This document shows, one piece after another, positions 1 through 64,000 of a DNA stretch of 64,000 nucleotides. The notes beneath the pieces are model-generated. The model was not told the DNA's origin, did not search any database, and saw nothing but the letters and a program-made list of their open reading frames with translations. Position numbers and translations under genes: made by a program. Source of the stretch: Nitzschia sp. DOCU1 (lineage: Eukaryota > Bacillariophyta > Bacillariophyceae > Bacillariales > Bacillariaceae); assembly GCA_951394045.1 (NCBI GenBank), contig OX595991.1, positions 620,001 through 684,000 on the forward strand. The letters run 5' to 3'. The first letter of the stretch is position 1; every line of letters begins with the position of its first letter.

Positions 1-1692
1 GTCGTCGCCCTCGAATTCCTCCCCAATCTCGATCTCCGTTAAGGATACGCTTGCGGTCCGTTGCGGGTTGTCGGGCTGTCCGTGAGGCTTGTCGGACTTT
101 CTCGCGTATTGCGGGGATAGAAGGCGTCGCGGATCGCCGGGGGGAAGCCGCTTGGCAGCGAGAGCAGTCAGGACGTTGTTGTCGAACTGGTCGTCGATCT
201 GCCCCTGGTCATCGGGGGATTCCTCGTTCGTCGATTCCGGGGAAGCGGAAGCAAAGTTTACCTTGCGTCTGTTGTTCCGTCCGCGGTTGCCGGGGCCACG
301 ATTGGTCCTGGTGGTCGAGGCATCTGGCTTCGTCAGGATGGTCGCCTTGCTGTCGTCGTCGAGCGAGTCCCAGATGCGTCGCGCTTCGGGACTGAGGGCG
401 TGCCATTGCGTTGCAGTCATGCGACTACCAGGTTTGGCGTCGACGGCATAGGCGGTGTACTCTGTGAATGCTACGTCGTCGTCCTCATCGTCGGACTGGC
501 TAAAGGGGTCGTAGTAGTTGGATATGTCATGGCTATAGACTGTTCTTCTTCTAGGGTTCGCTATCGCCTTACTACTGTTAGCTAAGCCACGACTGTTCCG
601 GTCGTATAGTTGGGCGGCGGCTCGTAGAAGGTCAAAGTATTTAGGAAAGGTCTGTGTTTTCCCCGAGCTAGCGGTGACGATGTCGCAAGTGTGGGCAACT
701 TGCCTGAGATCGGGTATGGCGGATACGGACTTCTGTAGCATGTACAGCTTCATCTCGCTATCGACGGGCGGATTAGGATGATTCAACTCGTCAAGCTGTC
801 GCACTTTCTCGAGCCAGCTGACTATGAATTCTTCTGTGTTGCGGTGTTTTCCATCCGCGACGTCCATGAGCGTAAGTGACTTGTAGAGTTCTGCACGTCC
901 CATCTTTGCGCTCATGGAGTTCCTGTAATAGTCTAGCAGTTCGGCCGTGAGCGATTGTGCGTCATACGTGTCCTTATATTTAATCCTTAGCTCCATACCG
1001 TGAAGCGTTTGGAGGACGTTACAGTAAACGGAGTACACGTATTTCTGCTTCTCTCGGAATAAGTCAGGATCACTGGGCATATGCTTTGTGTCCAGTACTT
1101 CGCTTACGTCTTGTGCCGACGCGATTGCCTGGAAAGACATCCACCACGTCTCGAATTTGCGGTCATCGTTCAGTGGCTTAAATGCTGCAGCGTCGCGCTT
1201 GATGCCACGTTTGAAGGATTCGACTGGTGTGATTGCATTGCTCTTCGCCACGTGCGCATTGGCAGTCGGGTTCACGTTGGTGCCGATCCAGACGGAGCTG
1301 AGTCTATATTCAGTGAACTGGTCAGCGGTGACGTTTAACCATTCTTGACTACTAAGTTTAATATTGTTGTCTCGATCCATCATGATCGAGAATCCCTTAA
1401 GTAGCTTCAGCATCCCTCGATGATGCGTGGGCAGGCTCAGCTTGATCAACTGGTTGTTGCTGTCTTTCTTCTTGTCGACGCCTTGATCATCTCGTTCAAA
1501 GTACGTCAAGTTGTCTATATCGTCGTCGGACATAAACGAGGTCACGTGCGTGATGTCGGAGATAAGGTTGTCCAACAACACATAGTGGACGGGGTTCATT
1601 TCGGCTTGTGGGAAGCCGAGTAGTGCCGAAAGGACGTGCTCCATCGCCTTCTTTGCCGGGGACTGTTGTCCGGATCGCGTTCCGCTTGCCAT
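1..1692 (-). CDS. Ty1/copia-type Gag polyprotein (5' part, runs off left edge)
   Basis: An open frame on the minus strand starts at ATG 1692 (reads MASGTRSGQQSPAKK) and stays open to base 1, so at least 564 codons are present and the stop lies outside the window. An in-frame stop at 1732-1734 supports this start. The mid region contains YDAQSLTAELLDYY and later MTATQWHALSPEARRIWD followed by DDDSKATIL; this 'T..QW..L....R..WD.L....K..IL' pattern is typical of Gag from diatom copia elements. No CCHC zinc knuckle is visible in the portion present; it may lie further left. Gag would form the particle that packages element RNA; protease, integrase and reverse transcriptase would follow outside the window. 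The frame has no stop or frameshift here, so the copy may be fairly young. I am confident of the element class and less so of intactness. Confidence 0.75.
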   Translation of the reverse strand, partial: MASGTRSGQQSPAKKAMEHVLSALLGFPQAEMNPVHYVLLDNLISDITHVTSFMSDDDIDNLTYFERDDQGVDKKKDSNNQLIKLSLPTHHRGMLKLLKGFSIMMDRDNNIKLSSQEWLNVTADQFTEYRLSSVWIGTNVNPTANAHVAKSNAITPVESFKRGIKRDAAAFKPLNDDRKFETWWMSFQAIASAQDVSEVLDTKHMPSDPDLFREKQKYVYSVYCNVLQTLHGMELRIKYKDTYDAQSLTAELLDYYRNSMSAKMGRAELYKSLTLMDVADGKHRNTEEFIVSWLEKVRQLDELNHPNPPVDSEMKLYMLQKSVSAIPDLRQVAHTCDIVTASSGKTQTFPKYFDLLRAAAQLYDRNSRGLANSSKAIANPRRRTVYSHDISNYYDPFSQSDDEDDDVAFTEYTAYAVDAKPGSRMTATQWHALSPEARRIWDSLDDDSKATILTKPDASTTRTNRGPGNRGRNNRRKVNFASASPESTNEESPDDQGQIDDQFDNNVLTALAAKRLPPGDPRRLLSPQYARKSDKPHGQPDNPQRTASVSLTEIEIGEEFEGDD

Positions 1693-2740
1693 CCTGCTGG
1701 TTATCCGGGATAAGCGTCTCGAAAACGCTAGTTATCCCGAATAGGGTTCTTCTAAGTGAGCGAGACCGGTCCACAATAACCAGTAACCTCACGGTTCTTC
1801 TCTCTGTTAATTCTTGTGCGCCGAGCAGATTTACCCTCCTTCGAAGCTCAATAGCCAGGAGTCGTCGAGCTCGTTCAACGCAGTTTCTGTCTCTTTCGAG
1901 ACTTAACAACTAGCCGTATGCCCCGGAATGCTATTCCGATCGTAGTTATTGGCAGGCAACGGAATCCTCGTAGTGTGCGATCTGGTGCAAACAATTAAGC
2001 ACGCACTGTGGGGACGGATTAGATCCCACGAAAGTTGTTCTCCGAATGACCTTTCACGCGTATGACGTCCCCCTAGTAGACGACTGTGCGATTTAGAGAG
2101 TTGTTGGGGGGATTGGACAGGTGACGCGGGCCGGACAAGGTGCCAACAATGAAGATGTCCTCGTTGATACGGAGACGCCGTCGTCGATCCGCGGGATATT
2201 TCTGCCGAGTAGGTCGACTCGTTCCCTTAAACTCTTTTCGTAGAATCGTACGTAGATACGACCAGATCGTGGAGTTTCCACGCGAACTGTTCCGACTGAT
2301 ATTTCTCCGAAGTAGGCAGGTAAGAGGCAACCTTCGCCTCTGGTAGGGAATCCACGTAGGATCCACGTAAGCACGTGTTAACGCGGAGTAAATTCTCCCC
2401 ACGCGAGGATCGCTTCCGAGCTTTCCCTTTTGCCCTTGCTTTCGTCGACGTTTTCGACGATGGTGTTCGTTCTCCTGCGGCGTTTCGGCAGGGATAAACA
2501 CTCCCAAATAACACTGTACTTCAACTCCAGTACTCGGTGAGTACAGTGCGACTGTTAATCTGGTAGATTTTGCAGCCAAACGAACGCACTGACGTATGCA
2601 CGGTCCAAGTGGTTCGTAGGTACGATCACAACGATGCCGATCCGATTGAACCGACTGCTGCAATCCACGATAGCGGTCCGTGAATGACGGCCGCCGTACG
2701 ATAGTGTAAAGTAAAACGGTGTGTGACAAACAAACCCTCC
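1693..2740 (-). mobile_element. Leader and probable 5' LTR region of the copia-like element
   Basis: This stretch lies immediately upstream of the Gag start and has no credible cellular gene. By position it should hold the untranslated leader, primer-binding site and 5' LTR. The outer LTR edge is probably near 2728-2732, where the minus strand can begin with TGTCACAC or TGTTTGTC, but the matching CA end and a tRNA-complementary primer site could not be fixed by eye. The 3' LTR and the target-site duplication are outside or unresolved. The extent is approximate. Confidence 0.45.
1706..1739. other. Stem-loop just upstream of the Gag start
   Basis: CGGGATAA at 1706-1713 pairs perfectly with TTATCCCG at 1732-1739, and inside it GCGT (1714-1717) pairs with ACGC (1725-1728), leaving a 7-base loop and a 3-base bulge. 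It lies 14 bases upstream of the Gag ATG in the presumed leader. Leader hairpins in LTR elements often serve RNA dimerisation or packaging; that role is an inference here. Confidence 0.5.
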
Positions 2741-3250
2741 GAAGGAACGTATCCCTTCAAAGAGTGCTAAGCTGATGCTGTTGCTGATGATTCTTTATTT
2801 GTGAGTGTTTATTCTGCTGGGATTGTTTCTCGTCGTCGAGTGAGCATCCGAAAGATCTCTTTCTTCCGACGTATACTATCCATCCATCCTTCGTACGTAC
2901 TTATCCTACGTTCGTACGTTTACTATCCTAAATTCTATCATTGGCGGAAATTTGGAATATGAATCTGGGACTCCGCCATGACTAACTCGTCAAATTCTCG
3001 TCATCAAAGAGGCGGAAAAACGGTAGCGGGGGACGGCAAATTGAAACGGAAATATCATTGCTGGGACTCCCTAATAAAAAAGTTTTTCCGTTTCCGGTAA
3101 GATTGGAACCATGATATCTATGAATTGATAATCTTGTCTATGAATGGAAACCTTGCCGAGGTTCGGTTTTGAAAACGTGGGGTTTTTCGTGCCGACAAGG
3201 ACAGAACAAGATTGTTGGATGGCCGTGGTCTGTTTCTTGAATTGTCGGCA
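2741..3250. other. Intergenic region between the retroelement and PPDK
   Basis: About 510 bases, AT-rich around 2860-3000, with short CGTACGT-type repeats at 2890-2925. It includes the presumed 3' UTR of the PPDK gene. No gene or RNA was recognised. Confidence 0.5.
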
Positions 3251-6130
3251 TTAAATCTTGGGAGCAAAGGACATGACACGATCTTTCTTCTCGGTGCTGC
3301 TCTTTCGACGACGGGCAATAGCCGCCTGTGCTCGTGCCAAACGAGCCACGGGAACACGGAATGGTGAGCACGAGACGTAGTCGAGACCGACTTGGTCAAA
3401 GAATTTGATGGAATCTGGGTCTCCTCCATGTTCACCGCAGACCGATAGTGAAAGATTTGGGTTGGCAGTGCGTCCTTTAGCAGCAGAAAGACGCACCAGC
3501 CAGCCGACACCTTCTTCGTCGATGGTCTTGAAGGGCTCGACTTCCAAAATTCCCTTTTCGAGATATTGAGGGAGGAATACGCCGGCATCATCCCGAGAAA
3601 TTCCCATTGTCATTTGAGTCAAGTCGTTGGTTCCGTACGAGAAGAATTGACAGAGCCTCTTGCCGTCCGCTGGATCCACCAGACCTGCGATCTTATCCGA
3701 GACAAGTGCAGCCCGTGGAACTTCAATCATTGTGCCGATCTCGTAGACGACTTCGGCGTTGCGTTCCTTCTTGACACGATCAGCCGTCTTTTTGATGATC
3801 AGCGCTTGCTGTTCAAACTCAGCGACAGTGGCCACCAACGGAACCATAATGCGGGGGCAAGGTTTAGCATTGGCGTCTTTCTCGATTCTATCAGCAGCCG
3901 CATGAACAATTGCCTCGACTTGCATCTCGGTCAGACCTTGGCGAACAATTCCCAGACGACAACCACGAAGACCAAGCATTGGATTTTCTTCATGCAACTC
4001 CTCGATGGCAGCAACCAGCTCATCGGGTTCGGTGAAACCGAGTTGAGCTGCTAGCTCCTTGTTGACTTGCTCCGGCTTTGGCAAGAATTCATGCAGAGGA
4101 GGATCCAAAAGACGAACCGTCACTGGTTTGCCATCCATAGCTTCGAAAATCTCGCGGAAGTCGTCGCGTTGAAATTCTTGGACCTTGTCAAGTCCTTCGC
4201 CTCTCAAAATCCAACGACGGACAACTGGAAGTCGTGCGGGGTTGAAAAACATGTGTTCCGTGCGGACAAGTCCAATTCCCATGGCTCCAAGTTCGGCAGC
4301 CTTGGCAGCGTCGGGTCCAGAGTCAGCGTTGGTCAACACTTTGAGAGTATCGGGGATCTCGTCACACCAACTCAGAACTTCGCCAAATGACCCCTTGATG
4401 GCATTTCGGCTAGTAGGGATCTCAGCCCCAATAACTTCACCGGTGCTTCCGTTAATGGAAATGACGTCGTTCTTCTTGAAAACCTTGCCCGTACTCTTGA
4501 TGGTCATGGTCTCGGCATTTTCGTCGATGATAAGTTCGTCGCAACCGCAGACACATGGTTTGCCCCATCCACGCGCAACAACGGCGGCGTCTGGAAATGA
4601 AAAGACGGCTGTTAGCAAACATTCGCGACTGTGACGCCCCAATGCGTATATGATTAGTACTTACGAGATGTGATTCCTCCTCTCGCCGTGAGAATACCCT
4701 GCGATGCCCACATGCCGCCGACATCTTCGGGGGAAGTGACTTCACGAACCAGAATAACTTGTTCCGTGCTGCGCGCTTCTGCTTCGCTGGTCTTGAAGAC
4801 AAGCTTTCCGACGGCGGCGCCTGGACCTCCAGCAAGACCGATCGCAACGACATTGTCTTTATAAAGTGGCGATTCCAAGGCTTCTTTGGAAAATGACGGG
4901 TGAAGAACTTGCTTGACATGATCGGCCTCGATGCGCAAAAGTGCATCTTCCTTTGAGCAGAGACCCTCCTTGACCATATCCGCGGCAATATTAAAGGCGG
5001 CAGGACCAGTGCGCTTTCCACTGCGGCATTGCAACATCCAGAGCTTGCCACGTTCCACCGTGAATTCGACATCTTGCATGTCTCCAAAGTGCTTCTCAAG
5101 CAAATTAATGTTCTTGATAAATTGCGCGTACGCTTCAGGGAGAACTTCTTGCATCTTGGCAATTGGTTGTGGTGTGCGGATTCCAGCAACAACATCCTCG
5201 CCTTGTGCGTTAATCAAATATTCTCCCATCATGACATTTTTTCCAGTACCAGGGTCGCGAGAAAATGCTACACCCGTACCGCTAGTGTCACCAAGGTTAC
5301 CAAAGACCATGGTCTGGATATTGCAGGCTGTGCCAATAAGTCCAGTGATATTCTTGATTTCACGGTACTTGATGGCACGTTCCGAATTCCAGGATCCAAA
5401 GACAGCCTTGATGCAGCATCGAAGTTGCTCGTAGGGATCAAGTGGGAAGGTCTCGTTGTGCTCCTGGTAGACCTGCTTGTATAGACCGACGAGTTCCTTA
5501 AGCTGGTCGGCGGTAAAGTCGGTGTCGACTTTGACACCGTATTTGGTCTTTAGACTGTCCATTTTAGCCTCGAAGGCTTCATGGGGGATACCTAGAACGA
5601 CATCTCCAAGCATGTCCAAGAGACGACGGTAGGCGTCGTACGCAAATCGAGGGCTGTCGGTGGCCCTTGCCAATGCTTCGACGGTAGTGTCATTGAGACC
5701 CTATAATCAGTGATAAAATAATATGATTGAGAACGCGGATCATTTTCTGCCCGAAATAGCCAAGTTTACTTACAATGTTAAGGACTGTGTCCATCATGCC
5801 CGGCATCGAGATTGCGGCTCCACTTCGACACGAAAATAGTAGAGGGTTCTCTTCTGAGCCAAATTTCTTTCCAGTGTCCTTCTCAACACGTTCAATGGCG
5901 GCCCTGACCATGTCCCACATTTCTTTTGGCAAGTCATCAGCCTTTTGGTACACCTGGCAAAGCTTGGTTACTAGGGTAAATCCAGGAGGCACGTCAACCC
6001 CAATGCGGCCCATTTCCTGAAGCCCAAGGCCTTTACCGCCAAGAATGGCTTTGTCGGGAGCATCGACGGGGGGCGCCGATCCACCAAAGTTGACAAGGGC
6101 CTCTGCCAAATTCAAGTCAAGTTGCGTCAT
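3251..6130 (-). CDS. PPDK: Pyruvate, phosphate dikinase
   Basis: Interconverts pyruvate + ATP + Pi and PEP + AMP + PPi. Exons on the minus strand are 6130-5774, 5700-4665 and 4590-3251, giving 910 aa, the usual family length. Introns (73 and 74 bp) have GTAAGT donors. The N-terminal nucleotide-binding domain begins within the first 30 residues (AILGGKGLGLQEM). The phosphohistidine motif reads GGITSHAAVVARG, with His near residue 465 encoded across intron 2 (C|AC). The C-terminal PEP-utilising barrel ends with the active-site motif SVCGEHGGDP. The ATG at 6130 follows a short A-rich leader; there is no signal peptide, so this form looks cytosolic unless an upstream exon was missed. In diatoms PPDK is thought to act in gluconeogenesis or pH/ATP balance rather than classical C4 fixation. 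The next gene is FBPase in divergent orientation, with about 1.25 kb between. Confidence 0.95.
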
Positions 6131-7375
6131 GTTGTTGTTTTCCAACTCCCAAAGAGATTGGAAAGTATATTATTTCAATAAAACTTGTGGTTGTTATTTT
6201 ATGTGGGTTTCGTTCTTCTTGTACGTGTGGCAAAAAGAATGAAGAAATCCAAACCTCCCTCTTCGCAATAGATTGCGAAGGCTAAAAAGATACATCATCC
6301 GGCCCATGAAATGCGAACACAGTACCAGGTACAGTCTCGGTGGTCGACGGAGGGTTGTCGAGTTGACATGATGCGGAACCCCGAGTCAAAAACGGAACCT
6401 TGACACCAGAAGCCTCGAGCGATGCGAACTGCAGAACCTCTTCCAGAGGTCACCCGGCTCTCAAGAGCTCCGCCGCCCGCCGACTTCGTAAATTCGACTC
6501 CGCGGCGACGAGCCCTGCCGCCCTATGTATGCGTTGCCGCTTGGTATCATAGTACGAACAAACATACTGCACATCTCCATACGGCATGCTGGTTTGCTAC
6601 GATAGGAGATTTCATCTACAGGTAGTGAGGCATCAGAGTAAATAATCCCGGAACAACTCACTACGTCGGCAGCACAGAAGAGGAGTCGAGTTTCCTTTTT
6701 TATTTATGCATATACTACTCACATTGGCGACGAGCGCAGCTTAGCTGGCTGAGTTTGTAGTTCTTGTAGTAGTACCAACCGAAGTGAAGATTCACAAAAG
6801 CAGGTGGCTGGATCATATCATCCAAAGCGCCAGGAAGAGCTACTACACTTCCAGGAGGCGTTTAGCTTTGCACTTCATCGTATATGTTTGCTGTTACTGC
6901 TTCTATCTGGTACTAGTAGTTGTTGCTGTCGATGTTGAATGACAAGCAAGGTATCTTTCGAAGTGGGTTCGCATTCATGGCAACCTCCGCGTTGTTGATA
7001 TCATAAATTGCAGCTTTGGGTGTCAATGACAAGCTGTCGTTTCGTGCCACGTACCTTGGTTTGCATCCTGGTGCGTCCCACTTTTACATAATGATCAGAC
7101 ACGATGCTGATGTCATGAAAACTCATATTATTGCCTGAATGGCGAAACATCATTGCTCGTCGGCCCCCGTCGGAGTGCGAAACCCACCACACTTCAACTG
7201 TCTGTGGCCATCACGTATTTTCCACGTATTCACCGCCAGGGGGGAAAAATCCATCCAACCTCCCGAGCGATTGCTCTCACTTCCTCCTTTATTCCAACAA
7301 GGGCGAAAAGTATCTTCAACACACAAGTTTGGTGGATTGTCTTCTTCTACCGTAATCTGATCGCTCAATCCGTCC
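6131..7375. other. Shared upstream region between PPDK and FBPase
   Basis: About 1.25 kb separating two divergently transcribed carbon-metabolism genes, so it should contain both promoters. Short open frames here are poor, use non-ATG starts or overlap one another; none was accepted. No RNA gene was seen. Confidence 0.5.
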
Positions 7376-9059
7376 ATGAAGCTTTCCACAACCGTTCTAT
7401 CCGCCGTTCTGTGTCAATCGGCGGTGGCCTTTGTCGTCCGAAATGCGGATATTCGTCAGAATCTTCGCTCGTCGACGCCGAAAGCAATTCTGGTCGACGA
7501 AGAATTTGGTGCCTCGGAAGATATGAACAACCCCGAAGAGTTTAAAACTCCCGAGCCACGTTGGAACTGTCCGACTCACACTGATATTTGCAGCGAGACT
7601 GGCATCACCCTTAGTCGATACATGATGGAAATGTCTCGCAATAACGAAGAGCTTGAAGAAATCGAGAGTATCTTCACAGCGCTTCAAGTTGCATGCAAGA
7701 CGCTTTCTAATCTGGTCCGGACTTCTAGCCTGACTGGGAACACTGGTCTACAAGCTGGCGGGGGTTCCATCAATGTGCAAGGGGAAGAACAAAAGAAATT
7801 GGATGTGATTGCCAATGACGTCCTCAAGAATGCCCTCAGGTGGAGCGGCAAGCTGTCGACCATTGCCAGTGAAGAGGAAGATGCCCCTGTCCAGGTATTG
7901 TTGGACAACCGAGGAAATCCGGTTTTTTCCAACGAAATCATTGTTGAAAGCAGTGGTCGATACACAGCCGTTTTTGATCCTTTGGATGGATCGTCCAACA
8001 TCGACGCAGGAATTCCAGTGGGCACCATTTTCGGTATCTTTGATCAAATTGAATGCGAGTTGGATTTCGATGCTTCTGCTGAAGAGCAGAATGAGAACTG
8101 CTTAAAAAATACACTGCAACAAGGAAACAATCTCGTTGCGGCGGGATACTGTCTCTATTCGAGCGCTACTTCGTTTGTATTTACAATGGGGAATGGCGTC
8201 CAGGGATTTACCCTCGACGAAACTATTGGGGAATTCCGATTGACTCATCCGGATATCAAGATTCCCAAACGAGGCAAGATTTACTCCTTCAATGAGGCGA
8301 ATCGTTGGGATTGGTAAGTACCTACAGAAGAGAGTTTTGCGTGGACGTTATTCTACAGGTCGTTCTTACTGACTTGCACCTTCAGGGATGCACCGCTACA
8401 AAATTATGTCACTGATATTCAGCAGGGACTGGTAAGTTTAGTTATCTTCATAGATACGACACAAATCTGTCATTATTGGCAAGATTTTTCCAATGGTTCT
8501 GACATTTTCTTTTCTTGCGGCAGGGCGACACAAAATCAAGATATTCTAGCCGGTATATTGGAAGTATGGTGGGCGACGTCCATCGAACCTTGCTATATGG
8601 CGGCATTTTTGGGTACCCGGCAGATCGAAAGAACCCCGACGGAAAGCTGCGTTTGCTCTATGAAGCGGCTCCCATGAGTTTCTTGGTTGAACAAGCTGGC
8701 GGATTGGCTTTGACGGGAAAGAATCGTATCATGGACATTCCGCCTACGTCGGTCCATCAACGCGTTCCCTGTGTTCGTAAGTGCAGATAAAAGAAAAGTG
8801 TCATGACCGAGTGGTGGTGGATCCTTACCATTTTATTCGATTCGCATTTTTTGCTGGGACAGTCGGAAGTCGCGACGACGTGTTGGAGTTGCGTCGATAC
8901 TACCAACAGAGCCGTGATCCTGAATTGATTGCGCGATGTGAAGCTCGAATGAGAGGAGAGGTGGATGTAGCCCCAACAAGCGTTAATGGTGGAAAGGAGG
9001 AAACCGGCGGAACCACAGAGATCTCCATTCAGTATACGCGGATTGAGGAATACGAGTAA
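7376..9059 (+). CDS. FBP: Plastid-targeted fructose-1,6-bisphosphatase
   Basis: Hydrolyses fructose-1,6-bisphosphate to fructose-6-phosphate in the Calvin cycle. Exons are 7376-8313, 8386-8431, 8524-8776 and 8863-9059; introns have GTAAGT or close donors and all junctions keep frame, giving 477 aa. Residues 1-18 form a signal peptide ending SAVA, followed by Phe19 (AVA|FVV), the diatom plastid-import motif. The metal and substrate site [10 protein letters not shown] is near residue 200. Further family blocks are [23 protein letters not shown] and LVEQAGGLA in exon 3. The length exceeds cytosolic FBPases because of the presequence and an acidic insertion around residues 225-240 ([12 protein letters not shown]). 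Diatoms carry several plastid FBPases; which paralogue this is cannot be told here. Gamma-glutamyl hydrolase follows about 300 bases downstream on the same strand. Confidence 0.94.
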
Positions 9060-9357
9060 AATTACGATGGATACCAGCAGCAGCAAAAGGAAGAAGCGAG
9101 TCACTGCAATCGGCTAAAATGTGACATTCTTTCTAGAGCTTGCTCTCTATAACTTGCTAGCTAGTTGCATATTGGTGTAATGAAACGCTTCTCTACAGTA
9201 TGCACCGGAGGCGACTGTCTATGGTTTTCGTAATCGAATAGATCGTGCAAGTCGTACGGGTCGATTTGTTTGTTGAACAACCCAAAAATGACCATGGTGG
9301 ATGAAGAGAAATTCCTGCGAACACTTCTCTTTGCAGAAAAAGGAATCATCACAAAGG

Positions 9358-10341
9358 ATGCCACAGTCATTACTGAGAGAATTACGAGTGCTAGCGCTGC
9401 TGTGGCTTGGATTGTTTTCGCGGGGAGCCACTACTGTGTCGGCTGACTCTCCCGTTTTTGGCATTCTTTCGCAACCGATTAAGGGGTCCAATGATACGTA
9501 TATCGCTGCCTCATACGTCAAGTGGCTCGAGGCGGGAGGAGCTCGGAGCATTCCGATACCATTTGATGCTTCCGAGGAACTTGTCGAGGAAATCTTTTCT
9601 CAGGTTGACGGGATCTTGTTTCCGGGTGGAGGCAGTGACTTGCCGCAAGCTGCCGTCGATATCTGGAAGTATGTACGAATGGCTCATGCCGAGGGTGACG
9701 CCGTTCCCTTGTGGGGGACCTGTTTGGGTTTTGAGTTCTTGATACAGCTTGCGTCGCAAAACACGTCGATCTTGAGCGATGGCTTTGTGGCGGAAAATGT
9801 CAGCCTTCCCTTGGAACGTGTAGTGCAGCACCGACTGTATCAACCATCGAATTTGTTTGAGACCGTCCGATCCTCCAATATTACCATGAACAACCACGAC
9901 CTGGGATTAGATCCAGACGTATTTAAAAGCACTCCTGCTTTGACAAAACTCTGGAAGGTGACATCGCTGAACCATGACTTGCAGGGTCGGCCTTTTGTCT
10001 CTACAATTGAACCTAAATATCCAACCTCATTTCCAGTTTACGGGGTACAATTCCATCCGGAAAAGAACGCTTTTGAGTATGCGACATATCCGCATACGAA
10101 TATACCTTACGAAGCGATTGATCATTCCAAGGCTGGCATTGCCATGAGTTTGTACATGGCATCCTTCGTAGTGGATTTGGCGCGACGGAATCCAACTTAT
10201 GGACGGTATCATGATTACGATGAACCTGATCGCTTTCCGCTGGTCTATTCGTATCCAATGACGCTGGGACTCAAGTTTGAGCAGACTTTTCGAATACCGC
10301 CCGCTAGTCACTGGGAAGATAGGAAGGAAGTAGCAAAGTAA
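9358..10341 (+). CDS. GGH: Gamma-glutamyl hydrolase (folate gamma-glutamyl peptidase)
   Basis: Removes gamma-linked glutamates from folylpolyglutamates; a class I glutamine amidotransferase-like cysteine peptidase, normally in lysosome/vacuole or secreted. The ATG at 9358 is preferred because it places a hydrophobic signal peptide (VLALLWLGLFSRG) at the N-terminus of a 327-aa protein; an in-frame ATG at 9301 would add 19 hydrophilic residues. Visible family blocks are PVFGILSQP (residues about 32-40), GILFPGGGSDL, the nucleophile elbow WGTCLGFEF (Cys122), NNHDLGL, and YGVQFHPEK (His233). Single exon. The context suggests no operon-like link with the FBPase upstream. Confidence 0.93.
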   Translation: MPQSLLRELRVLALLWLGLFSRGATTVSADSPVFGILSQPIKGSNDTYIAASYVKWLEAGGARSIPIPFDASEELVEEIFSQVDGILFPGGGSDLPQAAVDIWKYVRMAHAEGDAVPLWGTCLGFEFLIQLASQNTSILSDGFVAENVSLPLERVVQHRLYQPSNLFETVRSSNITMNNHDLGLDPDVFKSTPALTKLWKVTSLNHDLQGRPFVSTIEPKYPTSFPVYGVQFHPEKNAFEYATYPHTNIPYEAIDHSKAGIAMSLYMASFVVDLARRNPTYGRYHDYDEPDRFPLVYSYPMTLGLKFEQTFRIPPASHWEDRKEVAK

Positions 10342-10594
10342 CTATTTCTTTCGATCCAGAAGCATTCGCCAGTGAATCTTTGTTTCCGTCAGGGTGTGTA
10401 TTACACCTACTAAAGCTCTTGTCTCGATAGGGAACGCATGGGTTCCGCTTACAGCAGTTATGACAGTATCGGTACTTCTACGATTTTAATTTTTCGCTGA
10501 CGATAATTAATCGTACTATTGCTCCCTGTTGCTGCCTTCCCATGCAGGGTCGATCGTATTATTGAATTGCATTCGCGGCAACCGCGGAAAAGTT

Positions 10595-13500
10595 CTAGTT
10601 TCCTCGGCGCAACTTGATCAAGTCTTCCTTTGAGATACTGTAAGCGGCTTTTTCAATCTTGGCGGGGACTCCATCGCCGATTATCGCAAAGGCAGTGCGA
10701 GCCCGTTCCGACAGTTGTTGGTCCCCGGGGAGCATTTGAGAGCATTCGCCACATTCGTTGATGATTTCCGCAAAGAAGAGTCCACGTTCGGAGGGAGTGT
10801 GCAAGTGCGGGCAGAGGTTGCCAAAGAGGCGGACGGAATTGGCAAAGTTGAGGGGACCGAGATTGAAGGGATGCTCGACCTGGCCACCGATAGAGGGCTG
10901 GCCCAAGGAATGCTTGCCAGTCAGAACGACCTTGACTTGTTTAGTCTCGTAAAGTAGCGTGCTCAAAATCATGGGCAATTCTTGAGCGTCATCTGATTTC
11001 TCAAGGAGCTCAACACGGTCGAGAACAATCAGGGCCCTTTCGTTCTTCAAACTTCTCGAAATGATATCCAACATACCCTCAACTTCATTGTCGTCTTCCG
11101 ACTTCGAGCACTTGCCAGCTTCCTTGAGCTTATCCAGAAGTTGCCGAAGAAGAGACCTGCAGGTAACGTTGCGTCCACCGTGCTTTGGTTTGATGAAGTA
11201 GATCCGCTGAATTTCCGTGACTGTACTGGCGCGTTCATTGATGTAGTGGCAAACAGCGCAAACCAAGGAAGAGCGGCCAATGCCTGGCTCTCCGAGAACA
11301 TTGACCAATCGCTTCTTCATCTTGAATAAAGCGGTCAACAGATAGTACATATCTACTTCCCGCCCAATGAAAAACTGGGGTGCGGTTGGTGAAGGGTCCT
11401 CCTGCATCATGTTTCGTGTGCCCAGTTCGGAACTTTTGGCTCCAAGAACCATCGCACTGCGCATTCGGATGAGACTGCCTCGTCGCCGGGTAGATTTGTG
11501 TGATTCGAGGCCTTGGTTTCCATGTTGCTTCGGCCATTCTCGAACAGGCTTCGCATTGAAGACAGGTACATTATGATTCCCGTCCTTGGGTAACAAAACA
11601 AACTTCTCCATTTCCTTCTCGGGGTCCTTGAGATTTGGAGTAGCTCTAACCGCCTTGCACCCTTGGTCGAACGATTCTTTTACCGTGTTACCGACAGCGA
11701 GAGCAAGGTAAAAGGAACGTGTGAAGGCCAATGCGGCAGTGTCTTTCAACTCCTGCTCCTGCTGACAGCAAACAACATGTGGGACACCAGCCGATGCGAA
11801 AGTCTCACCAGCTAGGCCAGAGTGACAAGCAGAGACAAACACAAACTTGAAGGGTGCAGAGCCATCGCGAACAATAAGCTCCTTGATATCCTGAACGTTC
11901 AACCAATTGGGGCCACCCATTCCGTCTTCAAATGGAAGGAAGTGAGGGTGACCATGACCAGAGTAATGAAGGCAACTGCACCGCTTCGTCAGTGTTGCGA
12001 GCAGCCGTGAGTGGTGCGCAGTATCGAAAGAAAGCTCAATGTCGCGGGATGCTTCCTTCATGCACTGCCATAGTAGCTCTCGCTCCATGTCGAAATCCAA
12101 TTTCGCAAAAGGGTGCAGCTTGTTCATCTCATCAGCAAAGACCAGCGGGGCGGAGAAGAGTACTGTGATCATGTTATCACCTTCGTCGCCTCCTGCTAGG
12201 GAATCTTCCATTGAAGCAGGTCGCATTCTGGAGAGGGCGCCGAAAGGACGATCGAGGGTGTCCGTTTCGTCTTCTTGGATGAGCCCGAGGCCCCTTTGGC
12301 TTTCGCCCTGGAGTGAAAACATGTGCATTTCCTCCGTTTCTCCCTTCTCGCGTTGCTTGATCAGTCGTAGAATTGCATTCTTTCGAGATTTTCTCAAGAA
12401 CCTTCCAAGTTCGTTTCGTTGCTTGGTATTCAGCGGCGGAGAATTGTTTTCGAAAAGTAAAAAGGAAAGACTGCTTTCAGCGTCGCCTCCGTTTATATGC
12501 TCCAAAATATTGTCGATCAATGACGAGCTAAATTTGTTGCTTGATAAATCGAGATGGCACAGAGACGTATTCTTCAGGAGCGACGATGCCAAGAGCTGGT
12601 AAGAATCGCCCTCCAGACCATTGTTGGAAAGATCTAGGAATCGGAGGCACAGAGCATTGTGCTTCAGCAAAGCGAAGATTTCGAGCCCGGCTTGCCCTAG
12701 GAAGAGATCGTTGTCTGCCAGGATAAGAGTGTGCAATGATGATTTCCAACCTTTCCTCACCATTTTTGCGCCAACCTTCTGGTTGTATCGGTAGTACTCA
12801 GTGTAAAACCTGAGAACATGAACCATGTTAGTTCCACGGCCAATCCTGTTCCCAGAAAGGTCGAGTTGTTCGAGGTTGCACCCGGAATCTTTGTCGTGAA
12901 CAAGCTCAATTACTTTTGCTGCCAATTCGTCGCCCAGTTTATTTCCACTCAAGTCCAGGATTGTCAAGGAAGATAAGGGCATTGAGTTGGGACCGCGTTT
13001 TGCCGGACCCGATTTTCCTAGAATGCCGAAAAAGGAACTCCATGACTCACGAGAGATTTGTGGAGAATTGCGAATTCCAACGCAAGTGAATTTTCCTTGG
13101 CTCTTCCCCACTGATGGCGAACCCACTTCTTTTTCTTCCGCTGAGCTTCCTTCGTCGCCACCTGAAGACAACTTTCCCATCGTATCGATGATGGCAACGA
13201 GAGCTCTTAAGTCTCTGTCCTGGAGAACGCTATCGAACGTTAGGAAAGACACCCACGGTGGAAGGGAACCAGCAAGATTGGCCAGTAAGCCACCACCATC
13301 TTCCGCTTCGCTCTCTGTCGTGTCAGCATCGCGTAAGAGAAGCCAGTCCGAATTTCGTGCAAAAGACAGCGCGGTGATCATGGGGCAAAGATACAAGGTT
13401 TGAACCAGAGATTCCACAAACTCCCCAGCGAAAGTACTGTTTGTGAAGCCAAGACTCCAGTGTACTTCGTCTGTGTCAGAGAGCCCAGCTTGCTTCTCGC

Positions 13501-16500
13501 ACAACCGAGCAAGCAGCTGCCCTTCACGTCTGAACGAAAAATATCTTCGTTGAGGCATCATCAGCGCACGGAAGTTAAAGCTTGCTTGCGTACGAATATC
13601 GTTAAAAGGCACAATAGCGTTTCTCAGAACTCTTGAAGGGAAACAACAATCGAGAAATTTCTCAATCCTGTCTGGCATAACTCCCACAGGGCAGCTGTCT
13701 GCATCACCAAAGCCTGCTGATTCCAATGCGCTGTAGTGCGATAAGACCCAATCCTTTTCGACACTGATGTCATTCAACGGGTACACATGAGACTTCAATA
13801 GGCTTGCCTCGTCCATAAACGATGCCCGATTGGATTGATTCAATCGAAAACTTGGGTCCGAACGGACTGAATTTTTTTGTAACGACAAATCGCCGTACAC
13901 GCTGCGATATTGCTCAAGTACAGCCTCTCTGTTCTCGCGAGACTCCCGGTCGCCAGTAAAGTTTTCGAAGAGACCTTGCATCACTGGGTTCTCCTCCGAG
14001 GCTTCACTTCGATCGTCGCTCTGACTCGTTGACATATTGGACTGTGTCGAAATCTGTCTCCTCAGGTTTAAAGTAATTTCACCGTCGATGTCCCCATACG
14101 GCAGTTGCCACATATCGATTACCTTGGTTCGAAGTTCCGCCCTTGCCATAGCTTGGAGCAACAAGGCACGTTGCAGGCAAAACCAATCAACCAGAACCAT
14201 CGGGTTGTTTCCAGCCACCTGAACAGTAATTTCATCTTCTGTGAAACCAAGCGAGAGAAGTACCTGACTTGCAGCAGTTGAAAGGTCGTTCTTATCGTCG
14301 CTCAGAGATTTGAGAGCGAGAAGCCTAGGGAGTGATTTGTCCACGATACGGATCTTCAACGGTTCGGAACGTGCAAGAGCTCCGAGTCCCTTGAGAGCGT
14401 CAAAATTCAGTTCAACAAGGCCTTCGGAATCCTCATCATTCTCGGTTTCCTCGAGCCGTACCAATATGCCATGAAGAGCATCGTAGATCGCGCTCGCCCA
14501 GCGTCCACAACCCTCGTTTGCGGCGGCTTCAGTGAGAAGTAATGGCGAAAGATTGGCCAAGAGGCGACATGTTTCGTCAAGCAAATCCATTCGATCCGCC
14601 GAAAATAAGTGAGCATTGTCGGAGAGCGGAGTAGGGCTGTACGGCAACGATGATATCCACATAATACAATCAAGACCACCGCTTTTCACAACGTCCACGC
14701 ATGCTTTTATTAGCATTTCCTTCGGAACCATGGGCTGAGCACCCGAGGGTCTTCGTTGGGTTTGCGAAAGTTCTTTCTGGGGCTCGAGGATGTTTGCCAG
14801 ACCACGAAGGGCTTCATGAACGTCCTTGACTGAAATCAAGAGAGAGCTTTCGGGATCGGTGAAGGCAGGGTCGGAGCTGTCAGGATCCATGAGTGGTCTG
14901 ATTTCTGCGCTGTCTTCTTGCAGAGTTTTTCCCAGTGCTTCTCCTGCACCTACGCTGCAAAGCTGCAACCTCGTCTGCCGCTTTTCGTCCGTATCTTCAC
15001 TGAGTACTCTCAATGCTTCCACCGACACAGAACGGAGTTTCCCGGAATGATCGAGCGCAATTTGGACAAACGAACCATGTGCCCATCCCTCGATGATTTC
15101 ACTGAGAAGCATCGAACAAGTGTGAGTTGAGGCATGGCCACAAATAGAGCTCTACGTTGCGAAACTTACGTAATGACCGTTTCCTGCTGGTCGGGAGAAG
15201 CCGCATCTATCGCAACATCATTCATTGACAAGGCTGTTGCACGAACCATGGCACCAGCCGCCAACTGAAGCAAAGCACTTGCTGCGTAACGAACCATATC
15301 TTCAGACGCAGGTGCGTTGTGTTCGTAGAGCAACGCCACAAGATAACTGACACACCGCGCTTCAACGACAGCTGCTCTAGTATGAGGAGCAACACACAAA
15401 GCCGATATCATCTGTGCGACTGCGACACGAACATCATGTCCCACAGACTCGGTTAACAACTTTACAATCTCGCTGACAGCACCTTCATTCACCACCTGCG
15501 AATGGATCCAGCCAGCCATGTACCTGTCCTTTATCGAGATCAGATAGCGAAGGGCAGAAGCAGCAGGTCGAATCTTTTCTACTTGCTTCGATCGAATCCA
15601 TTCTACCAGTGTAGTCAGAAGCCCTTCACGGACAGCAATCGGTCTGGCAGCGTCTGCCTCGCACACTTGTTCCACAATGTTGTAGCCAACGTCCAACGGA
15701 TCGCCTGACGGCGAGTCCGAATTTTTTGCCATATGAGTGATCAAGGTTACTGCTAATTCAGTAAGTTCCCGGATCTCTATGGACTCCTTCCCTTGATCAA
15801 ATATAGAGCCGCCAGCTCTTCCTCGCACACGTCCTATCCGGAAAGACGCACTCGGTCGAAGTGCTGGTTGCCTTTGCTTTGGTTTGTCCTTTGTCGATTC
15901 TAGAAACAGCAGAGGCTGAATCGCATTAATCCACAAAACGTTTACGCCCATAGAAGCAGCTTTCAACATTTCTTTCCGAGAAATAGTGAAATCCGCGGCA
16001 TCCACTTCGTAGGCGACGGCAAGAAATCGGAGACATTCTATGATTTTCAGGCCAACCGAAGACGACGTTTGTGACGATACAACAAATGATGGGAGAATAT
16101 ATGCAACCGCCATGCTCGCAACCACCTGAAGTTCATGCGTCGCCCCTTTGGTTCGGAAAAGCGTCAGGAAAGAGTGCATACCACCTGAAGAGCGAATCTC
16201 GTTTCTTAGGGTCTCATTTTCCCGCGCAAATTTCATCAGTGCCATCGCAGCGGCAGTTCTTTTCTCGTTGGGTGCCCGAAGCATACAAATGAGACTGAAT
16301 ACGTCTTCATTCTCCACAAGTAGTTCAATAGTGGGGCCTTCTACTGACTTCTTTTTCTTCTTTTGTTGTACGACCTTTTCTCTCTTGAGTGCTTCATTTC
16401 CGGCGTCGATGGCTGAACAGATTCCATCGTTAACAGCAAATAGTTCTTCTAGGTCTTCGATGGCGTCAGCTTCCTCCAATGCGTTACTCAGTTTCCGCTG

Positions 16501-18282
16501 CAACTTTTCTTGGTCAGCCTTGCATTTTTCTAGCAAATCTCGAAGGAACGGGCCGTCAATCTCACTCTGTTTGGCTGCCGCGAGGAGCTCTTTTGCATGC
16601 TCCTTTGCTCTAGGCACGTCATCCCCGGAAGCTAACGCGACAGATGGCACCCTGGAATCCAGACTTGTGATAGAAGGGGGGGCTTCCTGACTGTATTCCC
16701 TCGTGTGCTTCGTAATTAAAACACCATTCCCTGTGACTGCACTTCGCGGTGGTGGCAAGCTCATGGGCATCCTGGCGGCGGCTGGCACAGATGGCGTATC
16801 AGGGCCTGAGCTGGAAGGACTATGCGGTGACACAGCTGGGGCGTCGTGTGAACTTCCCGAGAGTCCTCCTTCTCCCCGTCGTTTGGCTCGTTCCTGCCGC
16901 CTTAAATCTCTGCGGCTACTACTAGCACCGTCATGGCTCGTACTTCGTATCATGCCAGGATTTCCAGGGCGAGAATCTGAGGGGTAGGCGGGAGAAGAAA
17001 CTACTCTCTGGGGAGCTCTCCAGGCAGGTCCCAGGGGATCCGACGGACGGTTGGAATCCGAACGGGATGTATGGGCCGCCGACGCTGGATTCAACGTAAA
17101 ATGTTCGTTAATAGTTGCTGCAAGATCGGCCGGGTCGTCTTCCACTAAGCTTCTCCGTTGACTGCTTTTCACTCCATAGTAAGAATGTCGTCCGGATTCA
17201 GGAGAATGGGCACTATGTGATGGATACAAGCCGGCTTGAGAGGGCATGCTAGGGGTCATCGATCGGGTCATCATTTGGTTCCCATTTGAAAAGGGATCGT
17301 GGTCTACTGAAGCAACATTACGCATGGCGTATGGTGAGTTCGACTGCCCCCCAGCAGGAACAGAACGGTGCCTAGGCGGCGAATTTGTAGGGGGCAAGTT
17401 CCCCATGGACCTGCTGTATCCATGCTTGGATTGATGCTGCCCGTGAGCTGAAACGATGCTCATTCGATCACTTCCTCCCCACACAAATGGAGTCGAGTTG
17501 TCCGTCCCGAAATTTCCTTGGAGCAAATCGCCGTTGCCATTACGGAAGGAAACGACCGGATACCAGGGCAAATCCACGCTGTTCCTGAAGGAAATGTTTT
17601 GACTGAGTGGCACCATTATATTTCCGTTCCGAGTAAAGAACACTCGATGACTTCCCCCCAGCTCGACACCGCACCCGATGGTCTCGCCACTACGAAAGTA
17701 GACTTTCGCTTGACTAGCATCGAGGCGCCGCCCGTGGGCATGCAGCCCGTCGGCACCCCAGCCGATCGAGTGCGCTATTTCACCAGGCCAGGCTCCATGG
17801 GTGTCCGTTTCGCACATTAATCCAATAGAAAAATCCCCCGTAGACGACGGGTGGCTGCTAACGAAGGTAACTTCAAAATAAAACACCTGCGAAATGTCGT
17901 GCCCATTGCTTTGTCCTCTTCCTCCCCTGCCAGAGGAATGCTGGAACAAACTTTTTGAAATCGGTCGGTTTGGATAGACTGTAATCTTTGCGATTGAGTG
18001 CATGTTAATGTAGAGAGAATTTGAGTGCACCAAGGACATATTGTCGATACGCCATGCAGTGGGGAGGGGTCCATCACCTGCACCGCCGTTCTGCGGTCTG
18101 CCATCCGGAGCCGTGGAAAAATGTCTCGCAGGCTCCATTCGAGACATAGCGTAATTTTTGGGCTGTAGCGAGTGATGCTGTCCTCCAATCGGGGGTATCA
18201 AGTTCCGGGCGGGATCCAAATGATCATCTTGGTCTTGTTCAGCAGTGGCTCCGCGCCTGTTTTGCCTTAATAACCGTTTCAT
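10595..18282 (-). CDS. SPRY/ARM/LRR/CHAT-protease/STAND-NTPase multidomain protein
   Basis: Two long frames join across a 68-bp GT..AG intron: exon 1 is 18282-15170 and exon 2 is 15101-10595, giving about 2539 aa. The GTAAGT donor sits exactly where exon 1 would otherwise stop, and splicing keeps frame (ETVIT|EIIEGW). Domains in order: SPRY/B30.2 (about 77-270, VFYFEVTFVSS, FSIGLMCET); Ser/Pro-rich linker (270-570); GAT-like helices (about 575-660, FLRDLLEKCKADQEKLQRKL); ARM/HEAT helices (about 660-1150); RI-type LRRs (about 1745-1940, LTILDLSGNKLGD); CHAT caspase-fold protease (about 2010-2220) with catalytic motifs LHYSGHG (His about 2087) and VFVSACHSG (Cys about 2131); a P-loop NTPase (about 2300-2480) with GEPGIGRSS and LIVLDRVELLE. 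CHAT proteins are cysteine proteases related to caspases and separase. The combination suggests a ligand-sensing, protease-effector receptor; this is inference. The alternative is two adjacent genes, since an ATG also exists at 15112. Confidence 0.82.
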
Positions 18283-19418
18283 CTTGATCCAGCTTGAAGG
18301 CTGCGGAGCTCAACCAGTCAGCTCTTTCAGTCAAAATTAAGGGCTAGAATGACGTGACAGCACCGTTTAATACAACAGGGATCAAACCGCTTGTATAATC
18401 CAAAGTAGTGAAAAGATGGGCTCGTCACTCAACGAACGCACTACTGAGACCCCTGAGACGATCTTTCCGCAATTTCAAAGTCTCCCGCGCTTTCTACGAG
18501 TTTAAGACAATCCCGCTACTCAAATCTCACCCCACGGGAACCAATGGAGTAGAGAGAAATTTGATTGATGATGCAACTTGATTGAAATAACAATGAAAAG
18601 CAACAGCGCACGTAGCAACACCCGCAAGCTGCGGAAGACATGAGACAGGTGAAACAGCAGAGGAAAGATCCCGACGACGTCGCTTCTGTTCAAAGCGATT
18701 GCTAACTGTGGGGGAGCCGAGCCGCCGGCTCGTGCCCCCCTCCCCCCCACAGTTCAGTGCAGTAGAGCCCATGCAAGACTTAGACTTGGTGGCGATTTCA
18801 GATTGCTGCTGGCGAGCGAACCATAGCAGTTTCCAATTTCGGGCTATTGCCGGATCACAGGAATTATCAAAAAATCGCATTTGATGAGATAGTCTCCATT
18901 ATATGACGACCGAACACAAGATTCGTCATCTCTTATTAAAATATGTCGATCGTGTGTCCTTGTGCAATAATGAGAATGTTGTGCAAGATAATCCCTCCAC
19001 AGGGGCAATAGATTCAACTTTTTGAAGATAAGCCCAAATCAGCATGCGCTAGCCATACCTTGTACTTACGGCCCTTCAACAAGGTAGGCTGCATATGCTA
19101 TGATGATAGAGCAGTTGTATCATACCTACGTCGTTACCCCAAAACCCACTTCTTTTCTAGACTAGATATGATAGGGCCAACAAAGTAATAGTCGTGCTTT
19201 GCCTATTTTCTACAGTACAATTCTAGACACTCGGGCCTAGTCTAATGAAACATGCTAGGAGGACCCTTCGCATCGTTGATGCACGACCAGCGGGTCATCC
19301 CCCAAATATCCTATACATCTCCCACAACTGTCAGCCAGCATCGTCATGGGGTGCGGTCGCGGCTCCCATTGGAGCTAGTGTACCCCTAACGTCCAAGAAC
19401 ATCCTCCGGGTAAAATTA
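18283..19418. other. Upstream region of the CHAT gene and downstream of NAPRT
   Basis: About 1.1 kb with no convincing gene. It holds a C-rich tract near 18735-18750 and AT-rich sequence toward 19000. The CHAT gene promoter should lie in the left part and the NAPRT 3' UTR at the right end. Confidence 0.5.
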
Positions 19419-21050
19419 TTACCGCCTTTCTTCCATGGGTGCTTCTTTCTCCCAAAGATCGTGAAGAAACTGGAAAAGACGCGTTGATACTTTGACATCG
19501 TACTTTTCCGGATTGTTATATCGCAAGATGGAAGGTGGGAGAGACTCCAATTGAGACTTGACAAAATCGCGGGATGTGGAAAGTTCGGGTTTGTATGTCG
19601 CTTTGCCCTTTTCAAAGACTGCTGAGTGCAATTCTACGACCTTGCTAGGCACAACGCAACATCGGTTTTGGGCGTTGAAGGGGTCACGGCACACGATACG
19701 GCGGCCAGCGGTGGGTATCTCTTCCTCGTTGGCCAGTAACATAATATCTACCATGGGTCGATTGTCTTGACCAAAAAGTCTAAAGACTCGCTTCCTTCCA
19801 GGAATGGTGACCTTGGGCAAATCTTGGGAAATCTTGATTCGTGGGTGTCCTTTCCACTCGACGAGCTTGTAGACACATCCAAGTGCAGGCTGAGCTTGAC
19901 AGGTAACTAGATTCGTCCCAATGCCAAATGTTGTGATTCCATGAGGTTGCTCGGTGAGTTGGTGTAGTACTTCTTCATTAATATCATTGGAAGCAACAAT
20001 CGTCAAGCCGTCAAATGCTGCACGACCTGTCGAATCTTTGATGCTCTGAAAATAATTGGCACATTCCAGACTGAGCTGGGCAAGGTTACCCGAATCTAAT
20101 CGTATCCCTTTAGCTTGATAGCCAAAGTCATCCAAAGCCATGGCCACAGCCGAGAAATTCGGTAGCCCCGAGCTGATGGTTGAATATGTATCCACTAGAC
20201 AAAGTGTTGCGTGGGGAAAGGCGCAAGCATAGGCCACGAATGATGCCAGTTCACCATCATTGGTCGGGGTGTTGTCCCCTTTCATAGCCGATAGCGCTTC
20301 TCGATGTTTGAGGACACCAGGTAAAAATTGCTGCGATTCCTGGACGTGTTTGTTGAATAGTGTCAAGCTCTCCACTTCATCCAGCGAGGTGAACGACTGA
20401 CAGTAGGAATGAGCGTGAGTCCCCGCAATCGGAACGGAAAAAACTTTTCCGGCCTGAACATTGGACGTGGCGACAAACCCTCCAAGATAAGAATACTTGC
20501 TAGCCGAACAAGCTCCATCGGGACCCTGGGCACGTCTCAAGCCGAATTCAATACAAGGTGCCGGATGCGCTCGAAGGACCATCCGGGCGGCATTTGTGGC
20601 AACCAGAGAAGGGTAGTTGATAAGATTGAGAAGTGACGTTTCGAGTAGTTGCGCTAGTCCAAGTGGACCTTCCACGACGATTAGCGGAACGCGAGGAAAC
20701 GCCACGGTGCCTTCTTGCATGGCCCTAACTGTAAGGTTAGAAGTGTCTAGCTGTCGCAGATAATCGAAAAAGCCATCTTCACAGTGCGACAAAGCCGGCG
20801 TCGTCTTTAGATATTCAATATCATCTTCTGTGAAAGAGAAGGATTGAATGTACTTTAAACTCTCGTCAAGACCACAGAACACCGTGAATTCCCCACGAAA
20901 AGGATTTTTGCGGAAGAAGAGCTCGAACACGCTGTCTTCCTCGTGTTTACCAGTTTTCCATTGTGCGTAAGTCATTGTCAGCTGGTACAGATCCACCAGA
21001 AGAGGTCCGACCAGATTGTTTGTCGGTCTATCGACATTTTCGATAGACAT
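19419..21050 (-). CDS. NAPRT: Nicotinate phosphoribosyltransferase
   Basis: First enzyme of the Preiss-Handler NAD salvage route: nicotinate + PRPP (+ ATP) to nicotinate mononucleotide. Single exon from ATG 21050, 543 aa, normal for eukaryotic NAPRT. Family landmarks: LLVDLYQLTMTYAQW near the N-terminus, FFRKNPFRGEF, EGTVAFPRVPL, CIEFGLRRAQGPDG (about residues 170-184), GTHAHSYCQSF with the active-site His, and GIRLDSGNLAQLS. No targeting signal is apparent, so a cytosolic location is likely. It is followed upstream on the same strand by a PARG-like gene (21606-22493), and both products act in NAD/ADP-ribose metabolism. Confidence 0.95.
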   Translation of the reverse strand: MSIENVDRPTNNLVGPLLVDLYQLTMTYAQWKTGKHEEDSVFELFFRKNPFRGEFTVFCGLDESLKYIQSFSFTEDDIEYLKTTPALSHCEDGFFDYLRQLDTSNLTVRAMQEGTVAFPRVPLIVVEGPLGLAQLLETSLLNLINYPSLVATNAARMVLRAHPAPCIEFGLRRAQGPDGACSASKYSYLGGFVATSNVQAGKVFSVPIAGTHAHSYCQSFTSLDEVESLTLFNKHVQESQQFLPGVLKHREALSAMKGDNTPTNDGELASFVAYACAFPHATLCLVDTYSTISSGLPNFSAVAMALDDFGYQAKGIRLDSGNLAQLSLECANYFQSIKDSTGRAAFDGLTIVASNDINEEVLHQLTEQPHGITTFGIGTNLVTCQAQPALGCVYKLVEWKGHPRIKISQDLPKVTIPGRKRVFRLFGQDNRPMVDIMLLANEEEIPTAGRRIVCRDPFNAQNRCCVVPSKVVELHSAVFEKGKATYKPELSTSRDFVKSQLESLPPSILRYNNPEKYDVKVSTRLFQFLHDLWEKEAPMEERR

Positions 21051-21605
21051 GGCTTCTCTTGGAAACTATTACTATCGTTTTGTCGGGTTTGAAATGACGG
21101 AGCAAGATTTTATGGCGGCAAAATCATATCTTCGAGCTGCTCCCGGCCGGCCGTCGAACGTTTTGGCGGACGACGGACAAACAATGCGCAACCTCATCTT
21201 TTGTCGCCGGCGGTGCCGACAATGACCATTACTTGACTTGCTCTAGTAGAGCGGACCGTTGTAAAAGCTCCCACTAGTAAATATCTGTGAGTCCCTATAG
21301 TTTAGAGTCGTTCCATTGGAGCCCTTTCTAGAGCATGACACCGCGCTATAGAAGCCGATGTTAATTTCTTTTCCTGGACCCAATAAGATATTGCTCGCGG
21401 GGGAGACTAGAAACACCAAATGTGACCCGCTTCAACGCTTGCCTCGTCTCCTTGCCCAGTGTATGACATCTGATAGTCTGAGCGGGGCTCTCTAGAGCTG
21501 CATGGAATCGGTCAGAACATGAGCTTGGATTCCATCGAGATGCTTGGCGTCACGGCAAATGGGGTATCGAGCTATATGCACAGCCCCATAGAATTCGTAG
21601 TCATA
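21051..21605. other. Intergenic region between NAPRT and the PARG-like gene
   Basis: About 555 bases; the NAPRT promoter should lie here together with the 3' UTR of the PARG-like gene. No coding or RNA gene was recognised. Confidence 0.5.
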
Positions 21606-22493
21606 CTACATAGGCTCCACAGAAAATGTTTTTGCAAAGTATTTGTACACAGTCGACGATTCTTCGTGTGGCACGGCAAAAACAACCTCCGTGAAGCGTC
21701 CTTCCATGTCGGGATGAAGTAGGGCCGCATTGAAGGCCTTTGCTACTTCCCACGGAGAGTTCTTGTTAATTCCGCAGCCCCAGGGACCTAGGATCAAAAT
21801 CTCCGCGCCATGATGTACCGCCACCTGCAGGACTCGAAGGACTCTTGTTTGCATGATCAAAATTGCGGATTCTTCGTCGGCTTTGCTGATCGTTTTGCTC
21901 ATCATGCCCGTGTTGAAGTTGACACAACAGGACGTTATCACATTGCAAGTAAAGGGCTGTAGAGTCAATTCCATATCACGGTCTCGAAAAACCGGAACGT
22001 ATGGTGAATAGATCATGTTGGAACTGTAGGTGAGAACTCCTGCCTTTGCCTTGCCCGGTTTTGACAATTCCTTGTGTAACTCGTAGAATGGCTTGGCTTG
22101 AGGAGTTGAGAGACAAGCAATCAAACCGGTGGAAGCCGCTAGATTCTCTTCTTGCTCCCAAGAACCTCGATTCAGCCCACCACCGGGATTCTTTGCACTC
22201 GCAAAATTCAATACCAAGACGTCCTCGATGCCTTCGGTTTGGAGACGATGCAAACACTGCATGGTCGTTTCCGCGGTCATGTAAATTTTTGTTTTTTGGG
22301 GGGTCTCGATAGGCGGAATAGTCAAAGCTTCATCAGCTCGGTGAAATACCGTCCCCTGGCACGCTGCATCCAAAACCTCCGATAGGTTGATGAGCGTGTT
22401 TTGGTCGGACGACGGATTCTTGGCGACATAGGATTTCTGCCGTAGTATCTCGTTCGTTTCGTCAGCAATCTCGATGCGCTTGGTCCTATCCAT
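21606..22493 (-). CDS. Bacterial-type poly(ADP-ribose) glycohydrolase (TIGR02452/DUF2263-like)
   Basis: Predicted macrodomain-fold enzyme that hydrolyses ADP-ribose polymers. Single exon from ATG 22493, 295 aa. The catalytic signature of the microbial PARG class is present: NFASAKNPGGGLNRGSW directly followed by EQEE, i.e. GGG then 6 residues then QEE, with the catalytic Glu pair near residues 117-118. Downstream, LILGPWGCGINKN (about residue 245) matches the conserved GxxGCGxF-like ligand loop. The N-terminal helical region (RIEIADETNEIL) is also typical of the family (T.......). No organelle presequence is seen. It lies in tandem with NAPRT. Bacterial-type PARGs occur in bacteria, fungi and some protists, so either ancient transfer or retention is possible. 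Confidence 0.85.
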   Translation of the reverse strand: MDRTKRIEIADETNEILRQKSYVAKNPSSDQNTLINLSEVLDAACQGTVFHRADEALTIPPIETPQKTKIYMTAETTMQCLHRLQTEGIEDVLVLNFASAKNPGGGLNRGSWEQEENLAASTGLIACLSTPQAKPFYELHKELSKPGKAKAGVLTYSSNMIYSPYVPVFRDRDMELTLQPFTCNVITSCCVNFNTGMMSKTISKADEESAILIMQTRVLRVLQVAVHHGAEILILGPWGCGINKNSPWEVAKAFNAALLHPDMEGRFTEVVFAVPHEESSTVYKYFAKTFSVEPM

Positions 22494-22936
22494 TGTGCCT
22501 TCTCACTGCGGTTGTCTGCAATAGTTCCTGTTGAATCAAATGTGGTGGTCTCCCTGTTTGGGTAATGCCATTACCAAAAGGTAGATTCGAGACCGCATCG
22601 ATCGTTGCCAACTGAAAAAAGATCTTTCGCCGACCAAAATGACCCCGGCACGAAAAAAAGGACTGCGGTTCGATTCATTCGATTCTTTCATTTTTCAATT
22701 TTTTTCGTGCCACTCCGCGATGACGTCATCGTCGGCTGCCTCGTGTATTCAATGTATTGCCAACGTGTTCGATGGTCGAATGCGATGCGATAAAACCTAC
22801 GATCATTTCTGAGGTTGTCCACCATGACATTGTCAGTTTGCTCGCCGATCTCCATCACGACCACACACTAACTAATCACCAAATCTGGCTTTGAAACGAG
22901 AGTGGTTGATTTGCTAGCTCGTCGAGACCGTCGAGA
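22494..22936. other. Divergent promoter region (PARG-like / small plastid protein)
   Basis: 443 bases between two divergent genes; it contains a palindromic CRE site (separate entry) and T-rich tracts. No gene was recognised. Confidence 0.5.
22718..22731. promoter_or_regulatory. Palindromic CRE-like site (bZIP motif)
   Basis: CGATGACGTCATCG is a perfect 14-bp palindrome around the CRE core TGACGTCA (22721-22728). It lies about 225 bp upstream of the PARG-like ATG and 206 bp upstream of the ATG at 22937. TGACGT elements are known CO2/cAMP-responsive sites in diatom promoters; function here is inferred. Confidence 0.5.
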
Positions 22937-23463
22937 ATGAGTCTTGTTCAGCTTCTACTTGTGCTCTGTGCCGTTTCCTTGCATCTATCGGCGGCCTGGA
23001 TTCTCCCTCCGACAACAAGTGCACTGGCGCGTCCTCCGTCCACCAAGCTCTTCGTTGTGGAAACTATCTCACTTGAAAAAATGACGAATCACGAAGAGGA
23101 CGGATCGCTTTTAGCAGAATCCATTGCCCGATGGCTGGACCACGAGGTAAGACCTTTGTAGTGGGCAACCCGACAGCGACCTTCGTTTTCTCGTCTGACG
23201 TTGCATTTGTCCCATAGTGGATGCCGCAAGAGGTTCATGTTCGAATGGGGGAATCAGCAAAAGCCTCGTATATTGCAACGAGAGAAGCTGGAAAGGATGA
23301 TGTGATGGATATCATGATGCAAGTATCCTCGGACTTGGAAGCAAATTGGAAGCAATACGATGACGCATTCGTCAACGCGTACGATGTTGGTAACTACGTG
23401 GCTGACTATTTGACAAAACGATCTGGAAACGAGGGATGCGAATGTTCTTCGCAGATATTCTAG
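22937..23463 (+). CDS. Small plastid-type protein of unknown function
   Basis: Exons 22937-23146 and 23218-23463 (71-bp intron, GTAAGA donor, CATAG acceptor) encode 151 aa. Residues 1-19 form a signal peptide (MSLVQLLLVLCAVSLHLSAA) followed by Trp; an aromatic residue after the cleavage site suggests plastid import. The mature part reads AESIARWLDHEW, then VHVRMGESAKASYIATREAG, DDVMDIMMQVSSDLE and DAFVNAYDVGNYVADYL. I have a vague impression of a family in algae and plants with 'W.P.EVH..IG' and 'FVNA.DV.N.V', but cannot name it. The protein ends in Cys (EGCECSSQIF). Coding is well supported by the in-frame intron. Confidence 0.72.
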
Positions 23464-23571
23464 ATTCATGTATTTATGTCTCGTTGTATCTCTATTACAT
23501 GTAACAAGCTCGTATCCTGATGGTGTCATCAAACGATTTCGACATACGGATGGGCACGGCCGTCTGTCGTT

Positions 23572-26339
23572 CTAGTTGTATCCCTTTTTCTTCCCACTCT
23601 TTTTATTCCCAAAGAAGCTACTAAGGACTGATCCACGCTTTTTCCCGGGTTCTCCATCCTTTCCTTGGCGACCCAATTTAGCTGCCTTTGCGTCCTCTAT
23701 AGCTTGTACTTCGGCCTCAAGATCGGGCTCTTCATATATATAAACGGGGTGCCCGTGAGTCGATTCCAAGAATTCCTTCTCAGACGCTGTCAAGATATTC
23801 TGGACTTTTCGGAGCTCTTCCGAAACCTTCTCAAACGACCATCGCGTTTTAGGGTTGTCGTCCCAGTTTACGTTGAGCATATCCGCAACGGCTGTGGGCG
23901 TGTTGAGTGGAATGGGCGGCCTCTGCTTTTCAGTGGCAACAAGTTTGGCAGCGTCGATAGCACTAACTTCCAGAAACGGTTCCTCGCGTGTTAAGAATTG
24001 CCATAACATGATCGCAAACGAGTACATATCAGCAGCGGTCGAGTAGGCTTCGTGTCGAATCACTTCCGGTGCCTAAGAGAACAACAAAGTCGATTCGTTA
24101 GATCAGCATGGCTTAGCACTCACAGACCTCCTCACAAGCAGTCGAATTGATAGTTCATAGAACGACGCTACTCACCATCCAACGGTAGGTACCAGTTTCT
24201 CCGGTCAAATTATGGTTCACTCGATGCCCCAGCGAGCCGTCACTCGTTTCGCCGGCCATGGTATCATCGAGTTTAGTGGCCACGCCAAAGTCCGTAACCT
24301 TAACAGTGAAGTGCCCGCTTGCAACATTCCCATCACACAAGACATTGGCGGGCTTCAAGTCTCGATGAATTACGTTTCGATTATGCAAATACGCCATGGC
24401 GTTGCTGATACCCAAAGCCGCGGTAAAGAAGAAATTCTTTGGGGTCGGATACTTTAAAACCGTGGACAGATCGCCGGCATTACAGTATTCCAAAACTAGA
24501 CAGTACGTCAACGGAGTCTCGTGATACACGCTTCCTAGTAGACGAATGATGTTGGGATGATGAAGACGTTGCAACGCGTCCACCTCAGTACGCCAACCCT
24601 CCAAGCCAAATCGAGAGGTTGAAGCCACCTATGCAAACGTTGGTCAGTGGATAAAGTTGCAAGATATATGCAGACGGCAATTCGAATTCGAGATGAGACG
24701 CGTCGAAGACACTAAAAACATACCTTGACTGCAACCTCCTGGCCCGACCAATCCGCCATGTAGGTTGTAGCCGCAGCACCTATGCAAACGTTGGTAAGTG
24801 GATAAAGTTGCAAGATATATACAGACGGCAATTCGAATTTGAGATGAAACGCGTCGAAGACACTAAAAACATACCTACTCCAATACGTTTGGTAAATTTG
24901 AGCTCGTAAATGGAAATTTCCCATTCCTTCGCAGCAGGATTCATTGGTCGTTCGCTTTTGGTGAGAGCACGTGATATATTTTCTTTCAGGCTCACCCCCG
25001 GCGAAACTTGTTGGCCTTGCTCGTCGCTTCGGTGCTCGCCGGCATCATTTTCTGCGTCACTTTCATCGGTTTCCAGTACTTCCAAAAGACGTTGTTTGAT
25101 TTGTTCGGGTGTCATGGCTTCGATCTTTGCAGTCAAATCACTAACATTGGTAGTAGTGAAGATTTGCTGCAGGGTCAAGCCGATCAACACTTTTTCTTCG
25201 GGGATTTGTTGTTGCAGCAATGAACTCATGGGCGATAATGGGGGGTGCGCTCCTGACATGGACGGGTTCGGTGTCGATGCCATCATGTTCAAGGCTCCTG
25301 AAGAGAGAACTTTGCTCATTGTGATTGGCAAGCAGCACTCCAGCTCCTCTACTAGCAATAGCTCCACCGAATGAAGTTTATCCACGTAAAGTGTGATCAT
25401 ATCCCAAATGTTTTCCGCGTCGTATTCCGCATGCTGAAGAGAATCAAAGTCTGATAGAATGATCAGCTGCAACTCCTGCAATTGCGGGGAGAGACTGGAA
25501 AGCTCCAATATCAGATTTCGGTGACTGTCCTCTGGAAGATCCTCTAGTTGATTAATCAGGGAACGCTGATTCTCGACTTCCAGGATCAAGTCGCTCATCA
25601 GAAAGCGTAATGATGGATCATCTGTCCCACGAAAAGCTAAAAGTGAACTTAGAATGGCTCGTTCAATTCCGGCTGATTCTTTTAGTTGAACGAACAGGTG
25701 CAGCAGGGTAAGAATCTGTTGCGTCTTGGGCTTTCCTTCCTCGAACGAGACCCTGACACTTGCTGACAAGTAGGAAGGTTTTGGTGGAGGGTTGCTTTCA
25801 TTTTCTTCACTTTCTTCCATGGAATATAATGTGGCCAATTTCTTTCCGTTGGACGGCAGTGGAATAATTGTCTCGACTGTCGTTTCTGGTGAAAGCATCA
25901 ACTTGGACGCCAGCTTCTCATTAATGTCCGTGCTCAACCCTCTACGGTGCCGATTTCGTATGGTCGACTTCTTGGGCTTTTGATCTGTCCCCGCCGAAAT
26001 TTCTCTCAAGATGTACTCGTGAACGACGTAGGAAATCAGAGTATTAAAACAGACAAAAATGCGATGCAGTGCCATCTCATCGTCTGATTCTTGTGGATTT
26101 CGGTGCGACGAAATCATTCTTCGGATTTTGGACAGTTGTGAAGCGACTGGCACATCATTTCGACGTATAAGAGTGGTCGAAGTATCGCTTGCCGACCTTG
26201 CCTCGATCATGGCTTGCTCAAAAGCTATATTGTCGGCGTAATAAGCGCAAGAGGATCCTCGCTCTTTTTGAAGACAGTGAACCAAACGAATTGCATTTCG
26301 AAGAAGTGTGGCATCTACACTTGAATCTGAGGAATTCAT
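23572..26339 (-). CDS. NIT-domain TKL-type protein kinase
   Basis: Exons on the minus strand: 26339-24875, 24779-24724, 24628-24176 and 24072-23572, giving 824 aa. The ATG at 26339 is used because the longer frame begins with a non-ATG codon. N-terminal half: NIT (nitrate/nitrite-sensing) domain features, with AIRLVHCLQKERGSSCAYY near residue 20, DTSTTLIRRND, and VQLKESAGIERAILSSLL around residue 265, which match the paired 'LQ.ERG' and 'KE..G.ERA' signatures. C-terminal half: Ser/Thr kinase (about 477-760) with glycine loop IGVGAAATTY, AVK lysine (507), VIHRDLKPANV (Asp about 597), TDFGVA (Asp about 620) and GTYRWMAPEVI, the last typical of the TKL group. A basic Lys/Gly-rich tail ends the protein. 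NIT domains are best known from bacterial nitrate/nitrite receptors; nitrogen sensing here is inferred. Confidence 0.85.
24629..24723 (-). repeat. Duplicated intron copy 2 (introner-like)
   Basis: 95-bp intron 2 of the NIT-kinase gene. It begins GTATGTTTTTAGTGTC and ends GTTTGCATAG. It matches intron 1 (24780-24874) at 91 of 95 positions with no gaps. Phase 0, located directly after the AVK lysine codon. Confidence 0.92.
24780..24874 (-). repeat. Duplicated intron copy 1 (introner-like)
   Basis: 95-bp intron 1 of the NIT-kinase gene, with the same first 16 and last 10 bases as intron 2 and four substitutions in total. Phase 1, within the kinase glycine loop. The exon between the two copies is only 56 bp and shows no similarity to flanking exons, so the duplication covers the intron and not the exon. 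Confidence 0.92.
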
Positions 26340-26860
26340 TGCTGCTTTCTTCAACACAAACAAGACATTAAAAAGGGGAAAGGCTGGATTGGCAATGGAG
26401 TGAACACTGTGGACGAAGACGTTGGACTGAAATCGCAAAGTGGAACAAGCAACATGTGTCGCAAAGCTTGGATGAGAGGAAGCTTGTTGACATCATTGGT
26501 GTAAAAAGTGTGCCGTTGTGTTGTAGCGTCGAGAGGTGCGCGGATGCCTCCGCTCTCTACGGAAAGTCATCATGTCTATGGAACAACACGTGAAAAACAG
26601 CAACGAGCATAAATCTCGCACTTGAAAGCTATTTAACGATCTACCCGGTCCGCAGTGCACTGATGTCAACGATCCCGTACTACCGGCATTTGATGTAGGG
26701 AGCAGATCGCAATTGCATATCGCGAAAGCCAGCTACTACGCAATAGTACATTGGACATAGTCATCTCACCCATAGAGTCATCTCACCCATTTTAGCTACG
26801 TAGTATTAATCTTCCCTCTTTTACTTTTGCTGTTCATTTTCTTTCTTTTCTTCGTTGTTA
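26340..26860. other. Intergenic region, NIT-kinase promoter side
   Basis: About 520 bases containing the presumed NIT-kinase 5' region and the citramalate synthase 3' UTR. A direct repeat of GTCATCTCACCCAT occurs at about 26760-26790. No gene was recognised. Confidence 0.5.
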
Positions 26861-28807
26861 TTACCCGTCAAATGGATCATCACATAGCATGCACGCGTTG
26901 GCATATTCAATCAAAGCAAACTCAAAGCCGTCCACCAAAGCATTGAGCGAGGCCGAAATGACGTTACGATCGACACTGACCGTAGTCCATTGCTGTTCAG
27001 ACTCGGTATCCCGGAATTCAATCATAACTCGCGTCGCCGCTCCTGTCGCCGAGGTGGGATCCAAAATTCGGACTTTATAGTCCACCAGCTCCACCGATTC
27101 CAGCGATGGATGAAAGGGCTGCAACGCGCGCATCAAGGCCTTGGCCAAGGCGTCGACGGGACCTTGTCCGTCGCTGACTTGTAAACTGTCTTGGAATTCG
27201 AGTTGCTTGGAATCGGGATTCTCCGATACTGTACGAACTTTGACCGTCGCCCTCGACGACGATGTTGTGGGAGGACCATTCTTCCCATCTTCCCCTACTC
27301 CAGCAAAGTTGGTCAAGACGCGACTGGCCGAGTCCATGTTGTAGTCGTAGACTTGAGCACTGTAATCCAAAACTTGAAAGGGAGGACAATATCCTCCCGA
27401 GGCATGCAAAATCATCAAGTGTACAGACGCTTCTGCGCCTTCAAAGGTATATCCTTGATGTTCCAATTCCTTGACGCGATTCAAAATGGCCAAGGCCCGA
27501 TCCGACTTTTGATAGTCTTCTGCTTCGCCACCAAGGACTTCTTTCATTTTTCCCAAAATGTTTTGGCGGCCACTCAATTCAGAAATCAAAACGCGCATCT
27601 TGTTTCCCACCAATTCGGGTTCAATGTGTTGATAACTGAGTGGATTTCGTTCCATGGCAGCCACGTGCAAACCACCCTTGTGTGCAAATGCCGATGTACC
27701 GACAAATGGAGAACTGCTTTGGGGTGCTCGATTCAAGATTTCATCGACGTAGCGGGACAGTTTGGTCAGTTCTGTCAATTTATCCTTGCACGTCATTTTC
27801 GAGTCGACGTGCAAGGCTAGCGAAGGAATAATGGAACACAAATCGGCATTGCCGGTACGTTCTCCCACTCCATTAATGGTTCCTTGCACCAAACCTACTC
27901 CCGCATGACTGGCACATACACTATTCGCCACGGCCATGCCACAGTCGTTGTGACAATGAATTCCAATAGTAGTTGTCGGAAATTGCTGGACCATGTCTCG
28001 TGTTATTTGTTCAATTTGCCACGGCATGGTCCCACCATTGGTATCACACATGACCAAACAACTAGCACCTGCCTCCACAGCGGCTTGACAACACTGTCGA
28101 GAATACTCGGGATCTGCTTGATATCCATCAAAAAAGTGTTCCAAATCCACCAGGACAGTCTTACCCAAACTTACTAGATACGCCACAGAATCTCGAATCA
28201 TGTCCAAATTTTCTTGGGGGGTGGCTCGTAAAATTTCCGTCACTTGCCATGGATGTGCCTTGGCAACCATACAAATCGTTGGTACATTGCTTGCCACTAA
28301 CGCTTGTATTTGTGGATCTTCCGCCGCTACAGCATTTTTTCGTCGCGTACTTCCAAAGGCTACCAATTTTTCTTGCACATTTTGCTCGAGTTCCGTTTGA
28401 GCTCGTTGAAAGAATTCGGCATCCTTGGGATTACTGCCGGGCCATCCAGCTTCAATATAGTCGACGTCAAACTTGGCCAATCGAGCGGCAATTTTCAACT
28501 TGTCTTGACAACTCGCACTAATGGATTCTCCCTGAGTGCCATCTCGCAGAGTCGTATCAAACACCAGGACTTTGGTAGGTCCACGTACATAATCCGAAAG
28601 GGGATTCAAAGTCGACGTAGTTTCAAGGGATGTTTGAATCCAAGAGTCTGGAGCAGTAGCAGCAGCAGCGGTAGTCGTTACGGTTTCATCTTCGACTTGG
28701 GACCTTAACGACGCCGTGTGCCGAAGGGACTGGGGAGGTACAAAGGCAAAGACCGACGAGGATGAAATGGCGAGACAAGTCGCCAACTTGACTACAGATA
28801 ACTTCAT
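26861..28807 (-). CDS. cimA: Plastid-targeted (R)-citramalate synthase-like enzyme
   Basis: Condenses pyruvate with acetyl-CoA to citramalate, opening the threonine-independent route to isoleucine; a member of the LeuA/CimA family. Single exon from ATG 28807, 648 aa. Signal peptide of about 21 residues ends SSVFA and is followed by FVPP, the diatom plastid motif. The TIM barrel begins VLVFDTTLRDGTQGE (about residue 80), with metal ligands in GIHCHNDCG and signature GTINGVGERTGNADL. The C-terminal LeuA dimerisation/regulatory region covers about residues 440-640. The DGTQGE form and the long C-terminal domain favour the CimA branch (TIGR00977 type) over isopropylmalate synthase; homocitrate or IPM synthase remain possible. 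Divergent from the SGNH gene, 593 bases away. Confidence 0.88.
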   Translation of the reverse strand: MKLSVVKLATCLAISSSSVFAFVPPQSLRHTASLRSQVEDETVTTTAAAATAPDSWIQTSLETTSTLNPLSDYVRGPTKVLVFDTTLRDGTQGESISASCQDKLKIAARLAKFDVDYIEAGWPGSNPKDAEFFQRAQTELEQNVQEKLVAFGSTRRKNAVAAEDPQIQALVASNVPTICMVAKAHPWQVTEILRATPQENLDMIRDSVAYLVSLGKTVLVDLEHFFDGYQADPEYSRQCCQAAVEAGASCLVMCDTNGGTMPWQIEQITRDMVQQFPTTTIGIHCHNDCGMAVANSVCASHAGVGLVQGTINGVGERTGNADLCSIIPSLALHVDSKMTCKDKLTELTKLSRYVDEILNRAPQSSSPFVGTSAFAHKGGLHVAAMERNPLSYQHIEPELVGNKMRVLISELSGRQNILGKMKEVLGGEAEDYQKSDRALAILNRVKELEHQGYTFEGAEASVHLMILHASGGYCPPFQVLDYSAQVYDYNMDSASRVLTNFAGVGEDGKNGPPTTSSSRATVKVRTVSENPDSKQLEFQDSLQVSDGQGPVDALAKALMRALQPFHPSLESVELVDYKVRILDPTSATGAATRVMIEFRDTESEQQWTTVSVDRNVISASLNALVDGFEFALIEYANACMLCDDPFDG

Positions 28808-29400
28808 TCTTGGTGTCTGTACAAGAGGGAAAGAGTGGCAACTAAAGTGATGTTTTGGATGTGTGGTGCGCAGAACCTATCAAAAAGTCGAAGATTTACA
28901 AGTCTTCCCATCATCGCCCATTGGCTTCTTTGTGATGGGAAAGAATGGCTTCTTTTTGGCGGGGAGAATTGAAGGTGGAATCTTTGCGTAGGATTTCTAC
29001 GGGAAAGACCCCATCCGGTTGAATGGTGGTCATCGTCGCCTGAAGGCAGGCCAGACCAAATTTCTTTGACTTGTGCGACTGCAGAGGAAACAAGGTTATG
29101 GCGGGTAAAAGAGCGTTTTCTCCGCGCCCGCATCGTCAAAGATCGAAACCGAGGGAAGAATGCCGGCGCCCGCGGCAATGACCCGCTTTGAATTCTCATG
29201 CACTATGCAACTCTGTTCTCACTTCCGCATCAAACACACATATCTCTTGAGAACGCCTTCATTTCGTTGGAGAGAGGGATTCGATTGATTACTTTCATTG
29301 TTGTTTGTCATTCCCGAGTCTAGTAAAACGTCTCGTTTCAGCCCGTCTGCTTCATTCCAAACTCTGCACACTCGTAGTCGCAAGCAAACAAAACAAAACA
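28808..29400. other. Divergent promoter region (citramalate synthase / SGNH gene)
   Basis: 593 bases with presumed promoters for both neighbours. No gene was recognised; the frames present start at non-ATG codons or lack protein-like composition. Confidence 0.5.
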
Positions 29401-31047
29401 ATGACATCGTCTCGGTTTGGAGATGACGATCTCAATGATCTGATTGATCATCATTCTCACAGTGACAAAAAATCAGAAATGAAGCCCCTCAATTTGGATC
29501 ACTTGTCCCAAGGCGAATTGGATGTTCCCGTCAAACGCACAAATCCTCAGGGATGTAGTTTGTTGAAATTGTGTTGTGCCTATATTGCCTATTGTTGCGA
29601 TTATGCTCCCACGTGTTGCTGGGCCATGGGCATTGCCGCCTTATTAGTGCCGTCGTACTTTTTGTGCATGGCCGTCTTTTTCAATCCCACGGAACATTTC
29701 GGTATGGTACATGATTATTCCGACATTAAATCGCAATATGATTTGTCAGTGGGAAAGATTGATCACTGGTACGTCTTTAGACACGTTGAACCATGTCCAC
29801 GTTTTCGTCCTGTACTCACCCTTTCTTCGTAGGTGCTTGCAAGGCGACAATGATTCGTGTCGTTGTGAAGATCCTTTAGAACCACAATCTCGTGGAGAAT
29901 TTCGTGCCTGGGCGGCGGCGCAAACCGCCAATACCGAACTTGTCAAGGGCTTTGTGGACGCTGGCAAAAATCCAGACATTTGCTTTTTGGGCGCTTCCGT
30001 CATTGAAGAAATGTCGGGACGATGGTTTGGAAAAGATTTGGATGAAAATTTAAAAGGACTGGGAACTTTGTTCAAGAAAAACTTTCAAACGAGTGAAGGA
30101 GGATCCATGAATGGAGTCGCATTGGGCATTGCCGGAGATACAGTGAGTACTAGTAGTATGTTGCATAGTATCATACCGACATTGGATGAGTCACTCACCC
30201 ACTGATGCTCTTTGATCTTGTATTTCCACAGAGCCCTACAGTTTTGTGGCGTATAATGAATGGAGAAATGCCGCCGGCTTTCAATCCAAAGATTTGGTGG
30301 CTCGAAGTTGGACTCAATGACCTGGGACGTTCGCAATGCAGTGAAGAAGTCGTTGTTTTGGGAGTCTTGAGAGTGGTAGAAGAGATTCTAGACAAAAAGC
30401 CAGAGGCGACTGTCGTCATCAACTCTCTCTTTCCCATTGCTGATCTTCGGGGAGGTGTACGACCGACAGATACGGATTACAAGGATAGTTTCAACCCGGC
30501 CTTGCGACAAAAACCTACCAATCAAATGAATCATCCACCTGTTCATAAAGGTATCGTCCGACCTCGACCGGCTGCCGATGCGGGTTCGACGGAGAACGGA
30601 GATAGCGCGCGTATTCGTGGGGCACCCATGGACAAGCCAAAGCGACCTCTTCCTCGTCCCCAAACAGGTGGCGGCCGTCGACTCATTTTCGGATGGGGAA
30701 AGAACAAGGAAAAGGAAGTCAAGATGGTGGATAACAAGGTCGCCCAAAAGAAGTTCAATCCTATTACACACCACGAACGAAAGTTGCCACTTTGGACAGC
30801 TGTTTCGGCGATCAACCTGCAACTCAAGAAGTTTGCAAACCTGCACGAAAGGGTTTTCTTTTTTGATGCCACGGAAATCTTTACCGAGCGAGAAGATGGC
30901 AACACGTACATACTGAAAACGGATATGATTAGTATTCGAGGCCATCCGTCACGCAAGGGATATGAACAATGGGAAGAACAAGTCATTGCCAAGGCCAAGT
31001 CTCTTCTTGCGGCGAAGGCTGCCTCTACTGGCGGTACTAGCCCATAA
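29401..31047 (+). CDS. Membrane-anchored SGNH/GDSL-like hydrolase
   Basis: Exons 29401-29768, 29833-30142 and 30232-31047 encode 497 aa; all junctions keep frame (DHW|CLQGD, GDT|SPTVL). A charged N-terminal tail of about 60 residues precedes a Cys-rich transmembrane segment (about 72-97, CCWAMGIAALLVPSYFLCM), suggesting a type II protein with an extracytosolic catalytic domain. SGNH blocks: DICFLGASVIEEM (block I, Ser in GAS in place of GDS), WWLEVGLNDLG (block III GxND), and IRGHPSRKGYEQW near the C-terminus (block V His). A basic Pro-rich insert (about 330-400) separates the last two. The substrate is unknown; polysaccharide or lipid deacylation is typical of the superfamily. The substituted block I and the large insert make exact assignment uncertain. 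Confidence 0.75.
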
Positions 31048-31609
31048 GTTAACAGATTTTCGTACATTTTAGAGAAGAATTGCACGAGTTTGATACATCA
31101 ATGTCTTTGTTGCGTAGCTAGGCAATGCGTTTAGCAGCCAGCTTCCGTTCTTGTATCATGCCTCAACTAGGGAAGGTTTGGTTGTCGGATGATTTCAAGC
31201 CAGTTAACTAGGTTGCATTCCACGAAAGTGCTTCATTTTAAACTAGGAAGTGGCTCAGCCTAGCTGAGATAGCTACAATAAGCACTAGTAGTCTGCTGGG
31301 AGGACAAAAGGGGATCCATGTTCGGTGCGTGCCGATTTGGTGCGACGACGATTCAGTCGCGAGTTTAGTCAGTCACACTCACGCGCAAGAATGCGAGTAC
31401 GAATACTTCGACCGAACGTCTAGGTCCCTCTCGCCATCATCTCCCACGAGTTTTTCGCCATCATCTCGCTCCCATCATGATGGATGCTGTCTCGCATCTT
31501 CATCGTAACCATCCGCCACTAAAGCAAGGTACAAATCGGTGGCCACGATCCTTGGATCAGCATCATCGCAAGACGATCCCGGGGTGTGATTTCGGGTTAT
31601 TCGACAATC
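31048..31609. other. Intergenic region
   Basis: About 560 bases between two genes on the same strand. Repeated ATCTCGC/CATCATC-type motifs occur at 31430-31480. No gene was recognised. Confidence 0.5.
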
Positions 31610-32476
31610 ATGAAATTTTATAACTATTCAAAGTTCGCATGGCTTCAAGGGCTCCTCTTTCTTGTACTTCAACGCGACGCCGATCGATCGACGCAAGCAT
31701 TTGCACTTCTTGGCATATCGCAAGGTGGCTCTCATTGTTCTACCGATAACGGCTTATTTCGCCTGTCTGGATCCTATTCTACAGCTTGCTCATCGACGAA
31801 AAATTCATCGAATGAGCAACAGGAGTCGATCAAAGAAAACCGCCGTATAGTAGCCAGGCGTTGGAATGGCAACTACAAGCACAAGAGCACGAATCTGAGC
31901 GACGTGCCAAAAGCCAAAAAGCTTCAACTAGAGTTGTCTGTGCAACATGCGGATGGTACCATTGCCACAAAAATGTTGCAAAAGAAGCGCCAGGAAACCC
32001 TTCAACACGTCCTTACCAAGGCCATGCTGTGGAAACTTTACTGCGACGAGTATCCTTCTATAGAAATTGAACACGACATTGGAGATCCGGACTACTTGCC
32101 AGATGTGATTAGCTTGGATGCCGATAGCGGTAGCCCATTGTTCTGGGGAGAATCGGGTCGGATGAAAGTACACAAGGCGATGGATTTAATGCAGCGTTAT
32201 CCACAAACTCATATCGTTCACTGTCGGTGGGACATGACATGTGACGAAATTGCCAGCCCTCTTCAGGAGCATTTACAGGAGTTGCTAGATTCGGACGCGC
32301 TGGGAGACTTGCCTTGTCGACCAGGTCGGTTTACCTTTTGTTCTATACCACTGGACGTTTGGCGATTCATTGATGAAGATTCTGGTAGGATCCATTTGAG
32401 GCGTGACGACCTTGACTGGAAAGAGCTGGAGTTTCCAGCTGTCAAGTCATCGGCGACTTCTATTCCCAAGCGATAA
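31610..32476 (+). CDS. Uncharacterised protein, possible PD-(D/E)XK/YaeQ-like fold
   Basis: Single exon from ATG 31610, 288 aa. The first 20 residues are moderately hydrophobic (LQGLLFLVLQ), perhaps a signal or targeting peptide. The central part reads IATKMLQKKRQETLQHVLTK, AMLWKLYCDEYPSIEIE, then DPDYLPDVISLD followed by SPLFWGESGRMKVHKAMDLM and HIVHCRW. The order 'PD(V/L)..D - (F/I)W(G/D)ESG....K' resembles the nuclease-fold YaeQ family (PDL..., WIDVG....RIRKA), but this is a by-eye resemblance. If correct, Asp in PDV and Glu in GES would be the metal-binding pair. Neighbours give no functional hint. The coding call is reasonably firm; the family is tentative. Confidence 0.6.
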   Translation: MKFYNYSKFAWLQGLLFLVLQRDADRSTQAFALLGISQGGSHCSTDNGLFRLSGSYSTACSSTKNSSNEQQESIKENRRIVARRWNGNYKHKSTNLSDVPKAKKLQLELSVQHADGTIATKMLQKKRQETLQHVLTKAMLWKLYCDEYPSIEIEHDIGDPDYLPDVISLDADSGSPLFWGESGRMKVHKAMDLMQRYPQTHIVHCRWDMTCDEIASPLQEHLQELLDSDALGDLPCRPGRFTFCSIPLDVWRFIDEDSGRIHLRRDDLDWKELEFPAVKSSATSIPKR

Positions 32477-32732
32477 TATGTGACGAAACCTTTTCGGTTG
32501 CCAGATGCTTGACTTCACCATGATTTGCAATTGTGTGCCATTCGGATCACGTCCGTTGTGAGCAGCTTGTGATGCAAACTGGAGAGCTGGGTAGGATTGA
32601 TCCAGGAGGCCCATGCCTGCAACGAATTACCATTGTTCTCGAAGTTCCCCTTTGTCTACTGGATACATATTACTTAGCTGGACAGTTAACTTTAGAATCA
32701 TTATGATCGTCTGCTCGTTGTGGACATGCCCA

Positions 32733-34661
32733 TTACGGCAAAAGTACTGTCGTGGTTGGCTTAGTTTCCGCTGTTTTCCCAAGGACGTCTTCCCCTGGAG
32801 CGACAGCAACTGGAGAGGAATCATCGGCAGGTGTCTCGTTGCTGGGAGTCTCGGATGTCGTCGTTTCTTCCTCCTTCTTGCCCGCTGAGCTACCCTCCTT
32901 TCCTTCTTCCTCTTTTCGATCCCCGACGACTTGATCCAAAAAGGGAAGGACTACTTTGCGCCCAAAGTTCTTGAAACGATCCCCCATGGTTATCTTGGGA
33001 GGAGTAGCAGCCTTGGTTTCAAGCTCACCCTCAACAGCGCCTTCTCCTTCTCCATCCGTGGAAGCAGCAGTCGACCCTGTCTCAGAAGCTTCCAACGGAT
33101 CCTTTGTTTCTCCGTTGCTTAGTTGCGGTTCCTCGCGTCCCACGGCTCGTTCCAACGAATCTCGTGCTGACCTCATGACACGTTTGGGAGCTTCAAATTC
33201 TGTACCCAGCACTGACACCCCACCTACAATCAAGACTTCTCCAAACGGCGGTGGCAATGTGGGAATGAATATGAGGCCGACACCGACCATGGTACCACCC
33301 CCAAGAGCGATTCCAGCTCGCTTGGCTTGACGTAACCATCGTTGGGCACGAGTGGTAGGAGGCCCTGTATTAGCGGGTGGTTTCATGGCAATAATGGTAA
33401 CCGTATCGTCCGATTGACATAACAGCGCTTGTGCTTCCTCGGGCGTCAATTGACTGCAGGGAGTTGCGTTGATGGCGACCACAATGTCGCCTTGGCTCAA
33501 CGCTGAATGGGCGAGTAGTCCATTGGCATCCAGATTGTTAATGTGCAGCAAATTGTTGCAGGGATCATCGGCTGCCACGGGTAGTGTTTGATTAGTAGAG
33601 GCCTTCATATCATCGTGTTTCTTGGAATCTACAGCATTTGCTCCCGATTCTGCCTCATTGAGTTCGTCATTACTCTCGTCACCCCCTTGCTTTTCGTCCG
33701 CTTCTTTGGCCTTTTCTTGTGCATCAGAGGGTTGCAACAGTGCATCGGCCGGCCTGTAAAATCCAATCCCCAAATTCGCATCCGCCGATGGCTTTCGTAC
33801 CATTGCCTGAACTAAATTAGGATTGCCCTGTGGGGTTTCCACCATGAGTGTGATTGGTACGCCACCTTCCATTTTGACTAATTCTTGAATGGTGCTTTCG
33901 GCATTGGTGCACTTTTGATTATTAATGGACACCAGAATATCGCCCTCTTGAAAGGGAGCATGTTCTAGCAAGCCCATACCTGCCATGACGCCAATACGAA
34001 CCGCATTGGGTTGTTCCTTGTGCTGCTCCATACCAAAGCCCCACTTGGAATCGCGGGATTCTTTCTGTAGAGTCACGCTGATTCGACTAGCCCGAAAGGA
34101 AGCCATTTGTTCGGCAGATAATTTACCGGGATCCAAGGTGGTTGCTGGTGTAGGGGCAGCAGGTGCTGTTGCCGGTTTTCTAGAAATGAAGCGAGAAAAG
34201 CGGGACACTGGTGGGGTGGTGTTAGCAGTTGTTTCCTCTGTCATTTCCGTTGTGGAAGGCTCTTCTTTTGGTGGAGGGCGTTCCACAACGGCAACTTGCT
34301 CGTCTTGCAAACGATTGTTTTGCCATTTCGTTTGCCATCGGCTGCGAAAGTTGTCCCAGCGACCTCCAGAGGTCTGCTCATTATCAGTAGGAGTCCCACT
34401 GTCTTCTCCTTCTTTGGGAGTCGTCGCCTTGGCTTGAGCCCAGGGATCCACTACATGCTCGCCGTTGGAGGGACTTTGATTATCCTGCTCATCATTCGAT
34501 CCCGTTGGAGTGAGGGAGACTTCACCGAGAGCATCAAATTCCTCATCAGAAGAGGCAGTCAACACCAACTTGTCGTTGTTGGTGTTGCCATTGAAGGGTG
34601 CTAAAGTATCCTCTTCGGGGAGCATGGTAATGTCTTGCAAAGTGTTGTTGTGGGGTGCCAT
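32733..34661 (-). CDS. Two-PDZ protein with PGPGW-like membrane domain
   Basis: Single exon from ATG 34661 (MAPHNNTLQ), 642 aa; a longer frame upstream lacks an ATG. The N-terminal 185 residues are acidic and Ser/Thr/Pro-rich. PDZ 1 (about 187-285) includes KWGFGMEQ and FQEGDILVSINNQ; PDZ 2 (about 365-425) includes SALSQGDIVVAINATPC. A hydrophobic hairpin (about 450-485), GGTMVGVGLIFIPTLPPPFG then VGGVSVLGTEF, resembles the PGPGW putative transmembrane family. The acidic/Lys-rich tail is probably disordered. A scaffold role at a membrane is inferred; partners are unknown. A CRE palindrome lies about 190 bp upstream. Confidence 0.75.
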   Translation of the reverse strand: MAPHNNTLQDITMLPEEDTLAPFNGNTNNDKLVLTASSDEEFDALGEVSLTPTGSNDEQDNQSPSNGEHVVDPWAQAKATTPKEGEDSGTPTDNEQTSGGRWDNFRSRWQTKWQNNRLQDEQVAVVERPPPKEEPSTTEMTEETTANTTPPVSRFSRFISRKPATAPAAPTPATTLDPGKLSAEQMASFRASRISVTLQKESRDSKWGFGMEQHKEQPNAVRIGVMAGMGLLEHAPFQEGDILVSINNQKCTNAESTIQELVKMEGGVPITLMVETPQGNPNLVQAMVRKPSADANLGIGFYRPADALLQPSDAQEKAKEADEKQGGDESNDELNEAESGANAVDSKKHDDMKASTNQTLPVAADDPCNNLLHINNLDANGLLAHSALSQGDIVVAINATPCSQLTPEEAQALLCQSDDTVTIIAMKPPANTGPPTTRAQRWLRQAKRAGIALGGGTMVGVGLIFIPTLPPPFGEVLIVGGVSVLGTEFEAPKRVMRSARDSLERAVGREEPQLSNGETKDPLEASETGSTAASTDGEGEGAVEGELETKAATPPKITMGDRFKNFGRKVVLPFLDQVVGDRKEEEGKEGSSAGKKEEETTTSETPSNETPADDSSPVAVAPGEDVLGKTAETKPTTTVLLP

Positions 34662-35350
34662 GTTGGTGGTCACTGTTTTCTTCAAGAGCGACACAAATGA
34701 CAAAACTTAATGTCGATATGGTGGAAAAATGCGGAAAGCCATGCCTATGACCCGTACTAGTAGCGTATTATACTTCAACACGAATGCTTGGACCCCAGTT
34801 TGCTTCGTTCTGTGGGTCTTGACGGGACTCGCTTCATCCACCTTACACGACTAATGACGTCATTTCAAAGCCCTAGCTAGGAGCAGCTCATCCATCCCGG
34901 CGGCCACCACAACACGAGAGTCGACTACCTAGTACTACTCAATGCTTACCGGTAGGATGAGGTCTTTGGAAAGCCGTCAGGTCAATGACAAAGGGCAAGA
35001 AAATAGAAGAACGTCAGGGTATCATGTTATCCTTACTAGTTTGTTGGAGCGGCATTGTGGCTACTCGTGCAGTAAATCTCACTTGCGGTCTGTCGCTGCT
35101 CGGACAGTAGCGTTTCGTCGGCATTGTAATATTCTTGCAACTCAGTCTTGTCGTCGTCGCCATCATTGTTGGGTGTAGTAGTAGGAATACTGCGGACAGG
35201 AAAACAATCCATTAGTAAAGTATTCTATGCAATATATATGCAAAAACGTTTGAATGTCAAAACTTTTTTGTATCATACGCCAGCATCAATTGGACAATGT
35301 GGCAATTCATTGCCATTATCCACTGGTAGAAATACATACTAAAAAAGAAC
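34662..35350. other. Intergenic region upstream of the PDZ gene
   Basis: About 690 bases containing the PDZ-gene promoter and the 3' end of the Mpv17-ACT gene. Short frames at 34942-35342 were not accepted. An AT-rich stretch lies at 35220-35345. Confidence 0.5.
34855..34862. promoter_or_regulatory. Palindromic CRE-like site
   Basis: TGACGTCA core inside the 12-bp palindrome AATGACGTCATT (34853-34864), about 194 bp upstream of the PDZ-protein ATG. A bZIP/CRE role is inferred from motif and position. Confidence 0.45.
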
Positions 35351-36705
35351 CTACTTGTGCTTTCCCGCATGTACAAAGACATCAAAGTGTGACAACTCGA
35401 GATCCGTCTTGAGCGATGACATGTCATGAATCATGGAATCCAAATTATCATAATCTGCCATGTTGGGCGAACTGACCATGGCATCAATGACAAATTCACG
35501 TTTCCCATCCTTGCCTATTCGTAGCGTGGTTGTCATGTTTTCAATCGACAAGCCCAAACTTGCCGCCTTTTCGGCCACCCGTGCTACCATGCCAGGTCTA
35601 AAACCAACGAATGACGACAAAGACGAGCAGGAGTATGTCAGTCCAAGTTGCAGATTTGAAATGCCACTTTCTCGTCGTTCCACACTTACTTGTCCAATCC
35701 CACACAATGCAAACGCATTCCAAACACGGAGTTTTTGGAGGAACATCGTTTGGTTAATTTGGTCGTTTGAATATTGAATTCCCGTGCCAATTCCTTCTTT
35801 TTGAGAGCCTTTAGGAATTTGGTAGCCTTTTCCGGCGGTACTGCCACGTGCATTTGAATAATAAACTCTTCTCCCAGTCGGACCATTTTGGAATGCGTCA
35901 CATTGCCCCCTTCTTCTGCGACATGCCGCGACAGCAAGGCTACTAATCCCGGCCGTTGCTTGGCGACTGCCGAAATATTGACATGATACATGGCATCATC
36001 CAATTCGACGGGTGTCGTATTAAAGGCATCTAATCCTTCTTGCAATAACAGATACGATGCCCCCGTCACAGCACCTCCTGCCATGTCTTGCGAATGTGCG
36101 ACATCGCCTCCTCGCATGGCCGACAAGACGCAGGTCCACAACAAGGAAACGCCTGCCACAAAGGGAATTCGCAAATGCATGGGCATGAATGCAAAATTGA
36201 ACAAGGTCGCTGGAACCCAAATCTTCCAAAGTGCCAATAAATCTTCCTTCATGTTTTGTCTGTAATTTCCCAAAACTTTCATAATGTCGGGTTTGTCGGC
36301 CATGACGAGTTCTTTGGTCATGTAAAATGCTGGAAAGTACATGAGCGGATGATGCACGCATTGATCCAAGAAGGTTTGAGCGACTAATTGAAACATGCCC
36401 TTGACGTCCGTCAACTTTTGCGCCAACGGCTTGGCGGCAAAGGAGGCCGCGCTGGGAAACAAACGTCCAAAGACGGGCACATACAAGGTGTACTGAACAC
36501 CCCCCAGGTACACAAATCCAAAGGCGGCAAAGGCAGCATTTCGACGCCAATCCACCTTTTCACGTCGTTCGACTACTTTTTGTACGAGCAAATCCGAAAA
36601 GGACGTTTTGAAGCCTGACAAAATTACGCCAAAGGCCATGGGATACCGAATCGGTATCTTTTTGGCTTGATTCCAAAGGGAAGGACGAACCACGATGGAT
36701 GCCAT
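35351..36705 (-). CDS. Mpv17/PMP22-family membrane protein fused to two ACT domains
   Basis: Exons 36705-35690 and 35597-35351 (92-bp intron, GTAAGT donor, TTTTAG acceptor; junction HCVGLDK|PGM) encode 420 aa. The N-terminal half (about 15-215) is Mpv17/PMP22-like: YPMAFGVILSGFKTSFSDLL, FGFVYLGGVQYTLYVP, and the signature WVPATLFNFAFMPMHLRIPF. The C-terminal half holds two ACT domains: YHVNISAVAKQRPGLVALL (about 240-315) and FGMRLHCVGLDKPGMVARV (about 330-415), resembling the GcvR-type tandem. Mpv17 proteins form channels or modulate metabolites in inner mitochondrial or peroxisomal membranes; ACT domains bind amino acids. An amino-acid-gated membrane protein is an inference. The intron lies inside the second ACT domain, which argues that the fusion is real. 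Confidence 0.82.
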
Positions 36706-37283
36706 GATATTGATATTGATGATGTAGAAAGAAGTATGACGGGGGTTGTCACCTCACCTCACCTCACCTCAAGCTTCACCGGTCCAGGACGGAAGATGTC
36801 TGGAAACAATGCCACTGGTCTTTCCTCATTTCTCCTCTATCTAAATACTCGAATGGAAACTCCCACTTTTTTTCCTTCCCGACGTTCCCCTCCATCCAAT
36901 CGGAATATGACGGCCGGCGTGCAGAAAATGCATTGGCACGTTCTAGCTAGGAAGCATTGGTGCGTGGTAGACAATCTACACAGATCTACGTGAGGTGGGC
37001 TGACGTGTCCGATGACGTCAAAAGGGCACTAGAATTTCTACGAGAACGAAAATTCGCGCCGGGAATCCGAGTCCCGAGTGTCGTGAAAGTATTGGTTTCG
37101 ATTCGATTCATCCGACAGGTGGACCGAGGCGGGAGTAACCGCGGCAGAGCATCTCTTGCAATAGTAGCGCACCGACTAGAGTAGATGATATTTATACAAA
37201 AAGATGATACATACGCATTATAGCATTGGCAGTAGTAGTAGTATTGTATATCGGTCGGTAGTAGTAGTAGTAAAAATACAAAT
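36706..37283. other. Promoter region of the Mpv17-ACT gene
   Basis: About 578 bases. It contains four tandem TCACC pentamers (36749-36771) near the start codon, a CRE palindrome at 37013, and a TAG/TAC trinucleotide-rich stretch at 37225-37275 in the 3' UTR of the RING gene. No gene was recognised. Confidence 0.5.
37013..37020. promoter_or_regulatory. Palindromic CRE-like site with adjacent half-site
   Basis: TGACGTCA at 37013-37020, with a second TGACGT at 37001-37006. These lie about 300 bp upstream of the Mpv17-ACT ATG (36705, minus). Regulation is inferred. Confidence 0.45.
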
Positions 37284-40200
37284 TTAGTCTCCGGCAACCC
37301 CACCACCCCGTGGCACGCCCGAGCTAAAAACACCCATGAGAATAGCTTCAGCGACTGCTTCGGCAGATCCTCGTTCTCGCAATTCACGCAACAAATGACT
37401 ACGTTCATATTGTGGAAACATGTCCACTAAATGAGCCAATGCACGAGCTTCTTCTTCGGGACTCATGGGAATGGCTCCTGCCAAAATCAGGAACCGACGT
37501 AAAAAGGAAGGTTGTTGTTGTTGTTGTGCGGCTGGTTCTTGCTGCTGTTGTGGTTGTTGCTGTGGCAGCACTGCATTGTCACTAGCAACTGCAACAGCAG
37601 GAGCAACATTGGTACCGTTTATCGTTGGTGTTGGACCTTGATTATTATCTTCTAGAATGGGAACCAAAGGTGTTGTTGTTGCCGGCTGTTGTGGTGGTGG
37701 TGGTGGTGGTCGGGCAAAGAAGGGGACTGGGGGTGGTGCAGGACCTGATGGTCGTCGCACTACTTCAAACGAAAAGGCAGGGACAGGGATCCATGCCGGC
37801 AAGATACCCTCGGTAGAGAATCGAAATAGTGCATGGTCGGCTCCGCCGCCGCCATTGTTGTTGACCGGTAACGGCGGTTGTTGCTGTGCCTGTGGAGGGC
37901 CATTGTTTTCTGCCGCTACAGCAACTTGTGGAGCTGGAGCTACAACATTCGGAACCGCAGCCGCTGTGGCAGTCGGCACATTGCGGCCTGTCCTTGGTTC
38001 TCCTTGTCGAGTACCATCCAACAAACAGGATCGACACAAGGGGCATTTGGCAGCTTGAACAGACTGTGCCCGTTCCACTACTTCGCGCAAACAATGAGTA
38101 TGATACAAATGACCACACGGAACCTTTTTCACATGACCTCCCGTGGACATGGTGCCCAAACAAATACAGCACACATCCCCCGCCAACGATGCTTTGCGCA
38201 ATTCTTGATCCGAAGCATTCGGAAATAATCCATGTAGATCGCGTGCAATACTGTGAATGTTTCGGCGTTGCGCGATTTTCTTGCAAGCCGACGAAATGGC
38301 GGAATGCAGGTGCAAGGCCAAGACACCATCAATCAACGAAAATTGGACGCCATGCAAACTCCAAATATGGCAAAAGTGGCAAACGGTCAAGGCGTGGCAC
38401 AATAGTTCCAAGGTAAACATGGCGCTGTCCATGATTCCTAGTCGACGTGCATGAGCTAGATCCAGCACTTCCATGCGTTGGTCCAAACGACGAGATTCTA
38501 GCAAAAGGTCCTCTCGGGACGTTGGGAGCTGCGGTTGGGGTACTTCGTTGTTTCCTGTTGGTTCTGCAGCACCAGTCGCCTCCACATTGTCATCGTTCTC
38601 TTGTTCTAACAAGCGTTCCATCCTTTCGAGCTCTGAGTTAACGTCATCGTCGTCGTCCAGATCCATTCCTGGGTCCTCGGATGCCATTGTTGCCCTTCCA
38701 CCAAAAGTGTTGTTGTTGTCGTTATTCTCGTGGTGAATGGCATGGTGCAATTGAATTTGTCGTGCTTCCATGGATTGAATGGTGGTTGTATGTATATCTT
38801 CCAAGACACACGTAAAATACTTGAGAATGTGCGACACCACATCGGCCGCCAACAGAGCACAATCGCACGTTAACAACAGAACCATCCCCCATCCCGCCGC
38901 ATGAAAGAGTGCGACACACGAAGCGGCTGCCAATATGTTTCCCACCAATACCAAAAGCAACAATTGAACAACACCTGGTCGAGGGGCTTGTCCCAAGGCA
39001 TTTAAATGCGTCGTCGTGGCATGTGCCAAATGATCCAAACTTCGTAAGCAACTCAAGGTGGAATACCACGTCAAGAGAATGAGCAAATCCAACGTGTCCG
39101 GTGCTACCACGGCACTTATCAATAATAACTTGAATACCAAAAAACCTCCCATGCGTTCCCGTGTGGGACTGGACCAATCTACCATGTTGGGTGAAGCCCC
39201 ACCACCACCGCCCACTCCTCCTGCCATGGTTGGCGGAGCACCCAACCCATGCGCCGAGGATGAGGATGACGATTGACCCGATGTTCCCAAGAACCATGCT
39301 GCAATGGCAGAATGCATCAAATATGTCAATGCCAATAACAAGTTGGCAATAGCCAAGAGACGAGGTGTCGATGTTAAAATTTTGTCAATCATATCCGTCG
39401 GTGTGATTGTTGGAACTGTTGGCTGTGAAGACGATAATAACATGGGATCCAATGTCATATATGTCCCCAAACTTTCTGCCACCGACAGTATCTTGTCCTT
39501 GAGTCTTGTGAACACTGTCGAATTGGCAGCATTCACATTGCTCTTGTCGGCACCTTTTGATTTCGAAAACGAAGCATGTCCGTCTTTGGGTTGTCGATTG
39601 TGACGCCACCACCAAAACAATGGAGACGAGGTCGATGCATAAGTATTATCTTCATTGTTGTTTTTGTTGTGGCTTGAAGAAGAATGCGCCGTAGATTCTG
39701 CTGCTTGTGGATAAGGTTGATGAGGATTGTTGCTATTCAATTGGTGTTGTTGTTGTGCATTCCACCATTGTTGAATGGATTGTAATAAATCGCTGGTATC
39801 CGGAGATTGTTCTCCACGTTTCGCGGCTATCCCAACTGCGGCAGCCTTGGCCACTTGTTCCACAGTACTGCTCCATTGAAAGGATGACGACGACGACGAC
39901 GACGTCTCTGAGGATAACGACACCATAGAAGGGTGATAATGATGATTATGATCCGAGGAGGAAGAAGAATGATCCATCATCATCATCATTTTGGGAATAG
40001 TCGATACAGGTGCCGTTACAATTGCTAAAATCGCCACAACCGTCGAGATGGCACAATACACTTTGCTGACTTTCCAGCTCGCCAGAGGATTCCCATTGTT
40101 GTTATTGTGGTGGCCGAACGTATCTGAAGGTGGTCGACGAGTCGGCCAGGGTTGTTGTGGTACCGCGGCTTCTGGCACAAGCCTTCGAACACGTCGTGCT

Positions 40201-40331
40201 TGAGTGGCATTCGTATCCATGGCATCCGCATTATCGAGAAACGCTGGGAACGGTTCCGCCGGCAGATCATCCGGAATGGCTCGTCGACGTCGCCTTAACC
40301 CCACCTGGGGTGGATTCAAGAAATCGTCCAT
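37284..40331 (-). CDS. gp78/AMFR-like RING-CUE E3 ubiquitin ligase
   Basis: Single exon from ATG 40331, 1015 aa. Several hydrophobic segments lie between about residues 85 and 500 (VYCAISTVVAILAIV, LLAIANLLLALTYLM, VQLLLLVLVGNILAA), separated by low-complexity Ser/Asn/His stretches. A RING-H2 finger lies at about 720-775: CCICLGTM, then VPCGHLYHTHCL and CPLCR. A Gln/Pro-rich segment follows. The C-terminus carries a CUE domain (about 957-1000) with LVDMFPQYERSHLL and AEAIL. Membrane spans plus RING plus CUE is the layout of gp78/AMFR ERAD ligases, and HRD1 lacks the CUE. A role in ER-associated degradation is therefore likely by family. The low-complexity inserts make it longer than animal gp78. 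Confidence 0.88.
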   Translation of the reverse strand: MDDFLNPPQVGLRRRRRAIPDDLPAEPFPAFLDNADAMDTNATQARRVRRLVPEAAVPQQPWPTRRPPSDTFGHHNNNNGNPLASWKVSKVYCAISTVVAILAIVTAPVSTIPKMMMMMDHSSSSSDHNHHYHPSMVSLSSETSSSSSSSFQWSSTVEQVAKAAAVGIAAKRGEQSPDTSDLLQSIQQWWNAQQQHQLNSNNPHQPYPQAAESTAHSSSSHNKNNNEDNTYASTSSPLFWWWRHNRQPKDGHASFSKSKGADKSNVNAANSTVFTRLKDKILSVAESLGTYMTLDPMLLSSSQPTVPTITPTDMIDKILTSTPRLLAIANLLLALTYLMHSAIAAWFLGTSGQSSSSSSAHGLGAPPTMAGGVGGGGGASPNMVDWSSPTRERMGGFLVFKLLLISAVVAPDTLDLLILLTWYSTLSCLRSLDHLAHATTTHLNALGQAPRPGVVQLLLLVLVGNILAAASCVALFHAAGWGMVLLLTCDCALLAADVVSHILKYFTCVLEDIHTTTIQSMEARQIQLHHAIHHENNDNNNTFGGRATMASEDPGMDLDDDDDVNSELERMERLLEQENDDNVEATGAAEPTGNNEVPQPQLPTSREDLLLESRRLDQRMEVLDLAHARRLGIMDSAMFTLELLCHALTVCHFCHIWSLHGVQFSLIDGVLALHLHSAISSACKKIAQRRNIHSIARDLHGLFPNASDQELRKASLAGDVCCICLGTMSTGGHVKKVPCGHLYHTHCLREVVERAQSVQAAKCPLCRSCLLDGTRQGEPRTGRNVPTATAAAVPNVVAPAPQVAVAAENNGPPQAQQQPPLPVNNNGGGGADHALFRFSTEGILPAWIPVPAFSFEVVRRPSGPAPPPVPFFARPPPPPPQQPATTTPLVPILEDNNQGPTPTINGTNVAPAVAVASDNAVLPQQQPQQQQEPAAQQQQQPSFLRRFLILAGAIPMSPEEEARALAHLVDMFPQYERSHLLRELRERGSAEAVAEAILMGVFSSGVPRGGGVAGD

Positions 40332-41135
40332 ATTGCAAATACGCGTCTTCTATCGATTGGTAAACTGTCAGGAACAATTGGAGGATCCAAACTGTAGGGA
40401 GCGTCGGATCTTCGTTATTATGAGAAAGCAAAAGAAGACAAGTGGTACGAGCGAAGTTAATAAGAATGAGAATGGATCGAAGTGATGGCTTCTTCACTTT
40501 TGAAACATTCGTTCTCGCAAAAACAATCGGATGTCAAGGATGATGCAGTTTCAGGCGACAGCAGGCAGAGAACCTTCTCAAAGAAAAACTCAATCAATGA
40601 ATCGCTCAATCCAAAAGAGGAGCAATTGCATCTTCGAGTGAAGGAAAAGAAGATCCTGGGGTTTCTCTCCGAGCGCATCAACGCTATCATACGAACGAGC
40701 GATGAGACTGCGATGGTGGTATGCGGAAACACGACAACGCAATTACGTGTTATCCGAGAACGGGTGTTCTTTCGGCGAGCCGGGCCAGTCTGACCAACAC
40801 GCACGCACCGAGCTTGTAGTCAAAGAAGTCACAATTTTGAGACGGTACATACATACATGCATACATTACATGAAGCATCGCATGCATATATGCATCAACT
40901 TCCGTACTAAAACAAGCCCGTAAAGATCCTACCAGGATCCAAGTAGATCTTTCAAAGTAAGTGGTAAGCGTTTCTCACCGCACTCTCTCGTTGTGGAGGG
41001 CGATGATCTATCCGTCGTCGCCATGCTGCTGCCATCCATCGTTGTGCTGTTGTACTTGGCAGAGCACTGTGGGCTGATAGGAGGTAGAACTGTCTTCATC
41101 GTCAACAACAACAATAGATTTATACCATCATCACC
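40332..41135. other. Divergent promoter region (RING-CUE ligase / RPS5)
   Basis: About 800 bases. An ATGCAT/ACATACAT-rich stretch lies at 40845-40895. A 102-codon frame at 40485-40793 was considered and not accepted. No RNA gene was seen. Confidence 0.5.
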
Positions 41136-41922
41136 ATGGCGGACGTAGAAGAACCTGTTGAGGAAACACCCGTTGAGGAAGTGGCTCCTGCTGTCGAGGA
41201 GGATGAAGTAGCTGCTGCTACCGGTGCCACCGAAGTCAAACTCTTTGGAAAGTGGTCCTTTGATGATATTGAAATTCGTGATATCTCGCTAGAGGTGAGT
41301 GGTAGCAGTTGTAGTAGCAGTAATGCGGATCTATCCTTCCATGTGTTCGTTTGGATCTAGCAAGGAAATTGATGCTAAATCCTTCTTCTTGATTTCATTC
41401 GATTCCATAATACAGGATTACATTGCTTGCAAGGGAGACCATGCTGTCTACCTTCCACACACGGCTGGCCGATACCAAAAGAAGCGATTCCGAAAGGCCT
41501 CCTGCCCCATTGTGGAGCGCCTGGTGTGCTGCTTGATGCGCAAGGGACGCAACAGCGGAAAGAAGCTCATGGCTGTCCGAATTGTTCAACACACACTGGA
41601 AATTATCCACCTCTTGACGGATCAAAACCCCGTCCAAGTCGTGGTGGATGCCATTATCAACTCGGGACCACGCGAAGACTCCACTCGTGTCGGTGGTGCC
41701 GGTGTGGTCCGTCGTCAAGCTGTTGATATGTCTCCCTTCCGTCGGGTCAACTATGCTCTCTTCTTGATTGCCACGGGTGCCCGAGAGGCTTCGTTCCGCA
41801 ACCTCAAGACGATGGCAGAATGCTTGGCAGAAGAACTCATCAACGCTGCAAGAGGATCGTCCAACTCGTATGCTATCAAGAAGAAGGATGAAATTGAACG
41901 TGTTTCCAAGTCCAATCGTTAA
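41136..41922 (+). CDS. RPS5: 40S ribosomal protein S5 (uS7)
   Basis: Cytosolic small-subunit protein at the head/E-site. Exons 41136-41294 and 41416-41922 (121-bp intron, GTGAGT donor, TACAG acceptor) encode 221 aa. After an acidic N-terminal extension ([14 protein letters not shown]) come the conserved [71 protein letters not shown] and the C-terminus [20 protein letters not shown]. Gene-body conservation is very high and the assignment is firm. The ATG has a favourable context (CACCATGG). Confidence 0.97.
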
Positions 41923-42196
41923 GGCGTGCGTGCGATGTTTGGTCTATTATCAGTATTGTGGTGTTTTGTTTGCAAGGCAGAAAGCGCGGTACGTGTGGCA
42001 ATAGCAGTAATGGTAAAGGATCAAATGCATACGAACAAAAAAGTAAACTAGTACTCTACTACAAGCAAAGGGCTCGTGTGTGTACATCACCTAATGCTCG
42101 GAGTACTGTCAGCGTGGGGGTGACTTTCGGTGGTTCGTTCGAGGTGCTAGTAGCGCCTCACGCTTTTGTCTTTCGCTACTTTTCCCTTGGGTACAT

Positions 42197-42439
42197 CTAG
42201 ACCCGCTTGCTCCTCGGCAGTGAGACCTCCCCATTTCCCCTTTCCGCCTGTGCCCACTTGAAGAGCACCTGCCAATCCACGACGATGTCGGGCTCCACTC
42301 CCAACGCGAGCAGCGCGTCTGTCAACTCTTCCAAGCACTCGGTCGCAGTCGCAGGGGTTGACCGGTACTTTTTCATGATGGCCTTGCAGACTTTGTTCAT
42401 CTTCTTTTTCAGTTTTTCAGAGTCATTGTCGTTCATCAT
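42197..42439 (-). CDS. Small protein, possibly frameshifted or using -1 frameshifting
   Basis: From ATG 42439 the frame encodes 80 aa: a Lys-rich start (KLKKKMNKVCKAIMKKY), then ECLEELTDALLALGVEPDIVVD and WQVLFKWAQAERGN, ending at a TAG at 42197. The -1 frame continues to a TAG at 42147 with protein-like sequence (WGGLTAEEQAGLDVPKGK, then VAKDKSVRRY). The switch point coincides with G_GGA_AAT (42239-42233, minus strand), a canonical X_XXY_YYZ slippery heptamer in register. Options are a one-base assembly or allelic indel, a decaying gene, or programmed -1 frameshifting giving a product of about 97 aa. I do not recognise the family. Confidence 0.5.
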   Translation of the reverse strand: MMNDNDSEKLKKKMNKVCKAIMKKYRSTPATATECLEELTDALLALGVEPDIVVDWQVLFKWAQAERGNGEVSLPRSKRV

Positions 42440-42793
42440 GGTCGTGGTTAAACAGTACAGTGTAGAGAGTAATTGACAAGCCAAATCCAAAATTATAAGA
42501 TTGATTCTTCTATAACTTTGCTTTCTTTCTTGCAATCGAGAAAAAGATCTTGGATCCCATTCCACGATCAGCTTCTTCCTCTTTCCCAATCATAATCATC
42601 AATCTGACTCCCGCGGCCTTTAGCTTTGACTCCCAGCACTACTAGTTTCATCCAAAAGCTTCTCAAGTCGATCACAGTTTCTTCGAGATCCCGATCGACT
42701 TGGCTGGCGCTTTTTGACAAGATCTCCAGTACTGTAATGTCTGTAGTATCACCTCTTCCCTAGTAGCTGCTAGTGCCCATTACAAGAGCATCC
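42440..42793. other. Intergenic region
   Basis: 354 bases upstream of the small gene and downstream of the MSS51-C-like gene. No gene was recognised. Confidence 0.5.
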
Positions 42794-44461
42794 TCAGCAT
42801 CCTCCCAGCAGCCATGCTTGCCACGCGGCGTTCTCTCGATATTCACTAGAACTCGACTTGGTTTCTCGTATCGTCTTGCTACCAAAAGGATTGGCCTGAG
42901 CCTCCCACAAGACCTTGGCCGCCGACGACGACTCCCCGTTCTTCTCGTCAATGACTGTTTGGATGACGTCCATGTCTTCCTGGCACTCCTCCAAGGTATA
43001 TGCCGTAATGACAAATGGTATCGCTGATTCGGTTCGGTTATGGAGATATTGGATGGTGGGAATCCAATCTTTGTATCCCCAGATACCAGCATTAAAAGCC
43101 ACTGCTAGGGTTGGAGCAGGTGACGACGATGATGATTCGGCCAACCACGTGTGATAGACTCCCGAATGGCATGTCGCGATGGCACTTTGAAACACTGTGG
43201 GTGTCTGGGGTGTTAATAGATCGACCCCAGATTCTGTAGTAGTAATGGCGGCAGAATTCGCAAGGTCACGTCCAATCAAACGAAGATGCACGTGTTGATA
43301 CCCACCACAACCTTTCCAAGCACCCATCCATCGAATAATAGGTCGAAAGGTACTTTGTATCCGTTCGACACTTTCACACTCCACATGATCCACTCCAACA
43401 ATGTCAATGACAAGTGTGTTTGATGAACGTGTGTTGTTGTTGTTGGGCAGCAACAAACCGTGTTCCTTTATTCGTATCAAAGCTTCCGCCAAGGTGGCCG
43501 AACGTGAGAGGGAAGCCGTGGCTTGCTTGGCCTTGTCGGTGGATCGTCGAAATGCCTTGTAAGGTATAGCGGGTATGATATCATGTGTCGCTGGAAGAGA
43601 AGACTGTCGTTCTTGCCAGGCTGCAAATTTTTGTTGAAAGGGATTGTCCGACTTTTGATTCAATGCCTGCACGACCTTTCGTACTGCATCGGTATCGACG
43701 GACAATGACGCGGAAGTGCCGGATGCTGCTGGAATTGCAGTTGGAGGTGCCACTGGAGGTAGATGATCCCACTCGGCAATGAATCCATTTTGTAGAGCGG
43801 CCTTCTTTCGCTCGTCAAACGCCGCAGCTATTATTTTCAAGTCTTCGTCTTGAGGGTAAATCTGCTCATTGGACGAAGAAGAATTTGTTGGCTGTGCCGG
43901 CTGCTTGGAATCTGGAACAGAATTAGAGGCATTATCTGTAGCAGTCAAGGGACTGCCTTCCCCTTGCCAACTCGGCGGCCGTCGCTCTCCTTTTAGAGTT
44001 CGTTCATATTCTTTATCCAGCAATGAAAGGGCCTTGTCGGCAATATTGTGAAAATCATCCACTCCTACATCCAAGGGTGCAGATGCATACTCTGGAAGCC
44101 GAGCTACGCCAGCATAATTATCACTGTCTAGTCGTCGAGATTCCCCATCATCGTTGTCGTTTCCGGCAAAGGCAGCCGGATTGACAAAAAAGGCTCCCCG
44201 GGCAGTCGGAATTTCCCCAGTATTGGGCTCATCGTCATCATCGTCATCAGTTTCGTCTTCACCGTCTGAAGGACCCATGGATACCATCAAGGAAGAATAC
44301 TGAAGGTCCGTCAAGGGCGTGTAGCCCTCTGCCTGTGCCCAAATGTCTTGTTGTTGCTCCCGTGGATCAATCGTATCTTCGATTATTTCCGCAGCGGTGG
44401 TAGTGGCATCGTCGTCTGCCACGGAGGGAGCTTGACTTCGATCGTCATCACAAGTGCCCAT
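42794..44461 (-). CDS. MSS51 C-terminal-domain-like protein
   Basis: Single exon from ATG 44461, 555 aa. The N-terminal third is acidic and disordered (a run of Asp near residue 75). The C-terminal part (about 310-530) matches the domain found after the zinc finger in MYND proteins and yeast Mss51: LAEALIRIKEHGLLLP, LVIDIVGVDHVECESVERI, HLRLIGRDL, and the strongest block LAVAFNAGIWGYKDWIPTI, followed by PFVITAYTLEECQEDMDVI. No MYND zinc finger is visible. Mss51 couples COX1 translation and assembly in yeast, but proteins with only this domain are mostly uncharacterised. Family confident, function unknown. Divergent from the SUMO-like gene. Confidence 0.78.
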   Translation of the reverse strand: MGTCDDDRSQAPSVADDDATTTAAEIIEDTIDPREQQQDIWAQAEGYTPLTDLQYSSLMVSMGPSDGEDETDDDDDDEPNTGEIPTARGAFFVNPAAFAGNDNDDGESRRLDSDNYAGVARLPEYASAPLDVGVDDFHNIADKALSLLDKEYERTLKGERRPPSWQGEGSPLTATDNASNSVPDSKQPAQPTNSSSSNEQIYPQDEDLKIIAAAFDERKKAALQNGFIAEWDHLPPVAPPTAIPAASGTSASLSVDTDAVRKVVQALNQKSDNPFQQKFAAWQERQSSLPATHDIIPAIPYKAFRRSTDKAKQATASLSRSATLAEALIRIKEHGLLLPNNNNTRSSNTLVIDIVGVDHVECESVERIQSTFRPIIRWMGAWKGCGGYQHVHLRLIGRDLANSAAITTTESGVDLLTPQTPTVFQSAIATCHSGVYHTWLAESSSSSPAPTLAVAFNAGIWGYKDWIPTIQYLHNRTESAIPFVITAYTLEECQEDMDVIQTVIDEKNGESSSAAKVLWEAQANPFGSKTIRETKSSSSEYRENAAWQAWLLGGC

Positions 44462-45079
44462 GGTTTAAGAACTGTGGGGTCCTTCTTGAAGTCCAATGGG
44501 ATCGGTACGTACTATACTAACTGAGTTGACACGAACCTTTGCGGTGCACCATGCTCACAAAATGATGTAATGATCAGCCAAGACTCGACTCGCACTGCAA
44601 GAAGGGAGGATAGAGGAGGAGAGGGCATCCATGGTGGCGCGCCTCTCTGTCTCTCGCAACCCCGGAGGGAAAAGCGCGGGAAACGTCATGGGAGGTCGAA
44701 TCAGTCAAATCGTCAAAATGGCGGCGACCGGCGATTCGTACTTCGCAGGATCCCCTGGCGCGTTGAACGAGCACGTCCGTCATTTACTTAGACAAATTCT
44801 ATACAATGGGTGCGCCGTTGTATATTGATTTCCTTTAGACATGAGGTTATATACACCGATTTGTGTTCGATGAAATATTCAAATACATATATCCTATATT
44901 GAAGTCACATGGAGGTGCGAGCAGGGTGCCGATCGCTCACATCGCTCATCACACGGACATCAACCTTTGCGGCGATCGCCACACTTCCAAGCATCCACCC
45001 CATAACACTCTGTTGTACACTTCGATTTCGTTGAAAGCATTCATTTGCATTTCGTCGAAAAAGACAAACAATATTCACC
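44462..45079. other. Divergent promoter region (MSS51-C-like / SUMO-like)
   Basis: About 618 bases with presumed promoters for both neighbours. Short frames at 44570-44828 look non-coding. No RNA gene was recognised. Confidence 0.5.
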
Positions 45080-46003
45080 ATGGCTTCTGTTATGCAAGAG
45101 AGCGGAATCTGGGTTCCCGAAACTCGTAGCCAAAAGAGCGGCAAGGAGTCCAAGATCGAATCGTGGTGGGAGGTAAAGCGCTCGCAAAACCCTGCCGACC
45201 CCAAGCCCACTCGCGGTGCTACTCCTTTGGTAGAACGATGCATGCGTGTCCATGGATTCCCCGAGGCCTTTGCCAAGCGTGTCCTCAAGGGATACCGTCA
45301 ATTCATGGAACTCAAGTCGGTCATGAATGATTGGCAAGAGATGAAATTGTCGCCTTCCATCCCAATTCTCCAAATGTGGGAGCAACATTTGCTTGACAAC
45401 TTGAACTACACCGAAGATTGTCTTCTTTTGTTCGGACGTGTCATTGGACATAACCCCGATGGTGTTTTGGACGGACCCGCCTTGCAAGAGCGCATCATGA
45501 CCACGAAGATCGCTTTCCAAGCTCGTTACGGAGATGATTTGGATCAAGATGTCTGGGATTTTGGTGATGACTGGAACACTGCCGTTTTGAAGGCCGAGAA
45601 GCCCCTAAAGTCCGTCGGTGACCAGCCTTCCATGTCTAGCCCACGTGGACGTCTTCCTGTCGCATCCGTCGCTGGAGAAGAACCCATCCGTCGTGGAATG
45701 GGAACGCCATCTCGTGCTGGTGTCGCTGCCAAGTCTCCCGTTGGTGCTGGAACCCCTGGAGGTAACGAACCAATTACCATCTTCCTCCGAGACTCAAATA
45801 CCGGAGAAGAGACTTACTTTTCGTTGCGATACAAGAGCACTCTTCGAATTGTGTTCACCGTCTTTGCGGAACGCCGAGGACTCAACCAAGACCTTCTCAA
45901 GTTCACATACAATGGACAAACGCTTACCGGCTATGAGACTCCCCACAGTCTTGGACTGGATGATCGCGCTCGTATCGACGTCATGATCCAAAGAAGGGCA
46001 TAA
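45080..46003 (+). CDS. SUMO-like (Rad60-SLD type) protein with GRDP-like N-terminal region
   Basis: Single exon, 307 aa, ATG in CACCATGG context. The N-terminal part (about 45-130), VERCMRVHGFPEAFAKRVL, YRQFMELKSVMNDWQ, PILQMWEQHLLDNLNYTEDC and GRVIGHNPDG, resembles the repeated 'VW..H..DT..Y..DC....G..I.H.P' block of DUF1399/glycine-rich-domain proteins. The C-terminal part (about 230-306) is ubiquitin-like: PITIFLRDSNTGEETYFSL, KSTLRIVFTVFAERRG, LLKFTYNGQTLTGYETPHSL and the ending ARIDVMIQRRA. It lacks a C-terminal Gly-Gly, so it probably acts as an internal SUMO-like binding domain rather than a conjugated modifier. A Gly/Pro/Ser linker joins the two. Confidence 0.75.
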   Translation: MASVMQESGIWVPETRSQKSGKESKIESWWEVKRSQNPADPKPTRGATPLVERCMRVHGFPEAFAKRVLKGYRQFMELKSVMNDWQEMKLSPSIPILQMWEQHLLDNLNYTEDCLLLFGRVIGHNPDGVLDGPALQERIMTTKIAFQARYGDDLDQDVWDFGDDWNTAVLKAEKPLKSVGDQPSMSSPRGRLPVASVAGEEPIRRGMGTPSRAGVAAKSPVGAGTPGGNEPITIFLRDSNTGEETYFSLRYKSTLRIVFTVFAERRGLNQDLLKFTYNGQTLTGYETPHSLGLDDRARIDVMIQRRA

Positions 46004-46301
46004 GCTATACATCAATGACTTGGATCATTGATGGAATGGCATGACAAAGCGGCAACCCCGTCGTCTCTTCTTCTCTCCTCTCCTTCCCTCGCTGCATTCT
46101 GCACTGTAATTCGTCTATACCAATGTACCAACATTCTGTACCCAAACATCGAAAGATGCTGGAAACTAAGAAGTCCATATAGAATATGATTTTCTCGTTA
46201 CTCAACTTCATTTGACTTAAAAAGAATCTACAGCGCGCTGTACCCGTAGTAAAACAACTCAGCATTCAGAGCCTTGTCAAGTGACCTTCGCGCTTCGATA
46301 T

Positions 46302-48236
46302 CTACCCAATAGACTCTATCAAGCCCTTGAGGTTTTCCATGATTGTAGCGCTGCCCTTCGAATTCGATCGATAAGACGTCCTGTTTCGCACAAAACCTAG
46401 CTTGGGATTATCATAGTCAACGGCATAAAAATCTTCCACACGTTGTTCAATCTCTGGTGTCATGTACCAGGAGTACTTGTTGCGTGAGTCCGTGACGTGG
46501 GTCTGATGCCGGTGGCTTCCCGCGTGAAAGATAGGGTCCCAACCATACTTCCCCCAACCACTCGCCCCGAATTCATCCCAGGCCCCCACACGTTGCAAAA
46601 GTTCTTTGGCATCTTCCTGCACCGTTTCAAATCTTCCAACAAAATTGATGTAGGGCCAATATTTTTCTTCCATGCGGTAGTGCTGAGCCAACCAATGAAC
46701 ATCGATGCAGCCCTCAATCAAGTCCAAAAACTGGAGTGGCGTAAGTACTTCCCTCGAACAAGCTAAGTCACGGAGATTTACTTGCGTCGAATTGCGGCAA
46801 CATTTCCGAAAGATAAAGTCGGGAGTCGATACGGCCTTGTCCAAATAGGCACTCAAAAAGCGTTCCTTGGGATCCCGTACAAATATTGCTCTTGTGTAGT
46901 CAGGCGAAGTCATAATTTGATTGGCCTCTTCCAAGGAATAGCTCCAAAGATAGCGAAGTCCATTGCTGTGGGGATTGTGGGGAAGACCACGACGTTCGTC
47001 TTGATTTTGATAATCGTGAACACCATTGATTCTGCGAAACAGCATTTTCCAAGTAGTACATGCATTCTTGGGAATGGTAAAAAACACCAGATTGAATTGC
47101 TCCACAACAATCGGTGACGCATCCCATTCTCGCACATTCTTGAAATAGATGTAATCCTCTGGCTGCACCAGTTGCATACGCGAAAAGCCCAACGCCTGAT
47201 TTTCGTAATCTTGACGGTAGACTTGGTTGAGAAGAGCTTCTCGGGCAGGATCTTCGTAGAAGGGTTCCATTCGTTTTCGCCGCCGAAAGGGTTGATAGAT
47301 CAGCATGAGTTGTGACGAAAAGGACTGCGTGCCATTCTTACCCCACCCTGAAGCTCCAAACAAGTTCCAGACGCCTATACGCTCCAGTAGCTTTTGAGCA
47401 TCCTTATCGGCCTTATCCCAGTGCCCGGCAAAGTTGACGTATTTCCAATATTTAGCGTCCATCCGTTCGGTGATGGACGCCCATCGTACATCTCGACATT
47501 GTGTTTTGTCCAGCATGTACAAAAATGCTTCTGGAGTTACATTATGAGACGGAAAGCAATCCTGCTTGATGGGACAACAACGCCGTCGCACATATTCCCC
47601 ATTACTGGAAAGCACCGTTTCCTGATAGACGGAATAGAATTTTTCGAGTGGATCGCGTACGAAAATAGCTCGAGTATACTTGGGCGATGTCATAATGGTG
47701 GTAGCGTAGGATTGATTGAAATCCCGCAAGTACATCAATCCATTCTGTGCCGAGTCATGTAGATCCGCAGCTTCTCGTGTATCCCAGTCGGCGTATCCCA
47801 TCATTCGCCGAAACAGTTTCTTCCACAATGTCGCCGGTGGTAGTGGAAAGAAGACTAGCTTGTAATCTTCCAATACAATGGGTGAAAAGTCCCACACCAC
47901 AGCCGCAGCAGCAGCACTGCGAGAAGTAGCATTGGTGCTTCGCTGTAAATAAATCGTATCGGTCGGCTTGACCATCATTCGTTTCTTGTTCTTTAATCGT
48001 TGCTCCAATGCTTCCCTTTGTTGCCGAGTCTGCGCCAACAATGACGGAGCTCCAAAGCCAAAAGCATCAATCGGTATTGAGGACGTTGAAGGAAAGGTTC
48101 CGAGTTTGAAGGACCATCGAATGTTTGTGGCGAGAGCGAGGAACAAAAGAAGAGAAGCAAGCAATGCCAAGCGATAGGCGTGCTTGGATTTCTTTGCATG
48201 GGGTTGCTGTACGTTATGGCGGTGGGCAGAAACCAT
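46302..48236 (-). CDS. Tandem-domain carbohydrate sulfotransferase (N-domain degenerate)
   Basis: Single exon from ATG 48236, 644 aa; a type II Golgi-like protein with a single membrane anchor (about 22-42, LALLASLLLFLALATNI). It holds two homologous sulfotransferase domains of the Sulfotransfer_2 kind. Domain 2 (about 360-620) keeps the PAPS 5'-phosphosulfate loop FTIPKNACTTWKMLFRR and the 3'-phosphate motif RAIFVRDPKERFLSAYLDK. Domain 1 (about 105-340) keeps RAIFVRDPLEKFYSVYQ but its 5' loop reads FFPLPPATLWKKLFRR, lacking the KxxCT core, and is probably inactive. Likely role: sulfation of cell-wall or secreted polysaccharide, by family. It is a paralogue of the inverted gene at 53825-55684. 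Confidence 0.85.
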   Translation of the reverse strand: MVSAHRHNVQQPHAKKSKHAYRLALLASLLLFLALATNIRWSFKLGTFPSTSSIPIDAFGFGAPSLLAQTRQQREALEQRLKNKKRMMVKPTDTIYLQRSTNATSRSAAAAAVVWDFSPIVLEDYKLVFFPLPPATLWKKLFRRMMGYADWDTREAADLHDSAQNGLMYLRDFNQSYATTIMTSPKYTRAIFVRDPLEKFYSVYQETVLSSNGEYVRRRCCPIKQDCFPSHNVTPEAFLYMLDKTQCRDVRWASITERMDAKYWKYVNFAGHWDKADKDAQKLLERIGVWNLFGASGWGKNGTQSFSSQLMLIYQPFRRRKRMEPFYEDPAREALLNQVYRQDYENQALGFSRMQLVQPEDYIYFKNVREWDASPIVVEQFNLVFFTIPKNACTTWKMLFRRINGVHDYQNQDERRGLPHNPHSNGLRYLWSYSLEEANQIMTSPDYTRAIFVRDPKERFLSAYLDKAVSTPDFIFRKCCRNSTQVNLRDLACSREVLTPLQFLDLIEGCIDVHWLAQHYRMEEKYWPYINFVGRFETVQEDAKELLQRVGAWDEFGASGWGKYGWDPIFHAGSHRHQTHVTDSRNKYSWYMTPEIEQRVEDFYAVDYDNPKLGFVRNRTSYRSNSKGSATIMENLKGLIESIG

Positions 48237-48744
48237 GTTGTCGTTGTTGCTTCCTGCCCGTCTGCTTCAAGTCTCCGTCTACTTGACAACTACCAACACG
48301 GCTTCATGCATCCTTTCTTGCAGGCCCGATCACTGCATCCAGCATTGGTTGAAAGTGAAAAGGCGATGGCTGCTTTCGATTTGTGGCGGTAATGGCCGTG
48401 GAGTTCTGACCATCGTGTAGAGTCTCCCTCCGAGCGTTTTCCCGCGCAAAAGCCAGGTCCCGAGTTCGTGTCACGGACCCGATGACTCGCCGGACTCCTG
48501 CGACTTCTCCGCACTCCGATGGGTCACACACGAGTGAGTCACGAACACCAGAATGACCGTTTCCCGCGCTTTTTCTCGCTACAAGATCGCAGCGCACCAC
48601 TTTTGTTGCCCTCTTCTTCTCTTGATGTCTATGGCATATCCTTGCCCTCAAGAACAAGACCGTGGTAGGAAAGGCTATCGTAGAAGGCATAAGGAAGACC
48701 CCCACTCGAATACACAGTAGAAAGCGAGACTCTCAAGTTCTGCA
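48237..48744. other. Divergent promoter region (sulfotransferase / cytochrome b561)
   Basis: About 508 bases with presumed promoters for both genes. No gene was recognised. Confidence 0.5.
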
Positions 48745-50808
48745 ATGATTGGCGTTTTCTCGTTGCGGCCGTGCTCCTTCTCAGTGGCCGTGTGGCTGCT
48801 CCTCCTGCTGGCATCATCTGCGAGTTCGCAATCCACATCCATTACAGACGCGACATCCAAGTATGTCGCTTCTTCTGAATCTACCTATGATCACATGGTG
48901 AAACTAGAAGACAATCTCTGGTTTCATTGGAACGATATCAGGGGTGATCGTTTCATGGGTCGACTGGTTCACATTGCCGACAGCTTTGATCAAGCGCCAT
49001 CTTGGCTAGGCTTTGGCGTCTATAAAGACAATCGTGTATACACGGACCTTCCCACGGCATCCACGCCTTTTATGGTCGGATCGACGGCTATTATCGGCAC
49101 GGTGGGTACACCTGAAGTGTCGTCACCCGCGCAACATTATCATTTGACGTCGCAATCGTCCGAAGGAATTACCCTCGTGACGCCAGACGATGATTCCGGG
49201 TATACCGATGCCACCATTGTTCATCACGCCCAAGACGATGCTACCGTATTTACAGATTTGTCCTTTACCAAAGGATTGAATGGAGAACAAAGTGGTCAAT
49301 TACGACGGGATGGTACCAATGTCTTTTTGTGGGCCGTAGGTCCACCCGAAGGAAAAAGTAGTGGCACAACCTTGGGAAAGCATGCCTTGAAGGGTGTCAT
49401 CTTTTTGGATTTGGCAGCCGTCCAAAAACAAGTCGAAGGAAAAGCGACTGGAAGCTATTCGGCAGGACGAGTTTCAGCAGAAGATGGCGATAATCCGGCG
49501 CCGGTCATTCGGGGTAAATGTGGATCGACCTTGTTGGAAGGCAGCGACGCGGGTCAAATAGATTTGACACAACAATTGCAATTTCATTGGAAAGTAGTGG
49601 GACGGGGTACCAAAGTACAAATTGCACTGTCCTATACGGGAGCCGAAGCGTGGTTGGGAGTAGCGACCAGTACCAATGGACGCATGGTGGGATCCTCTGC
49701 GATTATTGGTGCAACGGATAACGGCAGCGGCGACGGACTAGGATTTCCACCGACGCACTACAATTTGAATGATCAAGATATCAGTGGAGTGACAGCGGAT
49801 TCCTCAGTACTATTGGAAGAAGCGAGTATTACCAGTGCTCCCAGTACGACGGATGCATCCCAAACAACAACGGTCTTAAAATTTACCAAATCGCTGAATG
49901 ATCCCAACGATGCGATCCCCATTACGCCAGGTTTGACCACCTTTTTATATGCGGTCGGGGCGTCTCGAGAACTCGCATATCACGAGCATCGCGGTGCCTT
50001 TCAGTTGGATTTGGAAGATTGCGGTGGCACTATTGTGGCGGCCGGGACGTTTACGCGGTATAGCATTTTCATCGCACATGGATTCTTGGCGACCTTGGCC
50101 TGGGCCCTGGCAACGCCCTTTGCCGTCACTGTGGCATGGTTTCGCACCTTGGTGCCGGCGTCATGGATTTATATCCACGTCTTTGCCAATGTGTTTACCT
50201 TTTTGGCGACTGTCACTGCCTTCGTGATTGTCATTATTGGCGTTTCAAAAGAAGACGCCACGGATCACTTTTCCAAGACGCATCATTACGTGGGACTAGT
50301 GTTGGTCTTCTTTGCTGCCTTCCAAGTCGTCAATGGATTCTTGCGACCACCCGTCCAACGCAAGGACTCTCTTCGGTTCGAGAATACCCCTCAAGACACG
50401 ATCATTGGCATTATTCCTATTCCACGCACACCTCGCGAGACATGGCAGCTGATGCATCGACTGTCGGGGCTGGCCGCGATTGGCATGGGCATTTATCAAG
50501 TTCAATCCGGCCTGGCTTTGTATGCCATGCAATTTCGAACACAATCCATGGTCATGTACTATTGGATTTATGTCTTCCTATTTTTCGCGGGCGTTATTGG
50601 ACTCAAGATTTGGGTGTACTATGAAGAAGACAAGGCTCGGCGGGGTGTCATGCACGCCGTGAGTACGAGTGAACCCAGCGGTGGATTTGAGGATGTACCG
50701 CCACACCACCACGAGGATGATGATTTGGGAGAGGAGTCGTCGCCTACCAAGGAAATGGAACTGTCTAGTACCCAAGTTCCTGCTGTCATGAAAGGAACGC
50801 TATCATGA
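48745..50808 (+). CDS. Tandem-DOMON cytochrome b561 (CYBDOM) protein
   Basis: Single exon, 687 aa. Signal peptide (VAVWLLLLLASSASSQS) is followed by two DOMON-like domains (about 50-230 and 265-425), each with 'SWLGFGVYKDNR' or 'AWLGVATSTNGRM' followed by VGS(T/S)AIIG and a Y.L....GIT/GVT block. A cytochrome b561 core lies at about 440-625 with His in IAHGFLATLAW, WIYIHVFANVF, KTHHYVGLVLVFF and WQLMHRLSGLA, the four expected haem ligands. The cytosolic tail is acidic. CYBDOM proteins carry electrons across the plasma membrane, often reducing ferric or cupric complexes; a role in metal uptake is inferred. It lies between two inverted sulfotransferase paralogues. Confidence 0.9.
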   Translation: MIGVFSLRPCSFSVAVWLLLLLASSASSQSTSITDATSKYVASSESTYDHMVKLEDNLWFHWNDIRGDRFMGRLVHIADSFDQAPSWLGFGVYKDNRVYTDLPTASTPFMVGSTAIIGTVGTPEVSSPAQHYHLTSQSSEGITLVTPDDDSGYTDATIVHHAQDDATVFTDLSFTKGLNGEQSGQLRRDGTNVFLWAVGPPEGKSSGTTLGKHALKGVIFLDLAAVQKQVEGKATGSYSAGRVSAEDGDNPAPVIRGKCGSTLLEGSDAGQIDLTQQLQFHWKVVGRGTKVQIALSYTGAEAWLGVATSTNGRMVGSSAIIGATDNGSGDGLGFPPTHYNLNDQDISGVTADSSVLLEEASITSAPSTTDASQTTTVLKFTKSLNDPNDAIPITPGLTTFLYAVGASRELAYHEHRGAFQLDLEDCGGTIVAAGTFTRYSIFIAHGFLATLAWALATPFAVTVAWFRTLVPASWIYIHVFANVFTFLATVTAFVIVIIGVSKEDATDHFSKTHHYVGLVLVFFAAFQVVNGFLRPPVQRKDSLRFENTPQDTIIGIIPIPRTPRETWQLMHRLSGLAAIGMGIYQVQSGLALYAMQFRTQSMVMYYWIYVFLFFAGVIGLKIWVYYEEDKARRGVMHAVSTSEPSGGFEDVPPHHHEDDDLGEESSPTKEMELSSTQVPAVMKGTLS

Positions 50809-51071
50809 GCGTACTGTTTTTGGGTGAACTGTATCCTATTCGTACACTTGAATACTAAAGTATTGTAAAGTCAATGAGCTACGAGCATCCTAGTTTGCTT
50901 CAATATCACGTCGACGAAACTATGTCGTCAGAGCAACAGCAGACCTAAAGTGAAGAGATATCTACTGCTCTGCAAGGGTGATATCAGTAGTTTAAAAAAG
51001 ATAGTCAAATGCGATTACATTGTAAAGTGATTCGGGCACCTCGACAGAGGTGGGCAAGAAACCCTTTCAAG

Positions 51072-53315
51072 CTAACTGGATGGCTTTTTCTTGTAGCATT
51101 TTGGTGCTCCATACCAATTCTTACGGCAAACACCAGAACAGCAGTCTGAATTCCCAGTACACGGGACTCTCCCCAGGGGTTTGCACGCGGCAAATTCAGC
51201 TTGGTAGCTTTGGGTGCCTGGCTGCACGAGTACACTGTGCTCTATACCACCTCCATCAGACCAGTGTTGAAAGAAAAGTCCCTCTTGATCGACCGCACGA
51301 ATAGACAACTGATGATTGACCCAAGAAGCAACTGAGACTGGAGTCACCACGGAATAGTCTTGGACGAAGAGTTCCATTCCCGACGGGTTGCTTTCAAACG
51401 ACAGTTCTGCCAATTGGGGCATCAAGATCAAACTCGTTGTCGTTGCGAGACCTAGACTATCGGTGGCTGTCAGTAGGACTTCGAGGTAGCTATCGGTTGC
51501 TGCCAAAAAGTCCTCAGGCGATGGTGCTCTATCCATCACAATGTTGTTGCCAGTTTTGGGATCGAGAAATGGATGGTAGTGCGTGTTGTGGTGTTGCCTC
51601 ACTTCCCATGATAATGATGAATCCGGCAGAGTATTGCCATCGGCATCTAGCGCAGAACCAATCAGAGTGAATACATCTCCAACAGCGAATGTGGTCCCTT
51701 CCGGCGGACTTTCAATGAATGCGAGGGGTGGTGTGCCGATTGCGACGGTCACCTCAGCCGTCCCCGAAAATCCATCAGGGTCCGTTACACTAAGTTTCAC
51801 TTCAAATGTCCCTGGACTCGTATATGTATGAGATCTTGAAGGCGATGTAGAATTATTCCCATCACCAAAGTCCCAGAAATATTGCAACGCGTCACCGTCG
51901 GGATCACTGCTCCCGGTTCCGTCAAAAACTACAGGAATACCAACTTGACCCGTGTTTTCCAATATAGAAAGCTGAGCTATCGGGGCTTGATTCACGCCGC
52001 CTTCGTATATGATGCGACGGATATTCACTGATCCTATACGGGTAGTGTAGTACAGCGCTTGAGTGTTTTGATAGGGGCCAAACAGCAACTGCGCGGCTCT
52101 CCCGACGTTAGAATCTTCCAGATTGTGGAACAGTGTCTTGGTCCACTCTGGGAGGGGGCGACCTGCATCACAAGATGAACATGGCGTACCATCCTTTTGA
52201 ATGACGTACAATTCACTTTGCACAAATTCTAGGTAGAGGATGGCCCCATCATAACTGCTCGGCCACACGCCGTTTGGCACAACCTCGATTCCTGTTACAG
52301 CTGCACCTTCACCATCCTCGTGCCCGTACCAAAAGATGGGATCGATCGTTTCGGGTCCGGGTTCTGGACAATCAAAGAAGCTATCAAGAAGGCATGGTCC
52401 TTCTCGGGTATTCCAACCAAAATTCCCACCTGCAAAGCCGTCTCCACCCAAACTGATTTCTTCCCACTTTGTTCCACCGACGTCGCCAATATAGAACCGA
52501 GTGGTTCCATCGTCGGTATTAGGATCCAAAGAGAAGCGGTATGGATTTCGGAACCCATAGTGATAAATTTCTTTACAAATCTTGCCAGGCTGTGACTGTT
52601 GATTGCACCTGGCGGTTTCAACATCACCCACAGTAGCATTCGCAAACGGATTATCTTGTGGAACGTCGCCATCTTCAGTCAGTCGCACAATCGTTCCCAA
52701 CAGATTCCCAAGATCCTGGCCATTCTTCGAAGCTCCACCTTCTCCAATCGTGAGATACAAATATCCATCATTGCCAAAGAACATGTCACCACCATTATGA
52801 ATCTTGTCTGGGAGAGGCTCTGTCTCCAACAGAACTTCTTCGGACGAATCAATAATGGAATAGTCATCATCTGCAATGGTAAATCGTGACAATCGATTGA
52901 CCGCACCCGTTGTGGAACTCATACCGCATCCTCCATTTTTGTCAAACGTATAGGATATATAGACCATGGGTGTTTGGGGGAAATTGGGATGTGCCAAGAC
53001 TTGATGAACCCCTCGTTCTCCATTGAAGCACAAACGACCGGAGATATCCAAAGCCAAATAGGAATCACCCGAGGTATCGGGGTCTGGAATCACACTGATT
53101 TGACCATCCTTGGCTGCGGCATAGATAAGATAGCCTTCTCCATTCCGTTTGGGAGCGAATGTAATGGTGCTAATGCCAGGGATGCGTGCCGCCCCTTCCT
53201 CTCGAAATCCCGAGGGCAAGCCCGCCACCAATCCTGTGCAAAGAAAAGATACGAGGCAAACCTTTCTCAGAGAAACCCTCATTGCTCCAAGAAATCTCAA
53301 TGAAATATTCACCAT
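51072..53315 (-). CDS. PQQ-type sugar dehydrogenase/HHIP-like beta-propeller with PKD domain
   Basis: Single exon from ATG 53315 (alternative at 53282), 747 aa, with a signal peptide (VCLVSFLCTGLVAGL). The propeller (about 40-460) carries GSDH-family blocks: RGVHQVLAHPNFP, HNGGDMFFGNDGYLYLTIGE, GFRNPYRFSLDP, GDVGGTKWEEISL and YDGAILYLEFV. A PKD domain follows (about 465-550; VFDGTGSSDPDGDALQYFW, FEVKLSVTDPDG). The last 30 residues are Cys-rich (PCTGNSDCCSGVCRKNWYG), knottin-like. Probably secreted and active on sugars or binding glycans at the cell surface. Whether it binds PQQ and is catalytic cannot be told by eye. The PKD and cysteine knot suggest attachment to extracellular matrix. Confidence 0.87.
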   Translation of the reverse strand: MVNISLRFLGAMRVSLRKVCLVSFLCTGLVAGLPSGFREEGAARIPGISTITFAPKRNGEGYLIYAAAKDGQISVIPDPDTSGDSYLALDISGRLCFNGERGVHQVLAHPNFPQTPMVYISYTFDKNGGCGMSSTTGAVNRLSRFTIADDDYSIIDSSEEVLLETEPLPDKIHNGGDMFFGNDGYLYLTIGEGGASKNGQDLGNLLGTIVRLTEDGDVPQDNPFANATVGDVETARCNQQSQPGKICKEIYHYGFRNPYRFSLDPNTDDGTTRFYIGDVGGTKWEEISLGGDGFAGGNFGWNTREGPCLLDSFFDCPEPGPETIDPIFWYGHEDGEGAAVTGIEVVPNGVWPSSYDGAILYLEFVQSELYVIQKDGTPCSSCDAGRPLPEWTKTLFHNLEDSNVGRAAQLLFGPYQNTQALYYTTRIGSVNIRRIIYEGGVNQAPIAQLSILENTGQVGIPVVFDGTGSSDPDGDALQYFWDFGDGNNSTSPSRSHTYTSPGTFEVKLSVTDPDGFSGTAEVTVAIGTPPLAFIESPPEGTTFAVGDVFTLIGSALDADGNTLPDSSLSWEVRQHHNTHYHPFLDPKTGNNIVMDRAPSPEDFLAATDSYLEVLLTATDSLGLATTTSLILMPQLAELSFESNPSGMELFVQDYSVVTPVSVASWVNHQLSIRAVDQEGLFFQHWSDGGGIEHSVLVQPGTQSYQAEFAACKPLGRVPCTGNSDCCSGVCRKNWYGAPKCYKKKPSS

Positions 53316-53824
53316 GACCTTGTATCTTTTGTGCGCCCGATGGCTGCAGCGTCTTCTTGCGAAGGGGGTCGTGGTCTCGAAAATCTTTTTCTCATGCCAA
53401 TCTCGAAATCGCTCGACGAAAGTAAATAGTGAACAGATGGGTGTCTCGGCTCGCTCGTTCCGTTCACGACTGCCCCACGTGCCGTCTGTTCCCCGGGCCA
53501 GGGGGAATCTGCTTCCGCCCGCCCCGCCCCTTTTTTATGATACCCGCGACTGTCAGTCAGTCGAATGAATCGAACGTATCAAACAAACGAATTGATTGAT
53601 TCACGCGACTACCTGGTACAGTGTTACAGGTCAAATTTGTGTGGATTTTGCACCGCCACGGTTGCATCGCGCGGTCATTGGCTCTCCTCTTAAGCACACC
53701 AGTCTCCTACCTCTCTTCTTGTTGACGATACATCGCCCCATCATACTATTACTGTACGATCAGCTAGCTACAGTAGCCGGGTAGTGCTTTTACGAGTTTG
53801 ATTCTGTACCACTTGTCAATAGGA
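53316..53824. other. Divergent promoter region (GSDH-PKD / second sulfotransferase)
   Basis: About 509 bases with a GC-rich block at 53470-53535. No gene was recognised. Confidence 0.5.
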
Positions 53825-55684
53825 ATGAAAGAAAAAGCGTGTGGCAACTATCCTACGAGTAAGGGGAGGCAGCATCAAGCAAACAAGAAAATGCCGCCAC
53901 CACCAAGACCAGCAATGACGTTGCCAAAACACAAAAAGTCGTCAAACATTCAATGGTACTTGTTGGGCATGTCCATTTTTCTCATGAGTGTCACGACGTG
54001 TTTGCGTGTCACGCTTCATTTAGTGAATCAACAATCGTCGCATCGCGAACAAGAAGGCGTGGACGGTGCCGTACCGGCTGATTTAGTGCAACATTTGCGC
54101 GCTTTGCCTAACAGTGCAAGACTGGTCCAACCCGACGATTTCATTTATGAATTCAAACCCTCCCATTGGGATTCCGCACCGATTGTATTGGAAGAGTACA
54201 AATTGATTTTCTTTGCCATTCCCAAAGTGGCATGTACAACTTTTAAACAACTCTTTCGTCGCATGACGCACTTGCAAGATTGGAAATCTCAAGATCCAAA
54301 GAAAATGTTGCCCCACAATCCAGAGACGAATGGTTTGACGTATCTTTGGAATTATACTTTGGAACAAGCCAATGATTTCATGACACGACCCGATTATACG
54401 CGTGCGATTTTTGTGCGAGATCCAAAACATCGGTTCCTGAGTGCGTTTTTAGATAAAGGTTTGGGCAATTTTGGAAACTTTATTCGTTCCAAATGTTGTC
54501 CTAGGACGTGGGCACGGACCTGGGATTGTGTGACACAAGCTCAAACCTCGTCAGGCTTTTTAGAGTTGATTCAAGAATGTTCTGATCCGCATTGGGATCC
54601 ACAAACCTTGAGGATGGAACCCAAGTATTGGCCTTATATTAATTTTGTTGGACAATTTGAACGATTAGATCAAGATGGGCCTCGACTCTTGAAGCAAATT
54701 GGTGCCTGGAAAGACTTTGGGGTGTCGGGGTGGGGACGTCATGGCAATCAAACCATTTTTCAACGCACGTCAGCATCGGATCAAACTCATACCACGGGAG
54801 CCTCCAATAAAATTTGGGAGCACTTGACACCGGATCTGGAACGAAAAATTGAAGACTATTACCATGCTGATTATCAACAACCACAATTTGGATTCACCAA
54901 AGGCAATTTGACACGAGACTTTTGGATCAAGGGCACGGACAAAATTTATGCGCAAGGACCTTGGGATGGAGCACCTGTGGTCGTGGAAAAGTACAAGCTC
55001 ATATTTTTCACGATACCACGTGTCGGAGACCAGATTTGGAAACAAGCCTTTCGACGCATGGAGGGCTTGAAAGATTGGAAGGAAACCGGTGGTCCCAAGA
55101 TGCTTCCGTTTGATCCGAACCAGAATGGATTGAAATATTTATATCATTTTCAAGCCGACGTGGCGGAACGACTCATCAAGGATCCTACTTGGACCAAAGC
55201 CATGTTTGTGAGAAATCCCAAGGATCGTTTCTTGGAAGTCTATCAGCACATGTCTACGCATCCAGAGGAACTTCGACGGCAATGTTGTCCCAACCGAGAA
55301 GGATGCGAAAATCAAGCGCAGTCCCTTGTGAGACTGCTGGACCTGACATTACGATGCAAGAGCGATCAATGGCATCCCCAAAGTCACCGGATGGAAGAAC
55401 ATTATTGGAAATACATCAACTTTTTGGGGCGAATGGAATCCGTGGAGGAGGATTCCAAGCGTCTTTTGGAAAAGATTGGGGCCTGGCAAGACATTGGCGC
55501 TTCGGGATGGGGTGACGATGGGACAGAACGAATCTTTGCCCCAACGGGACACGAGAATGATGCTGTCAATGCGGCATTAGTTTCGTACACGGCAGTAGTG
55601 GATCGATTGTTGGAGGATATCTACAAGGAAGACTTGGAAAACAAATTCTTTGAGTTTCCGAAAAAGCCCACGCCCTTGTTGTAA
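53825..55684 (+). CDS. Tandem-domain carbohydrate sulfotransferase (C-domain degenerate)
   Basis: Single exon from ATG 53825 (the longer frame starts at TTG), 619 aa. One membrane anchor (about 42-65, WYLLGMSIFLMSVTTCL) suggests a type II Golgi protein. Domain 1 (about 100-360) is intact: FFAIPKVACTTFKQLFRR and RAIFVRDPKHRFLSAFLDK. Domain 2 (about 375-610) keeps the fold but reads FFTIPRVGDQIWKQAFRR and KAMFVRNPKDRFLEVYQ, losing the CT of the 5' loop, the Asp of RDP and the downstream Ser, so it is probably inactive. Shared strings (W..YINF.G, GASGWG or GVSGWG) tie it to the gene at 46302-48236. Substrate unknown. Confidence 0.85.
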   Translation: MKEKACGNYPTSKGRQHQANKKMPPPPRPAMTLPKHKKSSNIQWYLLGMSIFLMSVTTCLRVTLHLVNQQSSHREQEGVDGAVPADLVQHLRALPNSARLVQPDDFIYEFKPSHWDSAPIVLEEYKLIFFAIPKVACTTFKQLFRRMTHLQDWKSQDPKKMLPHNPETNGLTYLWNYTLEQANDFMTRPDYTRAIFVRDPKHRFLSAFLDKGLGNFGNFIRSKCCPRTWARTWDCVTQAQTSSGFLELIQECSDPHWDPQTLRMEPKYWPYINFVGQFERLDQDGPRLLKQIGAWKDFGVSGWGRHGNQTIFQRTSASDQTHTTGASNKIWEHLTPDLERKIEDYYHADYQQPQFGFTKGNLTRDFWIKGTDKIYAQGPWDGAPVVVEKYKLIFFTIPRVGDQIWKQAFRRMEGLKDWKETGGPKMLPFDPNQNGLKYLYHFQADVAERLIKDPTWTKAMFVRNPKDRFLEVYQHMSTHPEELRRQCCPNREGCENQAQSLVRLLDLTLRCKSDQWHPQSHRMEEHYWKYINFLGRMESVEEDSKRLLEKIGAWQDIGASGWGDDGTERIFAPTGHENDAVNAALVSYTAVVDRLLEDIYKEDLENKFFEFPKKPTPLL

Positions 55685-56015
55685 AGAGGGATGTCGAACC
55701 GAGCCCCGTACCGTTCGTCGAATCGGGCCTTGCATACTACCACATAGTATGTTCGTTTTCGACAGTGTAAGACCAACTGGTGCATCCCCCCGAACCTTGC
55801 AGGGAGCCGGGTTATTGCGCCTCTACCGGTGGCCGCGACTTTAAACGCCACGACCCGACAGACCAAGCGATAGTCAGGTCCATGCATGTCATAATCGAAA
55901 TTTGGGTGTCTCGTCAAAGACTACTGACAACATCGCCGTGCTAACTGTTAAGTCTATAAAATTTCCAGTACGCCTTGCCAGCGTTATACAGTTGTTGGAA
56001 TGGGTACAGTATCCT
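55685..56015. other. Convergent intergenic region
   Basis: 331 bases between convergent genes; it holds both 3' UTRs. A 98-codon antisense frame at 55621-55917 begins in this region but has no family resemblance. Confidence 0.5.
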
Positions 56016-57777
56016 CTACGAGCTTTCGGAATTCTCCGTAATGTCTGCCACGCCGGTATCGGCAAGAATATTCGCCTCGGCATCATCGTCGACTCTTAGA
56101 TCCATAATCTCTTCGTCGTCATTGTCGTCATCGAAATGGTTCACAAAAGGCAATTTGGGCCTTGGTGATTCGGGGGCAGCTTCGACGTCATCTTCGTCCC
56201 GGGGGTTCATAATCTCGTCGTCACTATCATCCTGAAAATCACCAACAAAAGGCAGCTTAGGCCTTGGCGATTCGGGGACGGCGGTTTCATTTCCTGTGCC
56301 CGAAGCGTCACCTTCGAATGTTCCGTCGGCACTAGCATCTTCGTCTTCTTCTTTGGGCGTCTCGCCTAGGACTGGATGTGTGGACGATGCGAGGGTATTT
56401 CCGTCATGGACGGTAGTTTCATCCACCGTTGGTGACGTTACACAAGATTCGTCGTCGCCGGTGCGTTTTTGCTTGGCGGCCAATACTGCGAAAGCTGCTG
56501 CTCCGACTGCTGCTCCGGCTGCAGCCGACGTTGGTGATTCCATAGATTCGGCCGAACCCACCGACGGCGGTTCCCACGTTGGAGACTGAGAATTGAGGCC
56601 TTCAATGCCATCGCCGCCCTTCGCGTATAGAGCCTCGCCCGCCATCAAACCCGTCTTCAAGTCTTCCGATATTCCTTTCTTATTAAGACGGGATCGATAC
56701 CAGATCATGCTCGAAATGAGAAAGGCAAGAACTGCCGCCACGATGTACAAAATCTTATCCGTCGTCAAACCTTGTTCGCCAACTCTAAACGCTGGGACGT
56801 CAGTCACATTGCACCCAATCAACGTGAGACATGTTTGGCAGACAGGGCAGTCATCTGGACACTGGCTTCCATCGTCGCATTCAAGAAGGCCGGCTGAAAG
56901 CAGCTCTTCTGCAAAAGAACAATTGCAACTATCCAGCGAGTGCTTGTCCGTGCACGAAAGAGCAAGATCCCAAACCCAAAGGTTTTTGTAGGTACCACAC
57001 TGAACCGCGAGCGGAGAAGAGACATTGTTAAATACGTGTTATAAGCATACCAATAGTGTCGATCTTGCGGAACCTACCTGTGTCACATTGAAATTTTCAT
57101 ATACATCAGAGTCTGTGCCGTTGAGAACATCTTCGTTCGTCACCACGACCTCGTAGGAATCATTGTCGTCACCACCATTGTTATCTTGACCGTTACCATT
57201 ATCTTCCCCGTCACCATTTCCATTGCCATTACTATCACCGTCTTCACTAGTATATTCATGGACTTCCGTCCTGATGGAAGGACAGTGGTTAGTCGTCGAT
57301 GACTTCAACGATCTCACGCCATACGCAGTAGACGTCACCATACTTACAAATCATCTCCATATGATTGGTCAGCATTGTCACTACTTCCATCATCTGGGAC
57401 CGTATATGAGCATTCAGGAGCGGCGCCATAATATCCCCAAGCGTCAGCAAGTTCCTCGTTAGTATAGGCGAGGCAACCAATATACGACGAGTGATGATGT
57501 GAATGCGAGTGTGGATGAGGAAGCCCTGGCAAAGCTGCATGAACAATAAGAGAAGAGAAGATCAGTTATTGGAAAAATGGGATAGAGTAGATACCAGGAA
57601 TTAGCACTCACCTCTCCGATATTGACTTGTCGGTCGAGAAAGCTCATCGTACTTGGAGCCACGAAGTTTTAATCCGGAGTCTCGACTGTTGACGGCATTT
57701 TTAGCTAAGGCCGTGGCGATTCGGGCAAATCCTACGCTAAGAGCGAGTAATGTTGTATTGAAGAGATTCGGTTTCAT
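56016..57777 (-). CDS. Diatom-type single-pass membrane protein with repeated acidic tail
   Basis: Exons 57777-57612, 57534-57348, 57270-57078 and 56999-56016, all with GT..AG introns and consistent phase, encode 509 aa. Signal peptide (LLALSVGFARIATALA), then a His-rich stretch (LPHPHSHSHHH), an Asn/Gly/Asp-rich region (about 130-165), a Cys-rich extracytosolic region (about 183-245; CNCSF, CPDDCPVCQTC), one transmembrane segment (about 258-280; ILYIVAAVLAFLISSMIWY), and a long acidic cytosolic tail with two copies of ESPRPKLPFV each followed by an acidic block with DDEIM or DDEEIM. I recognise no catalytic domain; a surface receptor, adhesion or wall-associated role is possible. The tail repeats could be short linear binding motifs. 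Exon structure was derived by eye. Confidence 0.75.
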
Positions 57778-58433
57778 TGTTGTCGACTGATTTCTATTGC
57801 TTGGCCTGTATTCGATAGCAGTTGGAAGGACTGATCCGTTTTGTGGGCACAGAAAATGTGGAGGCTGTACCCGATTTTTCTCCGATTTCCCTCATTCTAC
57901 TCATGAAAATCGCAACCTGGCCTATCTAGGAGTGTCGAGGTGCGTTTTGTGGTTGCGTGTCTCTAAGTAACCTTAATATATAACATACATTGACGTATAC
58001 TGCGACACCTAACTACAATGTGAGCGGGAAGTTCAACGCACCCATCATGCCAAAACCACATGAGTACGTCGGAAGCAAAAATCTGCATACCGATGGTTTC
58101 AATGCGCACAATTTTCTCTAAGAGAAAGGAATAGCCTTGGCTTGGAATCAACATGTCAGTTGACGCCTTCTTACGAACCCATCTTGAGTCTTGACAAAGT
58201 AGTGAGGTCGTATGTCAGTATCCTTTCTGTGAGTATGCAGAAAGGGCATGCGTCCATGTGCACGGAGTCAACAAAATCGCTTACACGCACCAAATCTCTC
58301 CGATGGTTCTGGCGAGCCAAGCTACTACGAGCTAGAATGAATAGACAACTATTCATGATAGTTTGTTTGTGAGTCTATCACAAACTACCGTAACGTACAA
58401 AGTTAGCCTGGTATTGTGTCTATTCACTTGAAT
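57778..58433. other. Intergenic region
   Basis: About 656 bases between two minus-strand genes; upstream region of the membrane-protein gene and 3' UTR of FtsY. Short frames at 57963-58372 are mutually overlapping and were not accepted. Confidence 0.5.
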
Positions 58434-59917
58434 CTATTGCTTTCCTTTGTTTCGCTTGTTCTTCCTCTTGGTCGTCGTCTTCTGAGGAATCGTAGGAGGC
58501 GGTCGATTTGGTAGTGATCCACCGCTGCCACCCATTGAAACGGGCTCTTTCTTGTTTTTGATTAGAGGGGTCCGACCTGCTCGCTCCTTGCGGAGTGTTT
58601 CCAGTCTAGAGGCCAACATTTTTCCTTCTGAAGTGCTTGATTTGCCACCAGCAGCCCCAATTCCAAGCAAGCCATCAACGAATCTCTCGGGCTCGAACTG
58701 CAAAAATCCCGATGTGAGCAATCAAAGCGCGCATCTCAAGCGTAACAAGATTCGGAACTTACATCTCGTAGATCCTCAAGTCCTTCTCCAACACCAATGA
58801 GCTTGACGGGTAGATTCAACTCTCGGCTTACTGCCACTACACTACCACCTCGTGCACTCCCATCTAGCTTTGTGAGGATCAAACCAGTCAAGCCGACCTC
58901 CTTGTCCCAGACTTTTGCCGAGTCCAGCGCCATACGACCTTGAGCTGCATCCAATACCAACAGCGACTCGTGGGGAACATTTTCGTTTGGAATAGGTTTA
59001 CCATCGTCACCTGTTTCCACCGACATTCGTTTCTTGATGACATTTTTCATCTTGACGAGTTCAGCTGTTAATGCGTCATTGTTGCTCAACCGTCCAGAAG
59101 TATCCACCAAAAGAACATCATACTTTTCTGCAATCGCCTTATCTAATGCACCATACAGTACAGCGGCCGGTGATTTGGTCATTTCCGAAGGACCGAACAA
59201 GTCTACTTCGGCTCGATCAGCCCACTGCTGGAGCTGTTCGACGGCTCCAGCACGGAACGTATCACACGCAGCCATCAACACGGTTTGATTTCCTTCGGTC
59301 CGAAGACGATGAGCTAGTTTTCCAATAGTAGTAGTTTTTCCCATACCATTTGCACCAAGAATAAAGAGTACAGTCGGAAACTTGTCGTCAGGCCCCGCGA
59401 ATCGAATGGCACTGTTATCCAAGTTCAAGATTTCAATTAATTTTCCCCGCATGACACTCAACAAATCGTCACGCGACAAAAATTTGGTCGAATCCTCCCG
59501 CAACGACTTGACCTCTTCCACGATATCCTCAGCAGTCGCCGCGCCCAAATCTGCTTGTAGCAAAGTATCTTGTAAATCTTCCAAAGCATCTTCCGATCCA
59601 GTGTAGATGGCTTCTAAATTCGCCAAGAGTCGATTGCGGCTCTTGGCTAGCCCCGCAGCAAACGCCTGATTGGTTTGTTGGGTGTACACTGCAGCATCCA
59701 TCAAACCAGCACCGAGCTTTCCTTTGTAAGCAGCATCGGACAGCTTTGAGAGTTGTTCCAGCCCTTCTTCGCTTCTCTTTTTGAAAAAGTCAAAGACCAT
59801 GTTCAATTCCGTCGTAGACGACGGCGAATTTTGGATCCCCACAAGTTTGGGTGCAAAGGCATTTACACTCGTGGCCAGGAGCAATACAAGACATGTTCGA
59901 TAACGTGAATTCATCAT
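58434..59917 (-). CDS. cpFtsY: Plastid signal-recognition-particle receptor FtsY
   Basis: Exons 59917-58763 and 58697-58434 (65-bp intron) encode 472 aa. Signal peptide LVLLLATSVNA followed by FAP gives the diatom plastid motif. The N domain (about 55-165) leads to the G domain: GANGMGKTTTIGKLA (G1, about residue 190), DTFRAGAVEQLQQWA, LLVDTSGRL (G3), LTGLILTKLDGSARGG (G4) and LIGVGEGLEDLRD followed by FEPERFVDGLLG in exon 2. This DLRDFEPE.FV..LLG ending is diagnostic of FtsY rather than SRP54. The product docks cpSRP at the thylakoid for insertion of light-harvesting proteins. A basic tail of about 70 residues beyond the usual FtsY end (KRKNKRNKGKQ) is unusual. Confidence 0.93.
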
Positions 59918-60370
59918 TGTAGCATGTCAACTGTGTAGTGATAAGATTATGGGGTGGACGTTTTTCGCCGTCATGTCAGGGATAGCGCCATTTTCGTCTC
60001 TCTACTAGCTTCAGAGATGATGATGTGTTGCTGGTGGGTGTCATCGAATAGAGAGCACAATCGACGACTTACGTCACACGTCCGTACTGCTGTCCTTGCC
60101 GAGGGCATCTCATGACGTCGTGCGAGTCCAAGGGCATATGACTCCTGTCATTTTTTGTGGCACGCGCAAAAGGAATCCTTTTTGTGTGTGTGAACGAAGA
60201 AGATTGAAAATGGCGGTCGGAACGCGGCGGCGGCGTTTGGATGCTTCGCAAAGAACGCAAAGATCACATGGATCACATCTCTCGTATCTCGTCGCAACTA
60301 TAGCACTATTCAAAAGGACTACAATTCCTCACCCCCAGCCTACCACGTTAAAGCAAAGCATCTGATCATC
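59918..60370. other. Divergent promoter region (FtsY / CD38-like)
   Basis: 453 bases with presumed promoters for both genes; TGACGT-type half sites occur at 60071 and 60112. No gene was recognised. Confidence 0.5.
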
Positions 60371-61453
60371 ATGCCTCGAAATTGCCATGGGAGTCCCCGT
60401 TTGCCGTTTGCCTGGTGGTTCTCATTCGCATGCGTATCTTTTTCGCCATTCTTATTCGTGGCTGGAGCCAAAATGGAATTTCTCAAGGAGATTCTCATGG
60501 GACGATGCTATTATAATCCTCCTACAGGAATTGCTGGCTCGTGTCCCTCCGTGGTGGACTACATTGTCGCGGGTCTGGAAGGGCATTTGGACGAGTCCAT
60601 TACGTCAGCGACCTTTTCGAGTTATCTTGCAGGTGCCAATTTCCGTCCTACCAACAACAACAATCAAGGTCTCTTTTGGCTCCAGGGAGAAAGTAGCAGT
60701 AGTTCAATGGTACTGCCCCCCCCAGGATGGAATACTCCGGAAATGACGCCTGGTGGAGCTTTGATGGACGGACTGTATTTCTGTGGCATTGATCTACGGC
60801 AGGATTGTCCACGTATCAGCGGAGCTAGCACGGTATTTTGGACCAATGCCTATCGAGCCTATGCCAATCAAGTGCGAAATCAAGTTCATGTCATTGTGGA
60901 AAAGGGGGCGTTCCTGACTCCATTTTTGGATGCCATTCCGAATTTTTCCGCAGACGTACTTTCGGCGGTGACATTGTATGCAACAGACTGTCAATCGGGA
61001 GAAGTTTTGACCGTCACGGGGGCTTTTCGAGAGGCCTTTAACAAGTCATCCTCGTCATCTTCGAGTGCCATGATTGGGATTTCTTGTAGCGAGAATCTAG
61101 ACACGTTAGCAATTTGTCAAGATCCAACGTCAGCGGCATGTCAGTGCTTGACTCGTCCGGTGGAACCACCAAAACCCATTGGGCCTGATTCTGTGGTTGT
61201 CAATGTGACTGTAGAAGTGACAGATACAATGTTGACTCAAATCCCAAATGTTAGTACCGGTACAACCGCAATGACAGTCCAACACAATGACACAACAAGG
61301 TCCAACAAGGCCTTGGTTTGCTGGGTACTTGTATTGATTGTCTTTTTCCTGGGACTCTGTTACGCCCTAGTATGGAGGAGACGACAAGAAATGAAGGGGT
61401 ACCAAGCCATTCCGGTGCATGTAGCCAAGAAACCTTCGATGGCGCAACAATAA
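60371..61453 (+). CDS. CD38/ADP-ribosyl-cyclase-like type I membrane protein
   Basis: Single exon, 360 aa, with signal peptide (WWFSFACVSFSPFLFVAGA) and one C-terminal membrane span (about 313-335; WVLVLIVFFLGLCYALVW). The luminal domain matches the CD38 family in order: GRCYYNP (about 44), SCPSVVDYIVAG, GLFWLQGE (Trp103), EMTPGGALMDGLYFCG (Glu124, Asp133, Cys138), QDCPR with STVFWTNAYRAYA (Trp157), VHVIVEKG, then ISCSENL and the closing Cys cluster. Compared by eye with CD38, counterparts of W125, E146, D155 and W189 are present. The region of catalytic E226 reads FLDAIPNF, with no Glu. Family members make cyclic ADP-ribose or hydrolyse NAD. Activity here is doubtful because of the missing Glu. 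Seven or more cysteines suggest disulfides. Confidence 0.7.
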   Translation: MPRNCHGSPRLPFAWWFSFACVSFSPFLFVAGAKMEFLKEILMGRCYYNPPTGIAGSCPSVVDYIVAGLEGHLDESITSATFSSYLAGANFRPTNNNNQGLFWLQGESSSSSMVLPPPGWNTPEMTPGGALMDGLYFCGIDLRQDCPRISGASTVFWTNAYRAYANQVRNQVHVIVEKGAFLTPFLDAIPNFSADVLSAVTLYATDCQSGEVLTVTGAFREAFNKSSSSSSSAMIGISCSENLDTLAICQDPTSAACQCLTRPVEPPKPIGPDSVVVNVTVEVTDTMLTQIPNVSTGTTAMTVQHNDTTRSNKALVCWVLVLIVFFLGLCYALVWRRRQEMKGYQAIPVHVAKKPSMAQQ

Positions 61454-61833
61454 CAACGGGGCGAGTCGTCTATATTGACTTGAGAACGATGAATTGATAG
61501 ACTCGTTGAGTCAATGAATCTCGCTCAAACTATTTGCATCAATAACTACTACTCTTATAATTGTACAATGAGCCGAAAGTCACCTACTGTAGCGATACAA
61601 GGTTTTTGCATTGATATTGCTGCCAGACATTGGTCGATAGTTGACTCGGGGGGAGAGGGGGCGCGCGCTTTACGAGATCTACGTGAGCAGTTTTTGACAT
61701 TGTCAACATGCCAGAAGGGCAAAGGGCTTGTTTTATAAGAGTAAGTCCAGTCAACTAACTCTCCTAGATGCTAGTGCGGAGCGTCCCCTCATCATCGCAT
61801 CCAATAAAGCAAGGACGCTCCTTTCTAATCGGG

Positions 61834-61861
61834 GCGCGCGTGCGCGCGCGTGCGTACGTGT
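61834..61861. repeat. Alternating GC/GT tract (Z-DNA-prone)
   Basis: A run of about 28 bases of near-perfect purine-pyrimidine alternation (GCGCGCGTGCGCGCGCGTGC, then GTACGTGT), the kind of sequence that favours left-handed DNA. No coding content. Confidence 0.6.
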
Positions 61862-62461
61862 TTTGGGCGATGCCCTCCGCAACTTGAGCGGTACGGAAAC
61901 TTTTGCGATTTTTCATGTCCCGGATTTAAGGGTTTTTTGTCCGCGAAATCGCGCGCTGTGATTGGTGTAGACGTGTCACAACTATAATTAAATTTAAATT
62001 TCAAGCGTATGTGTGATGATATGTAGTTTTATGTGCGTGGTCATTTAAAGGCGATGTGATTGGACAATTTTCATGTTCGCGTCGTCGCGCATGGAACACA
62101 AGACATTGTTTAGGACATCGATAATTATTGACGCTCTGCTCCCGCTTTTTCGCGCATTGCTGTTGACGAGCCGATGGCGAATGGACGACGACGATGGACC
62201 ATGATCATCGATACCAAGAGATGAGGATGATGACCCGACGGTTCGTTTTGGTCCCGACGAAACGAAGTAGGAGCACCAACTGCGAATTGATCAATCATGC
62301 TAGTCGCAGAACAATTGACGCCGCGCGCTCGATCGGTTCACCGAGTGCTGACCAATGGTGGTCTAAGAAGTCGAATAGCGGTAGGACTACTTGGAGTCAT
62401 TTGTATGGCTCATAACCTATTTACAGCGCAGGTCAATCGCGTCCGTGCAAAACACCTCCCC

Positions 62462-62706
62462 GAGCAATTCACTATCACCCGCAACGAGCAATCAACTAAC
62501 ACCCGTCTCTACCAAGTTTTAGGTGCTGAACCCTCACGAGCAATCAACTAGCACCAGGTTTGGGTTTTGGCTGTAGGTACCAATGCAGTAGTGTCCGTAC
62601 ATGACCCACCCTGAGCAATCAACTATCACCCGGAACGAGCTATCAACTAACACCCGTCTATACCAACTTTAGGGGCTGAACCCCCACGATCAATTAACTA
62701 ACACTA
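62462..62706 (+). repeat. 151-bp tandem duplication carrying six 19-mer repeats
   Basis: Two units offset by 150-151 bp. Each holds three degenerate copies of GAGCAATCAACTAACACCC: 62462-62480, 62486-62504, 62538-62556, and 62613-62631, 62637-62655, 62688-62706. Spacing within units is 24 and about 52 bp. Between copies the units also share GTCT(C/A)TACCAA, TAGG(T/G)GCTGAACCC and GGTTTGGGTTT-like strings. Function unknown. Confidence 0.85.
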
Positions 62707-62824
62707 TGTTTGGGTTTGGGTGGTATGTAACATTGTTACTTGTCCATAGTTCCTTGCTTACTCACACTACTATACAGGTATTGATGGCCCCAGTGGCCTG
62801 AGCGCCCGCCTTACCGCGCCGGTA

Positions 62825-62870
62825 CGATAGAAAACGGAGCGCCAACCAACCCACGCTCCGTTTTCTATCG
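62825..62870. repeat. Perfect 17-bp inverted repeat (hairpin)
   Basis: CGATAGAAAACGGAGCG at 62825-62841 is exactly complementary to 62854-62870, with a 12-base CA-rich loop. It could be a hairpin transcript, a small mobile-element end pair or a recombination footprint. No neighbouring gene explains it. Confidence 0.85.
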
Positions 62871-63119
62871 CTCCCGCGTTACACTTATATAGTTGCCTTG
62901 TCAGCAATGTACTATGGTTGTCAGATTTCTTCTGTCCCAACAAGGAAAGCACTGATCGGGTCGTGAGGCAAACGCGTTACTATTTCCTTGGGTACGAAAT
63001 TTGAGGTTTGGCACTTTGCGTTCACAGGAGTCGTGCGGTACATGTAGTCGCGCGACTTCGGCGGGAAAACACCCATTCTTCAGAAATCATTGCGCGAATT
63101 CTTTCGAAGGTAGCGCAAA

Positions 63120-64000
63120 ATGAAGATCTATGAGTTTCCTCAATGGAAGTGGGATCACATAATAATGACATCCTACACAGTAAAACAAGTGATCGGCAAA
63201 ACCCATCCGTCGTTGAGAAATCAAACCATGATTCTAAAACAGGTATCACAGAGGCTATTAGCTGATCGAACCTATGATATAGAATTCAATGGATACCTTT
63301 CAAACCACGCGAAACACGCCATTGTAGCGTTGGACCGACTCGAGGCACCCGACGTCCGGATACAAGAGTATTGGGATCAATATACATTGTCGACCCCGTA
63401 TGGTATTTCACTGCATAAGCTAGAGACACCATGGGATTCTGCTGAACCAGCGTCAGCGGAAGATTGGGAGACTTGGAGAGGGAAGAAAGTTGGGTGGCAA
63501 GAAATGGTGAAGTTCCTGGACGAGCAGAACAAGAACAGCAATGACCTAGTTACAGAATATGCTCCTGACTTGCTAGGTGGTATTGCAGGAGCTTTGACTC
63601 ATGGGATCATTCATTTGGGTTGGGGTGTTGATGCCGAAAGTCCATGGATGATTCAAGAAGGGCTTGCATATCTCAACTTCTGTTATCTTCCCGCTTCACC
63701 AGTGCAGTCTAGAGCCATTCAGGAGCCAGATGGGTTGACTTCACTCTTACGCATCGCGAAAGAATATCACGTTCTGAATCTCCAAGAGACATGGGTCGAG
63801 GCTGCCAAATCTAAGTACGACGAAACTTTCCATCCCGAGCTGGTCGAAACAGGATTCCAATGGCAGTTGGCGAAAGTTCTGAAAGAAGCACATCCCATTG
63901 CTACTTCGATTCCCTCTTGGATCCATGATAAACCTTTGGATCAAGTTTACGAAGAATTGTACCGACTGGTGGGGCTACTCTACCTTTCGACTCGAAGTCC
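63120..64000 (+). CDS. Questin-oxidase-like (DUF4243) protein, 5' part, runs off right edge
   Basis: From ATG 63120 the frame is open to the window end (293 codons), with an in-frame stop just upstream (63111-63113). Sequence blocks NGYLSNHAKHAIVALDRL, RIQEYWDQYT, DLLGGIAGALTHGIIHLGWG and EGLAYLNFCYLP match the questin oxidase-like family ('F.G.L.NH..HA..AL..L', then '..LGG..GA.HP.IHLGYG'). In fungi the founding member cleaves an anthraquinone ring by Baeyer-Villiger-type oxidation; in other lineages the role is unknown. His residues in NHAKHA and HGIIHLG are the conserved ones. No targeting peptide is seen. Confidence 0.75.
   Translation, partial: MKIYEFPQWKWDHIIMTSYTVKQVIGKTHPSLRNQTMILKQVSQRLLADRTYDIEFNGYLSNHAKHAIVALDRLEAPDVRIQEYWDQYTLSTPYGISLHKLETPWDSAEPASAEDWETWRGKKVGWQEMVKFLDEQNKNSNDLVTEYAPDLLGGIAGALTHGIIHLGWGVDAESPWMIQEGLAYLNFCYLPASPVQSRAIQEPDGLTSLLRIAKEYHVLNLQETWVEAAKSKYDETFHPELVETGFQWQLAKVLKEAHPIATSIPSWIHDKPLDQVYEELYRLVGLLYLSTRS

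What the first reader, a model, noticed from the sequence alone, without database searches (positions are those of the whole stretch)
10595..18282. NLR-like giant protein joining SPRY, ARM, LRR, CHAT protease and STAND-like NTPase
The sequence shows one spliced frame of about 2539 aa with a SPRY domain, GAT-like helices, ARM repeats, RI-type LRRs, a CHAT domain with intact catalytic motifs (SGHG and SACHSG) and a P-loop ATPase. CHAT proteases are known as effectors in prokaryotic defence (TPR-CHAT with type III-E CRISPR, gasdermin-activating proteases), while SPRY, LRR and STAND modules are parts of animal and plant immune receptors. I know of no described eukaryotic protein with this combination. 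It could be a diatom innate-immune or cell-death receptor that releases a protease on activation.
Basis: partly seen in the sequence, partly recalled or inferred. Interest (0 to 1): 0.92.

Follow-up and report, generated by a model that had tools for sequence, protein, structure and literature searches.

The report
Diatom-wide receptor-like CHAT protease fusion
This diatom gene encodes a giant protein that joins sensor-type repeats, a caspase-like protease and a cell-death-type nucleotide-binding module; relatives occur in centric and pennate diatoms with the protease active site unchanged, which suggests a conserved protease switch rather than a fast-changing immune receptor.

The parts
15170..18282 (-). 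exon 1 (W residues 1-1037 and two bases of 1038)
   Evidence: frame, splice; the first codons MKRLLR resemble MKRILR of P0019
15102..15169 (-). 68-base GT..AG intron
   Evidence: same place indicated by relatives
10595..15101 (-). exon 2 (third base of W residue 1038 to 2539 and stop)
17449..17895 (-). SPRY domain, W 130-278 (Pfam stretch W 134-260); nearest solved relatives SS15 effector, SPRYD3, RanBP9/10
   Evidence: 32.1 bits; (E 5.7e-15 to 2.6e-14)
17134..17151 (-). short motif SLVEDD in the low-conservation N-terminal stretch (SLEDD type in relatives)
   Evidence: 17 of 37 N-termini against a mean of 0.40 in shuffles
16375..16617 (-). GAT-like helical stretch, W 556-636 (weak)
   Evidence: 18.1 bits, below 31; profile A3 to TOM1 GAT E 0.0036
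14135..16362 (-). armadillo-type region, W 641-1360 (Pfam-supported part W 874-1015); interrupted by the intron
   Evidence: conservation; outer borders are inference
12335..13669 (-). RI-type leucine-rich repeats, W 1516-1960
   Evidence: model; Foldseek ribonuclease inhibitor and NLRP3; borders are approximate
11540..12181 (-). CHAT protease domain, W 2012-2225
11954..11956 (-). presumed catalytic His2087 (SGHG)
   Evidence: 161 of 161 listed relatives
11825..11827 (-). presumed catalytic Cys2130 (SACHSG)
   Evidence: 161 of 161 listed relatives
10598..11404 (-). C-terminal NB-ARC/CED-4-like NTPase, W 2271-2539
11273..11275 (-). Arg2314 in place of the Walker A lysine
   Evidence: Arg in 156, Lys in 3 of 161 listed relatives
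11009..11032 (-). Walker B LIVLDRVE, W 2395-2402
   Evidence: Asp in 146, Glu in 14 of 161
10664..10678 (-). GxP motif GDGVP, W 2513-2517, 22 residues before the end

Best explanation
A protease hub conserved over the diatoms. Shown by sequence and models: one reading frame with SPRY, ARM and LRR modules, then a CHAT protease fold with an invariant His-Cys pair, then an NLR/CED-4-like NTPase with an arginine for the Walker A lysine and no room for a winged helix. Inferred: the N-terminal modules bind a ligand or partner and hold the protease idle; binding or assembly moves the CHAT-NTPase unit, most likely on the disordered linker W 1961-2011 behind the LRRs, and aligns the dyad, so that it cleaves itself or a cellular substrate. 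Because the ATP switch looks lost, the NTPase-like end most likely serves as an assembly or docking face, perhaps for Lys-bearing CHAT-NTPase paralogs of the same genome, some of them pseudoproteases. The outcome (cell death, stress response or defence) is not known; a conserved core pathway is more likely than recognition of variable pathogens.
Against: No activity, nucleotide binding or oligomer was measured. Arg in a P-loop may still bind nucleotide; Walker B Asp and GxP Pro are kept in 146 and 160 of 161 and 3 have Lys again. MLA10 CC-NB fragments with K207R still killed cells. Only three of the eight paralogs read (L010, L013, L017) have the full GK[ST]; the others read GKKT, GKVT, GKVA or GKNA, so few may be ATP-competent. 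Nothing ties W to its paralogs except presence in one genome. pTM 0.82 of CHAT-NTPase may mean that these two are packed together rather than loose. Many of the 161 are metagenome clusters, not independent species. The substrate is unknown.
Confidence: 0.42

Rival explanations
1. Housekeeping regulatory protease tied to ubiquitin or membrane traffic: SPRY of the RanBP9 kind, GAT-like helices, UIM-like motifs in relatives and ARM repeats recognise ubiquitinated or trafficking cargo, and the CHAT domain trims it. No link to death or immunity.
For: SPRY profile nearest SS15, SPRYD3, RanBP9/10 and Vid30; GAT profile to TOM1 E 0.0036; UIM-like motif in 14 of 37 N-termini against a mean of 0.50 in shuffles; conservation and one clade member in this genome.
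Against: W itself has no UIM-like motif; Pfam calls no UIM in the three relatives scanned at E<=1; GAT is below cut-off, and the same profile search lists a designed protein at E 0.018. RI-type LRR next to an NLR-type NTPase is unusual for such proteins (inference).
Confidence: 0.27
2. Innate-immune or cell-death receptor that senses pathogens and releases protease activity.
For: NLR-like fold, RI/NLRP3-like LRR, CHAT effector; fungal NLRs with CHAT, some beside gasdermins, are described (PMC10197012 and PMC12881547, passages).
Against: Conservation and one clade member in the genome; no gasdermin match; Lys lost and no room for a winged helix; the eight neighbouring frames with a Pfam match are metabolic or sensory, not immune-like.
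Confidence: 0.17
3. A one-chain apoptosome with a working nucleotide switch: Arg replaces Lys functionally and the module oligomerises as CED-4 does.
For: Walker B Asp in 146, GxP Pro in 160, GRE Arg in 161 of 161; 3 of 161 have Lys.
Against: Arg in 156 of 161; 22 residues after GxP; sensor-1 position mixed, Arg or Lys in 98 of 161; plant K207R loss of function.
Confidence: 0.12
4. Artefact: two neighbouring genes, or a chance join.
For: No RNA-seq of this organism was available.
Against: 38 of 161 listed relatives run through the intron place, including P0122, P0078 and proteins of annotated genomes; in-phase GT..AG intron.
Confidence: 0.02

Closest known systems
Fungal NLRs with a CHAT protease, some beside gasdermin genes (PMC10197012, PMC12881547, passages read)
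   Same: caspase-related CHAT protease in one chain with an NLR-type NTPase and superstructure repeats
   Different: there the protease is the N-terminal module and the repeats are WD40, TPR or ANK (C-terminal position recalled); here SPRY, ARM and LRR precede CHAT, the NTPase is last, the P-loop Lys is Arg, no gasdermin match
SAVED-CHAT (PDB 8tl0) and TPR-CHAT of type III CRISPR
   Different: bacterial, gated by cyclic oligoadenylate in SAVED effectors (PMC11417357, passages) or by guide RNA (recalled); no NTPase module (recalled)
CED-4 / Apaf-1 / plant NLR NTPases
   Different: no room for a winged helix, Arg for Lys, protease in the same chain rather than recruited
Own-genome CHAT-NTPase paralogs (C5 x3, C6, C9 x2, C10, C11 x2, C15)
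   Same: CHAT followed by the same NTPase; LRR in four
   Different: Lys in eight of eight read; 110-870 residues follow GxP in seven open frames; no SPRY or ARM in the frames scanned; 24-43% identity; three of nine read lack the catalytic Cys

Membership tests
CHAT proteases (PF12770) | profile match above curated cut-off | tested here: met
   26.4 bits against 24
CHAT proteases (PF12770) | catalytic His-Cys dyad | tested here: met
   W and 161 of 161 listed relatives
CHAT proteases (PF12770) | caspase/separase-like fold | tested here: met
CHAT proteases (PF12770) | proteolytic activity | not testable with these tools
   no assay
NLR / AP-ATPase (STAND) | NBD fold with helical domain | tested here: met
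NLR / AP-ATPase (STAND) | Walker A lysine | tested here: not met
   Arg2314; Arg in 156, Lys in 3 of 161
NLR / AP-ATPase (STAND) | winged-helix domain after GxP | tested here: not met
   only 22 residues follow GxP
NLR / AP-ATPase (STAND) | effector - NBD - C-terminal repeats | tested here: not met
   CHAT precedes the NBD, but repeats are N-terminal and the NBD ends the chain
NLR / AP-ATPase (STAND) | nucleotide-driven oligomerisation | not testable with these tools
   no assay
Fungal CHAT-NLR with gasdermin partner | gasdermin gene nearby | tested here: inconclusive
   none among ten neighbour frames scanned; no PF04598 match in the genome, but that model may miss non-animal gasdermins
SPRY proteins (PF00622) | profile match above cut-off | tested here: met
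   32.1 bits against 26.3
GAT domain (PF03127) | profile match above cut-off | tested here: not met
   18.1 against 31 bits; weak profile support from TOM1

The most novel reading that the evidence does not exclude
Diatoms share an ancient one-chain death or defence machine: a conserved executioner hub (this gene) with an arginine-fixed, switch-less NLR-type module, driven by hetero-assembly with Lys-bearing, diverged LRR-CHAT-NTPase sensors, including pseudoproteases, in the manner of plant sensor/helper NLR pairs.
Probability: 0.15. Interest if true: 0.88.

Novelty: new variant of a known kind. Interest (0 to 1): 0.62.

Why it matters
Programmed death and virus responses of phytoplankton are usually discussed through metacaspases (recalled). 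This gene gives a different, conserved candidate: a caspase-relative joined to an apoptosome-type module in diatoms, with the CHAT domain more conserved than any other part. The natural Arg in the P-loop, in a clade whose examined relatives outside it have Lys, is a ready-made test of whether NLR-type modules can work without an ATP switch.

Tried and rejected
Two-gene artefact: rejected. Variable immune receptor: not favoured. PADLOC and NCBIfam gave no meaningful match: mad8 E 0.034; Hda E 0.00068 at 19.2 bits against a cut-off of 194.8; TIGR02928 E 0.011. Prokaryotic or viral relatives by pattern scan with A1: none confirmed among 3 and 16 pattern matches; this reaches only near relatives, so the origin stays open. 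Gasdermin in the genome: none at E<=1. Search with paralog L011: only 4 proteins, so that paralog line is rare or fast-evolving, or the word filter missed relatives. UIM: regex only; Pfam calls none in P0107, P0094, P0054. SPRY by Pfam alone: 4 of 19 long relatives at E<=0.01; 10 of 30 and 6 of 6 by an own iterated profile; P0021, P0054, P0059, P0060, P0094 and P0107 have N-termini of 587-817 residues in front of ARM without a detected SPRY, so it was lost or lies beyond recognition there. VIA: most rows cover 263-535 only, so no fold is excluded for the CHAT part. Literature, listings only: 'CHAT domain' with 'diatom' gave 1 paper, on Nostoc extracts; searches listed nothing whose title or abstract start describes this gene; one search listed 12 of 550, 15 of 9,799, so this is no proof of absence, and the library is open-access only. 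Kaur et al. (PMC7159879) holds 'diatom' and 'chat' zero times.

Full report
Gene and splice. The finding's two frames join over a 68-base GT..AG intron, in phase, into 2539 aa. Among 161 listed relatives, 38 run through the intron place and 66 start close to it, as expected of gene callers that ignore introns. Transcript support is from relatives only: P0122 (Proboscia alata, MMETSP0174 record) spans SPRY to NTPase, P0078 (Entomoneis paludosa) spans ARM to NTPase, P0064 is named 'expressed unknown protein' of Seminavis robusta.

Domains. Pfam confirms SPRY, Arm, LRR, CHAT and STAND/NACHT above cut-off; GAT and NB-ARC are below theirs. A profile of nine SPRY sequences finds SS15, SPRYD3 and RanBP9/10 in the PDB, then Vid30 and ryanodine receptors. 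A profile of 18 GAT-like stretches finds TOM1 GAT at E 0.0036, next a designed protein at 0.018, which is suggestive only.

Distribution. Search with W 1470-2539 gave 138 proteins among the 7989 candidates scored, the 120 listed at 43-80% identity over 98-100% of the query. A search with the most distant of these, P0120, gave 226 (120 listed), adding Proboscia alata and Thalassiosira exigua (lineage). The relatives whose names show an organism are diatoms: Nitzschia sp., N. inconspicua, Psemu1 (Pseudo-nitzschia multiseries, recalled), Cylindrotheca fusiformis, Seminavis, Entomoneis, Epithemia, a Bacillariaceae MAG, Proboscia, Thalassiosira exigua; most carry no name. A SPRY-like domain is found by an own iterated profile in 10 of 30 long relatives from the first search and 6 of 6 long ones added by the second, among them the two centrics, so it is probably ancestral; Pfam alone finds it in 4 of 19. 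Six relatives with N-termini of 587-817 residues show none, while others may be cut short by gene calling.

Constraint. His2087 and Cys2130 are kept in 161 of 161. By part, mean identity to W is CHAT 0.81, NTPase 0.57, LRR 0.55, ARM 0.50, CHAT-NTPase linker 0.47, GAT-like 0.33, SPRY 0.33, LRR-CHAT linker 0.16; 76 of 214 CHAT columns are invariant (first 120 relatives). SPRY and GAT figures rest on few rows (means 14 and 29).

P-loop. Arg2314 stands for the Walker A lysine: Arg 156, Lys 3, Ser 1, Cys 1 of 161. Lys is seen in all eight paralogs whose P-loop I read, L009, L010, L011, L013, L014 minus, L015, L016, L017 (that of L014 plus lay beyond the stretch read), and in P0162 and P0163, so Arg probably arose on the stem of this clade if the root lies among the paralogs. 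But only L010, L013 and L017 have the full GK[ST]. The same change made in barley MLA10 (K207R) abolished cell death of the full receptor, though CC-NB fragments stayed active (PMC3369952, passages).

Family in the genome. A protein search finds 11 places with the core, a lower bound by the tool's own note: the window gene and ten others at 24-43% identity. Read by alignment, the dyad is intact in six paralogs and the Cys lost in three, all in a C5 cluster of LRR-CHAT-NTPase genes (3.33-3.34 Mb); C9:46010 was not read. Pfam shows LRR in four paralogs and a Macro domain in L013. A 49-row tree puts 37 orthologues on one side of a branch (100/100) and all nine paralogs on the other, with end branches up to 4.45 against a median of 0.21 (the tool warns that long branches make the order among paralogs unsure; L009 and L016 are close to each other). 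The paralog L011 finds only 4 proteins in the database. So one conserved gene stands beside diverged relatives.

Other N-terminal signs. An SLEDD-type motif occurs in 17 of 37 N-termini (shuffles 0.40 on average, at most 3), W included, five times in P0054; a UIM-like motif in 14 of 37 (shuffles 0.50, at most 4), W not included. The rows are related, so these numbers overstate independence.

Surroundings. Of ten neighbouring frames scanned, eight match Pfam: PPDK pieces (two), FBPase, C26 glutamine hydrolase, NAPRTase, PARG, NIT and an HMGL/LeuA-type enzyme; two match nothing. No gasdermin match in the genome.

Judgement. The anatomy is that of a gated protease; constraint falls most on the CHAT domain, and the ATP switch looks degenerate. 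I therefore favour a conserved protease hub assembled through a switch-less NLR-type module, at 0.42, over a ubiquitin/trafficking protease (0.27), a pathogen receptor (0.17) and a working one-chain apoptosome (0.12). It works like a CHAT effector with a receptor; it is a member of the CHAT family, but not of the NLR family by its defining switch and order. Fungal CHAT-NLRs (PMC10197012, PMC12881547, passages) show that the idea of protease and receptor in one chain is known; the order, the lineage and the fixed Arg are what differ.

Noticed in passing
G000:C5:3328346-3342064 (L013, L014): Cluster of three LRR-CHAT-NTPase genes that all lack the catalytic Cys (Phe, Val, Arg in its place), two also the His; one carries a C-terminal Macro domain; the two P-loops read have Lys.
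   Followed up: partly
P0054 N-terminus, residues about 232-395; W 366-386: Motif of the type (F/Y/L)G.(K/R)..SLEDDDP, five copies in P0054, one in many relatives, SLVEDD in W, in otherwise poorly conserved sequence: perhaps a binding or processing motif.
   Followed up: partly
P0107 residues 565-613; P0048 617-627; P0094 487-497: UIM-like motifs in front of the GAT-like helices in 14 of 37 N-termini, three in P0107; absent from W.
   Followed up: partly
window 21606-22502 (-) and 19419-21065 (-): A microbial-type PARG catalytic domain next to a nicotinate phosphoribosyltransferase: NAD-related neighbours.
   Followed up: no
window 24780-26492 (-): Protein with a NIT (nitrate and nitrite sensing) domain, 50.4 bits.
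   Followed up: no
window 3251-5700 (-): PPDK-type enzyme in two overlapping frames (3251-4660, 4654-5700); intron or frame break not examined.
   Followed up: no
G000:C9:46010-46456: Eleventh, short CHAT-NTPase place (557 aa frame), not read.
   Followed up: no
P0163, P0164: Other CHAT proteins: P0163 (taxid in its record name now Pseudictyota dubia) with PF05147 (LanC-type, name recalled); P0164 with PF00069 and ankyrin-type Pfam domains (names recalled).
   Followed up: no
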